Shown here piece after piece: positions 1-64,000 of a stretch of DNA of 64,000 nt. The notes under the pieces are model-generated. The model saw nothing but the letters and a program-made list of their open reading frames with translations, had not been told where the DNA came from and searched no databases. How positions within the stretch are numbered: position 1 is the stretch's first letter; the number at the start of each line of letters is the position of its first letter. The position numbers were made by a program, and so were the translations under genes. The stretch spans positions 558,001 to 622,000 of the forward strand of contig NZ_FMYZ01000003.1 in assembly GCF_900101625.1 (NCBI RefSeq). The letters run 5' to 3'. The DNA is from Cupriavidus sp. YR651 (lineage in GTDB: Bacteria; Pseudomonadota; Gammaproteobacteria; Burkholderiales; Burkholderiaceae).

Positions 1-114
1 CGGCAGGCCGGATTGCGTGGCAAGCATCAGCGCACGGTCCGTGAGGTCGAGCGTGGAAAAGCCGGGCGGGGAGGGGGCGGGCGGCGAGGGGTCGAGAGGG
101 AAAGGGGCGGGCAT
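1..114 (-). CDS. nirH: Siroheme decarboxylase-like subunit NirH, N-terminal part only
   Basis: Only the first 38 codons are in the window; the gene continues past the left edge. The ATG at 112-114 lies 2 nt after the nirG stop. After a proline-rich stretch of about 20 residues, the visible protein enters the AsnC/Lrp-type helix-turn-helix start (LDLTDRALMLATQSGLP). The same D-R-x-hydrophobic and GLPL/GFPL pattern occurs in the NirDL and NirG products just upstream. Family knowledge: NirD, NirL, NirG and NirH together decarboxylate siroheme to 12,18-didecarboxysiroheme during heme d1 synthesis. The NirH rather than NirL label rests on gene order and is less certain than the family. Confidence 0.72.
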   Translation of the reverse strand, partial: MPAPFPLDPSPPAPSPPGFSTLDLTDRALMLATQSGLP

Positions 115-116
115 GA

Positions 117-617
117 TCATGCAGGCAGGTAAAGGCGGACGAAGTACTCGCGTTCCTTGGGGAAGGCGAACACATTGACGCCGGCGGCCGCCTCGATCGC
201 TGCAAGCGTGGGCGTCACGGCGCCTGGGTCAGATACCGCGAGCACGAACCAGAGATTCAGATGATGGGTCCGCGCGTAGTGGTGGGCGACCTCCGGCCGG
301 GCGTTGATGGCCTCGATGATCTCCTCCAGCCGCGCCTCCGGTGCATGGCAGGCGCAAAGGACGAAACGACCACCGGCGCGCTCCGCCTCGAACAGCGGGC
401 CGAAACGCGTCAGCACGCCCTGATGGAGCAGCGCCCGCAGACGGGCCAGCAATGTGGCTTCATCGAGGCCAAGCGCAGCGGCGGCATCGGCGTACGGCCG
501 GGGCGTCAGTGGAAAGCCGTGCTGGAGCGCGTTGACGATCCGCCGGTCGATGTCAGTCAAGGCGGCGGTGGTGGTGACGTCGGCGACCGCGGGGCGATGG
601 CAATCGGGCGCGTTCAT
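117..617 (-). CDS. nirG: Siroheme decarboxylase subunit NirG
   Basis: This 166-residue protein belongs to the AsnC/Lrp-like siroheme decarboxylase family and acts in the cytoplasm in heme d1 synthesis. A winged-helix segment at about residues 18-70 (LTDIDRRIVNAL, then GFPLTPRPY) is followed by an alpha/beta domain with the histidine-rich stretch HHYARTHHLNLWFVL that is typical of these enzymes. The open frame extends upstream into nirDL, but the ATG at 617 overlaps the nirDL stop by 4 nt (ATGA) and gives the family's usual length. It sits between nirDL and nirH in one operon. Assignment to G rather than L or H is by position. Confidence 0.85.
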   Translation of the reverse strand: MNAPDCHRPAVADVTTTAALTDIDRRIVNALQHGFPLTPRPYADAAAALGLDEATLLARLRALLHQGVLTRFGPLFEAERAGGRFVLCACHAPEARLEEIIEAINARPEVAHHYARTHHLNLWFVLAVSDPGAVTPTLAAIEAAAGVNVFAFPKEREYFVRLYLPA

Positions 618-1609
618 GCGGCGGCCAGTGTGCAGCTGTAACGCGTGCCGCGCTGCTTGAAGCAGCGGCTGGCCGGCAGGACGGCGCGCGGCACGGCGGC
701 CAGGCCGCCGACCGCATTGAAGCGCGCGAGCGTCGCCTGCAGTTCGGCCTGGCTGCGCGCGTGCACCATCGCGAACAGGTTGTACGGCCAGTCCGGCAGG
801 CGGCGGGGCCGCCGATAGCACAGCGTGACATGTGGCACGTGCGCCAGCCGCATGCCGATGGCGTCCACCCGCGCATCCGGTACGTTCCAGACGCACATCG
901 CATTGTGGGCATAGCCAAACTTGCGGTGATGCAGGATCGCGCCGAAGCGTCGGATGATGCCTGTGTTGCGCCACTGCGCCAGGCGACAAAGAATCTCCGT
1001 CGGCGAGATGCCGCAACGGCGCGCCAGGGCGTGGTAAGGAAACGGCGTCAGGGGCAGCCCGGCTTCCAGCGCTGCGATCAGCCGCCAGTCCGCGTGGCTC
1101 AGCGCCTGCGCAGGCTGCGTACAGGTCTCGCGCGGCCCCCGCGCCTCCCTAGCGCCATGCCTGCCCCTGGAAAGGGGAAATCCCAGGTCGATGTGGTATT
1201 CGCGCTCCAGCGGGAGATCCAGCGGAGCCTGCCCGACGTCGTAGGCGATGTCATCCAGGACGGCGTCGAGTTGCGGGCGATCCCGGGCCCCCGCGACAAA
1301 CCAGAGGTTGTAGTGATGGCCATCGCGCGCGTAGTTGTGGCTGACGGCGGGATCGGCGCTGACCCGTCCCGCCACGCGGTCCATCCGCGCGGAAGGCACG
1401 GCCAGCGCGGCCAGCGTGCTGACACCAATGGTGTTGGGCGCAAAGACGGCGCCGATGCGGCTGATCCGGCCGGCGCCAAGGTCGCGCGCCAGCAAACTCA
1501 GCACCATCCGCTCCGACATGCCCAACGCTTCGGCCGCACAGAAGTAAGGTCGTAGCTCCAGCGGGAAGTCTCGCTGGATGTGGTTGTAGAACTGGAGTTC
1601 GTCGAACAT
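614..1609 (-). CDS. nirDL: Fused siroheme decarboxylase subunit NirDL
   Basis: The 331-residue product contains two full AsnC/Lrp-like units in tandem. The first spans about residues 1-150 (FPLELRPYF, then NYARDGHHYNLWFV). The second spans about 175-325 (GLPLTPFPYHALARR, then a degenerate LCYRRPRRLPDWPYNLF). A charged linker joins them. It corresponds to NirD and NirL fused, as known in some denitrifiers, whereas Pseudomonas aeruginosa has separate genes. The role is siroheme decarboxylation in heme d1 synthesis. The ATG at 1609 begins 4 nt after the nirF stop region, so the genes are tightly coupled. The second unit lacks the HHYNLWF pattern, suggesting the two halves are not equivalent. Confidence 0.88.
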   Translation of the reverse strand: MFDELQFYNHIQRDFPLELRPYFCAAEALGMSERMVLSLLARDLGAGRISRIGAVFAPNTIGVSTLAALAVPSARMDRVAGRVSADPAVSHNYARDGHHYNLWFVAGARDRPQLDAVLDDIAYDVGQAPLDLPLEREYHIDLGFPLSRGRHGAREARGPRETCTQPAQALSHADWRLIAALEAGLPLTPFPYHALARRCGISPTEILCRLAQWRNTGIIRRFGAILHHRKFGYAHNAMCVWNVPDARVDAIGMRLAHVPHVTLCYRRPRRLPDWPYNLFAMVHARSQAELQATLARFNAVGGLAAVPRAVLPASRCFKQRGTRYSCTLAAA

Positions 1610-1613
1610 GTGG

Positions 1614-2807
1614 CTACATTCCGAAACGATGGGCCCGCGCCGTAAAGAAAATGCCGCTGGGCTGATCGGCCGGCAGCGTGGCCAGTCGGGCAAAGGTCTG
1701 GGTGTCGTAGACCTCCACGCGGTTGTCGTCGCGGCAGGACAGCCAGACCGATTCCCCCTTGGGCGCGAACTCCATGTGCAGCACGCCCCGGCATGGGCGC
1801 AGCGTGTGCACTACCTGCCGCGTGGCGGTGTCGATCACCTGCACGATGCCGTTGTCGGGGAAGGCAAAGTTGACCCAGACCTGGCGGCCGTCTGGCCGGG
1901 CCATGACGAACACGGGTTGCCCCGCCATGGCGACGCGACCGGCCTCGCGCCAGTCCGCCGCGGGATCGGCCACAAGCACCTCGTGCCGGCCGACGGCCGG
2001 TAGCCAGGCCTTGCCTTGCGCCATCGCCCAGCCGCGCAGGTGTGGCATCTTGTAGACGGGCAACCGTGTTTCGCCGCGGCCGTAGCCGTCCAGCACCTTG
2101 CGTGTCGCGACCGGCGTTTGCCAGAGGTCGACCAGTGCCAGTCCGTCCTCGCCGAACAGGCCGGCGATATACCAGCGGCCGTCAGGCGTGACCAGCCCGT
2201 CATAGGGTTCGCGGCCCGCCTTGAGTTTGGTGATGACTGGCTGACGCGGGTCGGCGACATCGAGGATCCAGACTTCGCCGGCCTCGAACAGGCTGGCGGC
2301 CAGGCGCCGCCCGGGCAGGTCCGCCAGGCCGACGACCTTGCTGCGCCGCCCGTCGGCACCTATCGCCGGAATATCGGCGAGCGGCGCCAGCGTCCTGGCG
2401 TCGAACAACCGGATGCCGCCCGGTGCGTAGTTCTGTGCGGCGACCACGCTGCCGTCCTGCAGGATCGCGCCGCCGATGCTGTTGCCGGCCTGCATGGTCC
2501 TGTGCGTGATTTGCGCGGTGAGCAGGTCGACCCGCGAGAGTGCCCCATCGCGACCGAACACGAAGGCGTAGCGGCCGTCGCGCGAGAACACCACGCTGGC
2601 ATGGGAGAGGTCCCCCAAACCGGAGACGGTGGCCAGCCGCGTCATGCCGGTGGTTTCCACGATCTGGATCCTGCCGGCCGCACGCTCGACGACGACACCA
2701 AGGTCACCGGTGCCCCGCAGTGCATGCTCGTTCGGTGTCGCGCAGCCCAGCAGCGCCGCCGCACACAGCCAGGCGGCCGCATGCTTCAGGGCGCGTGCGC
2801 CGGGCAT
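1614..2807 (-). CDS. nirF: Heme d1 biosynthesis protein NirF (lipoprotein)
   Basis: The 397-residue protein is a beta-propeller related to the d1 domain of NirS. Family knowledge: NirF dehydrogenates dihydro-heme d1, a late periplasmic step in cofactor synthesis. From the ATG at 2807 the N-terminus is a short basic region, a hydrophobic stretch and a lipobox (ALLGC, Cys22), so it should be an outer-facing lipoprotein. The blade signatures PDGRWYIAGLFGEDG and YKMPHLRGWAM match NirF. No strong ribosome-binding site is visible at this start, but upstream starts would bury the signal peptide. It lies between nirC and nirDL. Confidence 0.9.
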   Translation of the reverse strand: MPGARALKHAAAWLCAAALLGCATPNEHALRGTGDLGVVVERAAGRIQIVETTGMTRLATVSGLGDLSHASVVFSRDGRYAFVFGRDGALSRVDLLTAQITHRTMQAGNSIGGAILQDGSVVAAQNYAPGGIRLFDARTLAPLADIPAIGADGRRSKVVGLADLPGRRLAASLFEAGEVWILDVADPRQPVITKLKAGREPYDGLVTPDGRWYIAGLFGEDGLALVDLWQTPVATRKVLDGYGRGETRLPVYKMPHLRGWAMAQGKAWLPAVGRHEVLVADPAADWREAGRVAMAGQPVFVMARPDGRQVWVNFAFPDNGIVQVIDTATRQVVHTLRPCRGVLHMEFAPKGESVWLSCRDDNRVEVYDTQTFARLATLPADQPSGIFFTARAHRFGM

Positions 2808-2842
2808 CGACTTCGGGAGCGCGAATGTCCGGGGAGCGAGGA

Positions 2843-3253
2843 TCAGGGAACGCCGCCTGCCGATGTCACGGTGGGAGGCGTCCCGCGTTGCAGTTGTTCG
2901 ATCAGCCATTGGGCTTCGTCCTGCGTCATGAAAGGCTGCCAGGGCGGCATCGCCGTACCCGGGCGGCCGTGGAGCACGGTGGCCACCAGACTGTCGCGTG
3001 GCTTGCCGGCCAGTGCGTCAGCAGTGAGCGGCGATCCCAGCCCGCCACGCAGCGTCATGCCGTGGCAGGCACCGCAGTCGTCGCGCAGCCAGTGCGCCAG
3101 TTGCGCCTCCCGGGCGGGGTCGGGCGCCGAGGTGCCAGGTTGGGTCGTGTCCGGCGCAGCGGCACCGGGCGCGGCTACAAACACCAGCAGCCACGCCATC
3201 GCAGCCCAGACAGCCGCCGGCCGGGGCCGGCGGCGCCACGCTTCGCCCCTCAC
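2843..3253 (-). CDS. nirC: Cytochrome c55X-type NirC
   Basis: This is a small periplasmic c-type cytochrome. From the GTG at 3253 it is 136 residues long, with a basic n-region, a hydrophobic signal helix (AAMAWLLVFVAAPG) and one heme site CGACH (Cys60, Cys63, His64). A distal Met is available in the AMPPW segment. Family knowledge: NirC donates electrons in NirS maturation, probably to the NirF step or to semi-apo NirS. The start is uncertain. GTG 3253 gives a proper signal peptide 20 nt after the nirM stop; an ATG at 3199 is the alternative. Neither has a strong ribosome-binding site. Confidence 0.82.
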   Translation of the reverse strand: MRGEAWRRRPRPAAVWAAMAWLLVFVAAPGAAAPDTTQPGTSAPDPAREAQLAHWLRDDCGACHGMTLRGGLGSPLTADALAGKPRDSLVATVLHGRPGTAMPPWQPFMTQDEAQWLIEQLQRGTPPTVTSAGGVP

Positions 3254-3273
3254 ACGGGCGCCCGGCGCGACAC

Positions 3274-3600
3274 TCAGAGGCTCAGGATCCACGTCGCCAG
3301 CTGGTTGGCCTCCGCTTCCGATACCGCGTTGGGCGGCATCGGAATGGCGCCCCATTTGCCGCTGCTGCCTTTCTGGATCGACGTGGCAATCGCAACCGCC
3401 GCCTTCTTGTCAGCCTTGTATTTCGCGGCGACATCCTTGAAGGCCGGGCCGAGAACCTTCTTGTCCGTGCTATGGCAGGCCAGGCAGTTCTTCGACTGCG
3501 CCAGCGCGGGGCTGGCGTGGGCGGGACGGCCGGCCAGCGTCAGTGCACCGATGGCGGCCAGCGTGATGCCAGCCATCCACAGCTTGTGTCGGATACTCAT
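3274..3600 (-). CDS. nirM: Cytochrome c-551, NirM
   Basis: This 108-residue class I cytochrome c is exported by an N-terminal signal peptide, with probable cleavage after AHA near residue 29. The heme motif is CLACH (Cys39, Cys42, His43), and the axial Met is probably Met88 in IPMPP, the usual cytochrome c-551 arrangement. It is the expected electron donor to NirS in the periplasm. The ATG at 3600 lies 11 nt after the nirS stop with the purine-rich sequence AAGGAGC just upstream, so nirS and nirM are almost certainly cotranscribed. Confidence 0.92.
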   Translation of the reverse strand: MSIRHKLWMAGITLAAIGALTLAGRPAHASPALAQSKNCLACHSTDKKVLGPAFKDVAAKYKADKKAAVAIATSIQKGSSGKWGAIPMPPNAVSEAEANQLATWILSL

Positions 3601-3611
3601 CTCGATGCTCC

Positions 3612-5297
<1,686 letters not shown>

Positions 5298-5378
5298 TCA
5301 GCGAGGTGGGGAAAAAGCCTTTGTTGGATGCCCGACGGAAGTGCGATGAACCTGTGGTCGCGCATGTGTCATGCAAGC

Positions 5379-5420
5379 ATCATCGAGAAGTTCCCCTCGC
5401 ATATCGTTGACTGCCATCAA
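5379..5420 (-). promoter_or_regulatory. FNR/Dnr-type activator box and class II-like promoter of nirS
   Basis: TTGACTGCCATCAA at 5407-5420 differs from the FNR/NNR/Dnr consensus TTGAT-N4-ATCAA at one base. If the box is centred at -41.5, transcription toward nirS would begin near 5372. A plausible -10 element, GATGAT at 5379-5384, then falls at -12 to -7, as expected of a class II FNR-type promoter. The 5' leader would be about 84 nt. The box is read directly; the regulator and start site are inferred. Confidence 0.8.
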
Positions 5421-5423
5421 GCG

Positions 5424-5452
5424 CGCACGACATCGCATGACGATGTCGTGCG
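5424..5452. repeat. Perfect 12-bp inverted repeat upstream of nirS
   Basis: CGCACGACATCG (5424-5435) and its exact complement (5441-5452) flank a 5-nt loop. It lies just upstream of the FNR-type box and 11 nt beyond the end of the DGC-domain gene. It may terminate the mobB/DGC transcript before nirS, although no T-run follows on the minus strand, or it may bind a regulator. Confidence 0.7.
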
Positions 5453-5462
5453 GCTGCGAAAA

Positions 5463-5861
5463 TCATCGTCCCTCCGAGGGCTCCGAGAGCTCGTCGAGTG
5501 CCGCCGATACAGCGGCCCACGCGACAGTGGCTTCGGCGGTCGTGCATTCGCCGTGCTGGCGCTTGGTGGCACCCAGGCGGTTCAGCACGAGATGGCGCGA
5601 AGGCTGCACGCCGGTGTTTTCCAGGCACGCTTTCACGCACGCGAGGGGGCACCCGTCGAGCGCGAGGATCGGCCGGCCCGAGTGTGCCACACGCGTCAGC
5701 GCGGGCACGCCCCCGCCGACGCCGCTGATGCAGGACATCTCCGCGCGGCCGGCGCGGTCCAGTCGCACGGCGAAGCTGTTGGCCAGCTGCGCGACGCTCG
5801 AACATCCTGAGCAGGCGTAGACAAGGGGCAGGTGGGAGGCGGCGCGGGACACGTCGTTCAT
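5463..5861 (-). CDS. DGC-domain putative zinc-binding protein
   Basis: The 132-residue cytosolic protein is cysteine-rich: ACSGCSS near the N-terminus (Cys17, Cys20), SCISG near residue 44 and the name-giving DGCPLAC motif in the middle. These are features of the DGC family (putative zinc- or metal-binding proteins of unknown function). Members are often found beside nirS or other metalloenzyme genes, which suggests a role in metal or redox handling, but no reaction is established. The ATG at 5861 overlaps the mobB stop by 4 nt (ATGA). The nirS promoter lies immediately downstream. Confidence 0.75.
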   Translation of the reverse strand: MNDVSRAASHLPLVYACSGCSSVAQLANSFAVRLDRAGRAEMSCISGVGGGVPALTRVAHSGRPILALDGCPLACVKACLENTGVQPSRHLVLNRLGATKRQHGECTTAEATVAWAAVSAALDELSEPSEGR

Positions 5862-6379
5862 GACAGGGCTCCGGTTGGGGAATCGATCCGCAGCAGGTTG
5901 AGGATGAATCGCGCGATCTGGTCCGGCTGGTTCAGCGGCAGGCAGGGCAGTGCGATGTCGAGCGGTTCGTCCGTGGCCACGGCGACCACGGAGTCGTCAG
6001 CGGGGAAGTACGGCGCCTCGCCGCGCGACGGCCGGTAGACCTCGATGCGTGGCAGGTGCTCCTGGCGAAAGCCTTCGACCAGCGTCAGGTGCGCCGGCGA
6101 CAGGCGCGCCAGATGATCGTGCAGGCAGGGCTCGGGCGCGTTGCCGATCTCGCGCATGATGGCGTAGCGATATGGGGAAGCGACCAGCACCTCGCCGGCT
6201 TCCGCCCGGCGGAAGCGCGCGCTGTCCTTGTTGTCGGGTTCCAGCGTGATGGCCTTGTGCGAATGCTTGATGACGTTGACGGTGTACTCGCGTTGTCGGT
6301 ACCAGCGCAGCAGCGCGGCAATCAGCGTGGTCTTGCCGCTGCCGGACGTGCCGGTGATGCCGAGGACAAGGGCGGACAT
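5858..6379 (-). CDS. mobB: Molybdopterin-guanine dinucleotide biosynthesis protein MobB
   Basis: The 173-residue P-loop GTPase has a Walker A motif GTSGSGKTT at residues 10-18, followed by the MobB signatures VNVIKHSHK and DSARFRRAGE-like spacing. It helps MobA convert molybdopterin to the bis-MGD cofactor, which nitrate reductase NarG needs, so its position between nar and nir genes makes functional sense. The ATG at 6379 was chosen because it begins directly before SALVLGITGTSG; the frame extends upstream without homology. It lies 11 nt after the carbonic anhydrase stop and overlaps the DGC gene. Confidence 0.9.
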   Translation of the reverse strand: MSALVLGITGTSGSGKTTLIAALLRWYRQREYTVNVIKHSHKAITLEPDNKDSARFRRAEAGEVLVASPYRYAIMREIGNAPEPCLHDHLARLSPAHLTLVEGFRQEHLPRIEVYRPSRGEAPYFPADDSVVAVATDEPLDIALPCLPLNQPDQIARFILNLLRIDSPTGALS

Positions 6380-6390
6380 GGGGAAAAATT

Positions 6391-7056
6391 TCAGAGCGTG
6401 GTTTCCAGCGGACATACGAGGGGGAGAAAACCGTCGGCGCGCTCGGAGTACGCAAGCAGCGCGCCGGCCTGGAGGTCGAAATACCAGCCGTGCAGCGACA
6501 ACCGACCCTGCGACATGGCCTCCCGCACGGCCGGGAAGGTTTCCAGGTTGCGCAGGGAGACGAGGATCGCCGCTTGTTCGCATGCATGCTGGCGTTGTGC
6601 GGCGCTGGCATGCCGCAGCGCTTCGTCGACCTGATGGCGCGCCGATGCCGCGATGCGCACCCATGGGGCGATGAAATCGCCGGGCGCGGGAGGCTCGTCG
6701 GGGTCCATTGCCATCAGTGCGCGGATGCCGCCGCAGCCGGCGTGTCCCATGACGATGATGCGGGCGACCTGCAACTGCGTGACGGCGAACTGGATGGCCG
6801 CGGATACGCCGTGAAGGGTGTCCTCCGCGTCGTGACGGCAGGGCGGGACCAGGTTGGCGATATTGCGTACGGTAAAGAGGTCGCCAGGATCGCAGCCGAG
6901 CAGCATGCCGGGGTCCACGCGCGAGTCGCTGCAGCCGATCAGCAGCGTGGGTGGATGCTGGCCTCGCCGCAAGGTGTCGAACAAGGCCGGCTCGGCGTCG
7001 AAGTAGCGTTGCTGGAAGCGTTCGAATCCCTTCAGCAGCCGTTCGATCTCGTGCAT
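6391..7056 (-). CDS. Beta-class carbonic anhydrase
   Basis: This 221-residue cytosolic zinc enzyme interconverts CO2 and bicarbonate. The zinc ligands are visible as Cys42 with the Asp44-Arg46 dyad (GCSDSR) and His105/Cys108 (GHAGCGG), in normal beta-CA order. The length is typical. It is cotranscribed with, and lies 19 nt downstream of, the PpiC-type gene and just upstream of mobB. Its presence in a nitrate respiration operon is not obvious from metabolism; it may help handle CO2 or pH during anaerobic growth (inference). Confidence 0.93.
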   Translation of the reverse strand: MHEIERLLKGFERFQQRYFDAEPALFDTLRRGQHPPTLLIGCSDSRVDPGMLLGCDPGDLFTVRNIANLVPPCRHDAEDTLHGVSAAIQFAVTQLQVARIIVMGHAGCGGIRALMAMDPDEPPAPGDFIAPWVRIAASARHQVDEALRHASAAQRQHACEQAAILVSLRNLETFPAVREAMSQGRLSLHGWYFDLQAGALLAYSERADGFLPLVCPLETTL

Positions 7057-7075
7057 GGCTGACTCACAAATTCGG

Positions 7076-7837
7076 CTACTGGACGAGCGGGCTGTCGGCG
7101 CCGTCGAGTTCGATGCCCTCGATGCGTGACTTGCCGATCAATACCGTGGCGTACTGCTTCCACGCGCGATCGCGTGCGGCGGCGGCAAGCGCCCGGGCGA
7201 TATCGGCGTGCACGGTCTCGAAGGGCATCCGCTCGCCCGCATGGCGGTCCAGGACCTTGACCACGTGCAGGCCGTGGCGACTTTCGACGATAGCGGGCAG
7301 GACACCGGTGCCGCGCATCTCGAACAGCGCGCGTTCGAACTCCGGCGTGGTTTCGCCGCGAAACAGCCGCCCAAGGCGTCCGCCCCCGCCACCGCTCGGG
7401 CAGTTGGAGCGGGTGCGGGCCAGCTCGGCGAAGCGCGACGGCCGGGCACGTACCTCGTCCAGGGTCCGCTCCGCCAGCGCGCGCAGTGCGTCGAGCCGTG
7501 CGTAGGGCGTGACCTGGAAGAGGATATGTTCGGCCTCCACCCAGGCACCCACGTGGAAATGTTCGGGGTGGCCTTCGTAGTGGCGCCGGCAGCTGGCCTC
7601 GTCGGGCGTGGGCACCGTGGCCTCATGGTCCAGCAGCGCGGTGGTCAGCGCTTCGTCGGGGTCGGCGTGGCCGTCCGGCGCGGCCAGCCCCAGACGTGCG
7701 GCTTCTTCCCGTACCAGACGGCGGAGGATGGCCGCCACGGTGGCCTCGCGAGCCGGGTTGCGTGTGCCTTCATACAGCGGCAACTCGCGTTCGATGTCGG
7801 CATCCTGCAGTTCGGCGCCGTTGACAATGACAGGCAT
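7076..7837 (-). CDS. PpiC/parvulin-type peptidyl-prolyl isomerase
   Basis: The 253-residue protein has an N-terminal helical region and a parvulin rotamase domain at about residues 110-215, recognisable by EAEHILFQV, the NCPSGGGGGRLG turn, FERALFEM and VESRHGLHVVKVLDR. No signal peptide is visible, so it is probably cytosolic and NifM-like. A parvulin gene also follows narI in Pseudomonas aeruginosa, so it is a conserved nar-operon accessory, probably aiding folding or maturation of the reductase. It starts 17 nt after the narI stop. Confidence 0.88.
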   Translation of the reverse strand: MPVIVNGAELQDADIERELPLYEGTRNPAREATVAAILRRLVREEAARLGLAAPDGHADPDEALTTALLDHEATVPTPDEASCRRHYEGHPEHFHVGAWVEAEHILFQVTPYARLDALRALAERTLDEVRARPSRFAELARTRSNCPSGGGGGRLGRLFRGETTPEFERALFEMRGTGVLPAIVESRHGLHVVKVLDRHAGERMPFETVHADIARALAAAARDRAWKQYATVLIGKSRIEGIELDGADSPLVQ

Positions 7838-7854
7838 GTTGGTCTCCGATGCGG

Positions 7855-8538
7855 TCAGCGGCCGCGTACGAGCTGCCAGGCGCGGCCCAGATAGGTGACC
7901 GATCCGAAGCCGCTCCACACATGCACCAGCCGCGTGAACGGGAAGATGGCAAACAGCGTGATGCCCATGAACAGGTGCGCGCGGAACAGGATCGGCGCAT
8001 CGGCAACGTAGCCGGCGGCGTCGCCACGCAGCGTGACGATATGCTGGGCCCACGTCATCAGCTGCACCATCATGTGGCCGTCCATGTGGCCGGCGGACAC
8101 GCCGATCGTGGACAGGCCAAGGAGCAGCGTCACCAGCAGCCAGACGAGCAAGACCTTGTCGCCGGTGCGCGTCACGGCGGATACGCGCGGGTTGGTCAGG
8201 CGGCGGTGCAGCAGGATCAGCAGGCCGGCCAGGCACATCGTGCCCATCACGCCGCCGGCCGCCATGGCCACGCCTTGCTTGAAGCCGTGCGAGACGCCAA
8301 GCGCATCCCAGACGGCCACGGGCGTCAGCAGCCCGACCAGGTGGCCGAAGAACAGCCCGAGGATGCCGACGTGGAACAGGATATTGCCCAGCCGCAGATT
8401 GCCGCGATAGAGCAACTGGGAGCTGTCGGTCTTCCAGCTGTACTGTTCGCGTTCAAAGCGTGCCAGGCTGCCGAACAGGAACAGCGCGGCGGCGATGTAC
8501 GGATAGATGCCGTAGAGGAATTGGTTCAGTAGATCCAT
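7855..8538 (-). CDS. narI: Respiratory nitrate reductase gamma subunit NarI
   Basis: The 227-residue cytochrome b subunit anchors NarGH to the inner membrane, oxidises quinol and passes electrons through two b hemes to NarH. Five hydrophobic segments are visible, with histidines in HVGILGLFFGH, QHIVTL and RLVHVWSG suited to heme binding. The start MDLLNQFLYG at 8538 is 13 nt after the narJ stop, and the length matches the family. It is the fourth gene of narGHJI and is followed by the ppiC-like gene. Confidence 0.96.
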   Translation of the reverse strand: MDLLNQFLYGIYPYIAAALFLFGSLARFEREQYSWKTDSSQLLYRGNLRLGNILFHVGILGLFFGHLVGLLTPVAVWDALGVSHGFKQGVAMAAGGVMGTMCLAGLLILLHRRLTNPRVSAVTRTGDKVLLVWLLVTLLLGLSTIGVSAGHMDGHMMVQLMTWAQHIVTLRGDAAGYVADAPILFRAHLFMGITLFAIFPFTRLVHVWSGFGSVTYLGRAWQLVRGR

Positions 8539-8551
8539 GATGGCTCCGCGG

Positions 8552-9211
8552 TCAGTGGGCGGGTTGGGGCTGGCGCGTGTGGAAGCGGACCACCTGTTCG
8601 GCGGCCGGCCGGATCGCCAGCAGCGGCTCGACGCCATCGGCGCCGGGGCCGAACACTTCCATCGCTTCGTCCATGTCGCGGACGGGCGGGTCCTGTCGCG
8701 CCTCGGGCTGGACGTCGGTCAGCGTTTGCAGTACCCGGAACACGCCGGCATACGGGCTGTCGTGCCGGGCCAGGCGGTCGCCGATGGCGGCCAGCACGTG
8801 GATCGCATCGCCCAGCAATTGCTCGGCGTGCGCTTCCTTGTCCTCGCCGGCCAGTGCCCCCAGGAATTCCAGGAACAGAGGCACGTAGTCGGGCAGCTCC
8901 GAGCCGATCGGCTCGAAGCCTTCGCGCCGGTATTCGTCGATCAGGTCGACCATGGCCTGGCCCCGGTCGCGGGACTCTCCGTGGACATGCTCGAACAGGT
9001 GCAGCGAATGCGCGGGATTGCGGTCGAACGTGGCGACGTAGTTCTCCTGCAGCGCGATAAGCGGTGTGTCGCGCAGCAGCGCTGTCAGCGGCGCCAGTAT
9101 CTCGCACGCCTGCGGCCAGACGGCCACTTCGCGCTCGATTTCCGGCATGGCATCGACGAGCGCCGATTCGGGGTAGCCCAGCAGGGCGCTGAGCACGGGG
9201 TAGAGGGTCAT
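8552..9211 (-). CDS. narJ: Nitrate reductase assembly chaperone NarJ
   Basis: This 219-residue cytosolic chaperone of the TorD/NarJ family binds apo-NarG and times insertion of the Mo cofactor. It is all-helical in appearance, with the diagnostic stretch FDRNPAHSLHLFEHVHG-ESRDRGQAM and LPDYVPLFLEFLG. Length and position between narH and narI are canonical. The ATG at 9211 is preferred because it begins MTLYPVLSALLGYP; the open frame upstream reads antisense to narH and carries no homology. Confidence 0.95.
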   Translation of the reverse strand: MTLYPVLSALLGYPESALVDAMPEIEREVAVWPQACEILAPLTALLRDTPLIALQENYVATFDRNPAHSLHLFEHVHGESRDRGQAMVDLIDEYRREGFEPIGSELPDYVPLFLEFLGALAGEDKEAHAEQLLGDAIHVLAAIGDRLARHDSPYAGVFRVLQTLTDVQPEARQDPPVRDMDEAMEVFGPGADGVEPLLAIRPAAEQVVRFHTRQPQPAH

Positions 9212-9234
9212 GATGAATCCTTGGGTGACGCGGC

Positions 9235-10791
9235 TCAGACGGTGGTCTCGGGCTTCTGCTTGCGGGACTTGGGCATGTCCGCGAAGACCACGCTGCCCTG
9301 CGGCTTCTTGCCGAACAGCGATCCGGACGTGGTGCCGCCAGAGCAGCCGTTGCCGAAGCTGAAGCCACAGCTCGCCTTGTCGTTGAAGCTGTCCTCGACC
9401 ATTTCCTTGTGCGACGACGGAATCACGAAGCGATCCTCGTAGTTGGCGATGGCCATGGTCTGGTACATGTCTTCCACCTGCGCGGGCGTGAGGCCCACCT
9501 GTTCCAGCACGCCCAGGTCCTGTACGCCGTCGACGACCTCGGATCGCTTGAACGCGCGCATCGCCAGCATGCGATCCAGCGCGGACAGCACGGGAATGAC
9601 ATCGCCGGCGGTCAGCAGGTTGGCCAGGTATTTCACCGGGATGCGCAGGCTCTTCACGTCCGGGATCACGCCATTCATGCCCATGTGGCCGGCCTGCGCC
9701 GCGGTCTGGATCGGGGAGAGCGGCGGGACATACCAGACCATCGGCAGCGTGCGGTATTCCGGATGCAGCGGGAAGGCGATCTTCCACTCGCAGGCCATCT
9801 TGTAGACGGGCGACTTGCTTGCGGCGTCGACCCAGCTTTGCGGAATGCCCTGGCGCAGCGCCTCGGCCTGCACGGCCGGGTCATTCGGGTCCAGGAAGAT
9901 GTCGAGCTGCGACTGGTACAGGTCGCGCGTGTCTTCCACGGCCGCCGCCGATTCGATGCGGTCCGCGTCATACAACATCACGCCGAGATAGCGGATGCGG
10001 CCAACGCAGGTTTCGGCGCAGACGGTCGGCTGGCCGGCCTCGATGCGTGGATAGCAGAACAGGCACTTCTCGGCCTTGCCGCTCTGCCAGTTGAAGTAGA
10101 TCTTCTTGTACGGGCAGCCGGAGATGCACATCCGCCAGCCACGGCACTTGTCCTGGTCCACCAGCACGATGCCGTCGTCCTCGCGCTTGTAGATCGAGCC
10201 GCTGGGGCAGGATGCCACGCACGCCGGGTTCAGGCAGTGCTCGCACAGCCGGGGCAGGTACATCATGAAGGTGTTCTCGAACGTGGAGTACATCTCCTTC
10301 TGCACGTCGTCAAACAGCTTGTCGCGGCTGCGGGAAGCAAATTCGCCGCCCAGGTCGTCCTCCCAGTTCGGGCCCCATTCGATCTTGTCCATCTTCTTGC
10401 CCGTCAGCACGGAAACAGGACGTGCCGTCGGCGGGGTCTGCACCAGCGGGGCGCGCTGCAGATGCTCGTAGTCGTAGGTGAACGGCTCGTAGTAGTCGTC
10501 GATCTGCGGCAGGTTGGGGTTGGCGAACAGGTTGGCGAGGATGCGCAACCGGCCGCCCTGGCGGGGCGTCAGGGTGCCGTCCGGATGACGCTGCCAGCCG
10601 CCTTGCCACTTCTCCTGGTTCTCCCATTCCTTGGGATAGCCAATGCCGGGCTTGGTTTCGACGTTGTTGAACCACGCGTATTCCACGCCGTCGCGGCTGG
10701 TCCACACGTTCTTGCAGGTCACGGAGCAGGTATGGCAGCCGATGCATTTGTCGAGGTTCAGCACCATGGCCACCTGGGCACGGATCTTCAT
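9235..10791 (-). CDS. narH: Respiratory nitrate reductase beta subunit NarH
   Basis: The 518-residue iron-sulfur subunit carries electrons from NarI to NarG. The first cluster motif is at Cys16, 19, 22 and 26 (CIGCHTCSVTC). Further cysteine groups appear near residues 180-245: CEHCLNPACVASCP, CRGWRMCISGCP and CLFCYPR. The Trp in CRGW replaces a cysteine and is the known mark of the NarH 3Fe-4S cluster. Its ATG overlaps the narG stop by 4 nt (ATGA). Confidence 0.98.
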   Translation of the reverse strand: MKIRAQVAMVLNLDKCIGCHTCSVTCKNVWTSRDGVEYAWFNNVETKPGIGYPKEWENQEKWQGGWQRHPDGTLTPRQGGRLRILANLFANPNLPQIDDYYEPFTYDYEHLQRAPLVQTPPTARPVSVLTGKKMDKIEWGPNWEDDLGGEFASRSRDKLFDDVQKEMYSTFENTFMMYLPRLCEHCLNPACVASCPSGSIYKREDDGIVLVDQDKCRGWRMCISGCPYKKIYFNWQSGKAEKCLFCYPRIEAGQPTVCAETCVGRIRYLGVMLYDADRIESAAAVEDTRDLYQSQLDIFLDPNDPAVQAEALRQGIPQSWVDAASKSPVYKMACEWKIAFPLHPEYRTLPMVWYVPPLSPIQTAAQAGHMGMNGVIPDVKSLRIPVKYLANLLTAGDVIPVLSALDRMLAMRAFKRSEVVDGVQDLGVLEQVGLTPAQVEDMYQTMAIANYEDRFVIPSSHKEMVEDSFNDKASCGFSFGNGCSGGTTSGSLFGKKPQGSVVFADMPKSRKQKPETTV

Positions 10792-13700
10792 TGCGCGGCT
10801 CCTTCCTTTTCCGATTGTTCGACCAGCGGGCCTTCCAGCCAGTCGACCTTGTTCATCTTGCGCAGGATGATGAATTCATCCCGGTTGCTGCCCACGGTGC
10901 CGTAGTAGTTGAACCCGTAGGCCAGTTGTGCGTAGCCGCCGATCATGTGCGTGGGCTTGGTCACCGCGCGTGTCACGGAGTTGTGGATGCCGCCGCGCAT
11001 GCCGCTGGTTTCCGCGCCGGGCACGTTCACGATCTTCTCCTGGGCGTGGTACATCAGGCACATGCCCTTCGGAACACGCTGGGACACCACCACGCGGGCG
11101 GTGAGGGTGCCGTTGACGTTGAACACCTCGACCCAGTCGTTGTCGCGGATGCCGTTGGCCTGGGCCTCGGTCTCCGAGATCCATACGTGCGGCCCGCCAC
11201 GCGACAGCGTGAGCATGCGCAGGTTGTCCGAGTAGGTGGAGTGGATGCCCCACTTCTGGTGCGGCGTGATCCAGTTCAGCACCAGCTCCGGATTGCCGTT
11301 CGGCTTGCGGTTGAGCATCGGCGCCACGGTCTTGGTGTCGATGGCCGGCTTGTAGACGCATGCGCCTTCGCCGAAATCGAGCATCCAGCGGTGATCCTGG
11401 TAGAACTGCTGGCGGCCGGTCAGCGTGCGCCATGGAATCAGCTCGTGGACGTTGGTGTAGCCGGCGTTGTAGCTGACTTCCTCCGATTCCAGGCCGGACC
11501 ACGTCGGTGCCGAGATGATCTTGCGCGGCTGCACCTGTACGTCGCGGAAGCGGATCTTGTCGTGCTCGCGGCCAACGGCCAGGTGCGCATGTTCGCGGCC
11601 GGTGATCTTCGACAGCGCTTCCCACGCCTTGACGGCGACGTGGCCATTGGTTTCGGGCGCGAAGGTCAGGATCATCTCCGCGGCATCGATCGCCGATTCC
11701 AGGCGCGGGCGGCCCTGGCTGACGCCGGGTTCGGTGACGGTGTTGCTCAGCCGGCCGATTTCCGCGACTTCATGCTGCGTGTTCCAGTTGATGCCCTTGC
11801 CGCCGTTGCCCAGCTTGTCCAGCAACGGGCCGATCGACGTGAACTTCTTGTAGATGTCGGCGTAGTTGCGTTCCACGACGGTCATGGATGGCGCGGTCTT
11901 GCCGGGGATCAGGTCGCATTCGCCATGCTTCCAGTCCTTCGGGTCGAAGGGCTGGCCGAGTTCCCCCGGGGTGTCATGCATCAGCGGCGTGCAGACCAGG
12001 TCGCGGCGGGTACCAAGGTAGGCGCCGCCAATCTCGCTGAACTTCTTCGCGATGGCCTTGTAGATTTCCCAGTCGGTCTTGCTTTCCCACAGCGGCTGGA
12101 CGGCCTCCGACAGCGGGTGGATGAACGGGTGCATGTCCGACGTGTTGAGGTCGTCCTTCTCGTACCACGTGGCCGTCGGCAGCACGATGTCGCCGTACAG
12201 GCAGGTCGTGCTCATGCGGAAATCCAGCACGGTCAGCAGGTCCAGCTTGCCTTCCGCGGCCGGGCGCACATTCACTTCACCGGGGGTGATCGCGTCGGCT
12301 TCATCGCCGAACACGGCGTTCTGCGTGCCCAGCAGGTACTTGAGGAAGTACTCGTGGCCCTTGCCCGAGCTTCCCAGGATGTTGGACCGCCACACGAACA
12401 TGTTGCGCGGGAAGTTGGCGGGATTGTCGGGATCGTCGCAGGCAAACTCCAGCGCGCCGGACTTGAGCTGGTCGACCGTGTAGGCCACCGGGTCCTGGCC
12501 GGCACGCTCGGCGGCATCCACCACGTCGAGCGGGTTGGTGTTCAGTTGCGGCGCGGACGGCAGCCAGCCCATGCGTTCGGCGCGGGCATTCAGGTCGAGC
12601 AGCGAGAGGCCGTCATAGCGCGCGCGGTCGGCGGTTGGCGCCAGGATTTCGTCCACGGCCAGCTTTTCGTGGCGCCACTGGCTGGTGTGGCTGTAGAAGA
12701 ACGAGGTGCCGTTCATCTGGCGCGGCGGACGCGCCCAGTCCAGCGCGAAGGCCAGCGGGGCCCAGCCGAACTGCGGACGCAGCTTTTCCTGGCCGACATA
12801 GTGCGCCCAGCCACCACCACTCTTGCCCACGCAGCCGCACATCATCAGCAGGTTGATGATGCCCCGGTAGATCATGTCGTTGTGGTACCAGTGGTTCAGC
12901 GCGGCACCCACGATCACCATGCTCTTGCCTTCGGTGCGGTTGGCGTTCTCGGCGAATTCGCGTGCCACCTGGATCACCAGGTGACGCGGCACCGTGGTGT
13001 GCTTTTCCTGCCAGGCGGGCGTGTAGGGCACGTCGTCGTCGTAGCTCGCGGCCACATTGGGGCCGCCCAGGCCCTGGTCGACGCCGTAGTTGGCCATCTG
13101 CAGGTCGTACACGGTGGCGACCAGCGCCGAGGTGCCGTCCGCCAGCGTGATGCGGCGGGCCGGTACACGGCGGCGCAGCAGCGCGTCGTGCTCGCCGCCG
13201 AAGTAGTTGAATCCCACTTCGACGACTTCGTGTTCGCGGTCCAGCATCGACAGCGCGGGGTCGATCTCGCGGCCGGAGTTGCCGTCGCGTGCTTCCAGGT
13301 TCCAGCGGCCCACCTTGGCGCCATCGTCGTGCGCGGCTTCGCCCCAGCGGAAGCCGATGGTGCCATTGGGCACCACCAGCTCGCCGGTCTTGCTGTCGAT
13401 CAGCAGGGTCTTCCAGTCCGGGTGGTTGGCTTCGCCGTGATTGCCGGCCAGGTGCGAGGCGCGCAGGAAGTGATCGGGCACCAGCGTGCCGTCCTGTTCG
13501 CGCAGCATCACCAGCATCGGCATGTCGGTGTAGCGCTTGATGTAGTCGCGGAAGTAGGCGGACCTGGCGTTGGCGTGGAATTCCTTGAGCACCACGTGGC
13601 CCATGGCCATTGCCAGCGCGGCGTCGGTGCCTTGCTTCGGTGCCAGCCAGATGTCGCCGAACTTGACCATTTCGCCGAAGTCGGACGACACCGCCACGGT

Positions 13701-14528
13701 CTTGGTGCCCTTGTAGCGGACCTCGGTGTAGAAGTGGGCGTCCGGCGTGCGCGTCTGCGGCACGTTGGAGCCCCACACCATCAGGTAGGTGGAGTTGTAC
13801 CAGTCGGCCGATTCCGGCACGTCGGTCTGTTCGCCCCAGACCTGCGGGCTGGCCGGCGGCAGGTCGCAGTACCAGTCGTAGAACGACAGGCAGGCGCCGC
13901 CCAGCAGGCTCAGGTAGCGCGCGCCGGCCGCGTAGGACACCATCGACATCGCGGGAATTGGCGAGAAGCCGACCACGCGGTCCGGGCCGAATTGCTTGAC
14001 CGTGTAGGCGTTGGCTGCGGCGATGATCTCGGTGGTGGTGTCCCAGTCCGCGCGCACGAAGCCGCCCTGGCCGCGTACCGACTTGTAGCGCTTCGCTTTC
14101 TCGGGGTCCTGGCTGATGGATGCCCAGGCGGCAATGGGGTCCATGGTCTTGCGGGCCTCGCGCCACATCTCCATCAGGCGGCCACGGATCATCGGATACT
14201 TGACCCGCTGCGCCGAATACACGTACCAGCTGTAGGACGCGCCGCGCGGGCAGCCGCGCGGTTCATGGTTGGGCAGGTCAGGCCGGGTGCGCGGGTAGTC
14301 GGTCTGCTGGGTTTCCCAGGTGATCAGGCCGTTCTTGACGTAGACCTTCCATGAGCACGAACCCGTGCAGTTGACGCCGTGGGTGGAGCGCACGATCTTG
14401 TCGTGCTGCCAGCGGCTGCGATAGCCGTCTTCCCACCGGCGGTCCTCGTCCACGACGGCGCCGTGGCCGTCCGCATAGGTGGACTTCACGCGCGACATGA
14501 ACTTCAGTCGATCCAGAAAATGACTCAT
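10788..14528 (-). CDS. narG: Respiratory nitrate reductase alpha subunit NarG
   Basis: The 1246-residue catalytic subunit carries bis-MGD molybdenum and reduces nitrate to nitrite on the cytoplasmic side of the membrane. The N-terminal FS0 cluster motif is visible as His50, Cys54 and Cys58 (HGVNCTGSC) with a further Cys in RGCPRGAS. The protein has the full length of the family and the usual tail-less N-terminus without a cleaved Tat signal. It is translationally coupled to narH. A perfect hairpin at 14666-14699 separates it from narK2. Confidence 0.98.
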   Translation of the reverse strand: MSHFLDRLKFMSRVKSTYADGHGAVVDEDRRWEDGYRSRWQHDKIVRSTHGVNCTGSCSWKVYVKNGLITWETQQTDYPRTRPDLPNHEPRGCPRGASYSWYVYSAQRVKYPMIRGRLMEMWREARKTMDPIAAWASISQDPEKAKRYKSVRGQGGFVRADWDTTTEIIAAANAYTVKQFGPDRVVGFSPIPAMSMVSYAAGARYLSLLGGACLSFYDWYCDLPPASPQVWGEQTDVPESADWYNSTYLMVWGSNVPQTRTPDAHFYTEVRYKGTKTVAVSSDFGEMVKFGDIWLAPKQGTDAALAMAMGHVVLKEFHANARSAYFRDYIKRYTDMPMLVMLREQDGTLVPDHFLRASHLAGNHGEANHPDWKTLLIDSKTGELVVPNGTIGFRWGEAAHDDGAKVGRWNLEARDGNSGREIDPALSMLDREHEVVEVGFNYFGGEHDALLRRRVPARRITLADGTSALVATVYDLQMANYGVDQGLGGPNVAASYDDDVPYTPAWQEKHTTVPRHLVIQVAREFAENANRTEGKSMVIVGAALNHWYHNDMIYRGIINLLMMCGCVGKSGGGWAHYVGQEKLRPQFGWAPLAFALDWARPPRQMNGTSFFYSHTSQWRHEKLAVDEILAPTADRARYDGLSLLDLNARAERMGWLPSAPQLNTNPLDVVDAAERAGQDPVAYTVDQLKSGALEFACDDPDNPANFPRNMFVWRSNILGSSGKGHEYFLKYLLGTQNAVFGDEADAITPGEVNVRPAAEGKLDLLTVLDFRMSTTCLYGDIVLPTATWYEKDDLNTSDMHPFIHPLSEAVQPLWESKTDWEIYKAIAKKFSEIGGAYLGTRRDLVCTPLMHDTPGELGQPFDPKDWKHGECDLIPGKTAPSMTVVERNYADIYKKFTSIGPLLDKLGNGGKGINWNTQHEVAEIGRLSNTVTEPGVSQGRPRLESAIDAAEMILTFAPETNGHVAVKAWEALSKITGREHAHLAVGREHDKIRFRDVQVQPRKIISAPTWSGLESEEVSYNAGYTNVHELIPWRTLTGRQQFYQDHRWMLDFGEGACVYKPAIDTKTVAPMLNRKPNGNPELVLNWITPHQKWGIHSTYSDNLRMLTLSRGGPHVWISETEAQANGIRDNDWVEVFNVNGTLTARVVVSQRVPKGMCLMYHAQEKIVNVPGAETSGMRGGIHNSVTRAVTKPTHMIGGYAQLAYGFNYYGTVGSNRDEFIILRKMNKVDWLEGPLVEQSEKEGAAQ

Positions 14529-14665
14529 TGTTATGCTCCGCAGAATGCTGTCTGCCGGGACGGCCGGGTGGCCGCTGCAGGGACGCTTTCACTTTACGGA
14601 GCGAGTGCCGCGGCGGCCATTCGCTAGTGGAAGAGGCGCGGCGATGCGATCGGGCTAGAAACGCG

Positions 14666-14699
14666 CCGGCGGCATAGTTCGTTGGAACTATGCCGCCGG
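14666..14699 (-). terminator. Strong hairpin between narK2 and narG (attenuator candidate)
   Basis: Two perfect 14-bp arms, CCGGCGGCATAGTT (14666-14679) and its complement (14686-14699), surround a 6-nt loop. It lies 19 nt downstream of the narK2 stop and about 137 nt before narG. After the hairpin on the minus strand there is only a short T-rich stretch (CGTTTCT), so it may be a weak terminator, an attenuator, or an RNA-stabilising stem that sets different transporter and reductase levels. Confidence 0.7.
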
Positions 14700-14718
14700 A
14701 AGGGATTGACAGGCGGGG

Positions 14719-16107
14719 TCAGCAGGGCATGGTGGCGTTGCGGCGCGCGTAGAACCACCACGTCACCAGCACGCAGCTGACATAGAACAAGATGAAGGCG
14801 TACAGCGCGGCGTCAGGCGATCCGGTCAGCTCCAGCGCGGTGCCGAAGCTCTTGGGGATGAAGAAGCCGCCATAGGCACCGATGGCACCGGAAAAGCCCA
14901 GCACGGCGGCCGATTCCTTGCCGGCGTCCTGCAGCGCCTGGCGTTGCGCGGCGGCGTCCTGGCCGGCGGCGGCGCGCTGGCGCTCGGTCAGGAAGATCAC
15001 GGGAATCATGCGGAAGGTGGAGCCGTTGCCGATGCCCGTCAGCGCGAACAGCGCGATGAACGCCGCCAGGAAGCCCGTGAAGTTGCCGCCGGTGCCACCG
15101 TGGGGCAGCGCCATCAGCACCGCCCAGACGGCGGCGATCATGCCCACGAACGTCCACAGCGTCACGCGTGCGCCGCCAAGCTTGTCCGACATCCAGCCAC
15201 CAACCGGACGCGTCAGCGCGCCGACCAGCGGGCCCAGGAAGGCGTACGCGGTGGGGTTCACGTCGGGGAACTGCGACTTGGTCAGCAGCGCAAGGCCCGC
15301 CGAGAAGCCGATGAAGGAACCGAAGGTGCCCACATAGAGCCAGCACATCAGCCAGTTGTGGGCGCGCCGGAAGATCACGGCTTGCTCGGCGAACGATGCG
15401 CGCGCGTCGGCGATGTCGTGCATGCCGAACCACGCGGCCAGCGCCGACACCGCGATGAACGGCACCCAGACAAAGCCGGCGTTCTGCAGCCACAGGTTCA
15501 GCGTCGCGCCGTTGGCGGCCTGGTAGCTCTGCGAATCGCCGCCCAGCGTGCCGAACACGGACAGCGACACCACCAGCGGCGTGACGAACTGCACCACGGA
15601 CACGCCAAGGTTGCCGATGCCGGCGTTCAGTCCCGTGGCCAGGCCCTTCTTGGCCTTGGGAAAGAAGAAGCTGATGTTGGCCATCGACGAGCTGAAGTTG
15701 GCCCCGCCCAGCCCGCATAGCAGCGCCAGCACCAGCAGCGTCGGATAGCCGGTGGACGGGTCGCGCAGTGCAAAGCCCATGCCCAGCGCCGGGATCAGCA
15801 GCAGCGCGGTGGAGATGGCGGTAAAGCGCCGGCCGCCGAAGATCGGCACCAGGAACGAATAGAAGATGCGCAGCGTGGCGCCGGACAGCGCGGGCAGCGC
15901 GGTCAGCCAGAACAGCTGGTTCTTGGTGAACTGGAAGCCGGCGCGGTCGAGGTTGACGGCCACCACGCTCCAGAGCATCCAGACCACGAACGCCAGCATC
16001 AGCGCGGGGATGGAGATCCAGAGATTGCGATAGGCGATGCGCTCGCCCTTGGATTGCCAGAAGGCCTTGTCTTCAGGCTCCCAGCGGGTCAGTACGGATG
16101 TGCTCAT
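14719..16107 (-). CDS. narK2: Nitrate/nitrite transporter, NarK type II
   Basis: The 462-residue major-facilitator protein has about twelve hydrophobic segments and the nitrate-porter signature GLNAGIGNLGVSVVQF, which closely resembles the Escherichia coli NarK type. Family knowledge: type II members mainly exchange nitrite for nitrate. It lies between narK1 and narG in the same direction, 70 nt after narK1, so the three units may share a transcript. The start is the ATG at 16107 (MSTSVLTRWEPEDKAFW), a typical cytosolic N-terminus. Confidence 0.93.
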   Translation of the reverse strand: MSTSVLTRWEPEDKAFWQSKGERIAYRNLWISIPALMLAFVVWMLWSVVAVNLDRAGFQFTKNQLFWLTALPALSGATLRIFYSFLVPIFGGRRFTAISTALLLIPALGMGFALRDPSTGYPTLLVLALLCGLGGANFSSSMANISFFFPKAKKGLATGLNAGIGNLGVSVVQFVTPLVVSLSVFGTLGGDSQSYQAANGATLNLWLQNAGFVWVPFIAVSALAAWFGMHDIADARASFAEQAVIFRRAHNWLMCWLYVGTFGSFIGFSAGLALLTKSQFPDVNPTAYAFLGPLVGALTRPVGGWMSDKLGGARVTLWTFVGMIAAVWAVLMALPHGGTGGNFTGFLAAFIALFALTGIGNGSTFRMIPVIFLTERQRAAAGQDAAAQRQALQDAGKESAAVLGFSGAIGAYGGFFIPKSFGTALELTGSPDAALYAFILFYVSCVLVTWWFYARRNATMPC

Positions 16108-16177
16108 GACGGGAACTCCCGATGGAGATGCAATGGGCTGCCGCGCGCCCAGTGGGCACGCGGCGGCGGAAAGGGGA

Positions 16178-17467
16178 TCAGGCGGGCTGCGCGGCGAGGC
16201 GGCGGGAATCGTCGCGCTGGCTGTAGTGCATCCACACCAGGCTCACGCAGACCGTGGCGTACATCAGCATGAAGCAGCTGCTGCGCACGCCGGTCAGGTC
16301 CGCCAGCGCGCCGAACAGGATTGGCAGCAGGAAGCCGCCCAGGCCGCCGGCCAGGCCCACCACACCGGAGACGGCGCCGATGTTGTGCGAGAAGTCATTG
16401 GCGATGAACTTGAACACCGAGGCCTTGCCGATCGCGAAGGCGATGCCCACGACGAACAGCAGCACCGTGAACAGCGTCGGCGACAGGCCGATGTGCAGCG
16501 ACAGCGGGCCGCTGGTGGTCTGGATGGTGAGGTCGGTCTGCGGGTAGCTCAGCAGGAAGAAGCCGACCCAGCTGATCCACATCACCCACCACGTGGTGCG
16601 ATGCGCGCCGTACTTGTCGGAGATCCAGCCCCCGATGGCGCGCAGCACGCCGCCTGGCAGCGAGAAGCAGGCGGCCAGGAACGCGGCGATCTTGATGTCG
16701 AAGCCGTATTCGCCGATGTAGTACTTGGTCATCCACAGCGACAGGCCCACATAGCCGCCGAACACCACGGAGTAGTACTGCGAATAGCGCCATACGCGCG
16801 GGTCGCGCAGCATGGCGAGCTGGGCGCGCCAGCCGCCATCGGTGGATGCCACGCGGTGCGCCGGGTTGCTGGCCGAGAACAGCCAGAACACGGCGGCCGT
16901 GATCAGCATGGCGACCGAATAGACCTTCGGCACGATGGTCCACGTGCCGGCCGCGGCGATCAGCGCGGGCGCGACGAACTTGGTCAGCGCGGCGCCCGAA
17001 TTGCCGGCGCCGAAGACGCCCATCGCCAGGCCCTTGCGGCTGGGGGGAAACCAGCGCGCCACGTAGGGCGTGCCCACCGAGAACGAGCCGCCCGCCAGGC
17101 CCAGCAGCAGGCCCAGCGCCAGCAGTTGCCACAGCGTCGTGGCATACGCGATCAGCCAGATCGGAATGACCGTGGCCAGCATCAGCAGGAAGAACACGAT
17201 GCGGCCGCCGTAGCGGTCGGTCCAGATGCCGAGCGGCACGCGGATCAGCGATCCGCTGAGCACCGGCATGGCGGCCAGCAGGCCGAATTCGGTGTCGTTC
17301 AGGCCCAGTTGCTTCTTGAGGGGAATGCCCAGCACCGCGAACACCATCCATACGGCAAAGCAGATGGTGAACGCGAACGTACTGGAAGTGAGAACACTGT
17401 AGGCGCCACGCGGGACCGCGTGCGCCGGAGCCGCGGCGATCGTGCCGGGTGCGGAGGGTGAGGCCAT
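16178..17467 (-). CDS. narK1: Nitrate transporter, NarK type I
   Basis: This 429-residue major-facilitator protein is of the NarK1 subtype, with about twelve membrane spans and the signature GVFGAGNSGAALTKF in place of the type II version. Family knowledge: type I members act as proton/nitrate symporters that start nitrate respiration. The ATG at 17467 is chosen because AGGAG lies 7 nt upstream; an ATG two codons earlier (17473) would leave almost no spacing. It is the first gene of the whole nar block. No convincing FNR box or NarL heptamer was seen upstream. Confidence 0.91.
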   Translation of the reverse strand: MASPSAPGTIAAAPAHAVPRGAYSVLTSSTFAFTICFAVWMVFAVLGIPLKKQLGLNDTEFGLLAAMPVLSGSLIRVPLGIWTDRYGGRIVFFLLMLATVIPIWLIAYATTLWQLLALGLLLGLAGGSFSVGTPYVARWFPPSRKGLAMGVFGAGNSGAALTKFVAPALIAAAGTWTIVPKVYSVAMLITAAVFWLFSASNPAHRVASTDGGWRAQLAMLRDPRVWRYSQYYSVVFGGYVGLSLWMTKYYIGEYGFDIKIAAFLAACFSLPGGVLRAIGGWISDKYGAHRTTWWVMWISWVGFFLLSYPQTDLTIQTTSGPLSLHIGLSPTLFTVLLFVVGIAFAIGKASVFKFIANDFSHNIGAVSGVVGLAGGLGGFLLPILFGALADLTGVRSSCFMLMYATVCVSLVWMHYSQRDDSRRLAAQPA

Positions 17468-17596
17468 GACCATGCTCCTGGGTCGACAATAAGAATTGCT
17501 TCCCAGCGTAGGCACGCGCACATGGTCTGCCTATTCGCCGTGCGCACAGCGGGGGCGCGCGCGGCCCCCGTCGATGGAGCTAGTCCGGTTGGCAGG

Positions 17597-18832
17597 TCAC
17601 GACGCCTCGGGTGCCAGGCCGACGGCGTCTCCGGCCTGCTCCATGCGCACGGCCAGCAGGGCGACGACCAGCGCCACCAGCGGCGCCAGGGCCGCCACCC
17701 ACGGCAACGCGGTCAGGCCCGGGCCGTGATCGACGACCACGCCGCCGAGCCAGGCACCGATGCCGTTGCCCAGATTGAACGCGGCGATATTGAAGCTGGA
17801 GGCGAGGTTCTGGCCCGCACCGCTGGCGTGGCGCAGCACACGCAACTGCAGCGGCGACACGGTGGAAAACGCTGCAACGCCCAGCACGCCGACGAACACC
17901 ACCACCGCCACGTGGTGATGGAGCGAGAACGTCATCGCGGCCAGCACCACCGTCAATGCACCGAGCGCGCCCAGCAGGGCGCCGGTCGGCTTGCGGTCCG
18001 CCATGCGGCCACCGAGGATGTTGCCGATGATCATGCCGCCGCCGAACAGCAGCAGGATCGGGGAGACCGCGGCCTCGCCGTAGCCCGTGACCTTCGTCAA
18101 CAGCGGCTGCACATAGGTGATCACCGCGAAGATGCCGATGGACTGCAAGACCGTCATCAGCAGGCCCAGCAGCACTTGCGGGCGCGCGATGGTCTTCAGT
18201 TCGTCGACCAGCCGCGCCGGGGCGCTGTCATCGCGGCTCTTCTGCACCAGCAGCGCGATGACCGCCAGCGAGACCAGTCCGATCAGGGTCATCGCCCAGA
18301 ACGTGGCGCGCCAGCCGAAGTGCAGGCCCAGCCAGGCGCCGGCGGGCATGCCCAGCAGCGTGGCCAGGGTCAGGCCCGAGAACATGACCGAGATGGCCGA
18401 TGCGCGACGATTGGCGGGCACCAGGCCGGTCGCCACCACGGCGCCGACACCAAAGAACGTACCGTGCGTGAGCGACGTGATCACGCGGGCGATCATCAGC
18501 GTGGTGTAGTCGGGCGCCAGCGCGCAGGCGGCATTGCCGATGGTGTAGATCACCATCAGCGCCATCAGCACCGCCTTGCGCGGCATGCGGCGCGTCGCCA
18601 GGGTCAGCAACGGCGCGCCGGCAAAGACACCCAGCGCGTAGCCGGACACCAGCATGCCGGCGGCCGCGATGGTCACGCCGAGGTCGGCGGAGACCTGCAG
18701 CAGCAGGCCCATGATGACGAATTCCGCACAGCCGATGCCGAACGAGCCGGCGGTGAGTGCATAAAGCGCCACTGGTAGCCGTTCGCGCGGGCCGGTGGAA
18801 GCGGGGGAAGGGGGAGCCAGGGGCGCGGCCAT
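17597..18832 (-). CDS. MFS efflux transporter, DHA1 (AraJ/YdhP-like) family
   Basis: The 411-residue inner-membrane protein has twelve hydrophobic segments and the MFS motif A version GRMADRKPTGALLG between helices. TAGSFGIGCAEFVIMGLLLQV at the start of helix 1 is typical of the AraJ/SotB-like drug and sugar efflux group. The substrate is unknown. The ATG at 18832 has GGAGAG 7 nt upstream and is preferred over one five codons earlier. It is divergent from the LysR gene at 18943, which is its likely regulator. Confidence 0.85.
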   Translation of the reverse strand: MAAPLAPPSPASTGPRERLPVALYALTAGSFGIGCAEFVIMGLLLQVSADLGVTIAAAGMLVSGYALGVFAGAPLLTLATRRMPRKAVLMALMVIYTIGNAACALAPDYTTLMIARVITSLTHGTFFGVGAVVATGLVPANRRASAISVMFSGLTLATLLGMPAGAWLGLHFGWRATFWAMTLIGLVSLAVIALLVQKSRDDSAPARLVDELKTIARPQVLLGLLMTVLQSIGIFAVITYVQPLLTKVTGYGEAAVSPILLLFGGGMIIGNILGGRMADRKPTGALLGALGALTVVLAAMTFSLHHHVAVVVFVGVLGVAAFSTVSPLQLRVLRHASGAGQNLASSFNIAAFNLGNGIGAWLGGVVVDHGPGLTALPWVAALAPLVALVVALLAVRMEQAGDAVGLAPEAS

Positions 18833-18942
18833 GAGGCGTCTCTCCATGAATGGATGGCAATGAAGGTCCGCAGTCTGGGCCTATCCGGCTTATCCAAAAA
18901 CGGGCAAGATCCAGAATCAGCTTCAACGGAATCTTGAGAATC

Positions 18943-19884
18943 ATGGACCGTATCGGCGATATCGGCCTGTTCCTGCGGGTGCTGGACCTGGGATCGATCA
19001 GCGCGGCCGCGCGTAGCCTGGACTTGTCCGTGGCGGTGGCCAGCCAGCGCCTGCAACGGCTGGAGCGCGACCTGGGCGTCCGGCTGCTGCACCGGACCAC
19101 GCGCCGCCTGCATGCCACGCCCGAAGGGGCCGTGCTGGCCGAGCAGGGCCGCGTCTTGGTGGAGGACCTCGAGGCCTTGTCGGGATCGTTGCGCCAGGCC
19201 GGCACCGGCATCACCGGGACGCTGCGGGTGACGACGTCGGCGTCGTTCGGGCGGCAGTATGTCTCGCCGCTGCTGCCGGACTTTCTGCGTGCGCACCCCG
19301 GGGTCAATCTGAGCATCAACCTGAACGACCATGTCCTCGACCTGGTCAGCAGCGGCTTCGACCTGGCCATCCGCATCGGCTCGCTGGCGGATTCCACGCT
19401 GGTCGCGCGCAAGCTCGCGGACAACCGTCGATTGTTGTGCGCCTCGCCCGAATACCTGCGGCAGCATGGCTGGCCGGAGACCCCGCACGACCTGGCTCGC
19501 CACCAATGCCTGGTGCTGGTCGGCAGCCAGGGGCGAGCCGATGTCTGGCGCCTCGGCGATGGCGCAGGCGGGGAGATCGCCGTGCGCGTGCGTGGGCGTG
19601 TGGAGGCCAACACGGGCGAGCTGCTGACGGATGCGGCCATCGCCGGCTTCGGCATTGCCATGCATTCGGTCTGGCACGTTGGCGAGGATCTGCGCGCGGG
19701 TCGGCTGGTGCGGGTGTTGCCCGACTATCCGATCGCGGACAGCGGCATCTACGCCGTCATGCCACAGCGCCGGCTGGTGCCGCCGCGCGTGCGCGCATTC
19801 GTCGATTTCCTGGCCGAGCGCTGGGGCGAAGATCCGCCGTGGGCCGCGTGGCCGGATGCGGACTTGGGTGCCGCACGATCCTGA
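18943..19884 (+). CDS. LysR-family transcriptional regulator
   Basis: The 313-residue protein has an N-terminal winged helix-turn-helix (residues 1-60, SISAAARSLDLSVAVASQRL) and a C-terminal periplasmic-binding-fold effector domain beginning around residue 88 (GTLRVTTSASFGRQYV). This matches the subgroup that controls divergent transporters and oxidoreductases. It is divergent from the MFS exporter with a 110-nt shared control region. The ATG at 18943 begins the conserved D-R-I-G-D-I-x-L-F entry. The inducer is not predictable. Confidence 0.9.
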   Translation: MDRIGDIGLFLRVLDLGSISAAARSLDLSVAVASQRLQRLERDLGVRLLHRTTRRLHATPEGAVLAEQGRVLVEDLEALSGSLRQAGTGITGTLRVTTSASFGRQYVSPLLPDFLRAHPGVNLSINLNDHVLDLVSSGFDLAIRIGSLADSTLVARKLADNRRLLCASPEYLRQHGWPETPHDLARHQCLVLVGSQGRADVWRLGDGAGGEIAVRVRGRVEANTGELLTDAAIAGFGIAMHSVWHVGEDLRAGRLVRVLPDYPIADSGIYAVMPQRRLVPPRVRAFVDFLAERWGEDPPWAAWPDADLGAARS

Positions 19885-20123
19885 CCTACAGTAGCTATTC
19901 CATGCGGCAGGCGGGCGAAGGTCCGTCGGAATGATCTGACCGGTTGCTTAATTCTTGTGCAGTCCGGTGCGTTACCGCACAGACTGGGGCCTGGCGGTTC
20001 GACACGGCAGGATATCCACAGAACCTGTGGATATCCTCAACGTGGTCCACCCCACCCCGGACGGTGACCGGCACCGGTATGCTGTGTCATCAACCTCGTC
20101 CAACGGTCTGCTTCGTGCTTCCT

Positions 20124-20690
20124 ATGCGCAAGATCCGGCTTGTCGCGGTACCGCTTGTCCTGATGTGTGTCGCGGGCCTGTCCGGTTGCGTGGCGCGGTA
20201 CCGCGTCCCCAGCGACGCGCCCTATGCCAGCGTGCGGCTGATGACCACGACGGACGACAACACGACGTTCAGCGTCGTGGACCCCGCCGCGTGTCCGACG
20301 CCTCCGCGCTCCCTCGTCCTGGCCGGGATGGGCAAGCACCTGGCGGCGATGGGACGGGACACCCAGCTGGCCATGGCCGGCAGCTCGCCGGAGCCTGCGT
20401 CGCGGACGCGCGAGCGCAAGGTGGGCATCGGCAAGCGGCTTTATGTCGCGGTGACCTCGACGGCCGCGCCCCCGGCGGAGGAGTTGCGTTGCGCGGCGGG
20501 CGTGTCGTTCATCCCGCAGGCGGGCGGACAGTACGAGATCCGCTATACGCGCAATGAGTCGGCCAGCCAGTGCTCGGCGCGCGTGCTGCGGCTGCAACCG
20601 CAGCCGGACGGCGGGGCCGCTGTCGTGCAGGAACCCAGCCAGCAGGGCTTTCGGGCATTGCGCAAGGAATATGTCTGCGAGGCGCTCTGA
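20124..20690 (+). CDS. Putative lipoprotein of unknown function
   Basis: The 188-residue protein has a clear lipoprotein signal: basic MRKIR, a hydrophobic stretch and lipobox LSGC with Cys22. Residues 1-21 would be cleaved and Cys22 lipidated. The rest is soluble, with four further cysteines that could form disulfides in the periplasm, and no recognised domain. The ATG at 20124 is picked for the signal peptide; the frame is open upstream but unconvincing. It stands alone between the LysR and H-NS genes. Confidence 0.7.
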   Translation: MRKIRLVAVPLVLMCVAGLSGCVARYRVPSDAPYASVRLMTTTDDNTTFSVVDPAACPTPPRSLVLAGMGKHLAAMGRDTQLAMAGSSPEPASRTRERKVGIGKRLYVAVTSTAAPPAEELRCAAGVSFIPQAGGQYEIRYTRNESASQCSARVLRLQPQPDGGAAVVQEPSQQGFRALRKEYVCEAL

Positions 20691-20768
20691 ACGGCGGGTT
20701 CAGCGCATTGGGGCAGAGGGTGTTGGGCCAGTCAGGACGACTGGCCCGGGCAGGCAGGTCGGCGGGAA

Positions 20769-21086
20769 TTACTCGGGCTGGATCAGGAAGCGCTCGGGGC
20801 GCTTGCCGAGCCAGGCCGGTGCGCGGCCACGGCCAGACCACGTCTTGCCGGACTTCGGATCCATGTATTTCGGGGGCAGCGACGAAGTCTTGCGCGCCGC
20901 GGCGACACTGCTGCCGGCGGGGCGGCCCCGGCGGCGTTTCGGTGCGATATCGTCGACAGTCAGATCGTAGTCAGCCATCAACTGGCGAATTTGATCGATC
21001 ACGCCGGCCACTTCATTGGCGCGGACTTCGCTGAGCTTGGCTTCCAGTGCTTCTTTTTCAGCCAGCAGTTGCTTGTAAGTCGGCAT
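20769..21086 (-). CDS. H-NS-family nucleoid protein
   Basis: The 105-residue protein has an N-terminal coiled-coil oligomerisation region (residues 3-45, KQLLAEKEALEAKLSEVRA), a basic linker KRRRGRPAG and a C-terminal DNA-binding domain, KYMDPKSGKTWSGRGRAPAWL split over about residues 74-95. The GRGRAPAW loop is the minor-groove AT-binding motif of betaproteobacterial H-NS proteins. The ATG at 21086 has GGGGA 7 nt upstream. The adjoining upstream DNA is unusually AT-rich, so autoregulation is plausible (inference). Confidence 0.92.
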   Translation of the reverse strand: MPTYKQLLAEKEALEAKLSEVRANEVAGVIDQIRQLMADYDLTVDDIAPKRRRGRPAGSSVAAARKTSSLPPKYMDPKSGKTWSGRGRAPAWLGKRPERFLIQPE

Positions 21087-21811
21087 TTTGAATCCCCGTT
21101 CAGTGTTTGTTTGCAGCATGTTACAAGACCACGCAACGCGTCTGCATAAGAAAAATATTACAAAAAATCACCGGAAATGCACGATTTAAACGCGAACCGG
21201 CATGCATTCCGTTCGATGGCTATCGGGTTGCACACAGCCTTGTTCTAAACGTCATCGCTTTTGCCCGGGTGGCCATCGGGATACCGCCGATCCGAATCCT
21301 ATCCAAAAGGAGGCAATATAGCCACTCAGTTTTTTGTAAATCCGCCTGCGCGCAATCGGCGGATTCCTGGAATTTTCTCGATGGCATCTCCGCGCGGCTG
21401 GCAGTCGCCTGCGTCCGCCTATTCACGAATGCGAATGCGGCGCGCATATTTTGTCAGCGATGATATTTTTGTCATGTTGCCGGCCCGGTCCGGAGCCGGG
21501 GTCTTTACCGGGGTGAAATCGGTAATGTGCGGAATTTACCGGGCTGTAGCCGTAGTGAAAAACCGCCAATACGAGGATTGGGGATTCCGGGATTCGGGGT
21601 GCGGGAATTCGGAGGGCGGGGATTCGGGCGCGGGAATTCGAGGGGATATGCTGGCGCGCGAATCGCTGGCAGGCGGCGGCAATATCGATAAGACGGCCCC
21701 GGACTCGCCGTGGATATCGGGGCAAGGATTTCAAGACCTTATTGCCCTGTCGGGAGCGCATCCACGGATGCAGCGGTTAGCGGCGCGGCCATGACTGGCA
21801 TCCGGCGGAAA
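21087..21811. other. AT-rich non-coding stretch upstream of the H-NS gene
   Basis: No frame here looks like a gene. The first 400 nt contain A/T tracts such as AAAAATATTACAAAAAATC, in contrast to the GC-rich surroundings, and should hold the hns promoter. Around 21580-21645 a cluster of degenerate GGGATTC/GGGAATTC units occurs five to six times. The remainder has no recognisable signal. Confidence 0.6.
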
Positions 21812-21848
21812 ATAAAAAAAGCCCCCGGGGGGAAAGTCCCCGGGGGCT
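21812..21848 (-). terminator. Rho-independent terminator of the NCS2 permease gene
   Basis: AGCCCCCGGGG (21820-21830) and its complement (21838-21848) form an 11-bp stem with a 7-nt loop. Read on the minus strand, the stem is followed by a run of seven T residues, then ATTTT. It lies 40 nt after the permease stop codon. Confidence 0.92.
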
Positions 21849-21888
21849 GAGAAATCCACCGGTGTCCCAGGTGGAGGAGACAGCGTCG

Positions 21889-23271
21889 TCAGATGGCCCA
21901 GCCACCTGCATAGAAGGCGGCCAGTGCCACGGCGATGGCCACGGTGCCGACATTGAGCTTGCGCCATTCGCCGGAGACTATGCGACCGATGACCAGCGTG
22001 CAGAAGCCCAGCATGATCCCGGTGACGATATTGCAGGTCAGCACGATGAACACCGCGCAGACCAGGCCGGCCATTGCATCGACGAGGTCGTCCATGTGCA
22101 GGCGGCTCACGCTCGACAACATCAGCAGGCCCACGTACATCAGCGCGGGGGCGGTGGCATACGACGGCACCAGTCCCGCCAGCGGCGAGAAGAACATCAC
22201 GGCGAGGAACAGCAGGCCAACGGTGACGGCAGCGAGGCCGGTACGCGCGCCGGCGGCCACGCCCACCGTCGATTCGATATAGGCGGCAGCCGGGGCACCA
22301 CCGAACACGGCGGAGAAGATCGAGCTGACCGAGTCCGCCGTCAGCGCGCGGCCACCGTTATGGATGCGGCCGGTGGCGTCAAGCTGGTTGGCCTGCCCGG
22401 CGACAGCGCGGATGGTGCCGGTGGCGTCGAACACGGCGGTCATCACCAGCGCCAGCACGCTGGGCAGCACGGCGGCGGAGAGCGCGCCGCGGATATCCAT
22501 GGCGCCGATCAGCGAGGCGTGCCCCGGTGTGGACAGCGACGGCAGCGCGAACACGCCAGTGAATTTCACGGCGGGGTCGAAGGCCAGGCCCAGCGCGGAG
22601 ATGGCGATGATCACCAGCAGGATGCCGCCCGGCACGCGGCGCCGTTCCAGGCCGAAGATCGCGGCCAGGCCCAGGATCGACATCAGCACCGGGAATGCGG
22701 TGATCTTGCCCAGCGCAACGGGCAGTCCGGCGCCGGGGTTCTTGACCACCAGGCCGACTTCGTTCGATGCGATGAGCAACAGGAACAGGCCGATGCCGAT
22801 ACCGGCGCCGTGCGCCACGCCGGCGGGCAGGTTGCGCAGGATCCAGGAGCGCACGCCGGTGACCGAGATGGCCGTAAACACAATGCCCATCAGGAAGACG
22901 GCGCCAAGTGCCACCGCGGGGGTCAGGTGCTGGCCGAGCACGAGGCCGAAGGCCATGAACGCGGTCAGCGAGATCGCGCAGCCGATGGCGATCGGCAGCT
23001 TGGCCCACAGGCCCATGAGCAGCGACCCGAAGGCCGTGGTCAGGCAGACGGCCACGAAGACGGCGCTGGTGTCAAAGCCCGCCTTGCCGAGCATGCCCGG
23101 AACGACGAACACGGCGTAGACCATCGCCATGAAGGTGGTGATGCCGGCCAATACTTCGCGACGCTGCGTGCTGCCGCGCGCGCTGATCTGAAAGTACTGG
23201 TCGATTTTGCCGTCGCTGCCGGCGCTTGCGGTCTCGACGTCCGTCACGGACGGATACGGCTGTTCGATCAT
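21889..23271 (-). CDS. NCS2-family purine permease (AzgA-like)
   Basis: The 460-residue membrane protein belongs to the NCS2/AzgA group that takes up adenine, guanine or hypoxanthine with protons. Signatures are [19 protein letters not shown] at the start of the first span, the [14 protein letters not shown] segment, and [20 protein letters not shown], the typical NCS2 substrate-site motif. About twelve or more hydrophobic segments follow. The ATG at 23271 has GGAGG 9-10 nt upstream; the open extension upstream has proline-rich, non-homologous content. It is divergent from cheV. Confidence 0.9.
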
Positions 23272-23658
23272 GATGGTCTGCCTCCATGCAGGGGCGCCGC
23301 GCACGTCCGCGTACGGATCGGGCGTCAGCTTGTCTCTCTTTGGTTCTGGGTGCGAGGGCAGAGGTCCCGGGGGCATCGGGTCTGGGCAGCGGGTGTCTCG
23401 TTCCTCGGTGTCCGGCTCGGTGGCCGGGGCCGGTCGGCCACCTCTGGCGGGTGGGATCCGGCGAGGCTCAAAGGTAGGGGACTCGCGCACGCACTTCATC
23501 ATGGCGTCCGCATGCGGAATATGCCGTTGCCCGAATAACCACGGGTTTGCGGTGCGCCGCAAGGCTCAGGGATTTCCCTCGGTGGCGCTGCGGGCGGCGG
23601 ACGCGCCGCATGGCTTGCGGTGCGAAGGCGGGTATCGGTCACTCCGGGCCCGGCAGGC
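23272..23658. other. Divergent intergenic region between NCS2 permease and cheV
   Basis: About 390 nt without a gene. The left end carries the permease ribosome-binding site (GGAGG). I looked for a purine riboswitch in front of the permease and saw none. The right end leads into the sigma-28 promoter at 23659. Open frames across this part have compositions unlike real proteins. Confidence 0.5.
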
Positions 23659-23685
23659 TAAAGGTCGCGGCCGGGGCGCCGATAG
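23659..23685 (+). promoter_or_regulatory. Sigma-28 (FliA) promoter of cheV
   Basis: TAAAGGTC (23659-23666), an 11-nt spacer and GCCGATAG (23678-23685) match the flagellar sigma factor consensus TAAAGTTT-N11-GCCGATAA, with exact spacing and an almost perfect -10. It lies 52 nt before the cheV start and points toward it. This places cheV in the late flagellar/chemotaxis regulon although no other such gene is nearby. Confidence 0.88.
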
Positions 23686-23737
23686 ACCTTTGGCAACACC
23701 TGTACACATCAACCACAGCCAGCCAGCGGAGCACAGC

Positions 23738-24700
23738 ATGACCAGCGCGATGAGGGATATCGACGAGCGCACCAACCTTACCAACAACAACCAGTTCGAG
23801 CTGTTGTTGTTCCGACTTGGCGACGCGGCAAACAGCGGACAGTCCGAGCTGTTCGGCATCAACGTATTCAAGGTCCGGGAAATCCTGGTCATGCCGTCGG
23901 TGACGACGGTGGTGGGCGCGGGGTTGTCCATCCTGGGCATGGCCGACATTCGCGGCCAGGTGATTCCCGTCATCGACCTGCCGCGCCTGCTGGAATGCAA
24001 GCCCACGTCCGGGCTGAACATCATGCTGGTCACGGAATATGCGCGGTCCACACAGGGCTTCGCGGTGGAAGCGGTGGAAGAGATCGTGCGCCTGGACTGG
24101 AGCCAGGTGATCTCCGCCGAGACCAGCGTCAAGGGCGGGCTGGTGACCAGCATCGCCAAGCTTGACGTCGGCGGCGACAATCCGCGCCTGGTGCAGGTGC
24201 TGGATGTGGAGCAGATCCTGCGCGACGTGCTGCCCACGCGCCAGCCGGATGTCGACCCGGCTACCGTGGGTCCGGCGCTGAACCTCCGCCCCGGCACCAA
24301 GGTGCTGGCCGCCGACGATTCCGCGCTGGCGCGTGGCCTGATCGAAAACGGCCTGAAGGCGATGGGCGTGCAGGTGGTCATGACCAAGACCGGGCAGGAG
24401 GCCTGGGAGATGCTCGGCAGCATCGCCGACCAGGCGGCCAGCCACGGCAAGACCGTGCGCGACGAAATCGCGCTGGTGCTGACCGACCTGGAAATGCCCG
24501 AGATGGATGGCTTCACGCTGACGCGCAAGATCAAGGCGGATGCGCGGCTGAAGTCGCTGCCCGTGGTCATTCACTCGTCGCTGTCGGGCGAGGCGAGCGA
24601 GGAGCACGTGCGCAAGGTCGGTGCCGATGCGTATGTGTCGAAGTTCCTCGCCAAGGACCTGGCGGAGACGATCCGCGGGGTGCTGGCGCGACATCCGTAA
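23738..24700 (+). CDS. cheV: Chemotaxis coupling protein CheV
   Basis: The 320-residue cytosolic protein joins a CheW-like domain (about residues 17-165) to a response-regulator receiver domain (about 187-318). The phosphorylation site is Asp250 (VLTDLEMPEMDG), with acidic residues at ADD (192-194), a conserved HSS switch and a Lys near VSKFLAK. It couples receptors to CheA and may act as a phosphate sink. The ATG at 23738 follows GCGGAGCACAGC. It is transcribed alone from the sigma-28 promoter upstream. Confidence 0.95.
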   Translation: MTSAMRDIDERTNLTNNNQFELLLFRLGDAANSGQSELFGINVFKVREILVMPSVTTVVGAGLSILGMADIRGQVIPVIDLPRLLECKPTSGLNIMLVTEYARSTQGFAVEAVEEIVRLDWSQVISAETSVKGGLVTSIAKLDVGGDNPRLVQVLDVEQILRDVLPTRQPDVDPATVGPALNLRPGTKVLAADDSALARGLIENGLKAMGVQVVMTKTGQEAWEMLGSIADQAASHGKTVRDEIALVLTDLEMPEMDGFTLTRKIKADARLKSLPVVIHSSLSGEASEEHVRKVGADAYVSKFLAKDLAETIRGVLARHP

Positions 24701-25195
24701 ACCGCCGCCGCCAGCCGCCGCTAGTCGTCACTAGTTGCCGTCACGAGGCGCTCGCGACGGCATCCTCCTCACGCAAGCGTGTCTACACCCTGGCCCGACG
24801 GCCGGGGTGTCGTCGCTGCAATGCAAATGCGCGCGGCAGCGTGTCGCCGCTACCTCAAATGCAGTAGCCCGATGCGGTCCCGCCGCACGCACAGATCGCT
24901 TGCCGACGCAAGCAAAGCCCCGTCCGCGCAGGTTGCCCAAAATTCGGGCAGTCCAGCTCCTGCCAATACCGGCGCGGGATGGCGGGTTGTCAAGAGGGGG
25001 ATTATCCACTGAGTCTGTGGATAGTTCATGCGGCAGCGCGGGCATGCATCGAGATGTCTGCCCGCGCTTCGCTTCCGGTGTGTGGCTGGCGCGTATTGGC
25101 CCCGGTTCGTTCCTCGTGAGGATGGCCTGATCGCGGCGGACCCCGGCCGACACCGGCCGACACCGGCCGACGTCGGCCAATGCAAACGAGCGTGG
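24701..25195. other. Non-coding stretch between cheV and the peroxiredoxin gene
   Basis: About 495 nt with no credible gene. Just after cheV, 24737-24761 can form an imperfect hairpin (GCCGTC paired with GACGGC), a weak terminator candidate without a T-run. At 25143-25178 a 10-bp unit CCGGCCGACA is repeated, ending in the palindrome GGCCGACGTCGGCC, a possible terminator for the oppositely transcribed peroxiredoxin gene. Confidence 0.5.
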
Positions 25196-25849
25196 CTACT
25201 TCGGCTGCGCCACCGTGCGCAGGTAGGGCTTCAGCGTGTTGAATCCTTGCGGATACTTCTTCTTTGCGTCGTCGTCCGACACCGAGGTTGGGATGATCAC
25301 GTCGTCGCCGGGTTTCCAGTTAACCGGCGTGGCCACGGTGTGCTTCGCGTTGAGCTGCAGGGAATCCAGCAGGCGCAGCACCTCGTCGAAGTTCCGGCCG
25401 GCGCTCATCGGATAGACCAGCATCGCCTTGACCTTCTTGTCCGGGCCGATCATGAACACGGAGCGGATCGTGGCGTTGTCGACCGCCGTGCGCGGACCGC
25501 CGCTGGCCTCGGGGTGGATCATGTCGTAAAGCTTGGCCACCTTCAGGTCGGCGTCGCCGATCATCGGATAGTTGACCGCGGTGCCCTGGGTTTCCTCGAT
25601 GTCCTTGGCCCAACGCTTGTGATCGTCGACGGGGTCGATCGACAGGCCGATGATCTTGGTGTTTCGTTTGTCGAACTCGGGCTTCAGCTTGGCCATGTAG
25701 CCAAGTTCGGTCGTGCAGACCGGCGTGAAGTCCTTCGGGTGAGAGAACAGAATCGCCCAGCTGTTGCCGATCCATTCGTGAAACTGGATCTTCCCTTCGG
25801 TGGTATCAGCGGTGAAGTCCGGTGCTTCTTCGCCGAGTCGAATTGCCAT
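25196..25849 (-). CDS. 1-Cys peroxiredoxin (Prx6 family)
   Basis: The 217-residue cytosolic enzyme reduces hydrogen peroxide and alkyl hydroperoxides. The peroxidatic site is Cys45 in FTPVCTTE. No other cysteine is visible, which fits a 1-Cys enzyme. The long C-terminal arm with TPVNWKPGDDVIIPT is characteristic of Prx6. Length is normal. It stands alone; the start has AAGGAGCCCGACC upstream. No OxyR site was recognised. Confidence 0.94.
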   Translation of the reverse strand: MAIRLGEEAPDFTADTTEGKIQFHEWIGNSWAILFSHPKDFTPVCTTELGYMAKLKPEFDKRNTKIIGLSIDPVDDHKRWAKDIEETQGTAVNYPMIGDADLKVAKLYDMIHPEASGGPRTAVDNATIRSVFMIGPDKKVKAMLVYPMSAGRNFDEVLRLLDSLQLNAKHTVATPVNWKPGDDVIIPTSVSDDDAKKKYPQGFNTLKPYLRTVAQPK

Positions 25850-26123
25850 GGTCGGGCTCCTTTCTCGTGGTGGTGGTCAGTGGATTTCCGGGTCGTCGCG
25901 TGGATGGCTTTCGACGGCTGAGTGGTTTGGCTGCCGGCGTGCCCGGGCGAGATCAGTATAGGAAGCGGCGAACAAAAAAGCCGCCCCCCTTTCAGTTGCC
26001 ACCCCAGCCGCCACCGCCAGCCGCCACCCCAGCCTCCTTTTTTGCCGTCTCCCTTGCGGCCCGTCTGTGCGCTCGCACGCGTTGCGACGGCGCGCCGGTG
26101 TCGCGCGCGTCACTCGGCACTTG

Positions 26124-27251
26124 TCAGGCCGGGCGCTCCAGGTCCGCGATCACGGCACGCAGGAATCGCGCGGCCTCGCCACCCGTCACCACCCGGTGAT
26201 CGAATGTCAGTGACAGCGGCATGACGCGATGCACCGCCGGCACGCCGCCCGCGGCCACCACTTCGTCGCGGATGCGTCCGGCGCCGAGGATCGCCACCGT
26301 GGGTGGCACCACGATGGGGGCGGCGTAGCGCCCCGCGATCATGCCGAAGTTGGACAGCGTGATCGTGTTGCCGCGCATTTCCTCCGGCGCGATGGTGCGC
26401 GCGATGATGTCGGCGCGCATGCGGTCCAGGCCCGCGCGCAGATCCGCCGCGACGCGCTTGCCCACGTTGCGCAGCACCGGCACGAACAGCCCTTCGGGCA
26501 GGTCCGCCGCAATGCCCACATCGATCCGCTCCAGTACGTGCCGCCGGCCGGTCTGGCCTTCGTACCAAGCGTTGAGCCCCGGTTCCGCATGAACCCCGGC
26601 GACCAGCGCGCGCACGAGCCGGATCGTGATGTCCGTGGCGATGCCGGATTCGCCGGTCGATTGCCACGCATGGAGGTCCGCGTCATCCATCACCGTGGCG
26701 GCGGCCACTTCGCTCTGCGCGCGGGCCATGTTCTGGGCCATCGCCCGTCGTACGCCGCGCACCACCTCGGCAGGCCCGATCTCGGCCAGCGTGGTGGCCA
26801 CGCGCTGCACATCCGTGGCGGTGATGAGGCCATCGGTGCCGGATGGCGTCACCATCGCCAGGTCGACGGACAGCTTGCGCGCCAGGGCCCGTACCGCCGG
26901 CGTGGCCTTGATGCCGTGTGCGCCGCCGGGACCCACCGGTGCCGCGGCTTCCGCCACCACCTGCGTGCCGACCTTGACCGCGCCCACCACGGTGCCCGCA
27001 TCGTCGGACGTGCTGCCGGCGCCTTCAAAGCCGACAAGCGGCGCCCCCAGGTGGACGATATCGCCCGGCTGGGCAAACAGCTTTGCCACCTGGCCGCCGA
27101 ACGGCGAGGGGATCTCGACGATCGCCTTCGCGGTTTCCACCGACAGCAGCGGCTGATCCGCCGCCACGGTGTCTCCGGCCTTGACGTGCCAGGTCACGAT
27201 TTCGGCTTCCTGCAGGCCTTCGCCCAGGTCGGGCAGCTTGAAGATCCTCAT
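26124..27251 (-). CDS. 2-oxoacid dehydrogenase E2 (dihydrolipoamide acyltransferase)
   Basis: The 375-residue protein has a lipoyl domain (residues 1-78, lipoyl Lys42 in ETAKA), a short peripheral-subunit-binding domain (about 113-150, KATPAVRALARKL) and a catalytic domain (about 160-375). The active-site motif is FDHRVVTGG with His352; the usual HxxxDG aspartate position holds Thr356. It transfers the acyl group from lipoyl to CoA. It is the last gene of an E1-alpha, E1-beta, E2 operon. Substrate (pyruvate, acetoin or branched-chain oxoacid) cannot be fixed from sequence alone. Confidence 0.9.
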   Translation of the reverse strand: MRIFKLPDLGEGLQEAEIVTWHVKAGDTVAADQPLLSVETAKAIVEIPSPFGGQVAKLFAQPGDIVHLGAPLVGFEGAGSTSDDAGTVVGAVKVGTQVVAEAAAPVGPGGAHGIKATPAVRALARKLSVDLAMVTPSGTDGLITATDVQRVATTLAEIGPAEVVRGVRRAMAQNMARAQSEVAAATVMDDADLHAWQSTGESGIATDITIRLVRALVAGVHAEPGLNAWYEGQTGRRHVLERIDVGIAADLPEGLFVPVLRNVGKRVAADLRAGLDRMRADIIARTIAPEEMRGNTITLSNFGMIAGRYAAPIVVPPTVAILGAGRIRDEVVAAGGVPAVHRVMPLSLTFDHRVVTGGEAARFLRAVIADLERPA

Positions 27252-27319
27252 CGTTGTCTCCTCGTGGTATCGGCGGGTGTCGGCGAGTGATGTGCCTGCG
27301 CGGTGACGCGGCCGTGCGG

Positions 27320-28297
27320 CTACGTGGCCAGCGCACGCCGCGCGGCATCGACGATGCGCGCCACCGATGGCAGGTAGCAATGTTCCAGCCGTGCCAGCGG
27401 CACCACGGTGTCGAAGCCGGTCACGCGCTGCACGGGGGCGCTGAGCGAATAGAGCCCCGCGTCGGCCAGGTTGGCCGCGATTTCCGCACCCAGCCCGGCG
27501 GTGCGTGGCGCCTCATGCACGATCACGCAGCGGCCCGTCTGGGCCACGGATTCGATGATGGTCTCCATGTCCAGCGGCTTGAGCGTGGCCACGTCGATCA
27601 CCGCGGCGGCCACGCCTTCCTCCGCCAGCTGGTCGGCGGCGGCCAGTGTTTCCTGCAGCATCGCGCCCCAGCTGACCAGCGTGATATCGGCGCCGTCGCG
27701 CAGCATGAAGCACGCGTCGAGCGGCAGGGCCTCGCCGTCGTCGGGTACCTCCTGCCGGAACAGCCGGTATAGCCGCGTTGGTTCCAGGAAGATCACCGGG
27801 TCCGGATCGCGGATCGCGGCCAGCAGCAGTCCGTAGGCGCGCGCGGGGGAGGACGGCATCACCACGCGGATGCCGGGGATGTGCGCGAGCATCGCTTCCG
27901 GGCTCTCCGAATGGTGCTCTGGCGCGTGAATGCCGGCGCCGCTGGGCGCGCGCACCACCATCGGACAGCCCAGCCGCCCGCGCGTGCGATGCCGCATATG
28001 ACCGGCATGGTTGAGGATGTTGTCGATGGCGGGATGGATAAAGCCGGCGAACTGGATTTCCGCCACGGGCTTCAGGCCCATCGCCGCCATGCCGATGGCC
28101 GCGCCGACGATGCCGCCCTCGGCCAGCGGCGTATCGATGACGCGCGCCTCGCCAAAGCGCGCCTGCAGCCCGACGGTGGCGCGGAACACGCCGCCGTTGA
28201 CGCCGATGTCCTCGCCCAGCAGGACCACGTCGGGATCGTTGGCCAGTGCGTGGGCCAGCGCCTGGTTGACGGCTTCGACCAGATGGAGTTCAGCCAT
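27320..28297 (-). CDS. 2-oxoacid dehydrogenase E1 beta subunit
   Basis: The 325-residue thiamine-diphosphate enzyme subunit pairs with the E1 alpha upstream. Typical signatures are VVLLGEDIG, LQARFGEARVIDTPLAE, the FAGFIHPAIDNI segment and HHSESPEAMLAHIPGIRVVMPS. It lies 31 nt after the E1-alpha stop and 68 nt before E2. The alpha2beta2 E1 arrangement, as separate genes, is that of branched-chain oxoacid, acetoin or Gram-positive-type pyruvate complexes rather than the single-chain AceE. Confidence 0.93.
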   Translation of the reverse strand: MAELHLVEAVNQALAHALANDPDVVLLGEDIGVNGGVFRATVGLQARFGEARVIDTPLAEGGIVGAAIGMAAMGLKPVAEIQFAGFIHPAIDNILNHAGHMRHRTRGRLGCPMVVRAPSGAGIHAPEHHSESPEAMLAHIPGIRVVMPSSPARAYGLLLAAIRDPDPVIFLEPTRLYRLFRQEVPDDGEALPLDACFMLRDGADITLVSWGAMLQETLAAADQLAEEGVAAAVIDVATLKPLDMETIIESVAQTGRCVIVHEAPRTAGLGAEIAANLADAGLYSLSAPVQRVTGFDTVVPLARLEHCYLPSVARIVDAARRALAT

Positions 28298-28328
28298 GAT
28301 GCGCTCCGCGATTCAGGTGGGGACGATG

Positions 28329-29408
28329 TCAGGCATTCGGCGTGTTGTAGCGCCGCGCGGTGTCGAGCTGGTCCGCCATCGCGGCGGGCAGGGTCTCGAA
28401 CAGGCAGTCGAACATGGCGGACGGTTCTGGCGGCGGCAATGCGAGATAGGCTTCCACGGCGGCCGACACGGCTTGATGGCATTCCTTGATCAGCGCTTCC
28501 TCGTGTGCCGCGTCCCATGCGCCGAGGCTGGCCAGGTAGTCGCGCAGGCGCGCGATGGGTTCATGCCGCCACGCTTCCTTGACGATGGCCTCGTCGCGGT
28601 AGCGCGACGCATCGTCGGCCGTGGTGTGATCGCCCAGGCGATAGGTCACCGCTTCGATCAGCGCGGGGCCCTCGCCCGCGCGGGCGCGCTCGATGGCCTC
28701 GCCGACGCGATGCCGCACTGCCACGATGTCGTTGCCGTCGACCTGCTCGCCGGGAATGCCGGCGGCAATGGCCTTTTGCGCCAGCGTCTGCGCCGCGGTC
28801 TGCTTGCCGCGCGGCATGGAGATGGCCCACTGGTTGTTGTTGATGACGATGACCAGCGGCACGTGCCACGCGCCGGCCATGTTCATGCCCTCGTAGAAAT
28901 CGCCCGTGGAGGTGCCGCCATCGCCCAGGATGCTGACGGCCACGCGAGGCTGCCCGCGCAGCTTGAACGCATAGGCCACGCCGGCCGCATGGCCCACCTG
29001 GGTGCCGATCGGCACGCAATTGCCGAAGTCTTGCGGCACCGCGGCAAATCCGCTGCCGCGTTCGTCGCCGCCCCAGTACAGCAGGCTTTCCGTCATCGTG
29101 ACGCCGCGCACAAACTGCGCGGCGTGGTCCCGGTAGGAGGGGACGAGCACGTCATCGACGTGCATCGCACTCGCCACGCCCACGCCGATCGCTTCCTGCC
29201 CGAGCGCGGACGCGAACGTGCCGATCTGACCGGTGCGCTGCATCGCGATGGCCTTGAGATCGAACTGGCGGGTCAGCACCATGGCGCGATACAGCGGCAG
29301 CAGGGCGGCCGGGTCGCGGGCAAAGGCGGGGAGGTCGGGGCAGGCAGGCGTACCCTGCGGAGAGAGATATTGCGTAAAGCCGATTTCAAAGCGCGCAACA
29401 GTGCCCAT
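28329..29408 (-). CDS. 2-oxoacid dehydrogenase E1 alpha subunit
   Basis: The 359-residue subunit binds thiamine diphosphate through a GDGGTSTGDFYEG...INNNQW motif (GDG, about 26 residues, NN). It decarboxylates the 2-oxoacid and reductively acylates the E2 lipoyl arm. The N-terminal 25 residues (FTQYLSPQG) resemble PdhA-type members. The ATG at 29408 has GGGGA 7 nt upstream and heads the operon. No E3 (dihydrolipoamide dehydrogenase) gene follows, so the complex probably borrows E3 from elsewhere. Confidence 0.92.
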   Translation of the reverse strand: MGTVARFEIGFTQYLSPQGTPACPDLPAFARDPAALLPLYRAMVLTRQFDLKAIAMQRTGQIGTFASALGQEAIGVGVASAMHVDDVLVPSYRDHAAQFVRGVTMTESLLYWGGDERGSGFAAVPQDFGNCVPIGTQVGHAAGVAYAFKLRGQPRVAVSILGDGGTSTGDFYEGMNMAGAWHVPLVIVINNNQWAISMPRGKQTAAQTLAQKAIAAGIPGEQVDGNDIVAVRHRVGEAIERARAGEGPALIEAVTYRLGDHTTADDASRYRDEAIVKEAWRHEPIARLRDYLASLGAWDAAHEEALIKECHQAVSAAVEAYLALPPPEPSAMFDCLFETLPAAMADQLDTARRYNTPNA

Positions 29409-29555
29409 GTGGATGTCCCCTTGTGGTTCGCTGTGTCCTGTGCGGCGCAGCATCTTGTGGACGCTGCTGTGTTCGAGTGTAGGGCACGGATCAGGGGAAT
29501 GGGCGTGCGCTGGCGCACGGGTGGCCCTCCCGCTCGCGGGGAGGGCCGGGGGTGT

Positions 29556-30548
29556 TCAGGCTGGCTTCCAGACCGGTGACGACGCCACCGTCACCTTTTT
29601 CGGCAGGATGCCCTGGCCGGTGAATGCATCGGCAATGCGCTGCTGCTCGCCGATGGACGCCGCATCCACCGCCTGCACCTGGTACGTACGGCGCGTGTTG
29701 GCGGCTTCGACGGTTGCCGCATCGAGCCCGATCAGCGGCGCATGCCACGCCGCGGCCGGCCCCGGGTTCTGCTTGATCCAGTCACCCGCGCGGCGCAGTT
29801 CCTCGTAGACCAGCGCCAGCACATCGGGCCGGCGCTTCGCATACGGCGTGGCGGCCAGATAGAAGCGCCGGTAGCTGGCCAGCTTCGTGCCGTCGCGCAG
29901 GATGCGCGCATTGGCCTGGCGTTGCACGGCCGCGAGGAACGGGTCCCAGATCACCCATGCCGCCACGCTGCCGCGCTCGAATGCGGCGCGCGCATCCGCC
30001 GGCGTCAGGTAGGCCGGCTCGATATCGCGCATCGACAAGCCGGCCTCGGCCAGCGCTTCCAGCAGCAGGTAGTGCGCGCCCGCGCCCTTGGCAAACGCCA
30101 CGCGCTGCCCCTTGAGCTGGGCCACGCCGCGGATCGGTGAATCCTGCCGGACCACGATGGCCTGCGCGGTCGGCGACGGGGTCTCGATGGCGTAGTACGT
30201 CAGGTTGGCGCCGGCGGCCAGCGCGAACGGCGGCACCGCGTCAGCCACATCGGCGGTCAGGTCGAGGTTGCCCACGTTGAGCGATTCGAGCAGCGGCAGC
30301 CCGGAGGTGAACTCGTGCCATTGCACGTTGACCGCGAGCGGTGCCAGCGCTTTTTCCAGCGTCTGGCGCGATTTCAGCCAGATCATCAGCGTCGACGATT
30401 TCTGATAGCCGATCCGCAGCGTCTCGGGCGTATCGGAAGCCTGGGCGGCGCGGGCAAGGGTCGGCAAGGCGCCAGCGCCGATGCTGGCGAGCCCGGCAAG
30501 GCCGGCCACCACGGCGCGGCGCCGGCTGGGATCAGTCAGGGACGACAT
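29556..30548 (-). CDS. Aliphatic sulfonate-type ABC substrate-binding protein (SsuA-like)
   Basis: The 330-residue periplasmic protein has an export signal with consecutive arginines (SRRRAVVAGLAG) and a hydrophobic stretch ending near residue 35. A mature NMT1/SsuA-type domain follows: LRIGYQKSSTLMIWLKSR, SGLPLLESLNVGNLDL and ERGSVAAWVIWDPF are typical of sulfonate-binding proteins. It is divergent from the TauD-like gene and may feed the ABC transporter at 32832-34580. The start at 30548 follows AAGGAAACGCCC. Confidence 0.9.
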   Translation of the reverse strand: MSSLTDPSRRRAVVAGLAGLASIGAGALPTLARAAQASDTPETLRIGYQKSSTLMIWLKSRQTLEKALAPLAVNVQWHEFTSGLPLLESLNVGNLDLTADVADAVPPFALAAGANLTYYAIETPSPTAQAIVVRQDSPIRGVAQLKGQRVAFAKGAGAHYLLLEALAEAGLSMRDIEPAYLTPADARAAFERGSVAAWVIWDPFLAAVQRQANARILRDGTKLASYRRFYLAATPYAKRRPDVLALVYEELRRAGDWIKQNPGPAAAWHAPLIGLDAATVEAANTRRTYQVQAVDAASIGEQQRIADAFTGQGILPKKVTVASSPVWKPA

Positions 30549-30832
30549 GGGCGTTTCCTTCGTTCGGAGCAGTCCGCCAGCGTAGGCGAAGGCCGCCGCC
30601 GGGGGGAACGAAGGAAGTCGCGTTTGCTTATGCGGAAATCCGGCGGGAATCCCAGGTGCCCGTGCCACGACCATGTTCCATGTGCACGGATGCCGGATAT
30701 GCGCTGAACGTATAACGGACGACGATTTCATTCGTTGTCGCACCACGGCGGCCTCTCTACAGTGCAAGGCTTGTGCTCGCGGCGAGCACTGCCTTGCCGC
30801 CGCGGGACTCCCCCACAAGCCGAGACCTTGCC

Positions 30833-31762
30833 ATGACGATTGCCACCCGGGCGGCCAGCGCCGCCAGCGCGCCTCCGCTCGCCGCGTTTCCTTCCGACCC
30901 TTCCGACGCGCAGACTTTCGATATCCGTCCGCTCGATGCCGCGCTGGGCGCGGAGGTCATCGGCCTGGACCTCGGCAAGCCGCTCTCAGCCGACGATTTC
31001 CAGCGCATCCATCGCGCGCACCTCGACTATCACGTGGTGGTATTCCGCGACCAGCGCATCACGCCCGACCAGCAGGTCGCATTCAGCCGCCGCTTTGGCC
31101 CGCTGCAAATCCACGTGCTGCACCAGTTCCAGCTGGCCGGTCATCCCGAGATACTGATCGTCTCCAACGTGCTGGAGGATGGCAAGCCGATTGGCCTTGG
31201 CGACGCCGGCCATTTCTGGCATTCGGATCTCTCGTACAAGGAAAAGCCGAGCCTCGGCTCGCTGCTCCATGCGCGCGAGTTGCCAGCCGAAGGCGGCGAC
31301 ACGCTGTTCGCCAACATGCACACCGCGTGGGACACATTGCCTGCCGGCTTGCAACGCCGGGTGGAGGGCCTCCAGGCCGAGCACACCTACCTGGCCAGGT
31401 ATGCCGAGCTGCAGCGCCGCAGCCCGTGGCGCCCAAATCTGACGGCCGAACAGATCGCGCAGGTGCGGCCGGTGTTGCAACCGGTCGTGCGCACGCACCC
31501 GGAGACGGGCCGCAAGGCGCTGTTCGTGAGCGAGCATTTCACGACGCGCATCGTCGGCATTCCCGAAGACGAAAGCCGCGACCTGCTGGCGGAACTCTTT
31601 GCGCACAGCGTCAAGCCGGCGCACGTCTATCGTCACCAGTGGCAGCCGCACGACCTCGTGTTCTGGGATAACCGCTCGCTGTTGCATCTGGCGGGCGGCA
31701 CGCCCGACCACCTGCGCCGCGTGATGTATCGCACGACCATTGAAGGCGACGCGCCATTCTGA
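30833..31762 (+). CDS. TauD/TfdA-family alpha-ketoglutarate-dependent dioxygenase
   Basis: The 309-residue cytosolic Fe(II)/2-oxoglutarate dioxygenase probably releases sulfite from an organosulfonate such as taurine or an alkyl sulfate. The iron ligands HxD are seen in FWHSDLSY, a distal His lies in the LLHLAGGTPDHLRRVMYRTT region, and the conserved Arg binds 2-oxoglutarate. The ATG at 30833 follows a weak purine stretch; an in-frame ATG at 30773 is the alternative. It heads a TauD-SBP-ATPase-permease run, 42 nt before the binding-protein gene. Confidence 0.92.
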   Translation: MTIATRAASAASAPPLAAFPSDPSDAQTFDIRPLDAALGAEVIGLDLGKPLSADDFQRIHRAHLDYHVVVFRDQRITPDQQVAFSRRFGPLQIHVLHQFQLAGHPEILIVSNVLEDGKPIGLGDAGHFWHSDLSYKEKPSLGSLLHARELPAEGGDTLFANMHTAWDTLPAGLQRRVEGLQAEHTYLARYAELQRRSPWRPNLTAEQIAQVRPVLQPVVRTHPETGRKALFVSEHFTTRIVGIPEDESRDLLAELFAHSVKPAHVYRHQWQPHDLVFWDNRSLLHLAGGTPDHLRRVMYRTTIEGDAPF

Positions 31763-31804
31763 GCCGCATCGCCGTACCTGACATCCCAATTCCGGAGCCA
31801 CCGC

Positions 31805-32830
31805 ATGTCCTTGTTTTCGTCCTCATCGACCTTCGCTCGTCGCGCCGCCGTGGCGCTGCTGACCGCTGGCCTTGCACTGACTGGCACGGCCCATGCGGAA
31901 GGCCGGCTGCGCATCGCCGAGCAATTCGGCGTGGTCTATCTGCTGCTGAACGTGGCGCGTGACCAGCAGCTGATCGAAAAGCACGGCAAGCAGCAGGGCG
32001 TCGACATCAAGGTGGAATGGACGCAATTGTCCGGCGGCTCCGCCGTCAACGATGCGTTGTTGTCGGGATCGATCGATATCGCCGGTGCCGGCGTGGGCCC
32101 GCTGCTGACGCTGTGGGATCGCACCCACGGCCGCCAGAACGTGAAGGGCGTGGCGTCGCTCGGCAACTTCCCGTACTACCTGGTCAGCAACAATCCCAAT
32201 GTGAAGACCATTGCCGACTTCACCGACAAGGATCGCATCGCGCTGCCTGCCGTCGGCGTTTCCGTGCAGTCGCGCGTGCTGCAACTGGCTGCCGCGAAGC
32301 AATGGGGCGACAAGGAGTTCAATCGCCTGGACAAGTGGACCGTGGCGGTGCCGCACCCGGACGCCGCCGCCGCCATCATCGCCGGCGGCACCGAAATCAC
32401 GGGCCACTTCGGCAATCCGCCGTTCCAGGAGCAGGAACTGGCCGGCAACGCCAACGCGCGCATCGTGCTGAATTCGTATGACGTGCTGGGCGGACCCAGC
32501 TCCGCCACGGTGCTTTACGCAACCGAGAAATTCCGGAACGAAAACCCCAGGACGTATCGCGCCTTCGTCGATGCGCTGGCGGAGGCCGCGGCGTTTGCCA
32601 CGGCGAATCCGGAAGCGGCGGCGGACCTCTACATCCGCGTGAACAAGGCCCGGATCGACCGCGCGCTGCTGGTCAAGGTGCTGAAGAATCCGCAGGTGCA
32701 GTTCAAGGTGACGCCGCAGAACACCTACCCGCTGGCGACGTTCATGCATCGCGTGGGTGCCATCAAGAACCAGCCGAAGTCCTGGCAGGACTACTTCTTC
32801 CAGGACCCCGCCACCGCGCAGGGGAGCTGA
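31805..32830 (+). CDS. ABC transporter substrate-binding protein, sulfonate/nitrate/taurine family
   Basis: The 341-residue protein has a Sec signal peptide with cleavage after AHA near residue 31. The NMT1-like domain has the features EQFGVVYLLLNVARDQQLIEK and SGSIDIAGAGVGPLLTLWD. It should deliver an organosulfur (or related small anionic) ligand to the permease. It is cotranscribed with the ATPase gene, whose ATG begins 1 nt after this stop. A second, divergent binding protein lies at 29556-30548, so the locus has two receptors for one transporter. Confidence 0.92.
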   Translation: MSLFSSSSTFARRAAVALLTAGLALTGTAHAEGRLRIAEQFGVVYLLLNVARDQQLIEKHGKQQGVDIKVEWTQLSGGSAVNDALLSGSIDIAGAGVGPLLTLWDRTHGRQNVKGVASLGNFPYYLVSNNPNVKTIADFTDKDRIALPAVGVSVQSRVLQLAAAKQWGDKEFNRLDKWTVAVPHPDAAAAIIAGGTEITGHFGNPPFQEQELAGNANARIVLNSYDVLGGPSSATVLYATEKFRNENPRTYRAFVDALAEAAAFATANPEAAADLYIRVNKARIDRALLVKVLKNPQVQFKVTPQNTYPLATFMHRVGAIKNQPKSWQDYFFQDPATAQGS

Positions 32831-32831
32831 C

Positions 32832-33689
32832 ATGGCCGACGCCCTCCACAACAGCGCGCACCTGCGCGTCGTATCCGATCGCGGTGCCAGCCGTGGGCCG
32901 CTGCTGCAGGTGGACGGCGTCTCGCTGGAGTACCGCACGCCCGCACGCGTGGTGCGCGCCACGCATCGCGTGAGTTTCGACGTGCACGCGGGGGACCGCT
33001 TCGTGCTGCTGGGACCTTCCGGTTGCGGCAAGTCCACGCTGCTCAAGGCGGTGGCCGGCTTCGTGCCGCCGGCCGAGGGGGTGATCCGGCTCGATGGCCA
33101 GCGCGTGCAGGCGCCGGGGCCGGACCGCATCGTCGTGTTCCAGGAATTCGACCAGTTGCCGCCGTGGAAGACGGTCAGGCAGAACGTCATGTTCCCGCTG
33201 CAACGGTCGCGCGGCATGTCGCGCGCGGAAGCGTCCGATGCGGCGATGGATAGCCTCGCCAAAGTGGGACTGTCGGCGTTCGCGGACGCGTATCCGCATA
33301 CGCTGTCGGGTGGCATGAAGCAGCGCGTGGCGATTGCGCGCGCGCTGGCGATGCGGCCCAAGGTGCTGCTGATGGATGAACCGTTTGCCGCGCTGGATGC
33401 GCTGACGCGCCGGCGCATGCAGGAGGAATTGCTGGCGCTGTGGGACGACGCGGCGTTCACGCTGCTGTTTGTCACGCATTCGATTGAAGAGGCCTTGGTG
33501 GTGGGCAGCCGCATCCTGCTGTTGTCGCCGCATCCGGGCCGCGTGCGCGCGGAGCTCAACAGCCATCAGTTCAGCCTGGCGAGCCAGGGCAGTGCCGATT
33601 TTCAGGCCGCCGCGCAGCGGATCCACCAGATGCTGTTCGACGAACCCGAGGCGCGAACCGCGGCGCACGGCAAGGTGGTCCATGCCTAG
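32832..33689 (+). CDS. ABC transporter ATP-binding protein (TauB/SsuB-like)
   Basis: The 285-residue ATPase has Walker A GPSGCGKST, the Q-loop QEFDQLPPWKTV, the signature LSGGMKQR, Walker B VLLMDEP and an H-loop in FVTHSIEEA. This is the layout of nitrate/sulfonate/taurine importers. The ATG at 32832 begins 1 nt after the binding-protein stop, showing tight coupling. The C-terminal 60 residues extend past the ATPase core, as in this subfamily. Confidence 0.95.
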   Translation: MADALHNSAHLRVVSDRGASRGPLLQVDGVSLEYRTPARVVRATHRVSFDVHAGDRFVLLGPSGCGKSTLLKAVAGFVPPAEGVIRLDGQRVQAPGPDRIVVFQEFDQLPPWKTVRQNVMFPLQRSRGMSRAEASDAAMDSLAKVGLSAFADAYPHTLSGGMKQRVAIARALAMRPKVLLMDEPFAALDALTRRRMQEELLALWDDAAFTLLFVTHSIEEALVVGSRILLLSPHPGRVRAELNSHQFSLASQGSADFQAAAQRIHQMLFDEPEARTAAHGKVVHA

Positions 33690-33710
33690 CGCGCCAACGA
33701 GAGACCATTC

Positions 33711-34580
33711 ATGACCACGCTGGACACCCCCATCCGCCCCGAATACGAGCTGGCGCTCGAACCGTTCACCGCCGTCCCGCTGTCCCGGCCGCTGCCGTGG
33801 CATCGCCGGCTATGGCAGCAGGGCTGGTTGCGCAAGACCGTGATCCTGCTGGCGCTGGCGGTGATCTGGGAAGTCGTTGCGCGCATCCAGGATAACGACC
33901 TGCTGCTGCCGACGTTTCTGGCCACCGCGCGGGCTTTCGCGGAGGGCGTCGCCAGCGGCGAGCTGCCGGGCAAGGCCGCGGTGTCGCTGTCGATCCTGCT
34001 GCAGGGCTATCTGGCCGGCATTGCGCTGGCATTCGCGCTGACCACGCTGGCGGTGTCCACGCGCATCGGGCGCGATGTGCTGGATACGCTCACCGCCATG
34101 TTCAACCCGCTGCCGGCCATCGCGTTGTTGCCGCTGGCGCTGCTGTGGTTCGGCCTGGGCAGCAAGAGCCTGATTTTCGTGCTAATCCATTCGGTGCTGT
34201 GGCCGCTGGCCCTCAACGCCTATGCCGGCTTCCGGGGCGTGCCGGAGACCCTGCGCATGGCGGGCCGCAACTACGGGCTGCGTGGGCTGCGTTTTGTGGT
34301 GCTGATCCTGGTGCCCGCCGCGCTGCCCGCGATCCTGTCCGGGCTCAAGATCGGCTGGGCCTTTGCATGGCGCACGCTGATCGCAGCCGAGCTGGTGTTC
34401 GGCGCATCGTCGGGCAAGGGGGGACTCGGCTGGTACATCTTCCAGAATCGCAATGAGCTCTACACCGACCGCGTCTTCGCCGGGCTGGCCACCGTGATCC
34501 TGATCGGACTGGCGGTGGAGGGGCTGGTGTTTTCCACGCTGGAGCGTTTGACGGTACGCCGCTGGGGCATGCAACACTGA
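33711..34580 (+). CDS. ABC transporter permease (TauC/SsuC-like)
   Basis: The 289-residue inner-membrane permease has about six spans and the EAA-loop region NYGLRGLRFVVLILVPAALPAILSGL that docks on the ATPase. It resembles sulfonate/taurine and nitrate permeases of the BPD family. It lies 21 nt after the ATPase stop and completes the transporter. A palindromic mosaic repeat begins at the very next base after its stop codon. Confidence 0.94.
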   Translation: MTTLDTPIRPEYELALEPFTAVPLSRPLPWHRRLWQQGWLRKTVILLALAVIWEVVARIQDNDLLLPTFLATARAFAEGVASGELPGKAAVSLSILLQGYLAGIALAFALTTLAVSTRIGRDVLDTLTAMFNPLPAIALLPLALLWFGLGSKSLIFVLIHSVLWPLALNAYAGFRGVPETLRMAGRNYGLRGLRFVVLILVPAALPAILSGLKIGWAFAWRTLIAAELVFGASSGKGGLGWYIFQNRNELYTDRVFAGLATVILIGLAVEGLVFSTLERLTVRRWGMQH

Positions 34581-34786
34581 GAGGCACTATAAAAATGATT
34601 CTGGCGTCGTTGCCGGGTTTTGCCACACTCGCTTGCCGTACCACTTGTATGGTGTCTGCGGCCGCGCCCTTGCAGGGCGCGCATGCGCCAGCAGGCGCAT
34701 GCCGCTACGCAGGCGGATCGCGTGCGATCCGAAACCCCTGCTTCGCCCTAGCCAGAACCGCTGGCGCTTCATTTTTATAGCGCCTC
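34581..34786 (+). repeat. Palindromic mosaic repeat, copy 1 (long form)
   Basis: A 206-bp element bounded by near-perfect inverted termini GAGGCNCTATAAAAATGA (17 of 18 match). It contains a conserved core (CTGGCGTCGTTGC, then TACCACTTGTA, then CTAGCCAG), module A (TTTGCCACACTCGC) and module B of about 80 bp. Module B has three hairpins: 34666-34678, 34681-34702 and 34714-34731. It begins immediately after the permease stop codon. Related copies are at 37041, 39686 and 41814. Confidence 0.9.
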
Positions 34787-34967
34787 TAAGCGATACGATC
34801 AAAGCGATTCATCCTGCGGCAAGTACGCGGCTTGCCCGAGCACCGGGGGCGGAGTAAGGTACGTCTCCGGCATCGCAGCGCACGGCCGGGAAACGTCTGG
34901 ACAAACACGGCACGGCCTGCCTGGCCGCCATTTCGTTTGCGTCCCCAACCATTCCCGACTCGCGCCC

Positions 34968-35738
34968 ATGACCGCCATCCACCACGCCGCCGCCCAGGGC
35001 TTCTCCGCCCAGGCCGATGCCTACGCCCGCGGGCGTCCCGACTATCCTGCCGGACTTGCCGACTGGCTCCGCGACACGCTGGGGCTCGCGCCCGGCAAGA
35101 CCGTTGTCGACCTCGGCGCCGGCACCGGCAAGTTCACCCCGTTACTGCTGCCTTCGGGCGCCACGGTCATCGCCGTCGAGCCCGTCGCGCAGATGCGCGC
35201 GCAGCTTACGTCGAAACTGCCGACCGTGACGGCGCTGGAAGGCAGCGCGGAGTCGATGCCGCTGCCCGATGGCAGCGTCGACGCCGTGGTGTGCGCACAG
35301 GCCTTTCACTGGTTTGCCAACACGGCCGCCATGCGCGAGATCCGTCGCGTGCTGCGCCCCGGCGGCAAGCTCGGGCTGGTGTGGAATGTCCGCGACGAGT
35401 CGGTCGGCTGGGTGGCGAAGCTCACGCAGATCATGACCCCGTTCGAGGGCGATGCCCCGCGTTTCTACCGGGGTGACTGGAAGAAGGTGTTTCCCGCGGA
35501 AGGCTTTGGTCCGCTCGGCCTGACGCGCATGCCCTACACGCACAGCGGCCCGCCGGAGCAGGTGGTGGTGGACCGCGTGATGTCGGTGAGTTTTATCGCG
35601 TCGTTGCCGGCGGCGAAGCAGGACGCCGTGCGTGCGCAGTTGCGCGAGGTGATCGCCACCGATCCGGCGCTGCAGGGGCGGGATGAGGTGGCGTTCCCGT
35701 ACAGCACCGAAGCGTACTGCTGCGAACGGCGCGCCTGA
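34968..35738 (+). CDS. Class I SAM-dependent methyltransferase
   Basis: The 256-residue cytosolic protein has the SAM-binding motif I VVDLGAGTGKF (about residues 46-56), an acidic post-I loop AVEPVAQM and the motif PLPDGSVDAVVCAQAFHWF, typical of Methyltransf_11 proteins (UbiE/YcgJ-like group). The methyl acceptor is unknown. It is a single gene, 180 nt after repeat copy 1 and convergent with the MFS gene. The ATG at 34968 was chosen as the only start that keeps the N-terminal FSAQADAYARGRPDYP block. Confidence 0.88.
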   Translation: MTAIHHAAAQGFSAQADAYARGRPDYPAGLADWLRDTLGLAPGKTVVDLGAGTGKFTPLLLPSGATVIAVEPVAQMRAQLTSKLPTVTALEGSAESMPLPDGSVDAVVCAQAFHWFANTAAMREIRRVLRPGGKLGLVWNVRDESVGWVAKLTQIMTPFEGDAPRFYRGDWKKVFPAEGFGPLGLTRMPYTHSGPPEQVVVDRVMSVSFIASLPAAKQDAVRAQLREVIATDPALQGRDEVAFPYSTEAYCCERRA

Positions 35739-35768
35739 GGCGAACGACGCGAACGACGCGACTGACGC

Positions 35769-36995
35769 CTAGCGGGCCGGCACCAGTTGCTGCCGGTAGC
35801 GCGCGGCCAGCCACTGGCTGAAGCCGAGCGCAAGCAGCGCCGCCACGGCGGCGCACAGGAACACCGACGCATAGCCGGCCTGCTTGGCCACCAGACCGGC
35901 CAGCGGACCGGTCAGGCCGAGCGCCACGTCGAGGAACAGCGCGTAGGCGCCGAGCGCGGAGCCGCGATTGGTCAGCGGCACGCGCTTGACGGCCTCCATG
36001 CCGAGCGCCGGGAATACCAGCGCGAAGCCAAAGCCCACCACGCCCGCGCCCACCAGCGCCTGCCACGGTGCCTGCGCCAGCCACAGGATCGCCAGGCCGG
36101 CCGCTTCCACCGCGAATGACACCAGGGCCACCGGATAGCCACCAAAGCGGCCGATGCTGTCGGCCATGACCAGCCGCGCCAGCACAAAGCAAGTGCCGAG
36201 CGCCGTCAGCGCCAGCGCCGCATGGTCCCAGCCATGGCTGCCGTAGTAGAGCGTGATAAATGCCGTGATGACGCCGAAGCCGACCGAACCCAGCGCCAGG
36301 CACAGACCGAATGGCATCACCGCGCGGAATACGCGGCGGAAGGGCAGGCGTTCGCCCTTGAGGATCGGCACGGGCGCCTTGCGACGCGCCAGCAGCAGCG
36401 CGACGCAGGCCGTCACCATCGTCACCACGCCGATCGATGCCAGACCGCCGTGCCGGGCCAGCACCACGCCCACCGGTGCGCCGAGCGCCAGCGCACCATA
36501 GGTGGTGATGCCGTTCCACGAAATCACCTTGGCCGTGTGGCGCGCACCCGCGCTGCCGATGCCCCACGCGATGGTGCCGGTGGTGACCAGGCTCTCGCCG
36601 GCGCCCAGCATCAGGCGCGCCGCCAGCAGCCAGCCCAGCCCTAGCCAGTCGGTGCCCGCGAACAGCGCGGCCACCAGCGTCAGCACGCCGCTACCCGTGC
36701 ACAGCGCCAGCCCGGTCAGCACGGACCGCTTGGGCCCCTGCGTGTCGCAGAGCGTGCCCGCCCACGGGCGGCTCATCAGCGTGGCCAGGTACTGGATGCT
36801 GACCGCCAGCCCGGCGACGACGGCGCTGTAGCCCAGGTCGCCGTGGACGAAGCCCGGTACGACGGCGATCGGCAAGCCCACCGCCAGATAGGCGATGAAG
36901 TTGAAGAAGACGACGGAAAGGATGCGGCGGTTCAGTGTGCCGGGGGCGGAATCGCCATGCGGCGGCATATCCAGGGCGGAAGTCGGGGCGGTCAT
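35769..36995 (-). CDS. MFS transporter, YfcJ/YhhS-like
   Basis: The 408-residue inner-membrane protein has twelve hydrophobic segments. The N-terminal VVFFNFIAYLAVGLPIAVVPG and the MSRPWAGTLCDTQGPKR loop are typical of the YhhS/YfcJ arabinose-efflux-like group. The transported substrate is unknown. The gene is divergent from the IclR regulator at 37402, with repeat copy 2 lying between them, so IclR control is plausible. Start is the ATG at 36995. Confidence 0.86.
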   Translation of the reverse strand: MTAPTSALDMPPHGDSAPGTLNRRILSVVFFNFIAYLAVGLPIAVVPGFVHGDLGYSAVVAGLAVSIQYLATLMSRPWAGTLCDTQGPKRSVLTGLALCTGSGVLTLVAALFAGTDWLGLGWLLAARLMLGAGESLVTTGTIAWGIGSAGARHTAKVISWNGITTYGALALGAPVGVVLARHGGLASIGVVTMVTACVALLLARRKAPVPILKGERLPFRRVFRAVMPFGLCLALGSVGFGVITAFITLYYGSHGWDHAALALTALGTCFVLARLVMADSIGRFGGYPVALVSFAVEAAGLAILWLAQAPWQALVGAGVVGFGFALVFPALGMEAVKRVPLTNRGSALGAYALFLDVALGLTGPLAGLVAKQAGYASVFLCAAVAALLALGFSQWLAARYRQQLVPAR

Positions 36996-37040
36996 GCGGG
37001 GCGGTCGTTCGGATTGGGGCGTCAGGCCCGGGTCTGGTGC

Positions 37041-37232
37041 AGAGGTTGCTTAAAAATGATCCTGGCGTCGTTGCGCGGCCTGGTCGTACCACTTGTACTG
37101 CCTGCGGCCGCGCCCTTGCAGGGCGCGCATGCGCTGGCAGGCGCATGCCGCTACGCAGGCGGATCGCGTGCGATCCGAAACCCCTGCTTCGCCCTAGCCA
37201 GGACCGCTTCGCTTCATTTTGAAGCAACCTCT
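37041..37232 (+). repeat. Palindromic mosaic repeat, copy 2 (long form)
   Basis: A 192-bp element with inverted termini AGAGGTTGCTTNAAAATGA. It has the conserved core and module B (hairpins beginning at 37112), but lacks module A. Its terminal sequence differs from that of copy 1, yet the two ends match each other. It lies in the MFS-IclR divergent region. Confidence 0.9.
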
Positions 37233-37401
37233 TAGGGAAAACCCGGAAGCAGGGATCATACCGGGATTGCGTCGATCTCGCCGCTGACGTGCCGGACGCG
37301 CCCGCGAGACCGCTTTTGGCCGATTGACAAGCCATGTGGCGTTCTATACGGTGGACGCCCGTTCCGACCAGCCCTCCACGGCGGGGGCCACCCCTCTCCC
37401 T

Positions 37402-38181
37402 ATGCCACGCAAAGCCGCCCAACTTTCCGAAGCCGACAAGCATTCCGCCGAGGGCGGCGCCGTGGCCGTGGATCGGGCGCTGTACGTGCTGTCGGCGTTC
37501 CGCGAGGGCGACGCCACGCTGAGCCTGGCCGAGCTGGCGCAACGCAGCGGGCTCTACAAGAGCACCTTGCTGCGCTTGCTGGCATCGCTGGAGCATGCGC
37601 GGCTGGTGCAGCGGCTGGCCGATGGCCGTTACGGGCTGGGGTCCGAGGTGGCACGCCTGAATGCGGTCTATGCCGCATCGTTCTCGCTGGAGCAGGTGGT
37701 GATGCCGGCGCTGCGCGAGCTGGTGCGCGTCACGCGGGAATCCGCGGCGTTCCACGTCGAGCAGGGCGAACACCGGCTCTGCCTGTATCGCGTGGATTCC
37801 CCGCAGCCCGTGCGCGACCACATCCGCGCGGGCGATCTGCTGCCGCGTCATCGCGGATCGGGCGGGCGCGTGCTGCGGGCATTCTCGGGGGCGCGCGGCG
37901 AGATCTACCAGCGCATTCGCGACGAGGGCGTGATCGCGCTGGTCGGCGATCGCAGCCCCGATATCGCGGGGGTCTCTTCGCCGGTGTTCGGCCCGGCCGG
38001 GGAATTGAAGGGCGCCTTGACGCTGACGTGCCCCACGCCGCGGTTCTCGGAAGCCTTCCGCGATCAGGTGCTCGATGCGGCCAGGGCGCTGACGCGCGCG
38101 CTGGGCGGCACATTCCCGGACGTGGTGCCGGCGGGCACGTCGTCCCCGGGCAGCCAGATGGCGGAGCCTGAGGAGGACTGA
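37402..38181 (+). CDS. IclR-family transcriptional regulator
   Basis: The 259-residue protein has an N-terminal winged helix (about residues 20-80, LSLAELAQRSGLYKSTLLRLLASLE) and a GAF-like IclR effector domain (about 95-245, HVEQGEHRLCLYRVDS, then LPRHRGSGGRVLRAF). It probably controls the divergent MFS transporter and possibly itself. The ATG at 37402 lacks an obvious ribosome-binding site; a TTG at 37324 in the same frame is an alternative start adding 26 residues without homology. Confidence 0.9.
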   Translation: MPRKAAQLSEADKHSAEGGAVAVDRALYVLSAFREGDATLSLAELAQRSGLYKSTLLRLLASLEHARLVQRLADGRYGLGSEVARLNAVYAASFSLEQVVMPALRELVRVTRESAAFHVEQGEHRLCLYRVDSPQPVRDHIRAGDLLPRHRGSGGRVLRAFSGARGEIYQRIRDEGVIALVGDRSPDIAGVSSPVFGPAGELKGALTLTCPTPRFSEAFRDQVLDAARALTRALGGTFPDVVPAGTSSPGSQMAEPEED

Positions 38182-38297
38182 ACCGGCCGGGATTCTCCCG
38201 ATTCGGGCCAGCCAGTTTTCGCCGCAAATTCAGAGCGTTGTGCCCACGCTAACCCGGCTTGTCGGGGGTGCCCCGGCGTAGAAGGCGCGGGCTATCA

Positions 38298-38348
38298 TGC
38301 GGCTTTCTTGCCGCATATTCCCGGCATCCAGACCCGTTAAGGGTTAAC
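38298..38348 (+). other. Hairpin and palindrome between IclR and diguanylate cyclase genes
   Basis: TGCGGC-TTTCTT-GCCGCA (38298-38315) can fold as a small stem, a possible end of the iclR transcript. GTTAAGGGTTAAC (38336-38348) is a short palindrome about 40 nt before the next gene and could be an operator. Neither resembles a known site that I can name. Confidence 0.4.
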
Positions 38349-38387
38349 CGCAATAACGGTAGCCGCCCCCGGTCACTTGAGAGGATT

Positions 38388-39638
38388 TTGATTCCCTTGC
38401 ACCTGGCCCCGCAGACCATTCTGGTCGTCATGATGGTGGTGTTCTCCAGCACGCTGGTCATGGCGGCGGGGCTTGTGCTCGCGCTTCGCAGGAGCGAGGC
38501 CGGGCGGCTGTGGGCATCGGGGCACGTCATCGCCTCCGGCGCGGGGCTGGTGGTGGCGGCCAGCGCGGGTGCCGACTCCCTGCCACTGATCGCGCTGGGC
38601 GCCGGCGCCTATGTCATCGGCCGCCTGGCCATCTACCGTGGCGTGCGGGTCTACTACGGCTTGCCGGAGTACGCCGCGACACTGCGCGGCATCGGCCTGC
38701 TGGTGCTGGCGCTGCTCTTGCTCATGACCGGCCTGTCCAATGGTCGTCAGCTCATTTCCGCCGTGGCGTACAGCGTGCTGGCCGTGGCGTCGCTCAGCAC
38801 CATCGTCACGATGTTGCGCGGCGTGCGTGGGCGTACCAGCATCGGTGGTCCGCTGGTGCTGGCCTCGCACCTCGTGCTGCTGGCCTCGCAGGTGGTGACG
38901 CTGACCTATGTGGCAACGCCGAAAGGGATACCCGGCGTGCCGGTGTTCGTGCAGGCCAGTGGCTCGGTCTGGCCGCTGGCGCCGCTGATTGCCGTGCTGC
39001 TGGGTTTGTTCGGTTTCAGCCTGATGGCGATGGAGCAGATCATCGCCCGCAACGAGAGCGGGGCGCGCCTGGATGCGCTGACCGGCCTGCTCAACCGCGG
39101 GGCGCTGGACATGACCGCCGTCGGCATGGTGGCCCGCTGGCAACGCGACGGCGAAGCGCTGTCCTGCCTGGTCATCGACGTCGATCACTTCAAGCTTGTC
39201 AACGATACCCACGGCCATCATGCGGGGGACAACGTGTTGCGGGAGATCGCCACCGCGCTGGACAATTCGCGTCGCGCCTCGGATATCGCCGCACGCTACG
39301 GCGGCGAGGAATTCTGCATCCTGTGTCCCCACACGGACGAGCATCAGGCCACGGCGCTGGCCAACCGGATCCTGCGCAAGGTGCGCGCCATCGAACTGCC
39401 GGGCAACGGCGGCTACGCCAGCGTGAGCATCGGCGTGGCGCAACTACGCGGCGCGCCCACCAGTCGTGAAGGCCTGTGGCGCAATCTGTTTGCCGATGCC
39501 GATCGCGCGCTCTATACCGCCAAGCAGCGCGGCCGGGATCAATACGTGCTGGGCTCCAGCATGTTGCCCGTGGTGGCGGAGGACGCCGCATCGGAGGCGC
39601 CGGCGCAGGCGGACCTGGACTGCGCGACGCCGGCTTGA
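38388..39638 (+). CDS. Membrane-bound diguanylate cyclase (GGDEF)
   Basis: The protein is about 416 residues if started at the TTG at 38388 (AGAGG just upstream); the first in-frame ATG is 38430. The N-terminal half has about seven hydrophobic segments, a likely sensory membrane domain. The C-terminal GGDEF domain (about residues 225-390) has the active site GGEEF. An RASD inhibitory site lies five residues before it, so it should make c-di-GMP with product feedback. The lack of an ATG start is unusual and the true start is uncertain. It may influence the Pel system, whose genes lie about 14 kb away. Confidence 0.88.
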   Translation: MIPLHLAPQTILVVMMVVFSSTLVMAAGLVLALRRSEAGRLWASGHVIASGAGLVVAASAGADSLPLIALGAGAYVIGRLAIYRGVRVYYGLPEYAATLRGIGLLVLALLLLMTGLSNGRQLISAVAYSVLAVASLSTIVTMLRGVRGRTSIGGPLVLASHLVLLASQVVTLTYVATPKGIPGVPVFVQASGSVWPLAPLIAVLLGLFGFSLMAMEQIIARNESGARLDALTGLLNRGALDMTAVGMVARWQRDGEALSCLVIDVDHFKLVNDTHGHHAGDNVLREIATALDNSRRASDIAARYGGEEFCILCPHTDEHQATALANRILRKVRAIELPGNGGYASVSIGVAQLRGAPTSREGLWRNLFADADRALYTAKQRGRDQYVLGSSMLPVVAEDAASEAPAQADLDCATPA

Positions 39639-39685
39639 TGGCCGCAATGTTGAAACGTCCAGCGCCAACCGGCGGGCGCGCCTTG

Positions 39686-39797
39686 GAGGTTGTTTCAAAA
39701 TGAAGCGAAGCGGTCCTGGCTAGGCGTGCGGCCGCAGACAGTACAAGTGGTACGGCCAGGCCGCGCAACGACGCCAGGATCTTTTTGAAACGACCTC
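39686..39797 (-). repeat. Palindromic mosaic repeat, copy 3 (short form)
   Basis: A 112-bp element in inverted orientation with ends GAGGTNGTTTCAAAA. It has only the conserved core and lacks both modules A and B. It ends at the stop codon of the HutC-type gene: the G of its TAG is the first base of the repeat's GAGG terminus. Confidence 0.9.
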
Positions 39798-40519
39798 TAG
39801 CCCAGTGCTCCCCCGAACCTGTATCGCTTGCCCGGATGCCATAGCACCACGAGGGAAGCCACCGCGTCGCGGGAGAACGTGCGCCGGCGCAGCACCAGCG
39901 CGGGCTCTTCCTCGCCGATGCCAAGCATCTCGGCCACCTCGGCCGTCGGCAGTTGTGCCTCGATCTGGTACTCCACGCGCTGCAGCGGCGCCACGCGCAT
40001 CAGGTGTTCATTCGGCGTGACCGCGCCGAAATCCAGCTCCATATAGCCCGGCGCCAGCGCCGGGTTGACCCAGCGGTCTTCCACCTGGATCGGCGTGTCG
40101 TTCTCGTAGTGCAGGATCAGCGAATGGAACAGGGTGCTGCGCTCGGTCACGTCGAACTGCGTGGCCAGCAGCCGCGTGGCGCGCTGGCGTTCCAGCCGGA
40201 ACAACGCGCTGCGATGCCGATGGCCGCGCGCGCGAATCTCTTCCGCGATGCTGCGGATTTCCACCACCGTGGCCTGGTAGCGTTGCTGCGCCACGAACGT
40301 CCCCGCGCCCTTGCGCCGCACGAGCACCTGCTCGGCCTCCAGCTCATTCAGGGCGCGATTCACCGTCATGCGCGACACGCCGAACTCGGCCGCCAGCCTG
40401 AGTTCCGGCGGAATCGCATCGCCTTCCTGCCAAGTGCCGGCCTCGATCTGTCCCTGCACATAGTTCTTGATGCGCTGGAACGCAGGCGTCGGATCGGGCG
40501 ACGGTTGGGCTGAGGGCAT
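39797..40519 (-). CDS. GntR-family regulator, HutC subfamily
   Basis: The 240-residue protein has a GntR winged helix (about residues 10-75, PPELRLAAEFGVSRMTVNRALNEL split) and a UTRA effector domain (about 90-235, DTPIQVEDRWVNPALAPGY, then LRRRTFSRDAVASLVVLWHPG). It resembles histidine-utilisation repressors, but no hut genes are in the window. It is divergent from a Bug-OCD-PhnD-like run, and two GTCTATACA repeats in the shared region are candidate operators. The ATG at 40519 lies just upstream of the helix-turn-helix domain. Confidence 0.9.
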   Translation of the reverse strand: MPSAQPSPDPTPAFQRIKNYVQGQIEAGTWQEGDAIPPELRLAAEFGVSRMTVNRALNELEAEQVLVRRKGAGTFVAQQRYQATVVEIRSIAEEIRARGHRHRSALFRLERQRATRLLATQFDVTERSTLFHSLILHYENDTPIQVEDRWVNPALAPGYMELDFGAVTPNEHLMRVAPLQRVEYQIEAQLPTAEVAEMLGIGEEEPALVLRRRTFSRDAVASLVVLWHPGKRYRFGGALG

Positions 40520-40701
40520 GCAGGCTCCTGGCGGGCGGATCGTCAGTGTCGATGGGAAAAATGCGAAGGGCGTACGCGGGCCGCTTCGGTGCAATGCGAT
40601 CCACGCCTCGCACGGCAGGGCACCCGTGTGGTGCTGCGCCGCACCATCCGCGTGCGGCTCCGCATCTTATGCGGAAATCGCTTTTCCATCTGCGAAAAGT
40701 T

Positions 40702-40744
40702 GTCTATACAGTAACAGGCGGCGTCGCTAAGATCAGTCTATACA
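40702..40744 (+). promoter_or_regulatory. Paired GTCTATACA candidate operators
   Basis: GTCTATACA occurs at 40702-40710 and again at 40736-40744, starts 34 bp apart. Each resembles half to most of a HutC-type operator (TGTATATACA-like). The intergenic region 40520-40823 holds no gene, so these are the best candidates for control by the divergent GntR/HutC protein. Confidence 0.55.
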
Positions 40745-40823
40745 AGCCAGCCGTGAAGACAAGTGCGCAATGCCGGTCGCGTGGCTGGCATCCAGATCCA
40801 GGCATCAAACCGGGGAGCCCGAA

Positions 40824-41813
40824 GTGAGTCGTCTCGTCTGCAAGCTGGCGTCGGCGTTGCTGTTGCCGCTAGCCGCCCTGTCATGGTCCGCGCGCGTTGC
40901 CGCGCAGTCGGACGCCTATCCCAACAAGCCGGTGCGGATCATCGTGCCGTTTGCCGCTGGCGGTGTGGCCGATGCGCTGCCGCGACTCGTGGGCCAGAAG
41001 CTGTCGGAGAAGTGGGGCAGGTCGGTCGTGGTCGACAACAAGCCCGGCGCGGCCGGCAACATCGGCATGGAGGCCGTCGCCCGCTCGGCCCCGGACGGCT
41101 ACACGCTGGGCCTGGCGCCGGCCGGCAACCTGACCGTCAACCCGATCCTGTTTCCCAAACTCAACTACGACACGCGCGATTTCGTGCCCGTGACGATGCT
41201 GGCCGCATCGCCGAATGTGCTGGTGGTGAATCCCGCGGTGCGTGCGCACTCCCTGAAGGAACTGGTGGCCTACGCCAAGGGGCATCCCGGCGAGCTGAAT
41301 TTCGCGTCGCCCGGCAATGGCAGTGGCGCCCATCTGGCGGGTGAACTGCTGAACCTGGAGGCCGGCATCAAGACCGTGCACGTGCCTTACAACGGCATGG
41401 CCACGGCGTTGAACGATGTGCTGGCCGGCCAGGTGCAGATGATGTTCGGCGGCATTTCCACGGTGCTGCAGCACATCCGCACCGGCAAGCTGGTGCCGCT
41501 GGCCGTGGCGGGCCCGCGCCGGCTGCCGCAGTTGCCGAACGTGCCGACGGTGGCGGAATCCGGCTATCCCGGCTTTGACGTGACGTCGTGGTACGGGCTG
41601 GTGGCGCCAAAGGGCACGCCAGACGCCATCGTGCAGAAGTGGCAGGCCGACGTGGCCACGGTGTTGCGGCAGCCGGACGTGCGCGAAAAGCTCGACGGCC
41701 TGGGCCTCGAGCCCGTGGGCAACAGCGCGCAGGCCTTCGGCGCGACGATCGCCAGCGAAACCACCAAATGGCGCGCGATCGTGCACCGCGCCAACATCCC
41801 CCCGCTGCAGTGA
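40824..41813 (+). CDS. Bug-family (TctC-like) periplasmic solute-binding protein
   Basis: The 329-residue protein is secreted (signal peptide about residues 1-28, cleaved near VAAQ) and has the Bug core: YPNKPVRIIVPFAAGGVADAL, DNKPGAAGNIGMEAVARS and VPYNGMATALNDVLAGQV. Such proteins bind carboxylates, amino acids or similar small anions and often work with TctAB, which is absent here. The GTG at 40824 is preferred because GGGGAG lies about 7 nt upstream and it yields a proper signal peptide. Repeat copy 4 starts at the base after its stop codon. Confidence 0.9.
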   Translation: MSRLVCKLASALLLPLAALSWSARVAAQSDAYPNKPVRIIVPFAAGGVADALPRLVGQKLSEKWGRSVVVDNKPGAAGNIGMEAVARSAPDGYTLGLAPAGNLTVNPILFPKLNYDTRDFVPVTMLAASPNVLVVNPAVRAHSLKELVAYAKGHPGELNFASPGNGSGAHLAGELLNLEAGIKTVHVPYNGMATALNDVLAGQVQMMFGGISTVLQHIRTGKLVPLAVAGPRRLPQLPNVPTVAESGYPGFDVTSWYGLVAPKGTPDAIVQKWQADVATVLRQPDVREKLDGLGLEPVGNSAQAFGATIASETTKWRAIVHRANIPPLQ

Positions 41814-41941
41814 GAGGGGCCGCTTAAAAAAAGATCCTGGCGTCGTTGCCGCATTTGCCACACTCGCTGGTCGTACCACTTGTACTGTCTGCGGCCACGC
41901 GTCTAGCCAGAACCGCTGGCGCTTCATGTTGATAGCGCCTC
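41814..41941 (+). repeat. Palindromic mosaic repeat, copy 4 (intermediate form)
   Basis: A 128-bp element with the conserved core and module A but without module B. Its two ends do not match each other well (GAGGGGCCGCTTAAAA versus GAGGCGCTATCAACAT), unlike the other three copies. It begins directly after the Bug stop codon and ends just before the ribosome-binding site of the next gene, so it sits inside a probable operon. Confidence 0.88.
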
Positions 41942-41958
41942 TAAGGAAGGAGACCCCC

Positions 41959-42963
41959 GTGAAAGAGTTGTACCTGACCTACCTGAATGGCCCCGATGTC
42001 GCGGCGCTGGCGTTGACCGATGCCGAGATTCTCGCGGCCGTGGAACAGGCGCTGGCCGCGCAGGGCCGCCGCGAGACCGTGATCGAGCCGCGCGTGCACC
42101 TGGTGCCGGAATCGTCGGACAAGGGCCATTTCAACGTGCTGCGCGGGTTCATCAAGCCGCTGCACGTGGCCGGCGTGAAGGTGGTCTCCGATTACGTCGA
42201 CAACTACAAGCAGGGCCTGCCTTCCGAGATGGCGCTGCTGAACCTGTTCGATCCCGACAACGGCGTGCCGCTGGCCGTGATCGATGCCACCGCGATCACC
42301 GACATGCGCACGGGCGCGGTCACCGCGCTCGGCGCGAAGCATCTGGCGCGCAAGGGCAGCAAGATCCTCGGGCACGTGGGCGCGCGCGGCACCTCGTACT
42401 GGAATGTGCGGCTGCTGGATTCGCTGTTCGATTTCGACGAGATCCGCGTGCATTCGCGCCGGCCCGAGAGCCGCGACGCCTTTGCCGCACGGCTGACGCG
42501 CGACCTGGGCAAGCCGGTAATCGTCACCGACGACTGGGAATCGTGCGTGCGGGGCGCGGATATCGTCGTGGAGGCGTCGCGCCTGCCCAAGCCCACGCCG
42601 ATGCTGCTGACCGAGTGGATCAAGCCGGGCGCGCTGGTGATTCCCTACGGGACGATGAGCGCCGTGGAACTGTCGCTCACGGACATCATGAGCAAGATGG
42701 TGGTGGATGACTGGGGCCAGTGCCGCAAGGGCCTGCCGTTTGGCGCGCTGCGCCAGCATGTGGACAGCGGGCGGCTGAACGAAGAGAACCTGCACGCGGA
42801 ACTCGGCCAGATCGTGGCGGGCAGCAAGCCGGGGCGCGAGCGCGATGACGAGACGATCCTGTTCTGGCACCGTGGCTTGTCGACCACCGACATCGCCCTG
42901 GGCCATGCCATGCTGACCAAGGCGCGCGCGATGGGCCTGGGCCAGACCTTGCGTTTCGCCTGA
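41959..42963 (+). CDS. Ornithine cyclodeaminase / mu-crystallin family protein
   Basis: The 334-residue cytosolic protein has the OCD-family layout: an N-terminal substrate part (GFIKPLHVAGVKVVSDY, DNYKQGLPSEMALLNLFD) and a Rossmann NAD(P) domain (GHVGARGTSYWNVRLL at about residue 137). Such enzymes deaminate ornithine to proline, or reduce or oxidise imino acids; the substrate here is not known. The GTG at 41959 has AAGGAG 6 nt upstream, downstream of repeat copy 4. It is linked to the Bug gene and the PhnD-like gene, suggesting uptake and conversion of one amino-acid-like compound (inference). Confidence 0.87.
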   Translation: MKELYLTYLNGPDVAALALTDAEILAAVEQALAAQGRRETVIEPRVHLVPESSDKGHFNVLRGFIKPLHVAGVKVVSDYVDNYKQGLPSEMALLNLFDPDNGVPLAVIDATAITDMRTGAVTALGAKHLARKGSKILGHVGARGTSYWNVRLLDSLFDFDEIRVHSRRPESRDAFAARLTRDLGKPVIVTDDWESCVRGADIVVEASRLPKPTPMLLTEWIKPGALVIPYGTMSAVELSLTDIMSKMVVDDWGQCRKGLPFGALRQHVDSGRLNEENLHAELGQIVAGSKPGRERDDETILFWHRGLSTTDIALGHAMLTKARAMGLGQTLRFA

Positions 42964-42975
42964 GCGGGGCTGCGC

Positions 42976-43782
42976 ATGGTTGCCGGCATTGCCTCGTTCC
43001 GCATGTACAACGCCACGCCGGCGGTGGCCGCCGCGTGGCGACGGCTGTTCGTCCAGGTCTTTGCCGACCTGGACTGGCCGGTGCAGGTGGTGCCGCACGC
43101 GTGGCCGGCGTCGCTGACGGTGCTCTGGCAGCGGCGCGACCTGGTCTGCGGCTTCATGTGCGGACTGCCTTTCGCGCAGGGGGGGGCACCCGTGGTGCCG
43201 CTAGTGGCGCCGGTGCCCGCGCCGGCGGTGTACGAGGGCCTCGCGCGCTATCGCAGCGAACTGCTGGTGCGCAGCGAATGCGGATGGCGCACGCTGGAAG
43301 AGACCTTCGGCCATCGCTTTGGCTGGATGGTGCCGCATTCGCAATCGGGCTATCAATCCGCCCGGCTGCTGCTTGCCGATCATGCAAAGGATGGGCGGGC
43401 GCTGTTCTCGGCGTCCGTGGGACCGCTCGATACGCCGATGCGCGTGCTGACGGCGCTGCAGGAGCGGCAGATCGATGTCACGGCGCTCGACAGCTATTTC
43501 CTCGATCTGGTGCGGCGCCACGAGCCGGTGATGCTGGCGGGGCTGGAGACGATCGCCACCACACCGTGGACACCAATTCCGTTGCTGGTGGCATCGGATG
43601 GCTTGCCGGAGGCAGATCTTGCGCGCCTGCGCGACAAGCTGTGCGGCTTGCATGATGACCCACGCTACGCGCCGTGGCTGGATGCCGTGCTGGTCAGCCG
43701 CTTTGCGGTGCCGGATGTACGCGCCTATGACACCCTGCCGCCCGCGGCTGCAGGGGCAGGGCACTATCCGGAAATCCGCTGA
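42976..43782 (+). CDS. PhnD-like protein without signal peptide
   Basis: The 268-residue protein resembles phosphate/phosphonate-type (PhnD) binding folds: IASFRMYNATPAVAAAWRRLF at the start, RSECGWRTLEETFGHRFGWMVPHSQSG in the middle and DVTALDSYFLDLVRRH later. There is no signal peptide or lipobox, so it is probably cytosolic, which is unusual for this family. It starts 12 nt after the OCD-family gene and is likely cotranscribed. It may sense or bind the substrate of that enzyme; this is a guess. Confidence 0.7.
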   Translation: MVAGIASFRMYNATPAVAAAWRRLFVQVFADLDWPVQVVPHAWPASLTVLWQRRDLVCGFMCGLPFAQGGAPVVPLVAPVPAPAVYEGLARYRSELLVRSECGWRTLEETFGHRFGWMVPHSQSGYQSARLLLADHAKDGRALFSASVGPLDTPMRVLTALQERQIDVTALDSYFLDLVRRHEPVMLAGLETIATTPWTPIPLLVASDGLPEADLARLRDKLCGLHDDPRYAPWLDAVLVSRFAVPDVRAYDTLPPAAAGAGHYPEIR

Positions 43783-44619
43783 TCAGTCCTGCGGCGGCAC
43801 GTCCCGTTGCGGCTGGCCGTCGTACGTCCAGATGTACTGGCGCGGGATCGGCCCCTTGTTGCGGCCGCCTTGCTGCGTTTGCTCCCAGGCATGGGACAGG
43901 ATCCCGACCGAGCGCGACAGGCAGAACAGGCCGCGTGCCAGCGGTGCCGGGAAACCCAGCTCGGCGTAGATGACGGCCGTGGCGCCGTCGATATTCATCG
44001 GAATCGGCTTGGCGCGGCCTGCGCCCAGCGCCTGCTCCACGGCGCGGGCGATGTTCGCGTAGCGCCCCGATACCACGCCATCGGCAGCCGCCTGGTCCAC
44101 CAGCGCCAGCAGGCGCGGCGCGCGCGGATCGAGCGGATGGAAGCGATGCCCGAAGCCCGAGACAAACTTGCCGTGCAGGTCGCGATAGTCGCGCAGCGCG
44201 GCGTCCACGGCATCGGCCTGCGTTGCGCCCGCATCGATGCGGCGTGCGATGTCCTGATACAGCTCCACCGCCTGCTCGCCCGCGCCACCGTGCACGTCGC
44301 CGAGCACGTTGACGGCGGACGCCATCGCATTGTTCAGGCCCACGCCGCACGTCGCCGCCATGCGGGCGATGGCGATGCTAGGCGCTTGCGGGCCGTGGTC
44401 CACCGCGGCCATCAGCGCCGCATCCAGCAACTCGCCTTCGCGCTTCGCGGGTAGCTCGCCGCGCAGCATCAGCCAGATCATCTGCGCAAAGGACACGTTG
44501 CCGATCAGTTGCTCGATCGGATAGCCGCGATACCGGATCTCGCCCGGCTTCATATCGATGATCTCGGTGCGCCACCAGTCCTGGGAGGCCTGCTGGCCGG
44601 CGTCAATGGCTTCGCTCAT
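43783..44619 (-). CDS. Citryl-CoA lyase / citrate-synthase-like protein
   Basis: The 278-residue protein is a shortened member of the citrate synthase superfamily. Visible motifs are EIRYRGYPIEQLIGNVSFAQM near the N-terminus, NVLGDVHGGAGEQAVELY with a catalytic-type His, and SGFGHRFHPLDPRAPRLL with the conserved His and Arg. Annotated relatives are called citryl-CoA lyases. With the adjacent CoA-transferase (overlap of 4 nt) it probably activates and cleaves a citrate-like acid. The exact substrate is not known. Confidence 0.82.
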   Translation of the reverse strand: MSEAIDAGQQASQDWWRTEIIDMKPGEIRYRGYPIEQLIGNVSFAQMIWLMLRGELPAKREGELLDAALMAAVDHGPQAPSIAIARMAATCGVGLNNAMASAVNVLGDVHGGAGEQAVELYQDIARRIDAGATQADAVDAALRDYRDLHGKFVSGFGHRFHPLDPRAPRLLALVDQAAADGVVSGRYANIARAVEQALGAGRAKPIPMNIDGATAVIYAELGFPAPLARGLFCLSRSVGILSHAWEQTQQGGRNKGPIPRQYIWTYDGQPQRDVPPQD

Positions 44620-45815
44620 AGTGCGCGCTCCTGTTTCATGGTCTCGATGTCGGCCGCGCCGTAACCCAGCTCGGCAAGGATCTCGTTGGTGTGCTGGCCT
44701 AGTTCGGGCGGCGGCGTATCGACCGACGGCGCTTCATGGTTGACCTTGAAGCCCGTGCGCACCAGCCGGATGTCGCGGCCCACGCCGGGCACGTTGGCAA
44801 AGTGGCCGATCATGCCGCGGTCGCGCACCTGCGGATGCGCGAGCGTATCCGGCACGTTCAGGACCGGACCCGCCGGCACGCCGGCCTCGTTCAGCAGTTG
44901 CCACCATTCGGTGGCGGATTTCGTGGCCAGCTCGGCTTCCAGCGCGGCCGTCAGCGCGGCCCGGTTGGCCAGCCGCGCCTGGCGATCCGCGAAGCGCGGG
45001 TCGGTGGCCAGCTCCGGACGGCCCACCACGCGGCACACGGCCTCGAACTGCTCCTGCTTGTTGGCCGCGATGTTCAGCGGGCCATCGCCCGTGCGGAACG
45101 TGCCGGAGGGGCTCGCGGTCATGTTCTCGTTGCCCATGGGGCTCGGCGCCTTGCCCGCGATCAGGTGGTTGGAGACTACCCATCCCATCGTGGCCAGCGT
45201 GGCCTCCAGCATCGAGACGTCGAGGAAATAGCCTTCGGTGCGTTCGGTGTCGGCCAGCGACGCGGCAATCGCGAACGCCGCCGTGATGCCGCCGATCGTG
45301 TCCGATACCGGATAGCCCACGCGATACGGCGCGGTTTCCGCATCGCCGGTGATGCTCATCACGCCGGACATGCCCTGGATGATCTGGTCATACGCCGGCA
45401 GGTCGGAGAGCGGACCGTCCTGCCCGAAACCCGAGATCGCGCAGTAGATCAGGCGTGGATTGACCTGCTTCAGTTCTTCGTAGCCCAGCCCGAGTCGCGT
45501 CATCACGCCGGGGCGGAAGTTTTCCACCACCACGTCGGCGCTCTGCACGAGCTTGCGGAAGACTTCCTTGCCGCGCGCATGCTTGAAGTTGATCGTGATC
45601 GACCGCTTGCCCGGGTTCTGGGCCAGGAACGAGACCCCCATCAGGCGCTTGTTCAGGTCGGCATCGGCGCCAAGCTGGCGGGCCAGGTCGCCGGTGCCGG
45701 GGGTTTCCACCTTGATGACCTCGGCGCCCATATGCGCCAGCTGGTGGCAGCAGAAGGGGCCGGCCAGCACGTTGGTGAGATCGAGCACGCGGATATTGCG
45801 TAGCGGCTTTTGCAT
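44616..45815 (-). CDS. CaiB/BaiF-family CoA-transferase
   Basis: The 399-residue class III CoA-transferase moves CoA between acids. Family features: VLDLTNVLAGPFCCHQLAHMGAEVIKVE split around residues 9-38, the NPGKRSITINFK segment, VVENFRPGVMTRLGLGYEEL and a catalytic Asp region in LPAYDQIIQGMSG. The ATG at 45815 was chosen because it begins immediately before LRNIRVLDLT. It is coupled to the citryl-CoA-lyase-like gene by a 4-nt overlap and preceded by a Bug gene, forming a probable organic-acid uptake and activation operon. Confidence 0.92.
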   Translation of the reverse strand: MQKPLRNIRVLDLTNVLAGPFCCHQLAHMGAEVIKVETPGTGDLARQLGADADLNKRLMGVSFLAQNPGKRSITINFKHARGKEVFRKLVQSADVVVENFRPGVMTRLGLGYEELKQVNPRLIYCAISGFGQDGPLSDLPAYDQIIQGMSGVMSITGDAETAPYRVGYPVSDTIGGITAAFAIAASLADTERTEGYFLDVSMLEATLATMGWVVSNHLIAGKAPSPMGNENMTASPSGTFRTGDGPLNIAANKQEQFEAVCRVVGRPELATDPRFADRQARLANRAALTAALEAELATKSATEWWQLLNEAGVPAGPVLNVPDTLAHPQVRDRGMIGHFANVPGVGRDIRLVRTGFKVNHEAPSVDTPPPELGQHTNEILAELGYGAADIETMKQERAL

Positions 45816-45890
45816 GAGGGTCCTGCCTTGATGCGGATGTGGGGCTGACCCGGCGCCTGGTCTGGCGCCGGTCTCGCGCTGCGCTGCCAA

Positions 45891-46928
45891 TTACTCGGCC
45901 TTGGCGCCGGATTCGCGCACGATGGCACCCCAGCGCGTGTTCTCGCTCTTGATGAACGCCGCCAGGTCCGTCGGCGAGCCGCCGCGCGCCTCGCTGCCTT
46001 CCTCGCGCAGCTTGGTCACGGTGTCCGGTTGCGCCAGCGCCTTGTTGACCTCCGCGTTGAGGCGCTTGATCACATCGGCCGGGGTGCCGGCCGGCGCCAC
46101 CAGCGCCTTCCAGTCCTCGGCCTGGAAGCCAGCATAGCCCTGTTCCGCCACGGTCGGCACGTTGGGCAGCAGCGCCAGGCGCTTGGCCGACGTCACCGCC
46201 AGCGCGCGCAGCTTGCCGGCCTTGAGCATCGGCATGGCGATGGGCGGCGTGGCGAAGTAGAAGTCGGTCTGGCCGCCCATCAGGTCGGTCAGCGCGGGCG
46301 ATGCGCCCTTGTAAGGCACGTGCAGCGCCTTGATGCCGGCGCGGCGCTGGAACATCTCGCCGGTCAGGTGGCCCACGGTGCCGGTGCCGGCCGATGCCAT
46401 CGACAGTTGCTTGGCCTTGCCGGCAGCCACCAGCTCGGCCAGCGTCTTGAACGGCGAATCCTGGCGCACGATCACCACAACAGGCTGGGCGGACACCAGC
46501 ACCACCGGCGTGAAGTCCTTCACGGCGTCATAGGGCATCTTGGGATAGAGCGACGGGTTGATCGCCAGGTTGGCGGTCTGGCCCATGCCGATCGTGTAGC
46601 CATCCGCACGCGCCTTGGCCACGCTGTCCAGCCCGATGTTGCCGCCGGCACCGGCGCGGTTTTCCACGACGATGGTCCAGTGCGTGGCCGCGCCCACCTT
46701 GTTGAAGACCAGCCGCGACAACACGTCCGTGCCACCCGCCGGCGGGAACGGCACCACCAGCCGCACGGGCTGGCTCGGGTAGGCGTCGGCGGCCAGCACC
46801 GGCGCGGCGCCCAGCAGGGCCGGGATGGCGGCCAGCGCGATCAGGACGCTCCGGGCGCTGACGGCATTGACAGGGCTTGCGGCCTTGAGGCCGGTGCGAC
46901 GGATGGGCGAGGACAGCAGGCGGGTCAT
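45891..46928 (-). CDS. Bug-family (TctC-like) periplasmic solute-binding protein
   Basis: The 345-residue secreted protein has a long signal peptide (residues 1-47, ending APVLAADAYP) and the Bug motifs SQPVRLVVPFPPAGGTDVL, ENRAGAGGNIGLDSVAKA and VPYKGASPALTDLMGGQ. It is first in the operon with the CoA-transferase and citryl-CoA-lyase-like genes, pointing to binding of a di- or tricarboxylate. A TGTTC-N9-GAACA palindrome at 46963 is a candidate operator. Confidence 0.92.
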   Translation of the reverse strand: MTRLLSSPIRRTGLKAASPVNAVSARSVLIALAAIPALLGAAPVLAADAYPSQPVRLVVPFPPAGGTDVLSRLVFNKVGAATHWTIVVENRAGAGGNIGLDSVAKARADGYTIGMGQTANLAINPSLYPKMPYDAVKDFTPVVLVSAQPVVVIVRQDSPFKTLAELVAAGKAKQLSMASAGTGTVGHLTGEMFQRRAGIKALHVPYKGASPALTDLMGGQTDFYFATPPIAMPMLKAGKLRALAVTSAKRLALLPNVPTVAEQGYAGFQAEDWKALVAPAGTPADVIKRLNAEVNKALAQPDTVTKLREEGSEARGGSPTDLAAFIKSENTRWGAIVRESGAKAE

Positions 46929-46962
46929 GGGGTCTCCAGGGGATTGCCGATCGTTCTTGGTA

Positions 46963-46981
46963 TGTTCTGTAAGATGGAACA
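46963..46981 (-). promoter_or_regulatory. TGTTC-N9-GAACA palindrome upstream of the Bug/CoA-transferase operon
   Basis: TGTTCTGTAAGATGGAACA is a dyad with 5-bp matching arms, 35 nt before the start codon. A GGAAC half site follows at about 46996-47000. IclR- or GntR-type regulators bind such sites; no regulator gene adjoins this operon, so the binding protein is unknown. Confidence 0.5.
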
Positions 46982-47180
46982 ACGGTCTTAAAGAAGGAAC
47001 ACGAGAAGAATAGGAGCGGATGCCGGGGGATGTCAAGTCGATGGGAGGGGAGCGACGTGGCGGCAACATGGCGGCAGGCGGGCAAGGCGGTTGCATCGGT
47101 CTGCCGTGCGGCTCCACTACAATGGCGGCCCCGGATGGCCGCAAGGGCCGTTTCCCCCAGACAGAAAAGTGATCAAGAAC

Positions 47181-48431
47181 ATGTCCCAGGCGTGCGGCCT
47201 CGACTTCGGAACCTCCAACTCCACCATGGGCTGGCTGCGCCCCGGCCACCCCGTGCTGTTACCGCTGGAAGACGACAAGGTGACCCTGCCGTCGGTCATC
47301 TTCTTCCACGCGGAAGACCCGCTGGTCAGCTACGGCCGCGCGGCGCTGGGCGACTACCTGGCCGGCTACGAGGGCCGTCTGATGCGGTCGCTCAAGAGCC
47401 TGCTCGGCACGTCGATGATGGACGACAGCACGGAAGTCATGGGCCAGGCCATGCCGTTCCGCCAGTTGCTTGCGCACTTCATCGGCGAGCTCAAGCGCCG
47501 GGGAGAACAGGCGGCGGGCATCCCGTTCACGAAAGCCGTGCTGGGCCGGCCGGTGTTCTTCATCGACGAAGACCCGAAGGCGGACCAGCTTGCCGAAGAC
47601 ACGCTCGGCGAGATCGCGCGCGCCGCGGGCTTCGAGCACATCGACTTCCAGTACGAGCCGATTGCCGCCGCATTCGACTACGAGGCGGGAATCTCGGGCG
47701 AAGAGCTGGTGATGGTGGCCGATATCGGTGGCGGCACGTCGGACTTTTCGCTGGTGCGGCTGTCGCCCGAGCGCGCGAAGCGCCTCGACCGCAAGGCGGA
47801 CATCCTCGCCAATGGCGGCGTGCATATCGGCGGGACCGATTTCGACCGCGCGCTGAGCCTGGCCAGCGCGATGCCGCTGCTCGGCCTGGGCAGCCAGTTG
47901 CGCAATGGCAAGGAGATGCCGTCGAGCCAGTACTTCGACCTGGCCAGCTGGCACACGATCAACCTGCTGTACACGCGCAAGGCATGGTCGCTGGTGATGG
48001 ACAACTACCGCGATGCGGCCGAGACCGAAAAGCTGGATCGGCTGATCCGCCTGATCAAGGACCGCGCGGGCCACTGGCTGGCGATCCAGGTGGAAGGCGC
48101 CAAGATCGCGCTGTCCGACGACGACAAGACGTGGGTGGACCTGCATCGCATCGCGCCGGACACCCAGCTGCTGATTACGCGCGATGACTTCGACGGGGCC
48201 ATCGCCAAGCTGGTGACGAAGACGGAGAACACGGTGCGCCACATGCTGTCCACCGCGGGCGTGGCGGCTGACAAGGTCGACACCATCCTGTTCACGGGCG
48301 GATCGAGTAGCGTGCCGATGCTGCGTCAGCGGCTGTCGGAGTTGCTGCCGTCGGCGCGGCGTGTGGAAGGCGATCTGTTTGGCGGGATCGGGTCCGGACT
48401 CGCGCGCGACGCGGCGCGCAAGTTCGGCTGA
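47181..48431 (+). CDS. Hsp70-family protein (YegD-like)
   Basis: The 416-residue cytosolic protein has the actin/Hsp70 ATPase fold: phosphate 1 loop GLDFGTSNST (residues 5-14), phosphate 2 ADIGGGTSDFSLV (near residue 180) and adenosine motif LFTGGSSSVPML (near residue 373). It lacks the DnaK C-terminal peptide-binding domain, as in the YegD group. The role is probably chaperone-like but is not defined. The ATG at 47181 is 10 nt after AAAAG; the frame is open upstream without homology. It is convergent with hpnG. Confidence 0.9.
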   Translation: MSQACGLDFGTSNSTMGWLRPGHPVLLPLEDDKVTLPSVIFFHAEDPLVSYGRAALGDYLAGYEGRLMRSLKSLLGTSMMDDSTEVMGQAMPFRQLLAHFIGELKRRGEQAAGIPFTKAVLGRPVFFIDEDPKADQLAEDTLGEIARAAGFEHIDFQYEPIAAAFDYEAGISGEELVMVADIGGGTSDFSLVRLSPERAKRLDRKADILANGGVHIGGTDFDRALSLASAMPLLGLGSQLRNGKEMPSSQYFDLASWHTINLLYTRKAWSLVMDNYRDAAETEKLDRLIRLIKDRAGHWLAIQVEGAKIALSDDDKTWVDLHRIAPDTQLLITRDDFDGAIAKLVTKTENTVRHMLSTAGVAADKVDTILFTGGSSSVPMLRQRLSELLPSARRVEGDLFGGIGSGLARDAARKFG

Positions 48432-48527
48432 ACCGGCACGGCCCCGGGGACGGGGTCAGTGCGCAGGGAATCGGCCATCAGAGGTCGGACGTAAGAGGTC
48501 AGACCAGACAGGCGGCAGCGATGAGGG

Positions 48528-48582
48528 GATGAGAGTGAGCCCGGGAAGATGAGCGCGGGCCGGGAAGATGAGAGTGAGCCCG
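48528..48582 (+). repeat. Short direct repeat at convergent gene ends
   Basis: GATGAGAGTGAGCCCG occurs at 48528-48543 and at 48567-48582, 39 bp apart. A related GGGAAGATGAG unit is repeated in between. It lies between the convergent Hsp70-like and hpnG genes. No function is evident beyond a possible minor role in transcript ends. Confidence 0.6.
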
Positions 48583-48590
48583 AGGGCTCA
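48575..48590 (-). terminator. Hairpin at the hpnG stop codon
   Basis: TGAGCCCGAGGGCTCA is a 16-bp palindrome (7-bp arms) whose last three bases, on the minus strand, are the hpnG stop codon. It could slow or end transcription, but no T-run follows. Confidence 0.5.
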
Positions 48591-49262
48591 GGCGAGGGCG
48601 GTCGCCGGCTGGGCGAGTCCTTCGCCCAGCGCCTTGCGCGCGGATACGAGAGCGGCTTTTGCCGCCGACGCGTCGCGGCCCAGGCGCAGCAGGCCGCCCA
48701 GATGGTGAGGTGCCTTCGCCAGGCCGATCAGGATCGCGCCGATATCGGTGCTGCCATCGGCAGCCATGCCCGCCACGGCCAGCGGCGGCACGGGCCGGTC
48801 CGCGGGGTCCACGACCACGCGCAGTGCCACGAACGGCACGCCGTGCGCACGCGCAACGCGGGCGGCGATATGCGATTCCATGTCCACCGCCAACGCGCCA
48901 TGCGCTTCGTGCAGCGCGGCCTTGTCGGCCACGGCGGTGACGGCGGTATCGGACCCTGCCAGCAGCCCGCAGATCGCATTGGGCATCGCGCGGCGTAGTG
49001 CGGCCGTCCAGAACGGATCGGTGGAAAACGATTCGGCGCCGGCACGCACGCCGGTCGCCACGATGACGGTGCCCGGCGGCAGCGTCGGATCGAGTCCGCC
49101 GGCCACGCCGAAGCTGATCACGCCCGCATAGTCCCGCGCCAGTCGGGCTTCCAGCGCACGGGCCAGCGCGGCATCGCGATAGCCGTGCAGTGTCTCCACC
49201 CCCGGTCCGGCGGCAATGCGGGATTCGAACGACATACCGCTGACCGCCAATACCGTACGCAT
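48588..49262 (-). CDS. hpnG: Hopanoid-associated phosphorylase HpnG
   Basis: The 224-residue protein belongs to the nucleoside phosphorylase superfamily (GVAGGLDPTLPPGTVIVA, and the ALAVDMESHIAARVAR active-site segment). Family knowledge: HpnG removes adenine from adenosylhopane to give ribosylhopane. It follows shc closely. The ATG at 49262 has GGGAG 7 nt upstream; a GTG at 49283 overlapping the shc stop (GTGA) is an equally coupled alternative. The overall length fits the family. Confidence 0.88.
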   Translation of the reverse strand: MRTVLAVSGMSFESRIAAGPGVETLHGYRDAALARALEARLARDYAGVISFGVAGGLDPTLPPGTVIVATGVRAGAESFSTDPFWTAALRRAMPNAICGLLAGSDTAVTAVADKAALHEAHGALAVDMESHIAARVARAHGVPFVALRVVVDPADRPVPPLAVAGMAADGSTDIGAILIGLAKAPHHLGGLLRLGRDASAAKAALVSARKALGEGLAQPATALA

Positions 49263-49279
49263 CGCAGGACTCCCGGGGC

Positions 49280-51289
49280 TCACAGGGCCCAGGTCACGGC
49301 ATGGTTGCCGTCACGCCGCAGGTTGCGGAAACGCGCCAGCGCCCACAGCGGGAAGAAGCGCGAATAACCGTGGTAGCGCAGGTAGAACACGCGCGGGAAG
49401 CCCACGGCGGTGAAGTAGGGCTCGTCCCAGAAGCCATGGCTGGCCTGGGTGCGCAGCAGGTACTCGACGCCGCGCGCCACGGCCGGATGGTCGCCCACGC
49501 CGGCCGCCATCAGGCCCAGCATCGCCCATGCGGTTTGCGACGCCGTACTCGGTGCGCGCTCGTAGCCGCGGTACTCCAGCTTGTAGCTGTCGCCCGATTC
49601 ACCCCAGCCACCGTCCTTGTTCTGGATGGAAAGCAGCCACGCGGCCGCACGCTTCATCTCGGGCGCATCGGCGCCGATGTCGGCGGCGTTCAGGCCGCAG
49701 AGCGCGCTCCACGTCCCATAGATATAGTTGGTGCCCCAGCGGCCAAACCAGCTGCCGTCGGCTTCCTGCTCGTCCAGCAGGTAACGCAGCGCGCGTGCGG
49801 CCGGTTCGCTGTTGGCGGGCATCTGGCCGATCTGGCAGAGCATGGCCAGGCAGCGTGCGGAGACATCCGACGTGGGCGGGTCCAGCAGCGCGCCGTGATC
49901 GGCAAACGGAATGTTGTTCAGGTAGAGGTGGGTGTTCTCGGGCTCGAACGCGCCCCAGCCGCCATTGCCGCTCTGCATGCCGACGACCCATTCGCAGGCG
50001 CGCGATACGGCTTCGTCGTAGCGGTGGGAGCGGTCGCCGCGATCGGCGCGGTCCATGGCCGCGACCACCACGGCGGTGTCGTCCACGTCAGGGTAGTGCG
50101 GGTTGGCATACTGGAACGCCCAGCCGCCGGGACGCACATTGGGACGGCGCACGATCCAGTCGCCGCGGACGTTCAGTTCCTGCAGCGGCACCAGCCAGTC
50201 CAGGCCGCGGGCGGCGGCGGCAATGGCGCGCGGCTCGCCCACTTCCAGCAGTGCGTGGCTGGCCAGCGAGGTGTCCCACACGGGCGACAGGCACGGCTGG
50301 CAGTAGGCCTCGTCGTCCCGGACGACCAGCAGCTTGTCGATCGAGCGGCGGGCGATGGCGCGCGCCGGGTCCGATTCCGGCACGCCGAGCACATCGAACA
50401 TCAGCACCGAATTGACCATGGCGGGGAAGATCGCGCCCAGGCCGTCTTCGCCATTCAGGCGCTCCACGGTGAATTCGCGCGCGCGCTCGATGGCGCGGCG
50501 GCGCAGGCCGCGCGGAAACAGCGGCTCGGCCACGCGGACCACGGCGTCCAGCGCACGGAACACGCCGACCCACAGCGGGCTCTGGTGCGGCGCCCGGCGC
50601 GGCAGGCGCGTGGCCTGGCAGGGGCGCACGAACAGTTCGTCGATGCCGATCTTGCGCGGATTGCGCGCCTGCGGACGCAGGCTGTTGAGCACCAGCAGAG
50701 GCACGATCACCGTGCGGGCCCAGTACGAAACCTTCGACAGATGGAACGGGAACCACTGCGGCAGCAGCATGATTTCCACGGGCATCATCGGCACGGCCTG
50801 CCACGGCATCACGCCGTACAGCGCCAGCAGCGTGCGCGTGAAGACATTGCTGGCTTCGGCGCCGCCCATCGCATGAATGGCGGTGCGGGCGCGGCGCATA
50901 TGTTCGGCCTCGGGATCGTCCCCGGCCATCTTGAGCGCGAAGTAGCCCTTCACGCTGGCGCTGATATCGGATGCACCCGCATGGAACAGCGGCCAGCCGC
51001 CGTCGGCGTTCTGGATGCGGCGCAGGTAATTGGCGATCTTGCCCTCGAGCACCAGGTCGGGTGTTTCACCGAGGTAGTGCACCATCAGGATGTATTCGGC
51101 CGGGATGGTGGCGTCGGCTTCCAGCTCGTAGACCCAGTGGCCATCGGCTTGCTGTTGGGACAGCAGGGTGTCCACGGCATGCGCGATGCCGGCGTCGAGC
51201 GGATCGGGCAGGGCGGGCTGGGCGATGCGGTTCACGCTGGCAGCCAGCGCGTCGTCTTGAGTGCGGGTGATTGTTGCGGCCTGGTTCAT
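49280..51289 (-). CDS. shc: Squalene-hopene cyclase
   Basis: The 669-residue membrane-associated enzyme cyclises squalene to hopene. The catalytic motif is DVDD in the HYPDVDDTAVVVAA segment, and several QW-type repeats are visible: QNADGGWP, QSGNGGWGAF, EADGSWFGRWG and QNKDGGWGES. Full length is present. The start MNQAATITRTQD at 51289 is preferred over upstream in-frame codons that overlap the leader. It lies between hpnD (68 nt gap) and hpnG in the order hpnD-shc-hpnG. Confidence 0.97.
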   Translation of the reverse strand: MNQAATITRTQDDALAASVNRIAQPALPDPLDAGIAHAVDTLLSQQQADGHWVYELEADATIPAEYILMVHYLGETPDLVLEGKIANYLRRIQNADGGWPLFHAGASDISASVKGYFALKMAGDDPEAEHMRRARTAIHAMGGAEASNVFTRTLLALYGVMPWQAVPMMPVEIMLLPQWFPFHLSKVSYWARTVIVPLLVLNSLRPQARNPRKIGIDELFVRPCQATRLPRRAPHQSPLWVGVFRALDAVVRVAEPLFPRGLRRRAIERAREFTVERLNGEDGLGAIFPAMVNSVLMFDVLGVPESDPARAIARRSIDKLLVVRDDEAYCQPCLSPVWDTSLASHALLEVGEPRAIAAAARGLDWLVPLQELNVRGDWIVRRPNVRPGGWAFQYANPHYPDVDDTAVVVAAMDRADRGDRSHRYDEAVSRACEWVVGMQSGNGGWGAFEPENTHLYLNNIPFADHGALLDPPTSDVSARCLAMLCQIGQMPANSEPAARALRYLLDEQEADGSWFGRWGTNYIYGTWSALCGLNAADIGADAPEMKRAAAWLLSIQNKDGGWGESGDSYKLEYRGYERAPSTASQTAWAMLGLMAAGVGDHPAVARGVEYLLRTQASHGFWDEPYFTAVGFPRVFYLRYHGYSRFFPLWALARFRNLRRDGNHAVTWAL

Positions 51290-51356
51290 CAATTCGGGGG
51301 CACTTCTCTTTCTGGCGATGCGAGCGGCCGGGACCCCTCGCATCGGCGATGACATA

Positions 51357-52205
51357 TCAGGCAATGGAGTGCCGGAGCAGGATCCACACCAGCTTTGCCT
51401 TGGGCACGCGCACGCGTGCGCGCGGGGCCTGCCAGCCACGGGCCAGCAGACGGGTCAGGATGCCGTGATAGACATCCGACATGATGCGCGGCGAGCGCAC
51501 GACGCGCGCCGGGCAGCGCGCCATGATGGCAGCCGAGGCGTCGTAGTGCGCCTGGGCCTCGCGCGCCAGCGCTTTGCACACCTCGCCAATGGCGGGGTGG
51601 CGAATGACTTCGTCCGGCGTACCGACCGGGATGCCGGCGGCGGCCAGGGCCTCCGCGGGCAGGTAGAGCCGGCCGATGCCGGCGTCCTCGTCGATATCGC
51701 GCACGATATTGGTGAGCTGCAGCGCGCGGCCCAGATGGTGGGCCAGCGCGATGCCGGGCGCCTCTTCCAGGCCAAACACGCGTACGGCCAGCCGGCCGAC
51801 GGCGCTGGCCACGCGGTCGCAGTAAACATCCAGCGTGGCCGCGTCCGGCGCGACGATGGTCGCCACGACGTCCATGATCATGCCGTCGATGACATCGGAA
51901 AAATCCTGCTGACGGAGATCGAACGCCTTGATCTGTTCGTCGAGCGATCGCAACGCGGCCGGCGCCATGCCGGCATAGCACGCCGCGATGTCCGCGCGCC
52001 ATTGCTCCAGCGCGGCCAGACGGTCGGCGTGCTGGGTGTCGCCATCGGCGATGTCGTCCACGGCGCGGCAGAACGCGTAGATCTCGAACATGGCCTGCCG
52101 TTGTGAGGCAGGCAGGATCCGCATTGCCGCATGGAACGAACTTCCAGATGACACGGCAGGTCCGGCAAGCGGGCTGCCTGGCGTTGCGATTTCAGTTCCG
52201 GCCAC
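51357..52205 (-). CDS. hpnD: Presqualene diphosphate synthase HpnD
   Basis: The 282-residue protein is a squalene/phytoene synthase family member. The two aspartate-rich motifs are seen as DDIAD (about residue 50) and DIDED (about 170, NIVRDIDEDAG), with LYLPAEAL following. Family knowledge: HpnD makes presqualene diphosphate, which HpnE converts to squalene with help of HpnC. Neither hpnC nor hpnE is in the window. The GTG at 52205 has GAGGAA 6 nt upstream; a GTG five codons earlier (52220) is an alternative. It heads the hopanoid run. Confidence 0.92.
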   Translation of the reverse strand: MAGTEIATPGSPLAGPAVSSGSSFHAAMRILPASQRQAMFEIYAFCRAVDDIADGDTQHADRLAALEQWRADIAACYAGMAPAALRSLDEQIKAFDLRQQDFSDVIDGMIMDVVATIVAPDAATLDVYCDRVASAVGRLAVRVFGLEEAPGIALAHHLGRALQLTNIVRDIDEDAGIGRLYLPAEALAAAGIPVGTPDEVIRHPAIGEVCKALAREAQAHYDASAAIMARCPARVVRSPRIMSDVYHGILTRLLARGWQAPRARVRVPKAKLVWILLRHSIA

Positions 52206-52335
52206 GGGTTTCCTCGGCACGCTGGGGTCTCGCCGTCCTGGGCGCCGCCCGCCGGATGGCTTGGCGGGCCGGGCGGACAGTGCCGCAAGAACGGCGTGGC
52301 TTGGGGGTTTTCAGAGTCGGGCGATTATAACAACT

Positions 52336-52950
52336 TCAACGCGACGGGGCATTTGTGGCGGGAAGTGCATACCGCGTGTACGGAACGCCACGTGCGGGCG
52401 TCGCCGTGGTCTGGTCGATCACGCGTTCCACGTCGGCCACTTCCTTCAAGGCGGCCAGGAACGGCGCGCGGTCAAAACCGGGTGCCACGCATCCCTGGAC
52501 CGTCAGCCAGCGCCCCCGCACCATGATCCACAGGGAACTGTTCTGCCAGCCCGGGAGCGTCCGGCGCAAGGTGTCCAGCCGGCGCTGCACCGCCTCCGCA
52601 ATATCCTTGTCATAGCGATAGGCGTTGGCCAGGCGACAGCGGCCTTCCACATAGCAATGGTTGCCTTCCTCGATGCGGTGATGGGCGTCGCGCTTCCATT
52701 CATCTTCCGAAATGCGTGGGCCTGCCGGCTCCGGGCAATCGGAAATGGCCTGCGAGACCTGCAAGAACGGATCGTCGCCGAAGTTGCGCAGGGTCTGGGC
52801 CAGGACGATATTCGTCGCGCCGGTCATGGCGGCAAACAGGGCCGGTGCCAGGAGTCGTGAAGTCATCCGACGAGTCATCCGACGAGCCGGCCGGAAAATC
52901 TTCCGGCGCGCAGTCGGGCAGGTCCGTGAAACGTCAGCAACGCCATACAT
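52336..52950 (-). CDS. Periplasmic BON-domain protein
   Basis: The 204-residue protein has a membrane-targeting N-terminus (basic n-region, then LLAPALFAAMTGATNIVLAQ) and a BON-like domain in the C-terminal half. There, IAEAVQRRLDTLRRTLPGW, MVRGRWLTVQGCV and LAALKEVADVERVIDQTT form the usual alpha/beta repeat with a buried Val-Gln-Gly strand. BON proteins bind phospholipid or peptidoglycan surfaces in the periplasm. The ATG at 52950 has GAGG 7 nt upstream; ATGs at 52878 and 52866 would give a shorter signal. No conserved partner is adjacent. Confidence 0.72.
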   Translation of the reverse strand: MYGVADVSRTCPTARRKIFRPARRMTRRMTSRLLAPALFAAMTGATNIVLAQTLRNFGDDPFLQVSQAISDCPEPAGPRISEDEWKRDAHHRIEEGNHCYVEGRCRLANAYRYDKDIAEAVQRRLDTLRRTLPGWQNSSLWIMVRGRWLTVQGCVAPGFDRAPFLAALKEVADVERVIDQTTATPARGVPYTRYALPATNAPSR

Positions 52951-52972
52951 TATTGGCCTCGCACAAAGCAGA

Positions 52973-52994
52973 AAGCCCCGCCGGAGCGGGGCTT
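52973..52994 (-). terminator. Rho-independent terminator of the cold-shock gene
   Basis: AAGCCCCGC (52973-52981) and its complement (52986-52994) form a 9-bp stem with a tetraloop. On the minus strand it is followed by TCTGCTTTG, a moderately T-rich tail. It lies 37 nt after the csp stop. Confidence 0.8.
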
Positions 52995-53030
52995 CCCAGG
53001 CAAGATATTGCCGGGCTATTCAGGCGGCGA

Positions 53031-53234
53031 TCAGACTGCCTGGATCTTCGTGGCTTGTTCGCCCTTCTGGCCCATTGCCTTGACGTAGCGGACCTTCTGG
53101 CCTTCCTTCAGCGACTTGAAGCCATTGCCTTCAATCGCCGAGAAATGCGCGAACAGGTCATTGCCGCCTGCGTCCGGGGTGATGAAGCCGAAGCCCTTGG
53201 CGTCGTTGAACCACTTAACGGTACCGGTTTCCAT
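53031..53234 (-). CDS. Cold-shock protein (CspA family)
   Basis: The 67-residue single cold-shock domain binds single-stranded RNA or DNA. RNP1 is KGFGFI and RNP2 is DLFAHF. The ATG at 53234 has GGAAAGAG just upstream and gives the standard length; a TTG four codons earlier is less likely. A long leader is likely upstream, as is usual for cold-inducible csp genes, but its structure was not resolved. Confidence 0.96.
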
Positions 53235-53681
53235 ATCTCTTTCCAACCTTGAATATCAAATGGGCGTAATTGCCCGACCTAGCATGCTGCCCACAACGAA
53301 CCGGAGCAAAAACGCTTCAGGCCGGTGCACATGCGAGGACCCATTCTGCCGGTTTTTTTTCGTGTGTCAATCCGCCTATGCCCTAACGGTGTTTCGGCAT
53401 GCAAACAGCAGATATTAGAGAAATCTACATCGAATCCGGATTTGTCTGACATCAGAACGGGTTACAGGCTGTTAAGAGGCGAGGCATGGCAACGAAAGTA
53501 TCGATAGCCGGTACAAAAATGAATCGACGCGCCGCGTGCATACCAATCCCCGCGCAGCCGGTGGACTCATCCTCCTGTAGTCCATATGGACTATGGCTTT
53601 CGGCGGACGATGCCGGGAGAGCGCCGGCCAGCCGCAGGAGGCCTGACGGCGATGCGCGAACCCGGCGCGCGGATGTTGGCG

Positions 53682-53716
53682 CGACATTCCGGCTCGACAT
53701 TCCAGTGCGACATTCC
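53682..53716 (+). repeat. Three CGACATTCC iterons upstream of pelA
   Basis: CGACATTCC occurs at 53682, 53695 and 53708, an exact 13-bp period with variable 4-bp spacers. They lie about 270-300 bp before the pelA start. Evenly spaced direct repeats of this type often bind a regulator, but no known pel regulator site matches. Confidence 0.75.
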
Positions 53717-53749
53717 GTCAAGCGTTTCTGCCGCCAAGGGTTTCTCTCC

Positions 53750-53763
53750 ATTGTCTGGACAAT
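53750..53763. promoter_or_regulatory. Palindrome ATTGTC-TG-GACAAT upstream of pelA
   Basis: A perfect 6-bp dyad with a 2-bp centre, about 220 bp before pelA and 34 bp after the iterons. It may be an operator. It is not an obvious match to the Pseudomonas FleQ site, as far as I can judge. Confidence 0.5.
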
Positions 53764-53985
53764 CGACCCGCACTCCCATTCCCGCGTCCTTTCCCGACCC
53801 GTCCCGACCCGCCTGAACGCGCGCCTGTGCATTCCAGGCGCCGGCATTGTGGCGCACGGTAGTGACTGGTATATGTCAAGCCGCGGCCGGCACAATTATT
53901 GACAATCTGTTTCAAACGAATGGCCTAGCATCCTGCCTGCTTGCCAATTGGGAAAAATCCTATAACCGGCGGCAAGGACGGCATA

Positions 53986-56900
53986 ATGCGGGGCAGCGGG
54001 CACATGGCGGATGCGACGAGTCGCGAAGCGGTTGCGCGCCGTGGCATAACAAGAGCAGCGGAAAACAGGCCAGTGAAGCAAGTGCAACGATCAATCCGGG
54101 GACGTTTCCTTGATGCCGGCCATGTGCCGTCATTATCTGTGGCGCGTGCATGCCGATGGGCGGCAACCATTGCCGCCGTGTTCGCGTCGATCGCCGGCGT
54201 GGTGCTGGCCACGCTGACACCATCGACCGCCGCCGTGGCCCAGGTGACCGCGCCCGCATCGCCCAGCGTCGCCTTCCACTATGGCAGCACGCCGCCGGTG
54301 GACATGCTCCAGGCTTTCGATATCGCCGTGGTGGAGCCCGACAGCGGCTTCGACCCGCGCCGCGCCAATACCCCCCATACCGCCTGGTTCGCCTACGTCA
54401 GCGTGGGCGAGGTGCTGCCCGCGCGCCCCTACTTCAAGGACATCCCCAAGGCCTGGCTCACCGGCAGCAATGACGCCTGGAACGCCCGCGTGGTGGACCA
54501 GGCCGCCGACGGCTGGCCCGCATTCTATGTAGACAAGGTCATCACGCCGCTGTGGGAGCGCGGCTATCGCGGCTTCTTCCTCGATACGCTCGATTCGTAC
54601 CAGCTGGTGGCCAAGACCGATGCGGACCGTGCGCGCCAGGAAGCGGGCATGGTTCGCGTGATCCGGGCGATCAAGGCCCGCTACCCGGACGCGAAGCTGC
54701 TGTTCAACCGTGGCTTCGAGATTCTTCCGCAGGTCCATGCGCTGGCCCATGGCGTGGTATTCGAGTCGCTGTTTCGTGGCTGGAACCAGAGCCAGAGCCG
54801 CTACACGGAAGTCAGCCAGCAAGACCGCGACTGGCTGCTGAACCAGGCCCGGATCATTCGCGACCAATACCGGCTGCCGGTGATCTCGATCGACTACTGT
54901 CCGCCCAGGGATCGTCGTTGCGCGCGAGAGACCGCGCGACGCATCCGGGCCCTGGGCATCACGCCCTATGTGACCGACTCCGGCCTGCAGACCGTGGGCG
55001 TGGGGCCGCTCGAAGTGCTGCCACGCCGCGTACTGATCGTGCAGGAGACCGAGCCGGGCGTGGTCATCGACAACACCGAAGGCGTGCGCTTCGTGTCGAT
55101 GCCGATCAACTACCTGGGCTATCGCGTCGACTTTGCCGAGACCCGCGACCCGCTGCCGGACATCGGCCCCGACCGCTACGCCGGCGTGGTGGTGTGGTCC
55201 AACGGCAGTTTCACGCAGCAGCCGGGGCGCCTCTATGCATGGATCGAAAAGCGGATCGGGCAGGGCGTGCCGGTGGTCTTCATGAACGGGTTTGGCGCGC
55301 CGGTGACTGGTGCGCTTGCGCGTACGCTGGGCCTGAAGACCGTCAAGGGCCGGACGTCCGGGCCGGTGCAGATCCTGTCGAAGGACCCGATGATGGGCTT
55401 CGAGATGCCCGTGGCGCCGGATCGCAGCGATGCCGTGCCGGTGCAGGTGCAGGACGGCGCCGCCGATACGCGGTCGCTGATGCGCATGAGATCGGGCACG
55501 CTGACGTTCGATGCTGCCGCCATCACGCCATGGGGCGGCTATGTGACGGGCCCCTACGCGGTGCGCCAGAACACCGCCAACGCCCAGGACCGCTGGGTGG
55601 TGCAGCCGCTGGCTTTCCTGCGCGAGGCGCTGCGCCTGCCGCAAATGCCCGTGCCGGACACCACCACGGAAAGCGGCCGACGCCTGCTGACGATCCATAT
55701 CGATGGCGACGGCTTTGCGTCCAGGGCCGAGATTCCCGGTGGCGGCTACTCGGGCGACGTCCTGCTTCGCGAGATCTTCGACAAATACCGCCTGCCGATG
55801 ACCATGTCGGTGATCGAGGGCGAAGTCGGCAAGTCCGGCATGTATCCGAAGCTCACGCCGGAGCTCGAACCCATCGCCCGCAAGATCTTTGCGCAGCCCT
55901 ATGTGGAGGTGGCCAGCCACACGTACTCGCACCCGTTCCAATGGGCGCGCACGGTGCCCGGACACGAGCATGACGCCAGGATCCAGGAGGGCGACGAGGA
56001 CTTCCACCTGGCGATTCCCGGCTACAAGATGGACCTGAACCGCGAGATCGGCGGCTCCATCGACTACATCAACAAGGTGCTGGCGCCCGCGGACAAGCCG
56101 GTGAAAATGCTGCTGTGGCCCGGCGATTGCCAGGCCCCGCCGGAAGCGCTCAAGCTCACCGATCGTGCCGGCGTGCTGAACATGAACGGCGGGGACACGC
56201 TGATCACGCGCAGCAATCCCACCTGGACGGCGATTGCGCCGCTGGGCATCCACAAGGCCGACAACACCTTCCAGGTGTTCGCGACCAACCAGAACGAGAA
56301 CGTCTACACCAACCTCTGGCACGGGCCGTACTACGGCTTCGAGCGCGTGATCGAGACTTACGAGCTCACGGAGAAGCCGTACCGTTTCAAGGCCGTCAAC
56401 ATCTACTACCACAGCTATTCGGGCACCAAGGTGGCGTCGCTGAAGGCGCTGCGCAAGGTCTACGACTACGTGGTGTCGCAGCCGCTGCTGCCGATGCATT
56501 CGACGGACTACGTGCTCAAGGTTCTCGACTGGCAAGGCATGGCCGTGGCGCGCGACCTGGGCGATGGCGCCTCGGCGGCCGGTGGTGCCGGTGGTGCCGT
56601 GGGTGCCGATGGCATCAGTGACGCGCCGGCCAGCGGTCCCTGGGTGGTGCGCGGGGACGGTAACCTGCGCAACCTGCGCTGGACCGGCGCCGGCGTGCCT
56701 GACGTGGCCACCGCGCGCGGCGTGACGGGGTCTTCCCCGGCGCCGGGCGGCGGCGTGTACGTGCACCTGGATGGCGGTGACGCGCGGTTCTCGGTGGTGC
56801 CGGCCGCCTCCCGCGCCGTGCCGGAACTGCCCGAGGCCAACGGCCTGGTCCGCGACTGGCGTCGCGATGGCAATACCACGCGTTTCGCCTTCAGTGGCTA

Positions 56901-57066
56901 CTACAAGCCCTTCTTCCGCCTGGCCAACGCCGGCCAGTGCAGCGTGACGGTTGACGGCAAGCCCGTGGCCGGCGTGCGCGAGCGTAATACGCTGCGCATC
57001 GATATCCCCGCGGTGAATGATCCGATCCATGTCCAGCAACAAATCGAAGTCCGCTGCGCCGGCTGA
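53986..57066 (+). CDS. pelA: Pel polysaccharide deacetylase/hydrolase PelA
   Basis: The 1026-residue periplasmic protein has three parts. A hydrolase domain lies at about residues 95-300 (FAYVSVGEVLPARPYFKD, GFFLDTLDSY, NRGFEIL). A middle reductase-like region follows. The third part is a polysaccharide deacetylase with HIDGDGFASRAE and the ASHTYSHPF histidine motif. Family knowledge: PelA deacetylates and cleaves the GalNAc-rich Pel polymer. The ATG at 53986 has AAGGA 7 nt upstream, giving an unusually long basic n-region before the hydrophobic signal at about residues 57-85; shorter starts are possible. It heads pelABCDE. Confidence 0.93.
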   Translation: MRGSGHMADATSREAVARRGITRAAENRPVKQVQRSIRGRFLDAGHVPSLSVARACRWAATIAAVFASIAGVVLATLTPSTAAVAQVTAPASPSVAFHYGSTPPVDMLQAFDIAVVEPDSGFDPRRANTPHTAWFAYVSVGEVLPARPYFKDIPKAWLTGSNDAWNARVVDQAADGWPAFYVDKVITPLWERGYRGFFLDTLDSYQLVAKTDADRARQEAGMVRVIRAIKARYPDAKLLFNRGFEILPQVHALAHGVVFESLFRGWNQSQSRYTEVSQQDRDWLLNQARIIRDQYRLPVISIDYCPPRDRRCARETARRIRALGITPYVTDSGLQTVGVGPLEVLPRRVLIVQETEPGVVIDNTEGVRFVSMPINYLGYRVDFAETRDPLPDIGPDRYAGVVVWSNGSFTQQPGRLYAWIEKRIGQGVPVVFMNGFGAPVTGALARTLGLKTVKGRTSGPVQILSKDPMMGFEMPVAPDRSDAVPVQVQDGAADTRSLMRMRSGTLTFDAAAITPWGGYVTGPYAVRQNTANAQDRWVVQPLAFLREALRLPQMPVPDTTTESGRRLLTIHIDGDGFASRAEIPGGGYSGDVLLREIFDKYRLPMTMSVIEGEVGKSGMYPKLTPELEPIARKIFAQPYVEVASHTYSHPFQWARTVPGHEHDARIQEGDEDFHLAIPGYKMDLNREIGGSIDYINKVLAPADKPVKMLLWPGDCQAPPEALKLTDRAGVLNMNGGDTLITRSNPTWTAIAPLGIHKADNTFQVFATNQNENVYTNLWHGPYYGFERVIETYELTEKPYRFKAVNIYYHSYSGTKVASLKALRKVYDYVVSQPLLPMHSTDYVLKVLDWQGMAVARDLGDGASAAGGAGGAVGADGISDAPASGPWVVRGDGNLRNLRWTGAGVPDVATARGVTGSSPAPGGGVYVHLDGGDARFSVVPAASRAVPELPEANGLVRDWRRDGNTTRFAFSGYYKPFFRLANAGQCSVTVDGKPVAGVRERNTLRIDIPAVNDPIHVQQQIEVRCAG

Positions 57067-60000
57067 GCGCGAGCGGCTGTTGCCGCCGGCGCTGGTTCTG
57101 ACCTTTACCGCGATGGTGGGAGTCGGGCTGGCGCTGATGTTCCCGCGCGAGACCCTGCGCGAGCGCCTGCTCGGCCAGGGCCGCACCGTCGACGGCCTGA
57201 CGGTGGCGTACCTGGAGGCGTGGTCGCGGGTGGCCCCCGACGACACGAGCTTCATGGGCGTGCTGGCGGAGCAATACGCGCGCAGCGGCCGGCTGGACGA
57301 CGCCGAGGCGATGCTCGCCCGCATGCAGGCCGTGCAGGGCGCGGACCTGACCGGCCCGATCCTGCGCACGCGCATCGAGATCACGCAGCAGCGCGCCTAC
57401 GCCGCGTTGCCGGACACGCCCGAGCGGGCGCAGCGCCTGGCGCTGATGTCGGAGCTGCTGAAGGAGGCCTCTGCGCCGGCCGCGCTGCGCAAGTGGTCGC
57501 TCGGCGACCTGCAGGCGCTGGCCACGCAGTCGCGCCAGATCGGCGACGCCAGTGCCGCCGGCAAGCTCTACCGCGAGCTGGCCGTGCGGGACCCGGCGCA
57601 TGCCGATTTCTACAACCAGCAACTGGCTGGCATCGCGCTGTCCGGTGGCAACTATCGCGATGCCGCCCGCGCGCTGTTCGAGGCGCAGGCACGCTCCAAG
57701 AACCTGTATGAACAGCGCACGCTGTTCCTGCAGGCGTTGCAGACGCTGCAAGCGGGCAATCTGCTCGACGAGGCGCTCATGGAAGCGGAGCGGCGTGGCG
57801 GCAAGTTGCTGGACGACCCCGACGTCCTGCGTTTTCTCACCAGGCTGGCGCTGGCCGCCAACAAGCCGGACGTGGCGGCGAAGTATGTCGAGCGGCTGCT
57901 GAAGCTGTCGGCCATCAAGCCGATGGACGCGACGCGGCTGGCGCAGGCGCATTTGCGGCGGGTTTCCGATACAGAGCCGTGGCTGGCGCGTGGCCATGTC
58001 TTCCTCGATGGCCCGCGCGGCCAGGCGATGCGCCAGAAGCTGGCCGATGCCGGCGAGTTCGGCGTGCGCCACGTCGCAGCCACCACCGCATCCGCACCCG
58101 CATCAGCACCCGTCGCCACTGCCACAGCCACTGCCAGGGCGCCCGCCGCCCCCAAGGCCGACAGCAGGAATGTCACGCAGTCCGAGGCGCAGGCGGCCGC
58201 CAAAACGGAGGTTGCGCAGGCCGCCGCCGAGGGCCGGCCGTTCAACGCCGACGACTACGATCTGGCGTATCGCGTGTTCCTGGCCGCGGGCAAGCTCGAT
58301 CAGGCGCAGCGTGTGGCCCAGACGGCCGTGCAGAAGCTGCCGAACGAGCCCGTCTGGCGCGAGCGCCTGGCGCAGGTCTCCGAATGGAATCGCCAGCCGA
58401 TGGTCGCGCTGCAAAGCTGGCTGGAGTACGCGCAGGCGACCAACGACGAGCGCGCGTGGAACAACGTCATGCGCCTGGCCCCCGGGCTGAACGATGACCG
58501 CGCCTACCTGGCCGCGCTGCGCCATCGCGCCGCCGGCGGCGACCTGAAAACCGTGGACGAAGTGGTGGCCGCCTACGAGCGGCTGGGTGAGCCCGAGGCT
58601 GGCATGGCCTTCCTCGACGGCATCGCCCACGGGCCGCACGGCCGCGAGATCATGGAGCGCAACGCCGCACTGGCCGAGCGCGCCGGCCGCGACGCCCGCG
58701 CCTTCGAACTCTATGGCCAGCTGCAGCGGCGCTATGGGCCGCGCCCGCAGTACGCGCTCAAGCGGGCCAACATGCTCTACGTCGACGGCCGCCTGACGGA
58801 CGCGATGGACGCGATGCTTCCGGCGCGTGGCAGCGCGGGGCCGAAGGACTTGCTGTACTGGCGCACGTACACGGAACTGGCTCGCCTGACGCAGCGCGAC
58901 GACCTGCTCAAGGATGGCTACCGGCAGATGATGATCGCCGTGGCGCAGACGCAGGACGAGCACTGCATGACGATGCCGCCGGGCGCCGCACGCAACGACT
59001 GCCTGTCCGAGCTTCGCGATGCGGAAGACCGCGATTTCTCGAACCTGATCGACTACTACAACAGGTCGCCAATCGACGCGGGCCGCATCGCCGAAGCCAG
59101 CTGGCGGAAGCACGGCAAGCGCGAACAGCTGGAACTGGCCGTGTACTACTACACGCGCGCCCACGCCTATGTGCGCATCGAACGCTTGCTCGCCAGCCTG
59201 ACGCCCGAGCAGAAGCGCGAGGCCGAGTCGTCGGCCGCGTTCATGATGCGCCGTGCCGAATTCTGGCGCCTGACGGGTGATCGCGAGCGTGCGCTGGCCG
59301 ACCTGCGCCACGCCGCCAGCCTGCCGGACGCCGACAGCGAGACCTATGCCGCGCTGCTGTGGGCGCTGATCGACATGGGCACCGACAGCGAAGTGCGCGC
59401 AGTCATGCGGCGCCTGCACAACGAGGCCGAGGACGATCCGGGCCTGTGGGGTGCCTACGCGGCGGGCGCCATGCGCTTCCAGGACGGTCGCACCGCGCTG
59501 CACTACCTGCGCAAGATGCAGCAAGGCAAGAGCGCGGACCCCCTGTGGCTGGGCCTGATCGCGGACGCCTATGAGGCGATCGGCGAGACGTCGATGGCGT
59601 GGCGCATCCGCAAGCAGGCGTGGATCGACCTGCATCACGCATGGTCGACGTCGGGCCTGCGGGGTGCGGAAGCGCGCCACACCGGCGAAGACGAGGAAGA
59701 TGCCCAGCCTGACGACGAGGAAGGCGAGCAGGGCGCTCCCGCGCGCACCGACTTGCGCCGACAGGTGGTGGCGCTGGGGCAGGTGTTCGCATCGGGCGAC
59801 GTGTCGCGCCAGTTGGTGATCGAGATGCTGCGCCGCGACCGCGCGGAAGTGGCGGCGCGGCGCCTGACGCCGCCCGACCCGAATGCGGCCTCGCAACTGG
59901 GCGAAGTGCCGGGCCTGCCGCCGCTGGTGGTGCCTCCGCAGGCCGAGCTGAGCGAGCGCGAACGCCGCCGCCAGCGCCAGATTTCGGCGGCCAGCCGCGA

Positions 60001-61240
60001 GGTGGCGCTGGCCTGGGCGATGTCGTCGGAATCGAACGAACTCGCGCGCGCCTGGCTGGCGCGCCAGTATGTGCGCACGCTGCAGCGCCCCGCGTACGCC
60101 GAGATCTCGATCGCGCTCGACAACAACGATCTCGAGGCACTGGACCGCATCATGGAGCGCCAGGCGGGCCGCGTGCCCGTGACGAGCCAGATCGAGGCCA
60201 ACCGGCAACTTGACCGGCTGGCCGCGGCGCAGACGCAGGCCTTCGAGACGCAGGAGATGGCCCGCACCGACGACGCCCTGCAGGAGACGCTGCAGGATGC
60301 GCTGCTGACGGATGCGCAGGCCATCGAGCCGCGCGTGACGATGCAGCACCAGAAGCCGCTGGAGTACTTCGAATACAGCCTGGCCGGCGGCGCGCGCCTG
60401 TGGGACGGCTACGCGCTGAATCTGCGCGGCGTGTTCCGCGACCAGCGCACCACGGACCGCGCGCAGCTGGACAATGTGCCGGCATCGGACCGGCGCGCGG
60501 AACTGGCGCTGAGCTACCGCGATTCGCAGAAGCGCTGGGCGCTCGGCGTGGGCCGCCGCGATGGCCTGGAGTCCTTCACCACCGCGCGCCTGCAGGGCGA
60601 GTGGAACCGGGAAGGCCGGGTGTCGTTCACGACGCTGGCCGGCTATAACCAGCCGGCGGAAGAGTCATCGCAGCTGCGCGTGGGCGGCATGAAGGATGTG
60701 CTGGGGCTGGGCGCGATGTGGCGCATCGGCCTGCGCGAGTTCGTCAGCGGGCGGGTGGAGTACAGCCACTTCTACGGGCAGGATCGCAGCGCGCTGGGCC
60801 ACGGCATGGTGTATGACGTAGAGGCGGGCTATCGTATCCGCACGGCGTACCCGGACTACACGGTGCGCATCGTGGGCACGCACGCCAACTACAGCACCAA
60901 TGCCGGCACGCTGACGCCGCGCATGCAGCGCCTGCTGCCCGCCGATGACGATGAAGCCACGCCGGGGTTCTACATGCCGCAGGGCTTTACGCAGGCCGGC
61001 GTGCTGTTCGGCTTCGGCACCGACCTGATTGACGACTACACGCGCAAGTGGCGCCCGTTTGCTGAAGTGGGCGCGTTGCGCGACACGCGGGCGGGCCACA
61101 ACTTCCGTGCCCAGCTGGGCGTGGCCGGATCGGTATTGGGCAACGACCACCTGTCGCTGTATGTCTTGCATGAAACCGCGGCCCGCAATGGCGGCACACC
61201 GCTCACCGAACTGGGCCTGCGCTATCGCTGGCTGTACTGA
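57017..61240 (+). CDS. pelB: Pel export porin and TPR protein PelB
   Basis: The 1407-residue protein has an N-terminal membrane helix (about residues 24-41), a long tetratricopeptide-type helical region and a C-terminal outer-membrane beta-barrel. In the barrel, strands such as YFEYSLAGGARLWDGYALN and GLESFTTARLQGEWN alternate and the chain ends in aromatic RYRWLY. It exports Pel and positions PelA. It overlaps pelA by 50 nt; an ATG at 57029 is the alternative start. An acidic linker (EDEEDAQPDDEEGEQ) and an Ala/Thr-rich insert near residue 360 make it longer than the Pseudomonas protein. Confidence 0.93.
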   Translation: MIRSMSSNKSKSAAPAERERLLPPALVLTFTAMVGVGLALMFPRETLRERLLGQGRTVDGLTVAYLEAWSRVAPDDTSFMGVLAEQYARSGRLDDAEAMLARMQAVQGADLTGPILRTRIEITQQRAYAALPDTPERAQRLALMSELLKEASAPAALRKWSLGDLQALATQSRQIGDASAAGKLYRELAVRDPAHADFYNQQLAGIALSGGNYRDAARALFEAQARSKNLYEQRTLFLQALQTLQAGNLLDEALMEAERRGGKLLDDPDVLRFLTRLALAANKPDVAAKYVERLLKLSAIKPMDATRLAQAHLRRVSDTEPWLARGHVFLDGPRGQAMRQKLADAGEFGVRHVAATTASAPASAPVATATATARAPAAPKADSRNVTQSEAQAAAKTEVAQAAAEGRPFNADDYDLAYRVFLAAGKLDQAQRVAQTAVQKLPNEPVWRERLAQVSEWNRQPMVALQSWLEYAQATNDERAWNNVMRLAPGLNDDRAYLAALRHRAAGGDLKTVDEVVAAYERLGEPEAGMAFLDGIAHGPHGREIMERNAALAERAGRDARAFELYGQLQRRYGPRPQYALKRANMLYVDGRLTDAMDAMLPARGSAGPKDLLYWRTYTELARLTQRDDLLKDGYRQMMIAVAQTQDEHCMTMPPGAARNDCLSELRDAEDRDFSNLIDYYNRSPIDAGRIAEASWRKHGKREQLELAVYYYTRAHAYVRIERLLASLTPEQKREAESSAAFMMRRAEFWRLTGDRERALADLRHAASLPDADSETYAALLWALIDMGTDSEVRAVMRRLHNEAEDDPGLWGAYAAGAMRFQDGRTALHYLRKMQQGKSADPLWLGLIADAYEAIGETSMAWRIRKQAWIDLHHAWSTSGLRGAEARHTGEDEEDAQPDDEEGEQGAPARTDLRRQVVALGQVFASGDVSRQLVIEMLRRDRAEVAARRLTPPDPNAASQLGEVPGLPPLVVPPQAELSERERRRQRQISAASREVALAWAMSSESNELARAWLARQYVRTLQRPAYAEISIALDNNDLEALDRIMERQAGRVPVTSQIEANRQLDRLAAAQTQAFETQEMARTDDALQETLQDALLTDAQAIEPRVTMQHQKPLEYFEYSLAGGARLWDGYALNLRGVFRDQRTTDRAQLDNVPASDRRAELALSYRDSQKRWALGVGRRDGLESFTTARLQGEWNREGRVSFTTLAGYNQPAEESSQLRVGGMKDVLGLGAMWRIGLREFVSGRVEYSHFYGQDRSALGHGMVYDVEAGYRIRTAYPDYTVRIVGTHANYSTNAGTLTPRMQRLLPADDDEATPGFYMPQGFTQAGVLFGFGTDLIDDYTRKWRPFAEVGALRDTRAGHNFRAQLGVAGSVLGNDHLSLYVLHETAARNGGTPLTELGLRYRWLY

Positions 61241-61273
61241 CGACTGGATTTCAAGGTAACGAGGGGGATCGAC

Positions 61274-61822
61274 ATGAACGGGAAGACAACACGCATGGGA
61301 CGGGTGGTGGCATGGTGCGGCGCGATGGGCGCGGCGCTGTGGCTGGCCGGTTGCGCGGTGACGGACGTGGGCCGCGCACCGCAGATGTCGCCGGGCGACA
61401 CGGTGGCCGTGCTGCCGATCGTGAACTACACGGAGACGCCGCAGGCCGGCCTGCGTGCGGAAGCCATCGCCGAATCCCTGCTCAAGACCGGGGGCGTGGC
61501 CAACCTGAAACGCTATCCGGCGGCCCTGAACCCGGAAACGCTGTTCGAGCCGGCCGAGCGCGAGTCCGTGGGCCGCGCGCTGGAATGGGCCCGTGGCGAA
61601 CGCGCCCGCTATGCGCTGACCGGCGCCGTGCAGGAATGGCGTTACAAGGTCGGCGTGGATGGCGAGCCGGCGGTTGGCATCTCGCTGCAACTGATCGACG
61701 TGGCCAGCGGCCAGGTGGTGTGGTCCGCCACGGGCAGCAACAGCGGCTGGAGCCGTGAATCGCTGTCCGGCACGGCACAGAAGCTGCTGCGCCGCCTGCT
61801 GGCGCCGCTGATGCAAGGTTGA
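61274..61822 (+). CDS. pelC: Pel outer-membrane lipoprotein PelC
   Basis: The 182-residue lipoprotein has a signal with lipobox WLAGC (Cys27) and a compact alpha/beta domain (VAVLPIVNYTETPQAGLRAEAI, then ALTGAVQEWRYKVG) typical of PelC. Family knowledge: PelC forms a dodecameric ring that funnels Pel to PelB. It begins 33 nt after pelB, with AACGAGGGGG upstream, and its stop overlaps the probable pelD start. Confidence 0.95.
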   Translation: MNGKTTRMGRVVAWCGAMGAALWLAGCAVTDVGRAPQMSPGDTVAVLPIVNYTETPQAGLRAEAIAESLLKTGGVANLKRYPAALNPETLFEPAERESVGRALEWARGERARYALTGAVQEWRYKVGVDGEPAVGISLQLIDVASGQVVWSATGSNSGWSRESLSGTAQKLLRRLLAPLMQG

Positions 61823-63324
61823 GCGCAAAAGGACGGGTGATACGCGTGGCCAATTCCGTGGAAAAGACGCGCCAGGGGCAGGGAATCGGCCTTGGCGGGC
61901 GCTATGCGCGCTGGCTGGCGCCCGCGGTGAGCGGGCCGGCGGCCGTGCTGGAGCTGATCGTCACCATGGTGGTGGCGATGGGGCTCGCGTACCTGGTGCT
62001 GCCGCAGAATCCGCTGCTGCTGGGCATGGGCTTTCCCTGGGCCTGGCTGCTGCCGGTCATCCTGGCGCTGCGCTACGGCACGCTGATCGGCGTGGGCGCC
62101 GTGCTGATGCTGCTGGGTGGCTGGTTCTTCTTCGAGAGCGTGGGTGCCTACAGCGGAGCGTTCCCGCGCATGTTCTTCCTCGGCGGACTGCTGCTGGTGC
62201 TGGTGGCCGGCCAGTTCGGCGACGTCTGGGGCACGCGCCTGGCGCGCGCGCGCGCCGTGAACCGCTACCTGGACGAGCGGCTGGCCGCGCTGACCAAGAA
62301 CCACTACCTGCTGCGCATTTCCCACGCGCGGCTGGAAAACGATCTGCTGGCCCGTCCGACCACATTGCGCGACACGCTGTCGCAACTGCGTGGCGTGGCG
62401 CTGGAGGATGCGGCGCGCGGCCAGATCGCTGGCAACACGGCAGCCGGCCATCTGGCTGGCGCGCAACCGATGCTCCAGGTGGTGGCACAGGCCTGCCAGG
62501 TCGAGGCGGCCGCGCTGTATCCGTGCGATGGCGACCACTTGTCCACCGAGGCCGTGGCCAGCATCGGACGATCCTTTTCGCTGGATGTAAACGATCCGCT
62601 GGTGAGGCATTGCCTGGATACGCGCACGCTGGCCCATCTGCGCTCCACGGGCCTGCAGCAGGATGCGCAGACCCGCTACGTGGCCGTGGCGCCGGTGCTG
62701 GCCGGATCGGACCGCCTGATCGGGGTGCTGGTGGTGGAGCGCATGCCGTTCCTGTCGCTGACCTATGAAAACCTGCAGCTGCTGATGGTGCTGATGGGCT
62801 ACTACGCCGACGGCGTGGAGCACGCGCACGCCACGCATGGCATCCAGTCGCTGGCGCCGGCCATTCCGTATGCGTTTGCGCTGGACTATGCGCGGCTGTC
62901 GCGGCTGCGTCGCGAGACCGGTATCGAAAGCTCGGTGGTGGCACTGGTATTCGATCTCGACGAGGCGCGCGATGCGTTGTTCGAACAGGTGGTGCGCAGC
63001 CGTCGCGCGCTGGATGTGGCATGGCCCGCGCGCAGCCAGCGCCAGCGCGCCATGCTGACGCTGATGCCGTTGTCGGACAGCCAGGCCGTATCGGCCTATC
63101 TGGTGCGGATCGAGGACATGCTGCGCGCCCAGTTCGGCACCGATTTCGCCACCGCGCATATCGGCGTGTACACGCTGGCGGTGCCGGCCACCGGGGCGGA
63201 GGACGCCCTGGTGCGGCTGCTGCAGCGCTGCCAGATCGATGGCGGCAACGGCACGGCGGCCACGGCTGACGCGGCGCCAGGCACCGGCCCGGCGCCGGTT
63301 GCCGGCCAGACCCGGGCAAGCTGA
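61819..63324 (+). CDS. pelD: c-di-GMP receptor PelD
   Basis: The protein is about 501 residues from a TTG at 61819 that overlaps the pelC stop (TTGA); GTG codons at 61837 and 61846 are alternatives. It has four hydrophobic segments (about 38-150), a GAF-like domain (about 200-340) and a degenerate GGDEF domain (about 350-460). The GGDEF motif itself is absent, but an RxxD inhibitory-site motif is kept as Arg396-Ala-Leu-Asp399. It therefore should bind c-di-GMP and activate Pel synthesis through PelF/PelG, which are outside the window. Confidence 0.93.
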   Translation: MSAKGRVIRVANSVEKTRQGQGIGLGGRYARWLAPAVSGPAAVLELIVTMVVAMGLAYLVLPQNPLLLGMGFPWAWLLPVILALRYGTLIGVGAVLMLLGGWFFFESVGAYSGAFPRMFFLGGLLLVLVAGQFGDVWGTRLARARAVNRYLDERLAALTKNHYLLRISHARLENDLLARPTTLRDTLSQLRGVALEDAARGQIAGNTAAGHLAGAQPMLQVVAQACQVEAAALYPCDGDHLSTEAVASIGRSFSLDVNDPLVRHCLDTRTLAHLRSTGLQQDAQTRYVAVAPVLAGSDRLIGVLVVERMPFLSLTYENLQLLMVLMGYYADGVEHAHATHGIQSLAPAIPYAFALDYARLSRLRRETGIESSVVALVFDLDEARDALFEQVVRSRRALDVAWPARSQRQRAMLTLMPLSDSQAVSAYLVRIEDMLRAQFGTDFATAHIGVYTLAVPATGAEDALVRLLQRCQIDGGNGTAATADAAPGTGPAPVAGQTRAS

Positions 63325-63327
63325 CGC

Positions 63328-64000
63328 ATGGGCAAGCTGACCATCGGTGGCACCGCCGCCCAGATCGCCGCGCTCACGCTGCTGCTGCGCAGTGGCGGCA
63401 CGGGGCTGCCGCTGCTGTTGTCGTTCCTGGGGCTGCAGGCCACGGCGGCCGCGCTGCTCGGGCTGGCGCTATGGCGCCTGCTGCCACGGCGCTTCCGCGT
63501 GCCGTTTTTCTGGAGCTACCTCTACCTGGCCGCGTTCTGTTTCTTCGTGCCGCTGGGTGGCACGCTGGTGTGCCTGGGCAGCCTGCTGTTCTCCAAACTG
63601 TTCCCGGGCAAGCGGGATGCCACCGGCATCGCCTCGGTGGCGCTGCCGGAGTTCGTGACGCACCTGATCCAGCGCGTCACGCACGGCGGCGGCGCGCGGT
63701 TGCGCGCCCAGCTCGGCAATACGCGCGCGCCGCTGCCGGAGCGCATGACGGCGCTGGTGGCCATGCAGTCGATGCCCACGCGCACGGCCAGCCCGGTGCT
63801 CCGCGAACTGCTGGCGGACAGCACGGACGATATCCGGCTGCTGGCCTACGGCATGCTCGACGGCGCCGAGAAGCAGTTGACGCAGCAGATCCTGGCGGAG
63901 CTGCCACGGCTGGAGGCCGCGGACACGCCGCAGGCGCGCGGCGAGATCAACAAACGGCTGGCGGACCTGTACTGGGAGCTGATCTATCAGAACCTGGTGC
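63328..64000 (+). CDS. pelE: Pel biosynthesis protein PelE, N-terminal part
   Basis: The gene starts at the ATG 3 nt after the pelD stop and runs off the right edge; 224 complete codons are visible. The N-terminal part has two or more hydrophobic segments (AAQIAALTLLLRS, FFWSYLYLAAFCFFVPLGG). A helical, TPR-like region follows (RMTALVAMQSMPTRTASPVLRELL, NKRLADLYWELIYQNL). This is the expected PelE layout. Position after pelD supports the name. Confidence 0.88.
   Translation, partial: MGKLTIGGTAAQIAALTLLLRSGGTGLPLLLSFLGLQATAAALLGLALWRLLPRRFRVPFFWSYLYLAAFCFFVPLGGTLVCLGSLLFSKLFPGKRDATGIASVALPEFVTHLIQRVTHGGGARLRAQLGNTRAPLPERMTALVAMQSMPTRTASPVLRELLADSTDDIRLLAYGMLDGAEKQLTQQILAELPRLEAADTPQARGEINKRLADLYWELIYQNLV

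Follow-up and report, generated by a model that had tools for sequence, protein, structure and literature searches.

Introduction

Correia elements (CREE/NEMIS) of Neisseria, described in 1988, were the first prokaryotic MITE to be reported (PMC10969869). An internal module sets their long form apart from the short one (PMC2649163, PMC2229807), and their transcripts have been reported as RNase III substrates (PMC2649163). The mechanism mobilising them was still given as undetermined in 2009 (PMC2649163), and a report of 2016 describes CREE as "unique to the Neisseria spp." (PMC5039591). Likewise small structured repeats, some of them with internal modules, are ERIC/RU-1, YPAL/RU-2 and BOX (in part after PMC2229807); they belong to other hosts.

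Here we describe a repeat family of Cupriavidus sp. YR651. The analysed window is a stretch of 64,000 nt (NZ_FMYZ01000003.1, positions 558,001–622,000 of the forward strand; GCF_900101625.1). A preliminary description made from its sequence had proposed a MITE- or REP-like family that reshuffles two internal modules, A and B. We consider it very probable that these elements are MITEs of the IS5 type, non-autonomous transposons with IS5-family ends that carry a Correia core as a passenger.

Results

Elements of the window and their modules

Four elements are present in the window, at the places and in the module states that had been claimed for them (Table 1). They are 112–206 bp long, multicopy and, judged from size and structure only, non-coding; all four are bounded by GAGG...CCTC. 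At least 69 copies were found when the 6.96-Mb genome was searched by pattern and by BLAST, and reversed-pattern controls gave 0 matches, which excludes a chance origin of the repeat family. The figure is a lower bound, since an intact copy (L139) and several deletion derivatives escaped the patterns and were found afterwards.

Table 1. Positions of the four elements and their parts in the window.
Feature	Position	Strand	Remarks
Copy 1, A+B+	34581..34786	+	C-type ends GAGGCACTATAAAAATGA / TCATTTTTATAGCGCCTC
Module A of copy 1	34614..34632	+	Substitutes for GCGGCC of A- copies
Core of copy 1, CTTGCCGTACCACTTGTATGGTGTCTGCGGCCGC	34632..34665	+	Model R2 match 34594-34685, E=2.6e-4
Module B of copy 1, 83 bp	34666..34748	+	Stacked hairpins
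Left target flank of copy 1, TGA	34578..34580	+	Stop codon of upstream ORF 33711-34580
Right flank of copy 1, TAA	34787-34789		
Copy 2, A-B+	37042..37231	+	T-type ends; flanked by two divergent ORFs
Module B of copy 2, 83 bp	37112..37194	+	
Copy 3, A-B-	39686..39797	-	Minimal form, 112 bp
Copy 4, A+B-	41814..41941	+	Chimeric: left end T-type, right end C-type
Module A of copy 4	41850..41868	+	
Left target flank of copy 4, TGA	41811..41813	+	Stop codon of ORF 40770-41813
Right flank of copy 4, TAA	41942-41944		

Module counts were based on the 65 copies having both ends; four more, cut on the 3' side, were excluded. The complete copies comprised 37 A-B-, 12 A-B+, 11 A+B+ and 5 A+B-. A single fixed architecture, which had been named beforehand as a finding that would overturn the idea of a modular family, is therefore not what the genome holds. 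The proposed independent assortment of the two modules is contradicted by the same counts, which show an association between A and B (Fisher odds ratio 6.8, p=0.0023). Module A, given beforehand as about 15 bp, is not a plain insertion: a segment about 19 bp long (in copy 1, CGGGTTTTGCCACACTCGC) replaces GCGGCC, which in A- copies helps to build the inner stem's 5' arm. Module B was described correctly as stacked hairpins of about 80 bp; it measures 83 bp in every B+ copy except L053 (92 bp). For module B of copy 2, a relative with 89.5% identity is found at four places on the megaplasmid of C. metallidurans CH34.

All eight combinations of end type, module A and module B are present among the 65 copies, and in three of them, including copy 4 of the window, the two end types are joined. 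These data support the suggested reshuffling: the parts do recombine, copy 4 being chimeric for the two end subtypes. Three pairs of loci considered as cases of module change in place (L167/L058, L171/L065, L182/L034) turned out to be separate insertions or element-free sites.

Transposon ends, target and partner insertion sequences

The MITE-like character of the family was borne out by its inverted ends, a 3-bp target duplication, empty sites and the class of the partner IS, and the REP-like character was left without support. Copy 1 is missing from the corresponding place in six relatives (a seventh region retrieved would not align), and copy 2 in 4/4 relatives compared. The site of copy 4 is empty in the relatives as CTGCAGTAA in five of six and as CTGCAGTAG in the remaining one; the filled site reads CAGTGA-element-TAAGGA.

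When 25 left/right pairs of flanking positions were compared over the 65 copies, only -2/+2 exceeded expectation (41 vs 25.3; 0/2000 permutations). Complete flank 3-mers are equal in 11/65 copies vs 5.7 expected (p 0.016), and the flanks are imperfect duplications with degenerate outer bases, TNR on the left and YNR on the right. Elsewhere in the order, flank 3-mers are identical at 9/26 and 6/19 loci; one copy is common to both sets (L203 = L348), and locus L290 is Cupriavidus.

The transposase of the partner ISs is the IS5 transposase NF033580 (E=1.9e-68), and we take these ISs to be IS1031-like. Full end pairs GAGCGGCTAACAAAACC surround IS5 transposases at L254 and L255, the former with target TAA/TAA, and close variants of these ends form complete pairs around IS5 transposases at L251–L253. 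One IS5-family IS (L259), whose host belongs to the bacterial family of YR651, has ends GAGGCGGTTTCAAAAAG and target TAA/TAA. The ends and target of the elements thus match those of an IS5-family IS: the ends of 15–18 bp (GAGGCGGTTTCAAAAAG; GAGCSGCTAACAAAACC) are near-identical and the target duplication is mostly TAA/TTA, but the ISs own a transposase gene. With PF13586 and one IS5 protein as queries, no matching IS was found in the YR651 genome. PF13586 gave two matches and the IS5 protein one at E<=1e-30, overlapping one of those; none bears such ends, and a resident parent IS among the PF13586 matches was rejected. Sixteen further end-like places in this genome yielded no end pair at IS distance (1.2–3 kb examined). 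The element and an IS with the same ends co-occur in three genomes (G133, G152 and G307); in four others (G157, G295, G178 and G190) ISs with the right ends were present and no element was detected.

Core, fold and covariation

The core consists of an apical CTTGCCGTAC-N-GTACTGTCTGCG motif and an inner stem, with a GCGTTG-like segment on the left and CGCCTWG on the right; a long outer stem encloses the whole. The core sequence is conserved while the stems vary in compensated pairs. In alignment A2, two-sided changes were found in 31/37 pairs and 93.4% of cells were paired (slid controls 31–44%; 0/500 shuffles reached the A2 value). In alignment A3, 89.6% were paired (slid controls 24–42%; 0/500 shuffles as high), with two of five covariation measures, two-sided change pairs and further pair types, within the shuffle range (213 and 84 of 500). 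With one fixed G-U pair excluded, A-C and G-U stem mismatches numbered 20 vs 26 in A3 and 28 vs 25 in A2; being about equal, they do not point to selection acting on a single RNA strand, and strand-specific RNA selection was rejected. Predicted folding was far stronger than that of shuffled sequences for locus L168 and copies 1 and 2 (z about -6) and for copy 3 (z -4.1); copy 4 folds no better than shuffles (z -0.37). Rfam gave 0 matches at gathering score in the window and only three sub-threshold matches up to E=10 for L168, so membership in an Rfam family was rejected.

One insertion after the same ORF, which is dihydrolipoamide acetyltransferase-like, is common to five Cupriavidus genomes, each of another species, and its stem has been compensated in place (AAG/CTT, AAA/TTT, AAC/GTT); the fifth of these genomes (G033) has an unpaired base at the compensated position. 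Palindromes of 27–48 bp built from the ends alone also occur. Complementarity of the outer stems could have arisen by arm-to-arm copying at replication (template switching) instead of selected pairing, an explanation of some weight that we nevertheless doubt on balance. It agrees with the compensated changes inside one orthologous insertion, the ends-only palindromes, the near equality of both mismatch types and the first flanking bases, which are A-T in 24/65 and G-C in 12/65 copies (36 vs 30.6 expected). The apical motif, however, is near fixed while the inner and outer stems vary, and recognition of both ends by a transposase predicts the same outer-stem pattern.

Stop codons and orientation

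A stop codon adjoins 46 of the 65 copies, on the left in 41 and on the right in 9 (4 of them on both sides), and 19 copies have neither; adjacency in the control was 1.3–2.3%. The sense orientation prevails (41:9, p=5.6e-6). At the other loci of the order, left and right stop codons were found in ratios of 13:2 among 26 (p=0.007) and 7:2 among 19, the latter not significant alone (p=0.18). The final base pair of copy 3 belongs to the TAG stop of the adjoining ORF 39797-40594 (-). A terminator consensus scan of positions 34000-42500 detected 10 sites, shuffles giving 4.7 (sd 2.2). Copies 1 and 4 hold three of the 10 (34748-34765, 41906-41920), a weak indication of a terminator role for the elements, which we do not adopt.

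The core might instead serve the host, which would retain it as a cis-acting RNA or as a site of RNA processing, with mobility only its means of spread; a hairpin at the mRNA 3' end would then stabilise, process or terminate transcripts. The sense orientation beside stop codons, the stem compensated in place in five genomes and the strong predicted folding of L168 and copies 1–3 all point in this direction. We find this unlikely in view of the patchy occurrence of the core 18-mer, which is present in only 31 of 60 genomes of the genus (29/60 without), with counts from 0 to 60 (reversed control, 3 matches in 2 genomes). Also against it are the lack of a G-U excess on either strand, Rfam scores that never reach the gathering score, and the folding of copy 4. 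The IS5-type MITE with a Correia passenger remains the reading that we prefer.

Relation to Correia elements and REPs

A model built without Neisseria (R1) aligns end to end with a gonococcal CREE (positions 1–112, E=1.6e-14), and global alignment gave z=7.95, with 0/5000 shuffles as high. For the long 155-bp CREE in L405, a locus whose selection itself used a CREE match, the R1 match spans only 22 nt (E=0.014). One locus set was picked by the core motif, and its model scores are not independent. CREE of N. bergeri, used as a query against the plasmid collection, retrieved two Neisseria and two Cupriavidus records and nothing else; about 53 bp of it were aligned with Cupriavidus by BLAST (83%, E=1e-4).

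Both groups of elements have the core CTTGCCGTAC-N-GTACTGTCTGCG, in CREE with GCGTTG to the left and CGCCTTG to the right, and both have long inverted ends, the short form of CREE being 105–107 bp long vs 112 bp in Cupriavidus. The long form of CREE has its internal module to the left of the apical hairpin, as in the Cupriavidus elements. Judged by sequence and predicted fold, the core of the Cupriavidus elements is the Correia element core. The surrounding parts differ. In CREE the ends read TATAGTGGATTAA... and carry TA, whereas those of Cupriavidus are GAGG... with a 3-bp target. Between GCCTT and CGTAC, CREE has a 50-bp module for which the literature gives an IHF site; this module is absent from the Cupriavidus elements, whose module A of about 19 bp is unlike it in sequence. 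No module B was seen in Neisseria CREE, and a stop codon adjoins 0/14 of the Neisseria elements tested, 7 of them with TATAGTGG ends.

The earlier statement that no described element has such a structure was thus wrong for the core. In the open-access literature searched, no description was found of module B, or of this core joined to IS5-type ends in bacteria other than Neisseria; among the matches listed for pieces of the core sequence, the papers look unrelated by title. The second finding named beforehand as adverse, a known repeat whose internal deletions form a fixed series, describes the family in part, as the core is that of Correia elements and these exist in a long and a short form.

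Convergence, or a short common binding motif in place of common descent, is quite improbable: the ends, target and base composition differ and the BLAST alignment is short, but the conserved segments follow the same order and the paired stems correspond over the full length, and the global alignment score is high. Still less probable is a REP-type element that owes its mobility to a RAYT or another transposase of the IS200/IS605 group, such as the CGTC-tagged class reported from 'C. taiwanensis'; CGTC is present in the core (GGCGTCGTTGC) and REPs are typically extragenic palindromes near stop codons (PMC3733652), as BIME and CGTC-tagged REPs often are, yet CGTC-REPs have stems of 8–9 bp with AT first pairs, loops of 4–5 nt and the tag at one end, while the motif is internal here and the stem different, and membership of this class was rejected. 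REP, BIME and CGTC-tagged REPs are moreover shorter and without inverted ends and a duplicated target, features that together with IS5-type ends are at odds with an HUH transposase; no GTAG tag was seen at the element ends.

Discussion

For an IS5-type MITE with a Correia core, the following course of events may be proposed. Cleavage at the GAG... ends would be the work of an IS5-type transposase supplied in trans, and insertion at a TNA-like trinucleotide would duplicate 3 bp. The Correia core would ride between these ends as a passenger, in this genome bearing modules A and B as optional parts, and recombination or conversion between copies would yield mixed types such as copy 4. Insertions would survive chiefly right after stop codons and in the sense orientation. 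Their persistence there and in that orientation can probably be explained by the target, since TNA includes TAA and TGA and the first G of the element can complete TAG, so that the neighbouring frame would still terminate. At such mRNA 3' ends the hairpin would be expected to serve as an RNA processing or stability element, as is reported of CREE/NEMIS RNA for RNase III.

The preliminary description had proposed searching for the core in the full genome and in other Burkholderiales. Beyond the copies of YR651, a model trained without Neisseria matches 80/399 genomes of the order (43/158 genera). In named genomes, the core is flanked by many different end sequences. CREE thus appears to be a single branch within a broader superfamily whose ends can be exchanged. 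Matches in other Gammaproteobacteria, in which the apical stem is changed yet still paired, suggest that this superfamily may extend past Betaproteobacteria. We give about equal weight to belief and doubt in a further step, namely that the superfamily joins a constant structured core of about 46–80 nt to swappable transposon ends, as a hyperparasite wearing the ends of whatever ISs are available (IS5-type GAG ends, TATAG ends, TTCCATTTCC, GGACTTGCGCAAAACC and others). On that reading, a core that outlasts changes of transposase would have to be recognised by something common to its hosts.

An ordinary MITE has conserved ends and a filler middle. A conserved core with swapped ends is the opposite of this arrangement. 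Correia elements influence gene expression in gonococci and meningococci, and if they belong to a superfamily with identifiable IS partners, the transposases that move them and the role of their core would become testable.

Copies, modules and structure of the element

The element is best supported as an IS5-type MITE (a non-autonomous IS derivative) with a Correia core, the copies of which recombine. Re-reading of the sequence placed the four elements of the window where the preliminary description had located them. Pattern and BLAST searches of the 6.96-Mb genome of Cupriavidus sp. YR651 (46 contigs) revealed at least 69 copies, and one more intact copy and several derivatives surfaced beyond these. 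After removal of four cut copies, several architectures were observed among the 65 two-ended copies, with all four states of modules A (about 19 bp) and B (83 bp) represented: A-B- in 37, A-B+ in 12, A+B+ in 11, and A+B- in 5. Independent assortment of the modules, as initially suggested, was not borne out, since A and B were associated (odds ratio 6.8, p=0.0023). The suggested reshuffling of parts was supported in two ways: each of the eight possible combinations of end type with the A and B states was present, and three copies were chimeric. Two of the chimeras were A+B-, and window copy 4 was one of these. The left and right end types were tightly coupled, being the same in 62 of 65 copies (p=7e-13).

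Module A was absent from the loci examined outside this genome, including 40 copies from other Cupriavidus genomes. Module B was found elsewhere on the megaplasmid of C. metallidurans CH34 (four places) and in genome G040 (locus L192). By eye, module B hairpins of L192 and L172 (genome G017) showed compensated changes (GCATGCGC/GCGCATGC vs. GCATGTGC/GCACGTGC). The YR651 genome also contained several single arms of the element and palindromes of 27–48 bp, barely more than the element ends (L138, L144, L145, and L148).

Coordinates of the elements and of single features
Feature	Sequence	Position	Strand	Description
Copy 1	window	34581-34786		A+B+
Copy 2	window	37042-37231		A-B+
Copy 3	window	39686-39797		A-B-
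Copy 4	window	41814-41941		A+B-; chimeric
Weak match of the second element model (R2)	window	24417-24466	-	E=0.5; probably chance
Head-to-tail pair	locus L042	about 1523-1960		A+B+ pair; 3 bp from the end of the first to the second
Tandem of cores	locus L284 (Silvimonas terrae)	1838-2078		three cores, spacing about 106 bp

The A-B- copy was 112 bp long, with an outer stem of about 19 bp followed by a CTGGC/GCCAG stem and an internal loop, inward of which were the inner stem GCGCGGCC/GGCCGCGC and an apical hairpin. Two-sided changes occurred in 17 of 32 predicted pairs among 41 copies from the genus Cupriavidus plus Eleftheria, and in 31 of 37 pairs in an alignment of 37 copies across Burkholderiales. 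In the latter alignment, 93.4% of cells were paired (0 of 500 shuffles as high; slid controls 31–44%). For 51 cores from named genomes this value was 89.6%, exceeding all 500 shuffles; two other counts, pairs changed on both sides and pair types, did not exceed these shuffles. The apical motif is invariant in the 51 cores because it served as the search pattern, and it is near-invariant in the order-wide alignment, which was collected with an element model (R1) itself containing the motif.

Insertion sites

Flanks of the 65 copies were TNR on the left and YNR on the right. Target-site duplication was supported by agreement across the element, confined to the middle bases, in 41 of 65 copies (25.3 expected), and by clean triplets, e.g., TGA/TGA, TAA/TAA, and TTA/TTA, at 9 of 26 loci elsewhere in the order. 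Copies 1, 2, and 4 were absent at the orthologous places in relatives. The empty site of copy 4 was CTGCAGTAA in five of six relatives (next bases GGA in four of these, AGGA in the other) and CTGCAGTAG in the sixth; judging from these sequences, the target was most likely TAA originally, with the left duplicate today TGA. The core 18-mer (≤1 mismatch) was detected in 31 of 60 genomes of the genus (0 to 60 occurrences each); its reversed control gave 3 matches in 2 genomes.

With ORFs of ≥100 codons considered, 46 of 65 copies adjoined a stop codon (control 1.3–2.3%). The codon lay on the left in 41 copies and on the right in 9, with 4 copies counted on both sides, and the element mostly read in the sense of the adjoining gene (p=5.6e-6). 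At other loci, left and right stop codons numbered 13:2 of 26 (p=0.007) and 7:2 of 19 (not significant alone); these sets have one copy in common, and one locus is from Cupriavidus. We propose that insertion at TNA would spare the reading frame, since TNA includes TAA and TGA and the first G of the element can complete TAG. Five Cupriavidus genomes shared one copy, located behind the same ORF (L084, L176, L183, L186, and L195); its stem variants between genomes were compensated pairs, the variable place being paired in four. The protein end of this ORF looks, by eye, like that of dihydrolipoamide acetyltransferase.

IS5-type ends

No IS with matching ends was found in the YR651 genome in searches with PF13586 and one IS5 protein. 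Genome G152 contained an 875-bp IS with GAGTCGCTAACACC ends and TAA flanks, the transposase of which belongs to the IS5 family (NF033580, E=1.9e-68). At E≤1e-30, relatives of this transposase occurred in 15 of the 399 genomes. ISs among these relatives had GAGCGGCTAACAAAACC ends (L254 and L255; close variants in L251–L253), GAGGCGGTTTCAAAAAG ends (L259), or GAGCGCATTTCAAAATGA ends (L260). IS end pairs were read at nine loci. The two flanking triplets agreed at six of them (L249, L253, L254, L255, L259, and L260) and differed at the other three (L251, L252, and L257). The IS ends resemble the two commonest end kinds of the element, GAGGTYGTTTCAAAA-like in Cupriavidus and GAGCSGCTAACAAAACC-like in the other families examined. 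ISs with such ends occurred together with the element in G133, G152, and G307, and with no detected element in G157, G295, G178, and G190.

Relation to Correia elements and spread of the core

Correia elements are called "unique" to Neisseria in a passage of PMC5039591, and a passage of PMC2649163 gives their mobilising mechanism as not determined. Among 84,980 species genomes, the core pattern matched at least 109 stretches (about 0.15 estimated for random sequence, given 22 fixed pattern bases and five possible gap lengths). Of the 80 matches listed, 74 were Betaproteobacteria by title (Neisseria, Aquitalea, Chromobacterium, Janthinobacterium, Acidovorax, Accumulibacter, Methylotenera, and others), and the remaining six were Avibacterium, a Gammaproteobacteria MAG, Streptococcus, and three Clostridia-type MAGs. 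Neisseria matches, e.g., L318, L289, L329, L338, L341, and L295, were Correia elements with TATAGTGGATTAA ends. Model R1, built without Neisseria sequences, aligned to a gonococcal Correia element end to end (E=1.6e-14), and no other full-length match occurred in the 30-kb stretch selected around that element; a 155-bp Correia element in the same stretch was matched over 22 nt only (E=0.014). Global alignment of the element with the Correia element gave z=7.95 (0 of 5000 shuffles as high). In Pasteurellaceae, an element at locus L303 of Avibacterium paragallinarum combined the Correia core and a TATAGTCGTTTAAG-like end. PLSDB lists as plasmids two 2.17-Mb, chromosome-size gonococcal records, H8 and H9 (NZ_CP119140.1 and NZ_CP119142.1).

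A search of 399 Burkholderiales genomes from 158 genera with R1, at most nine candidates being scored per genome, detected the element in 80 genomes of 43 genera. Among 369 Gammaproteobacteria genomes from 272 genera, R2 matched 26 genomes of 23 genera (three of these genomes belong to the same order), the matches reaching 8 to 12 per genome in G650, G651, G666, and G818 (8–10 in G651 and G666). Among 20 class loci fetched, two had the exact motif and 15 the same segment order by eye, with the apical stem mostly changed; the sequence read for the remaining three did not cover the match. Loci L389 (G818) and L400 (G650), from other families of the class, were multicopy elements of GYGTTG-stem-CTTG...stem-CGCCTTG architecture. 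We regard the class-level matches as candidates.

Besides the two IS5-type ends, the core was found between TATAGTCGTTTCAATTTAG, TTCCATTTCC, GGACTTGCGCAAAACC, CCATTCCTGGCTGCA, GCGGGCCTGAGAAAATGCC, GGCGAGATAGCCCCTCAG, and other ends, which are approximate, as they were taken from the best flanking palindrome. The core survives under different ends, and we therefore infer that its partner is likely a host factor rather than a single transposase.
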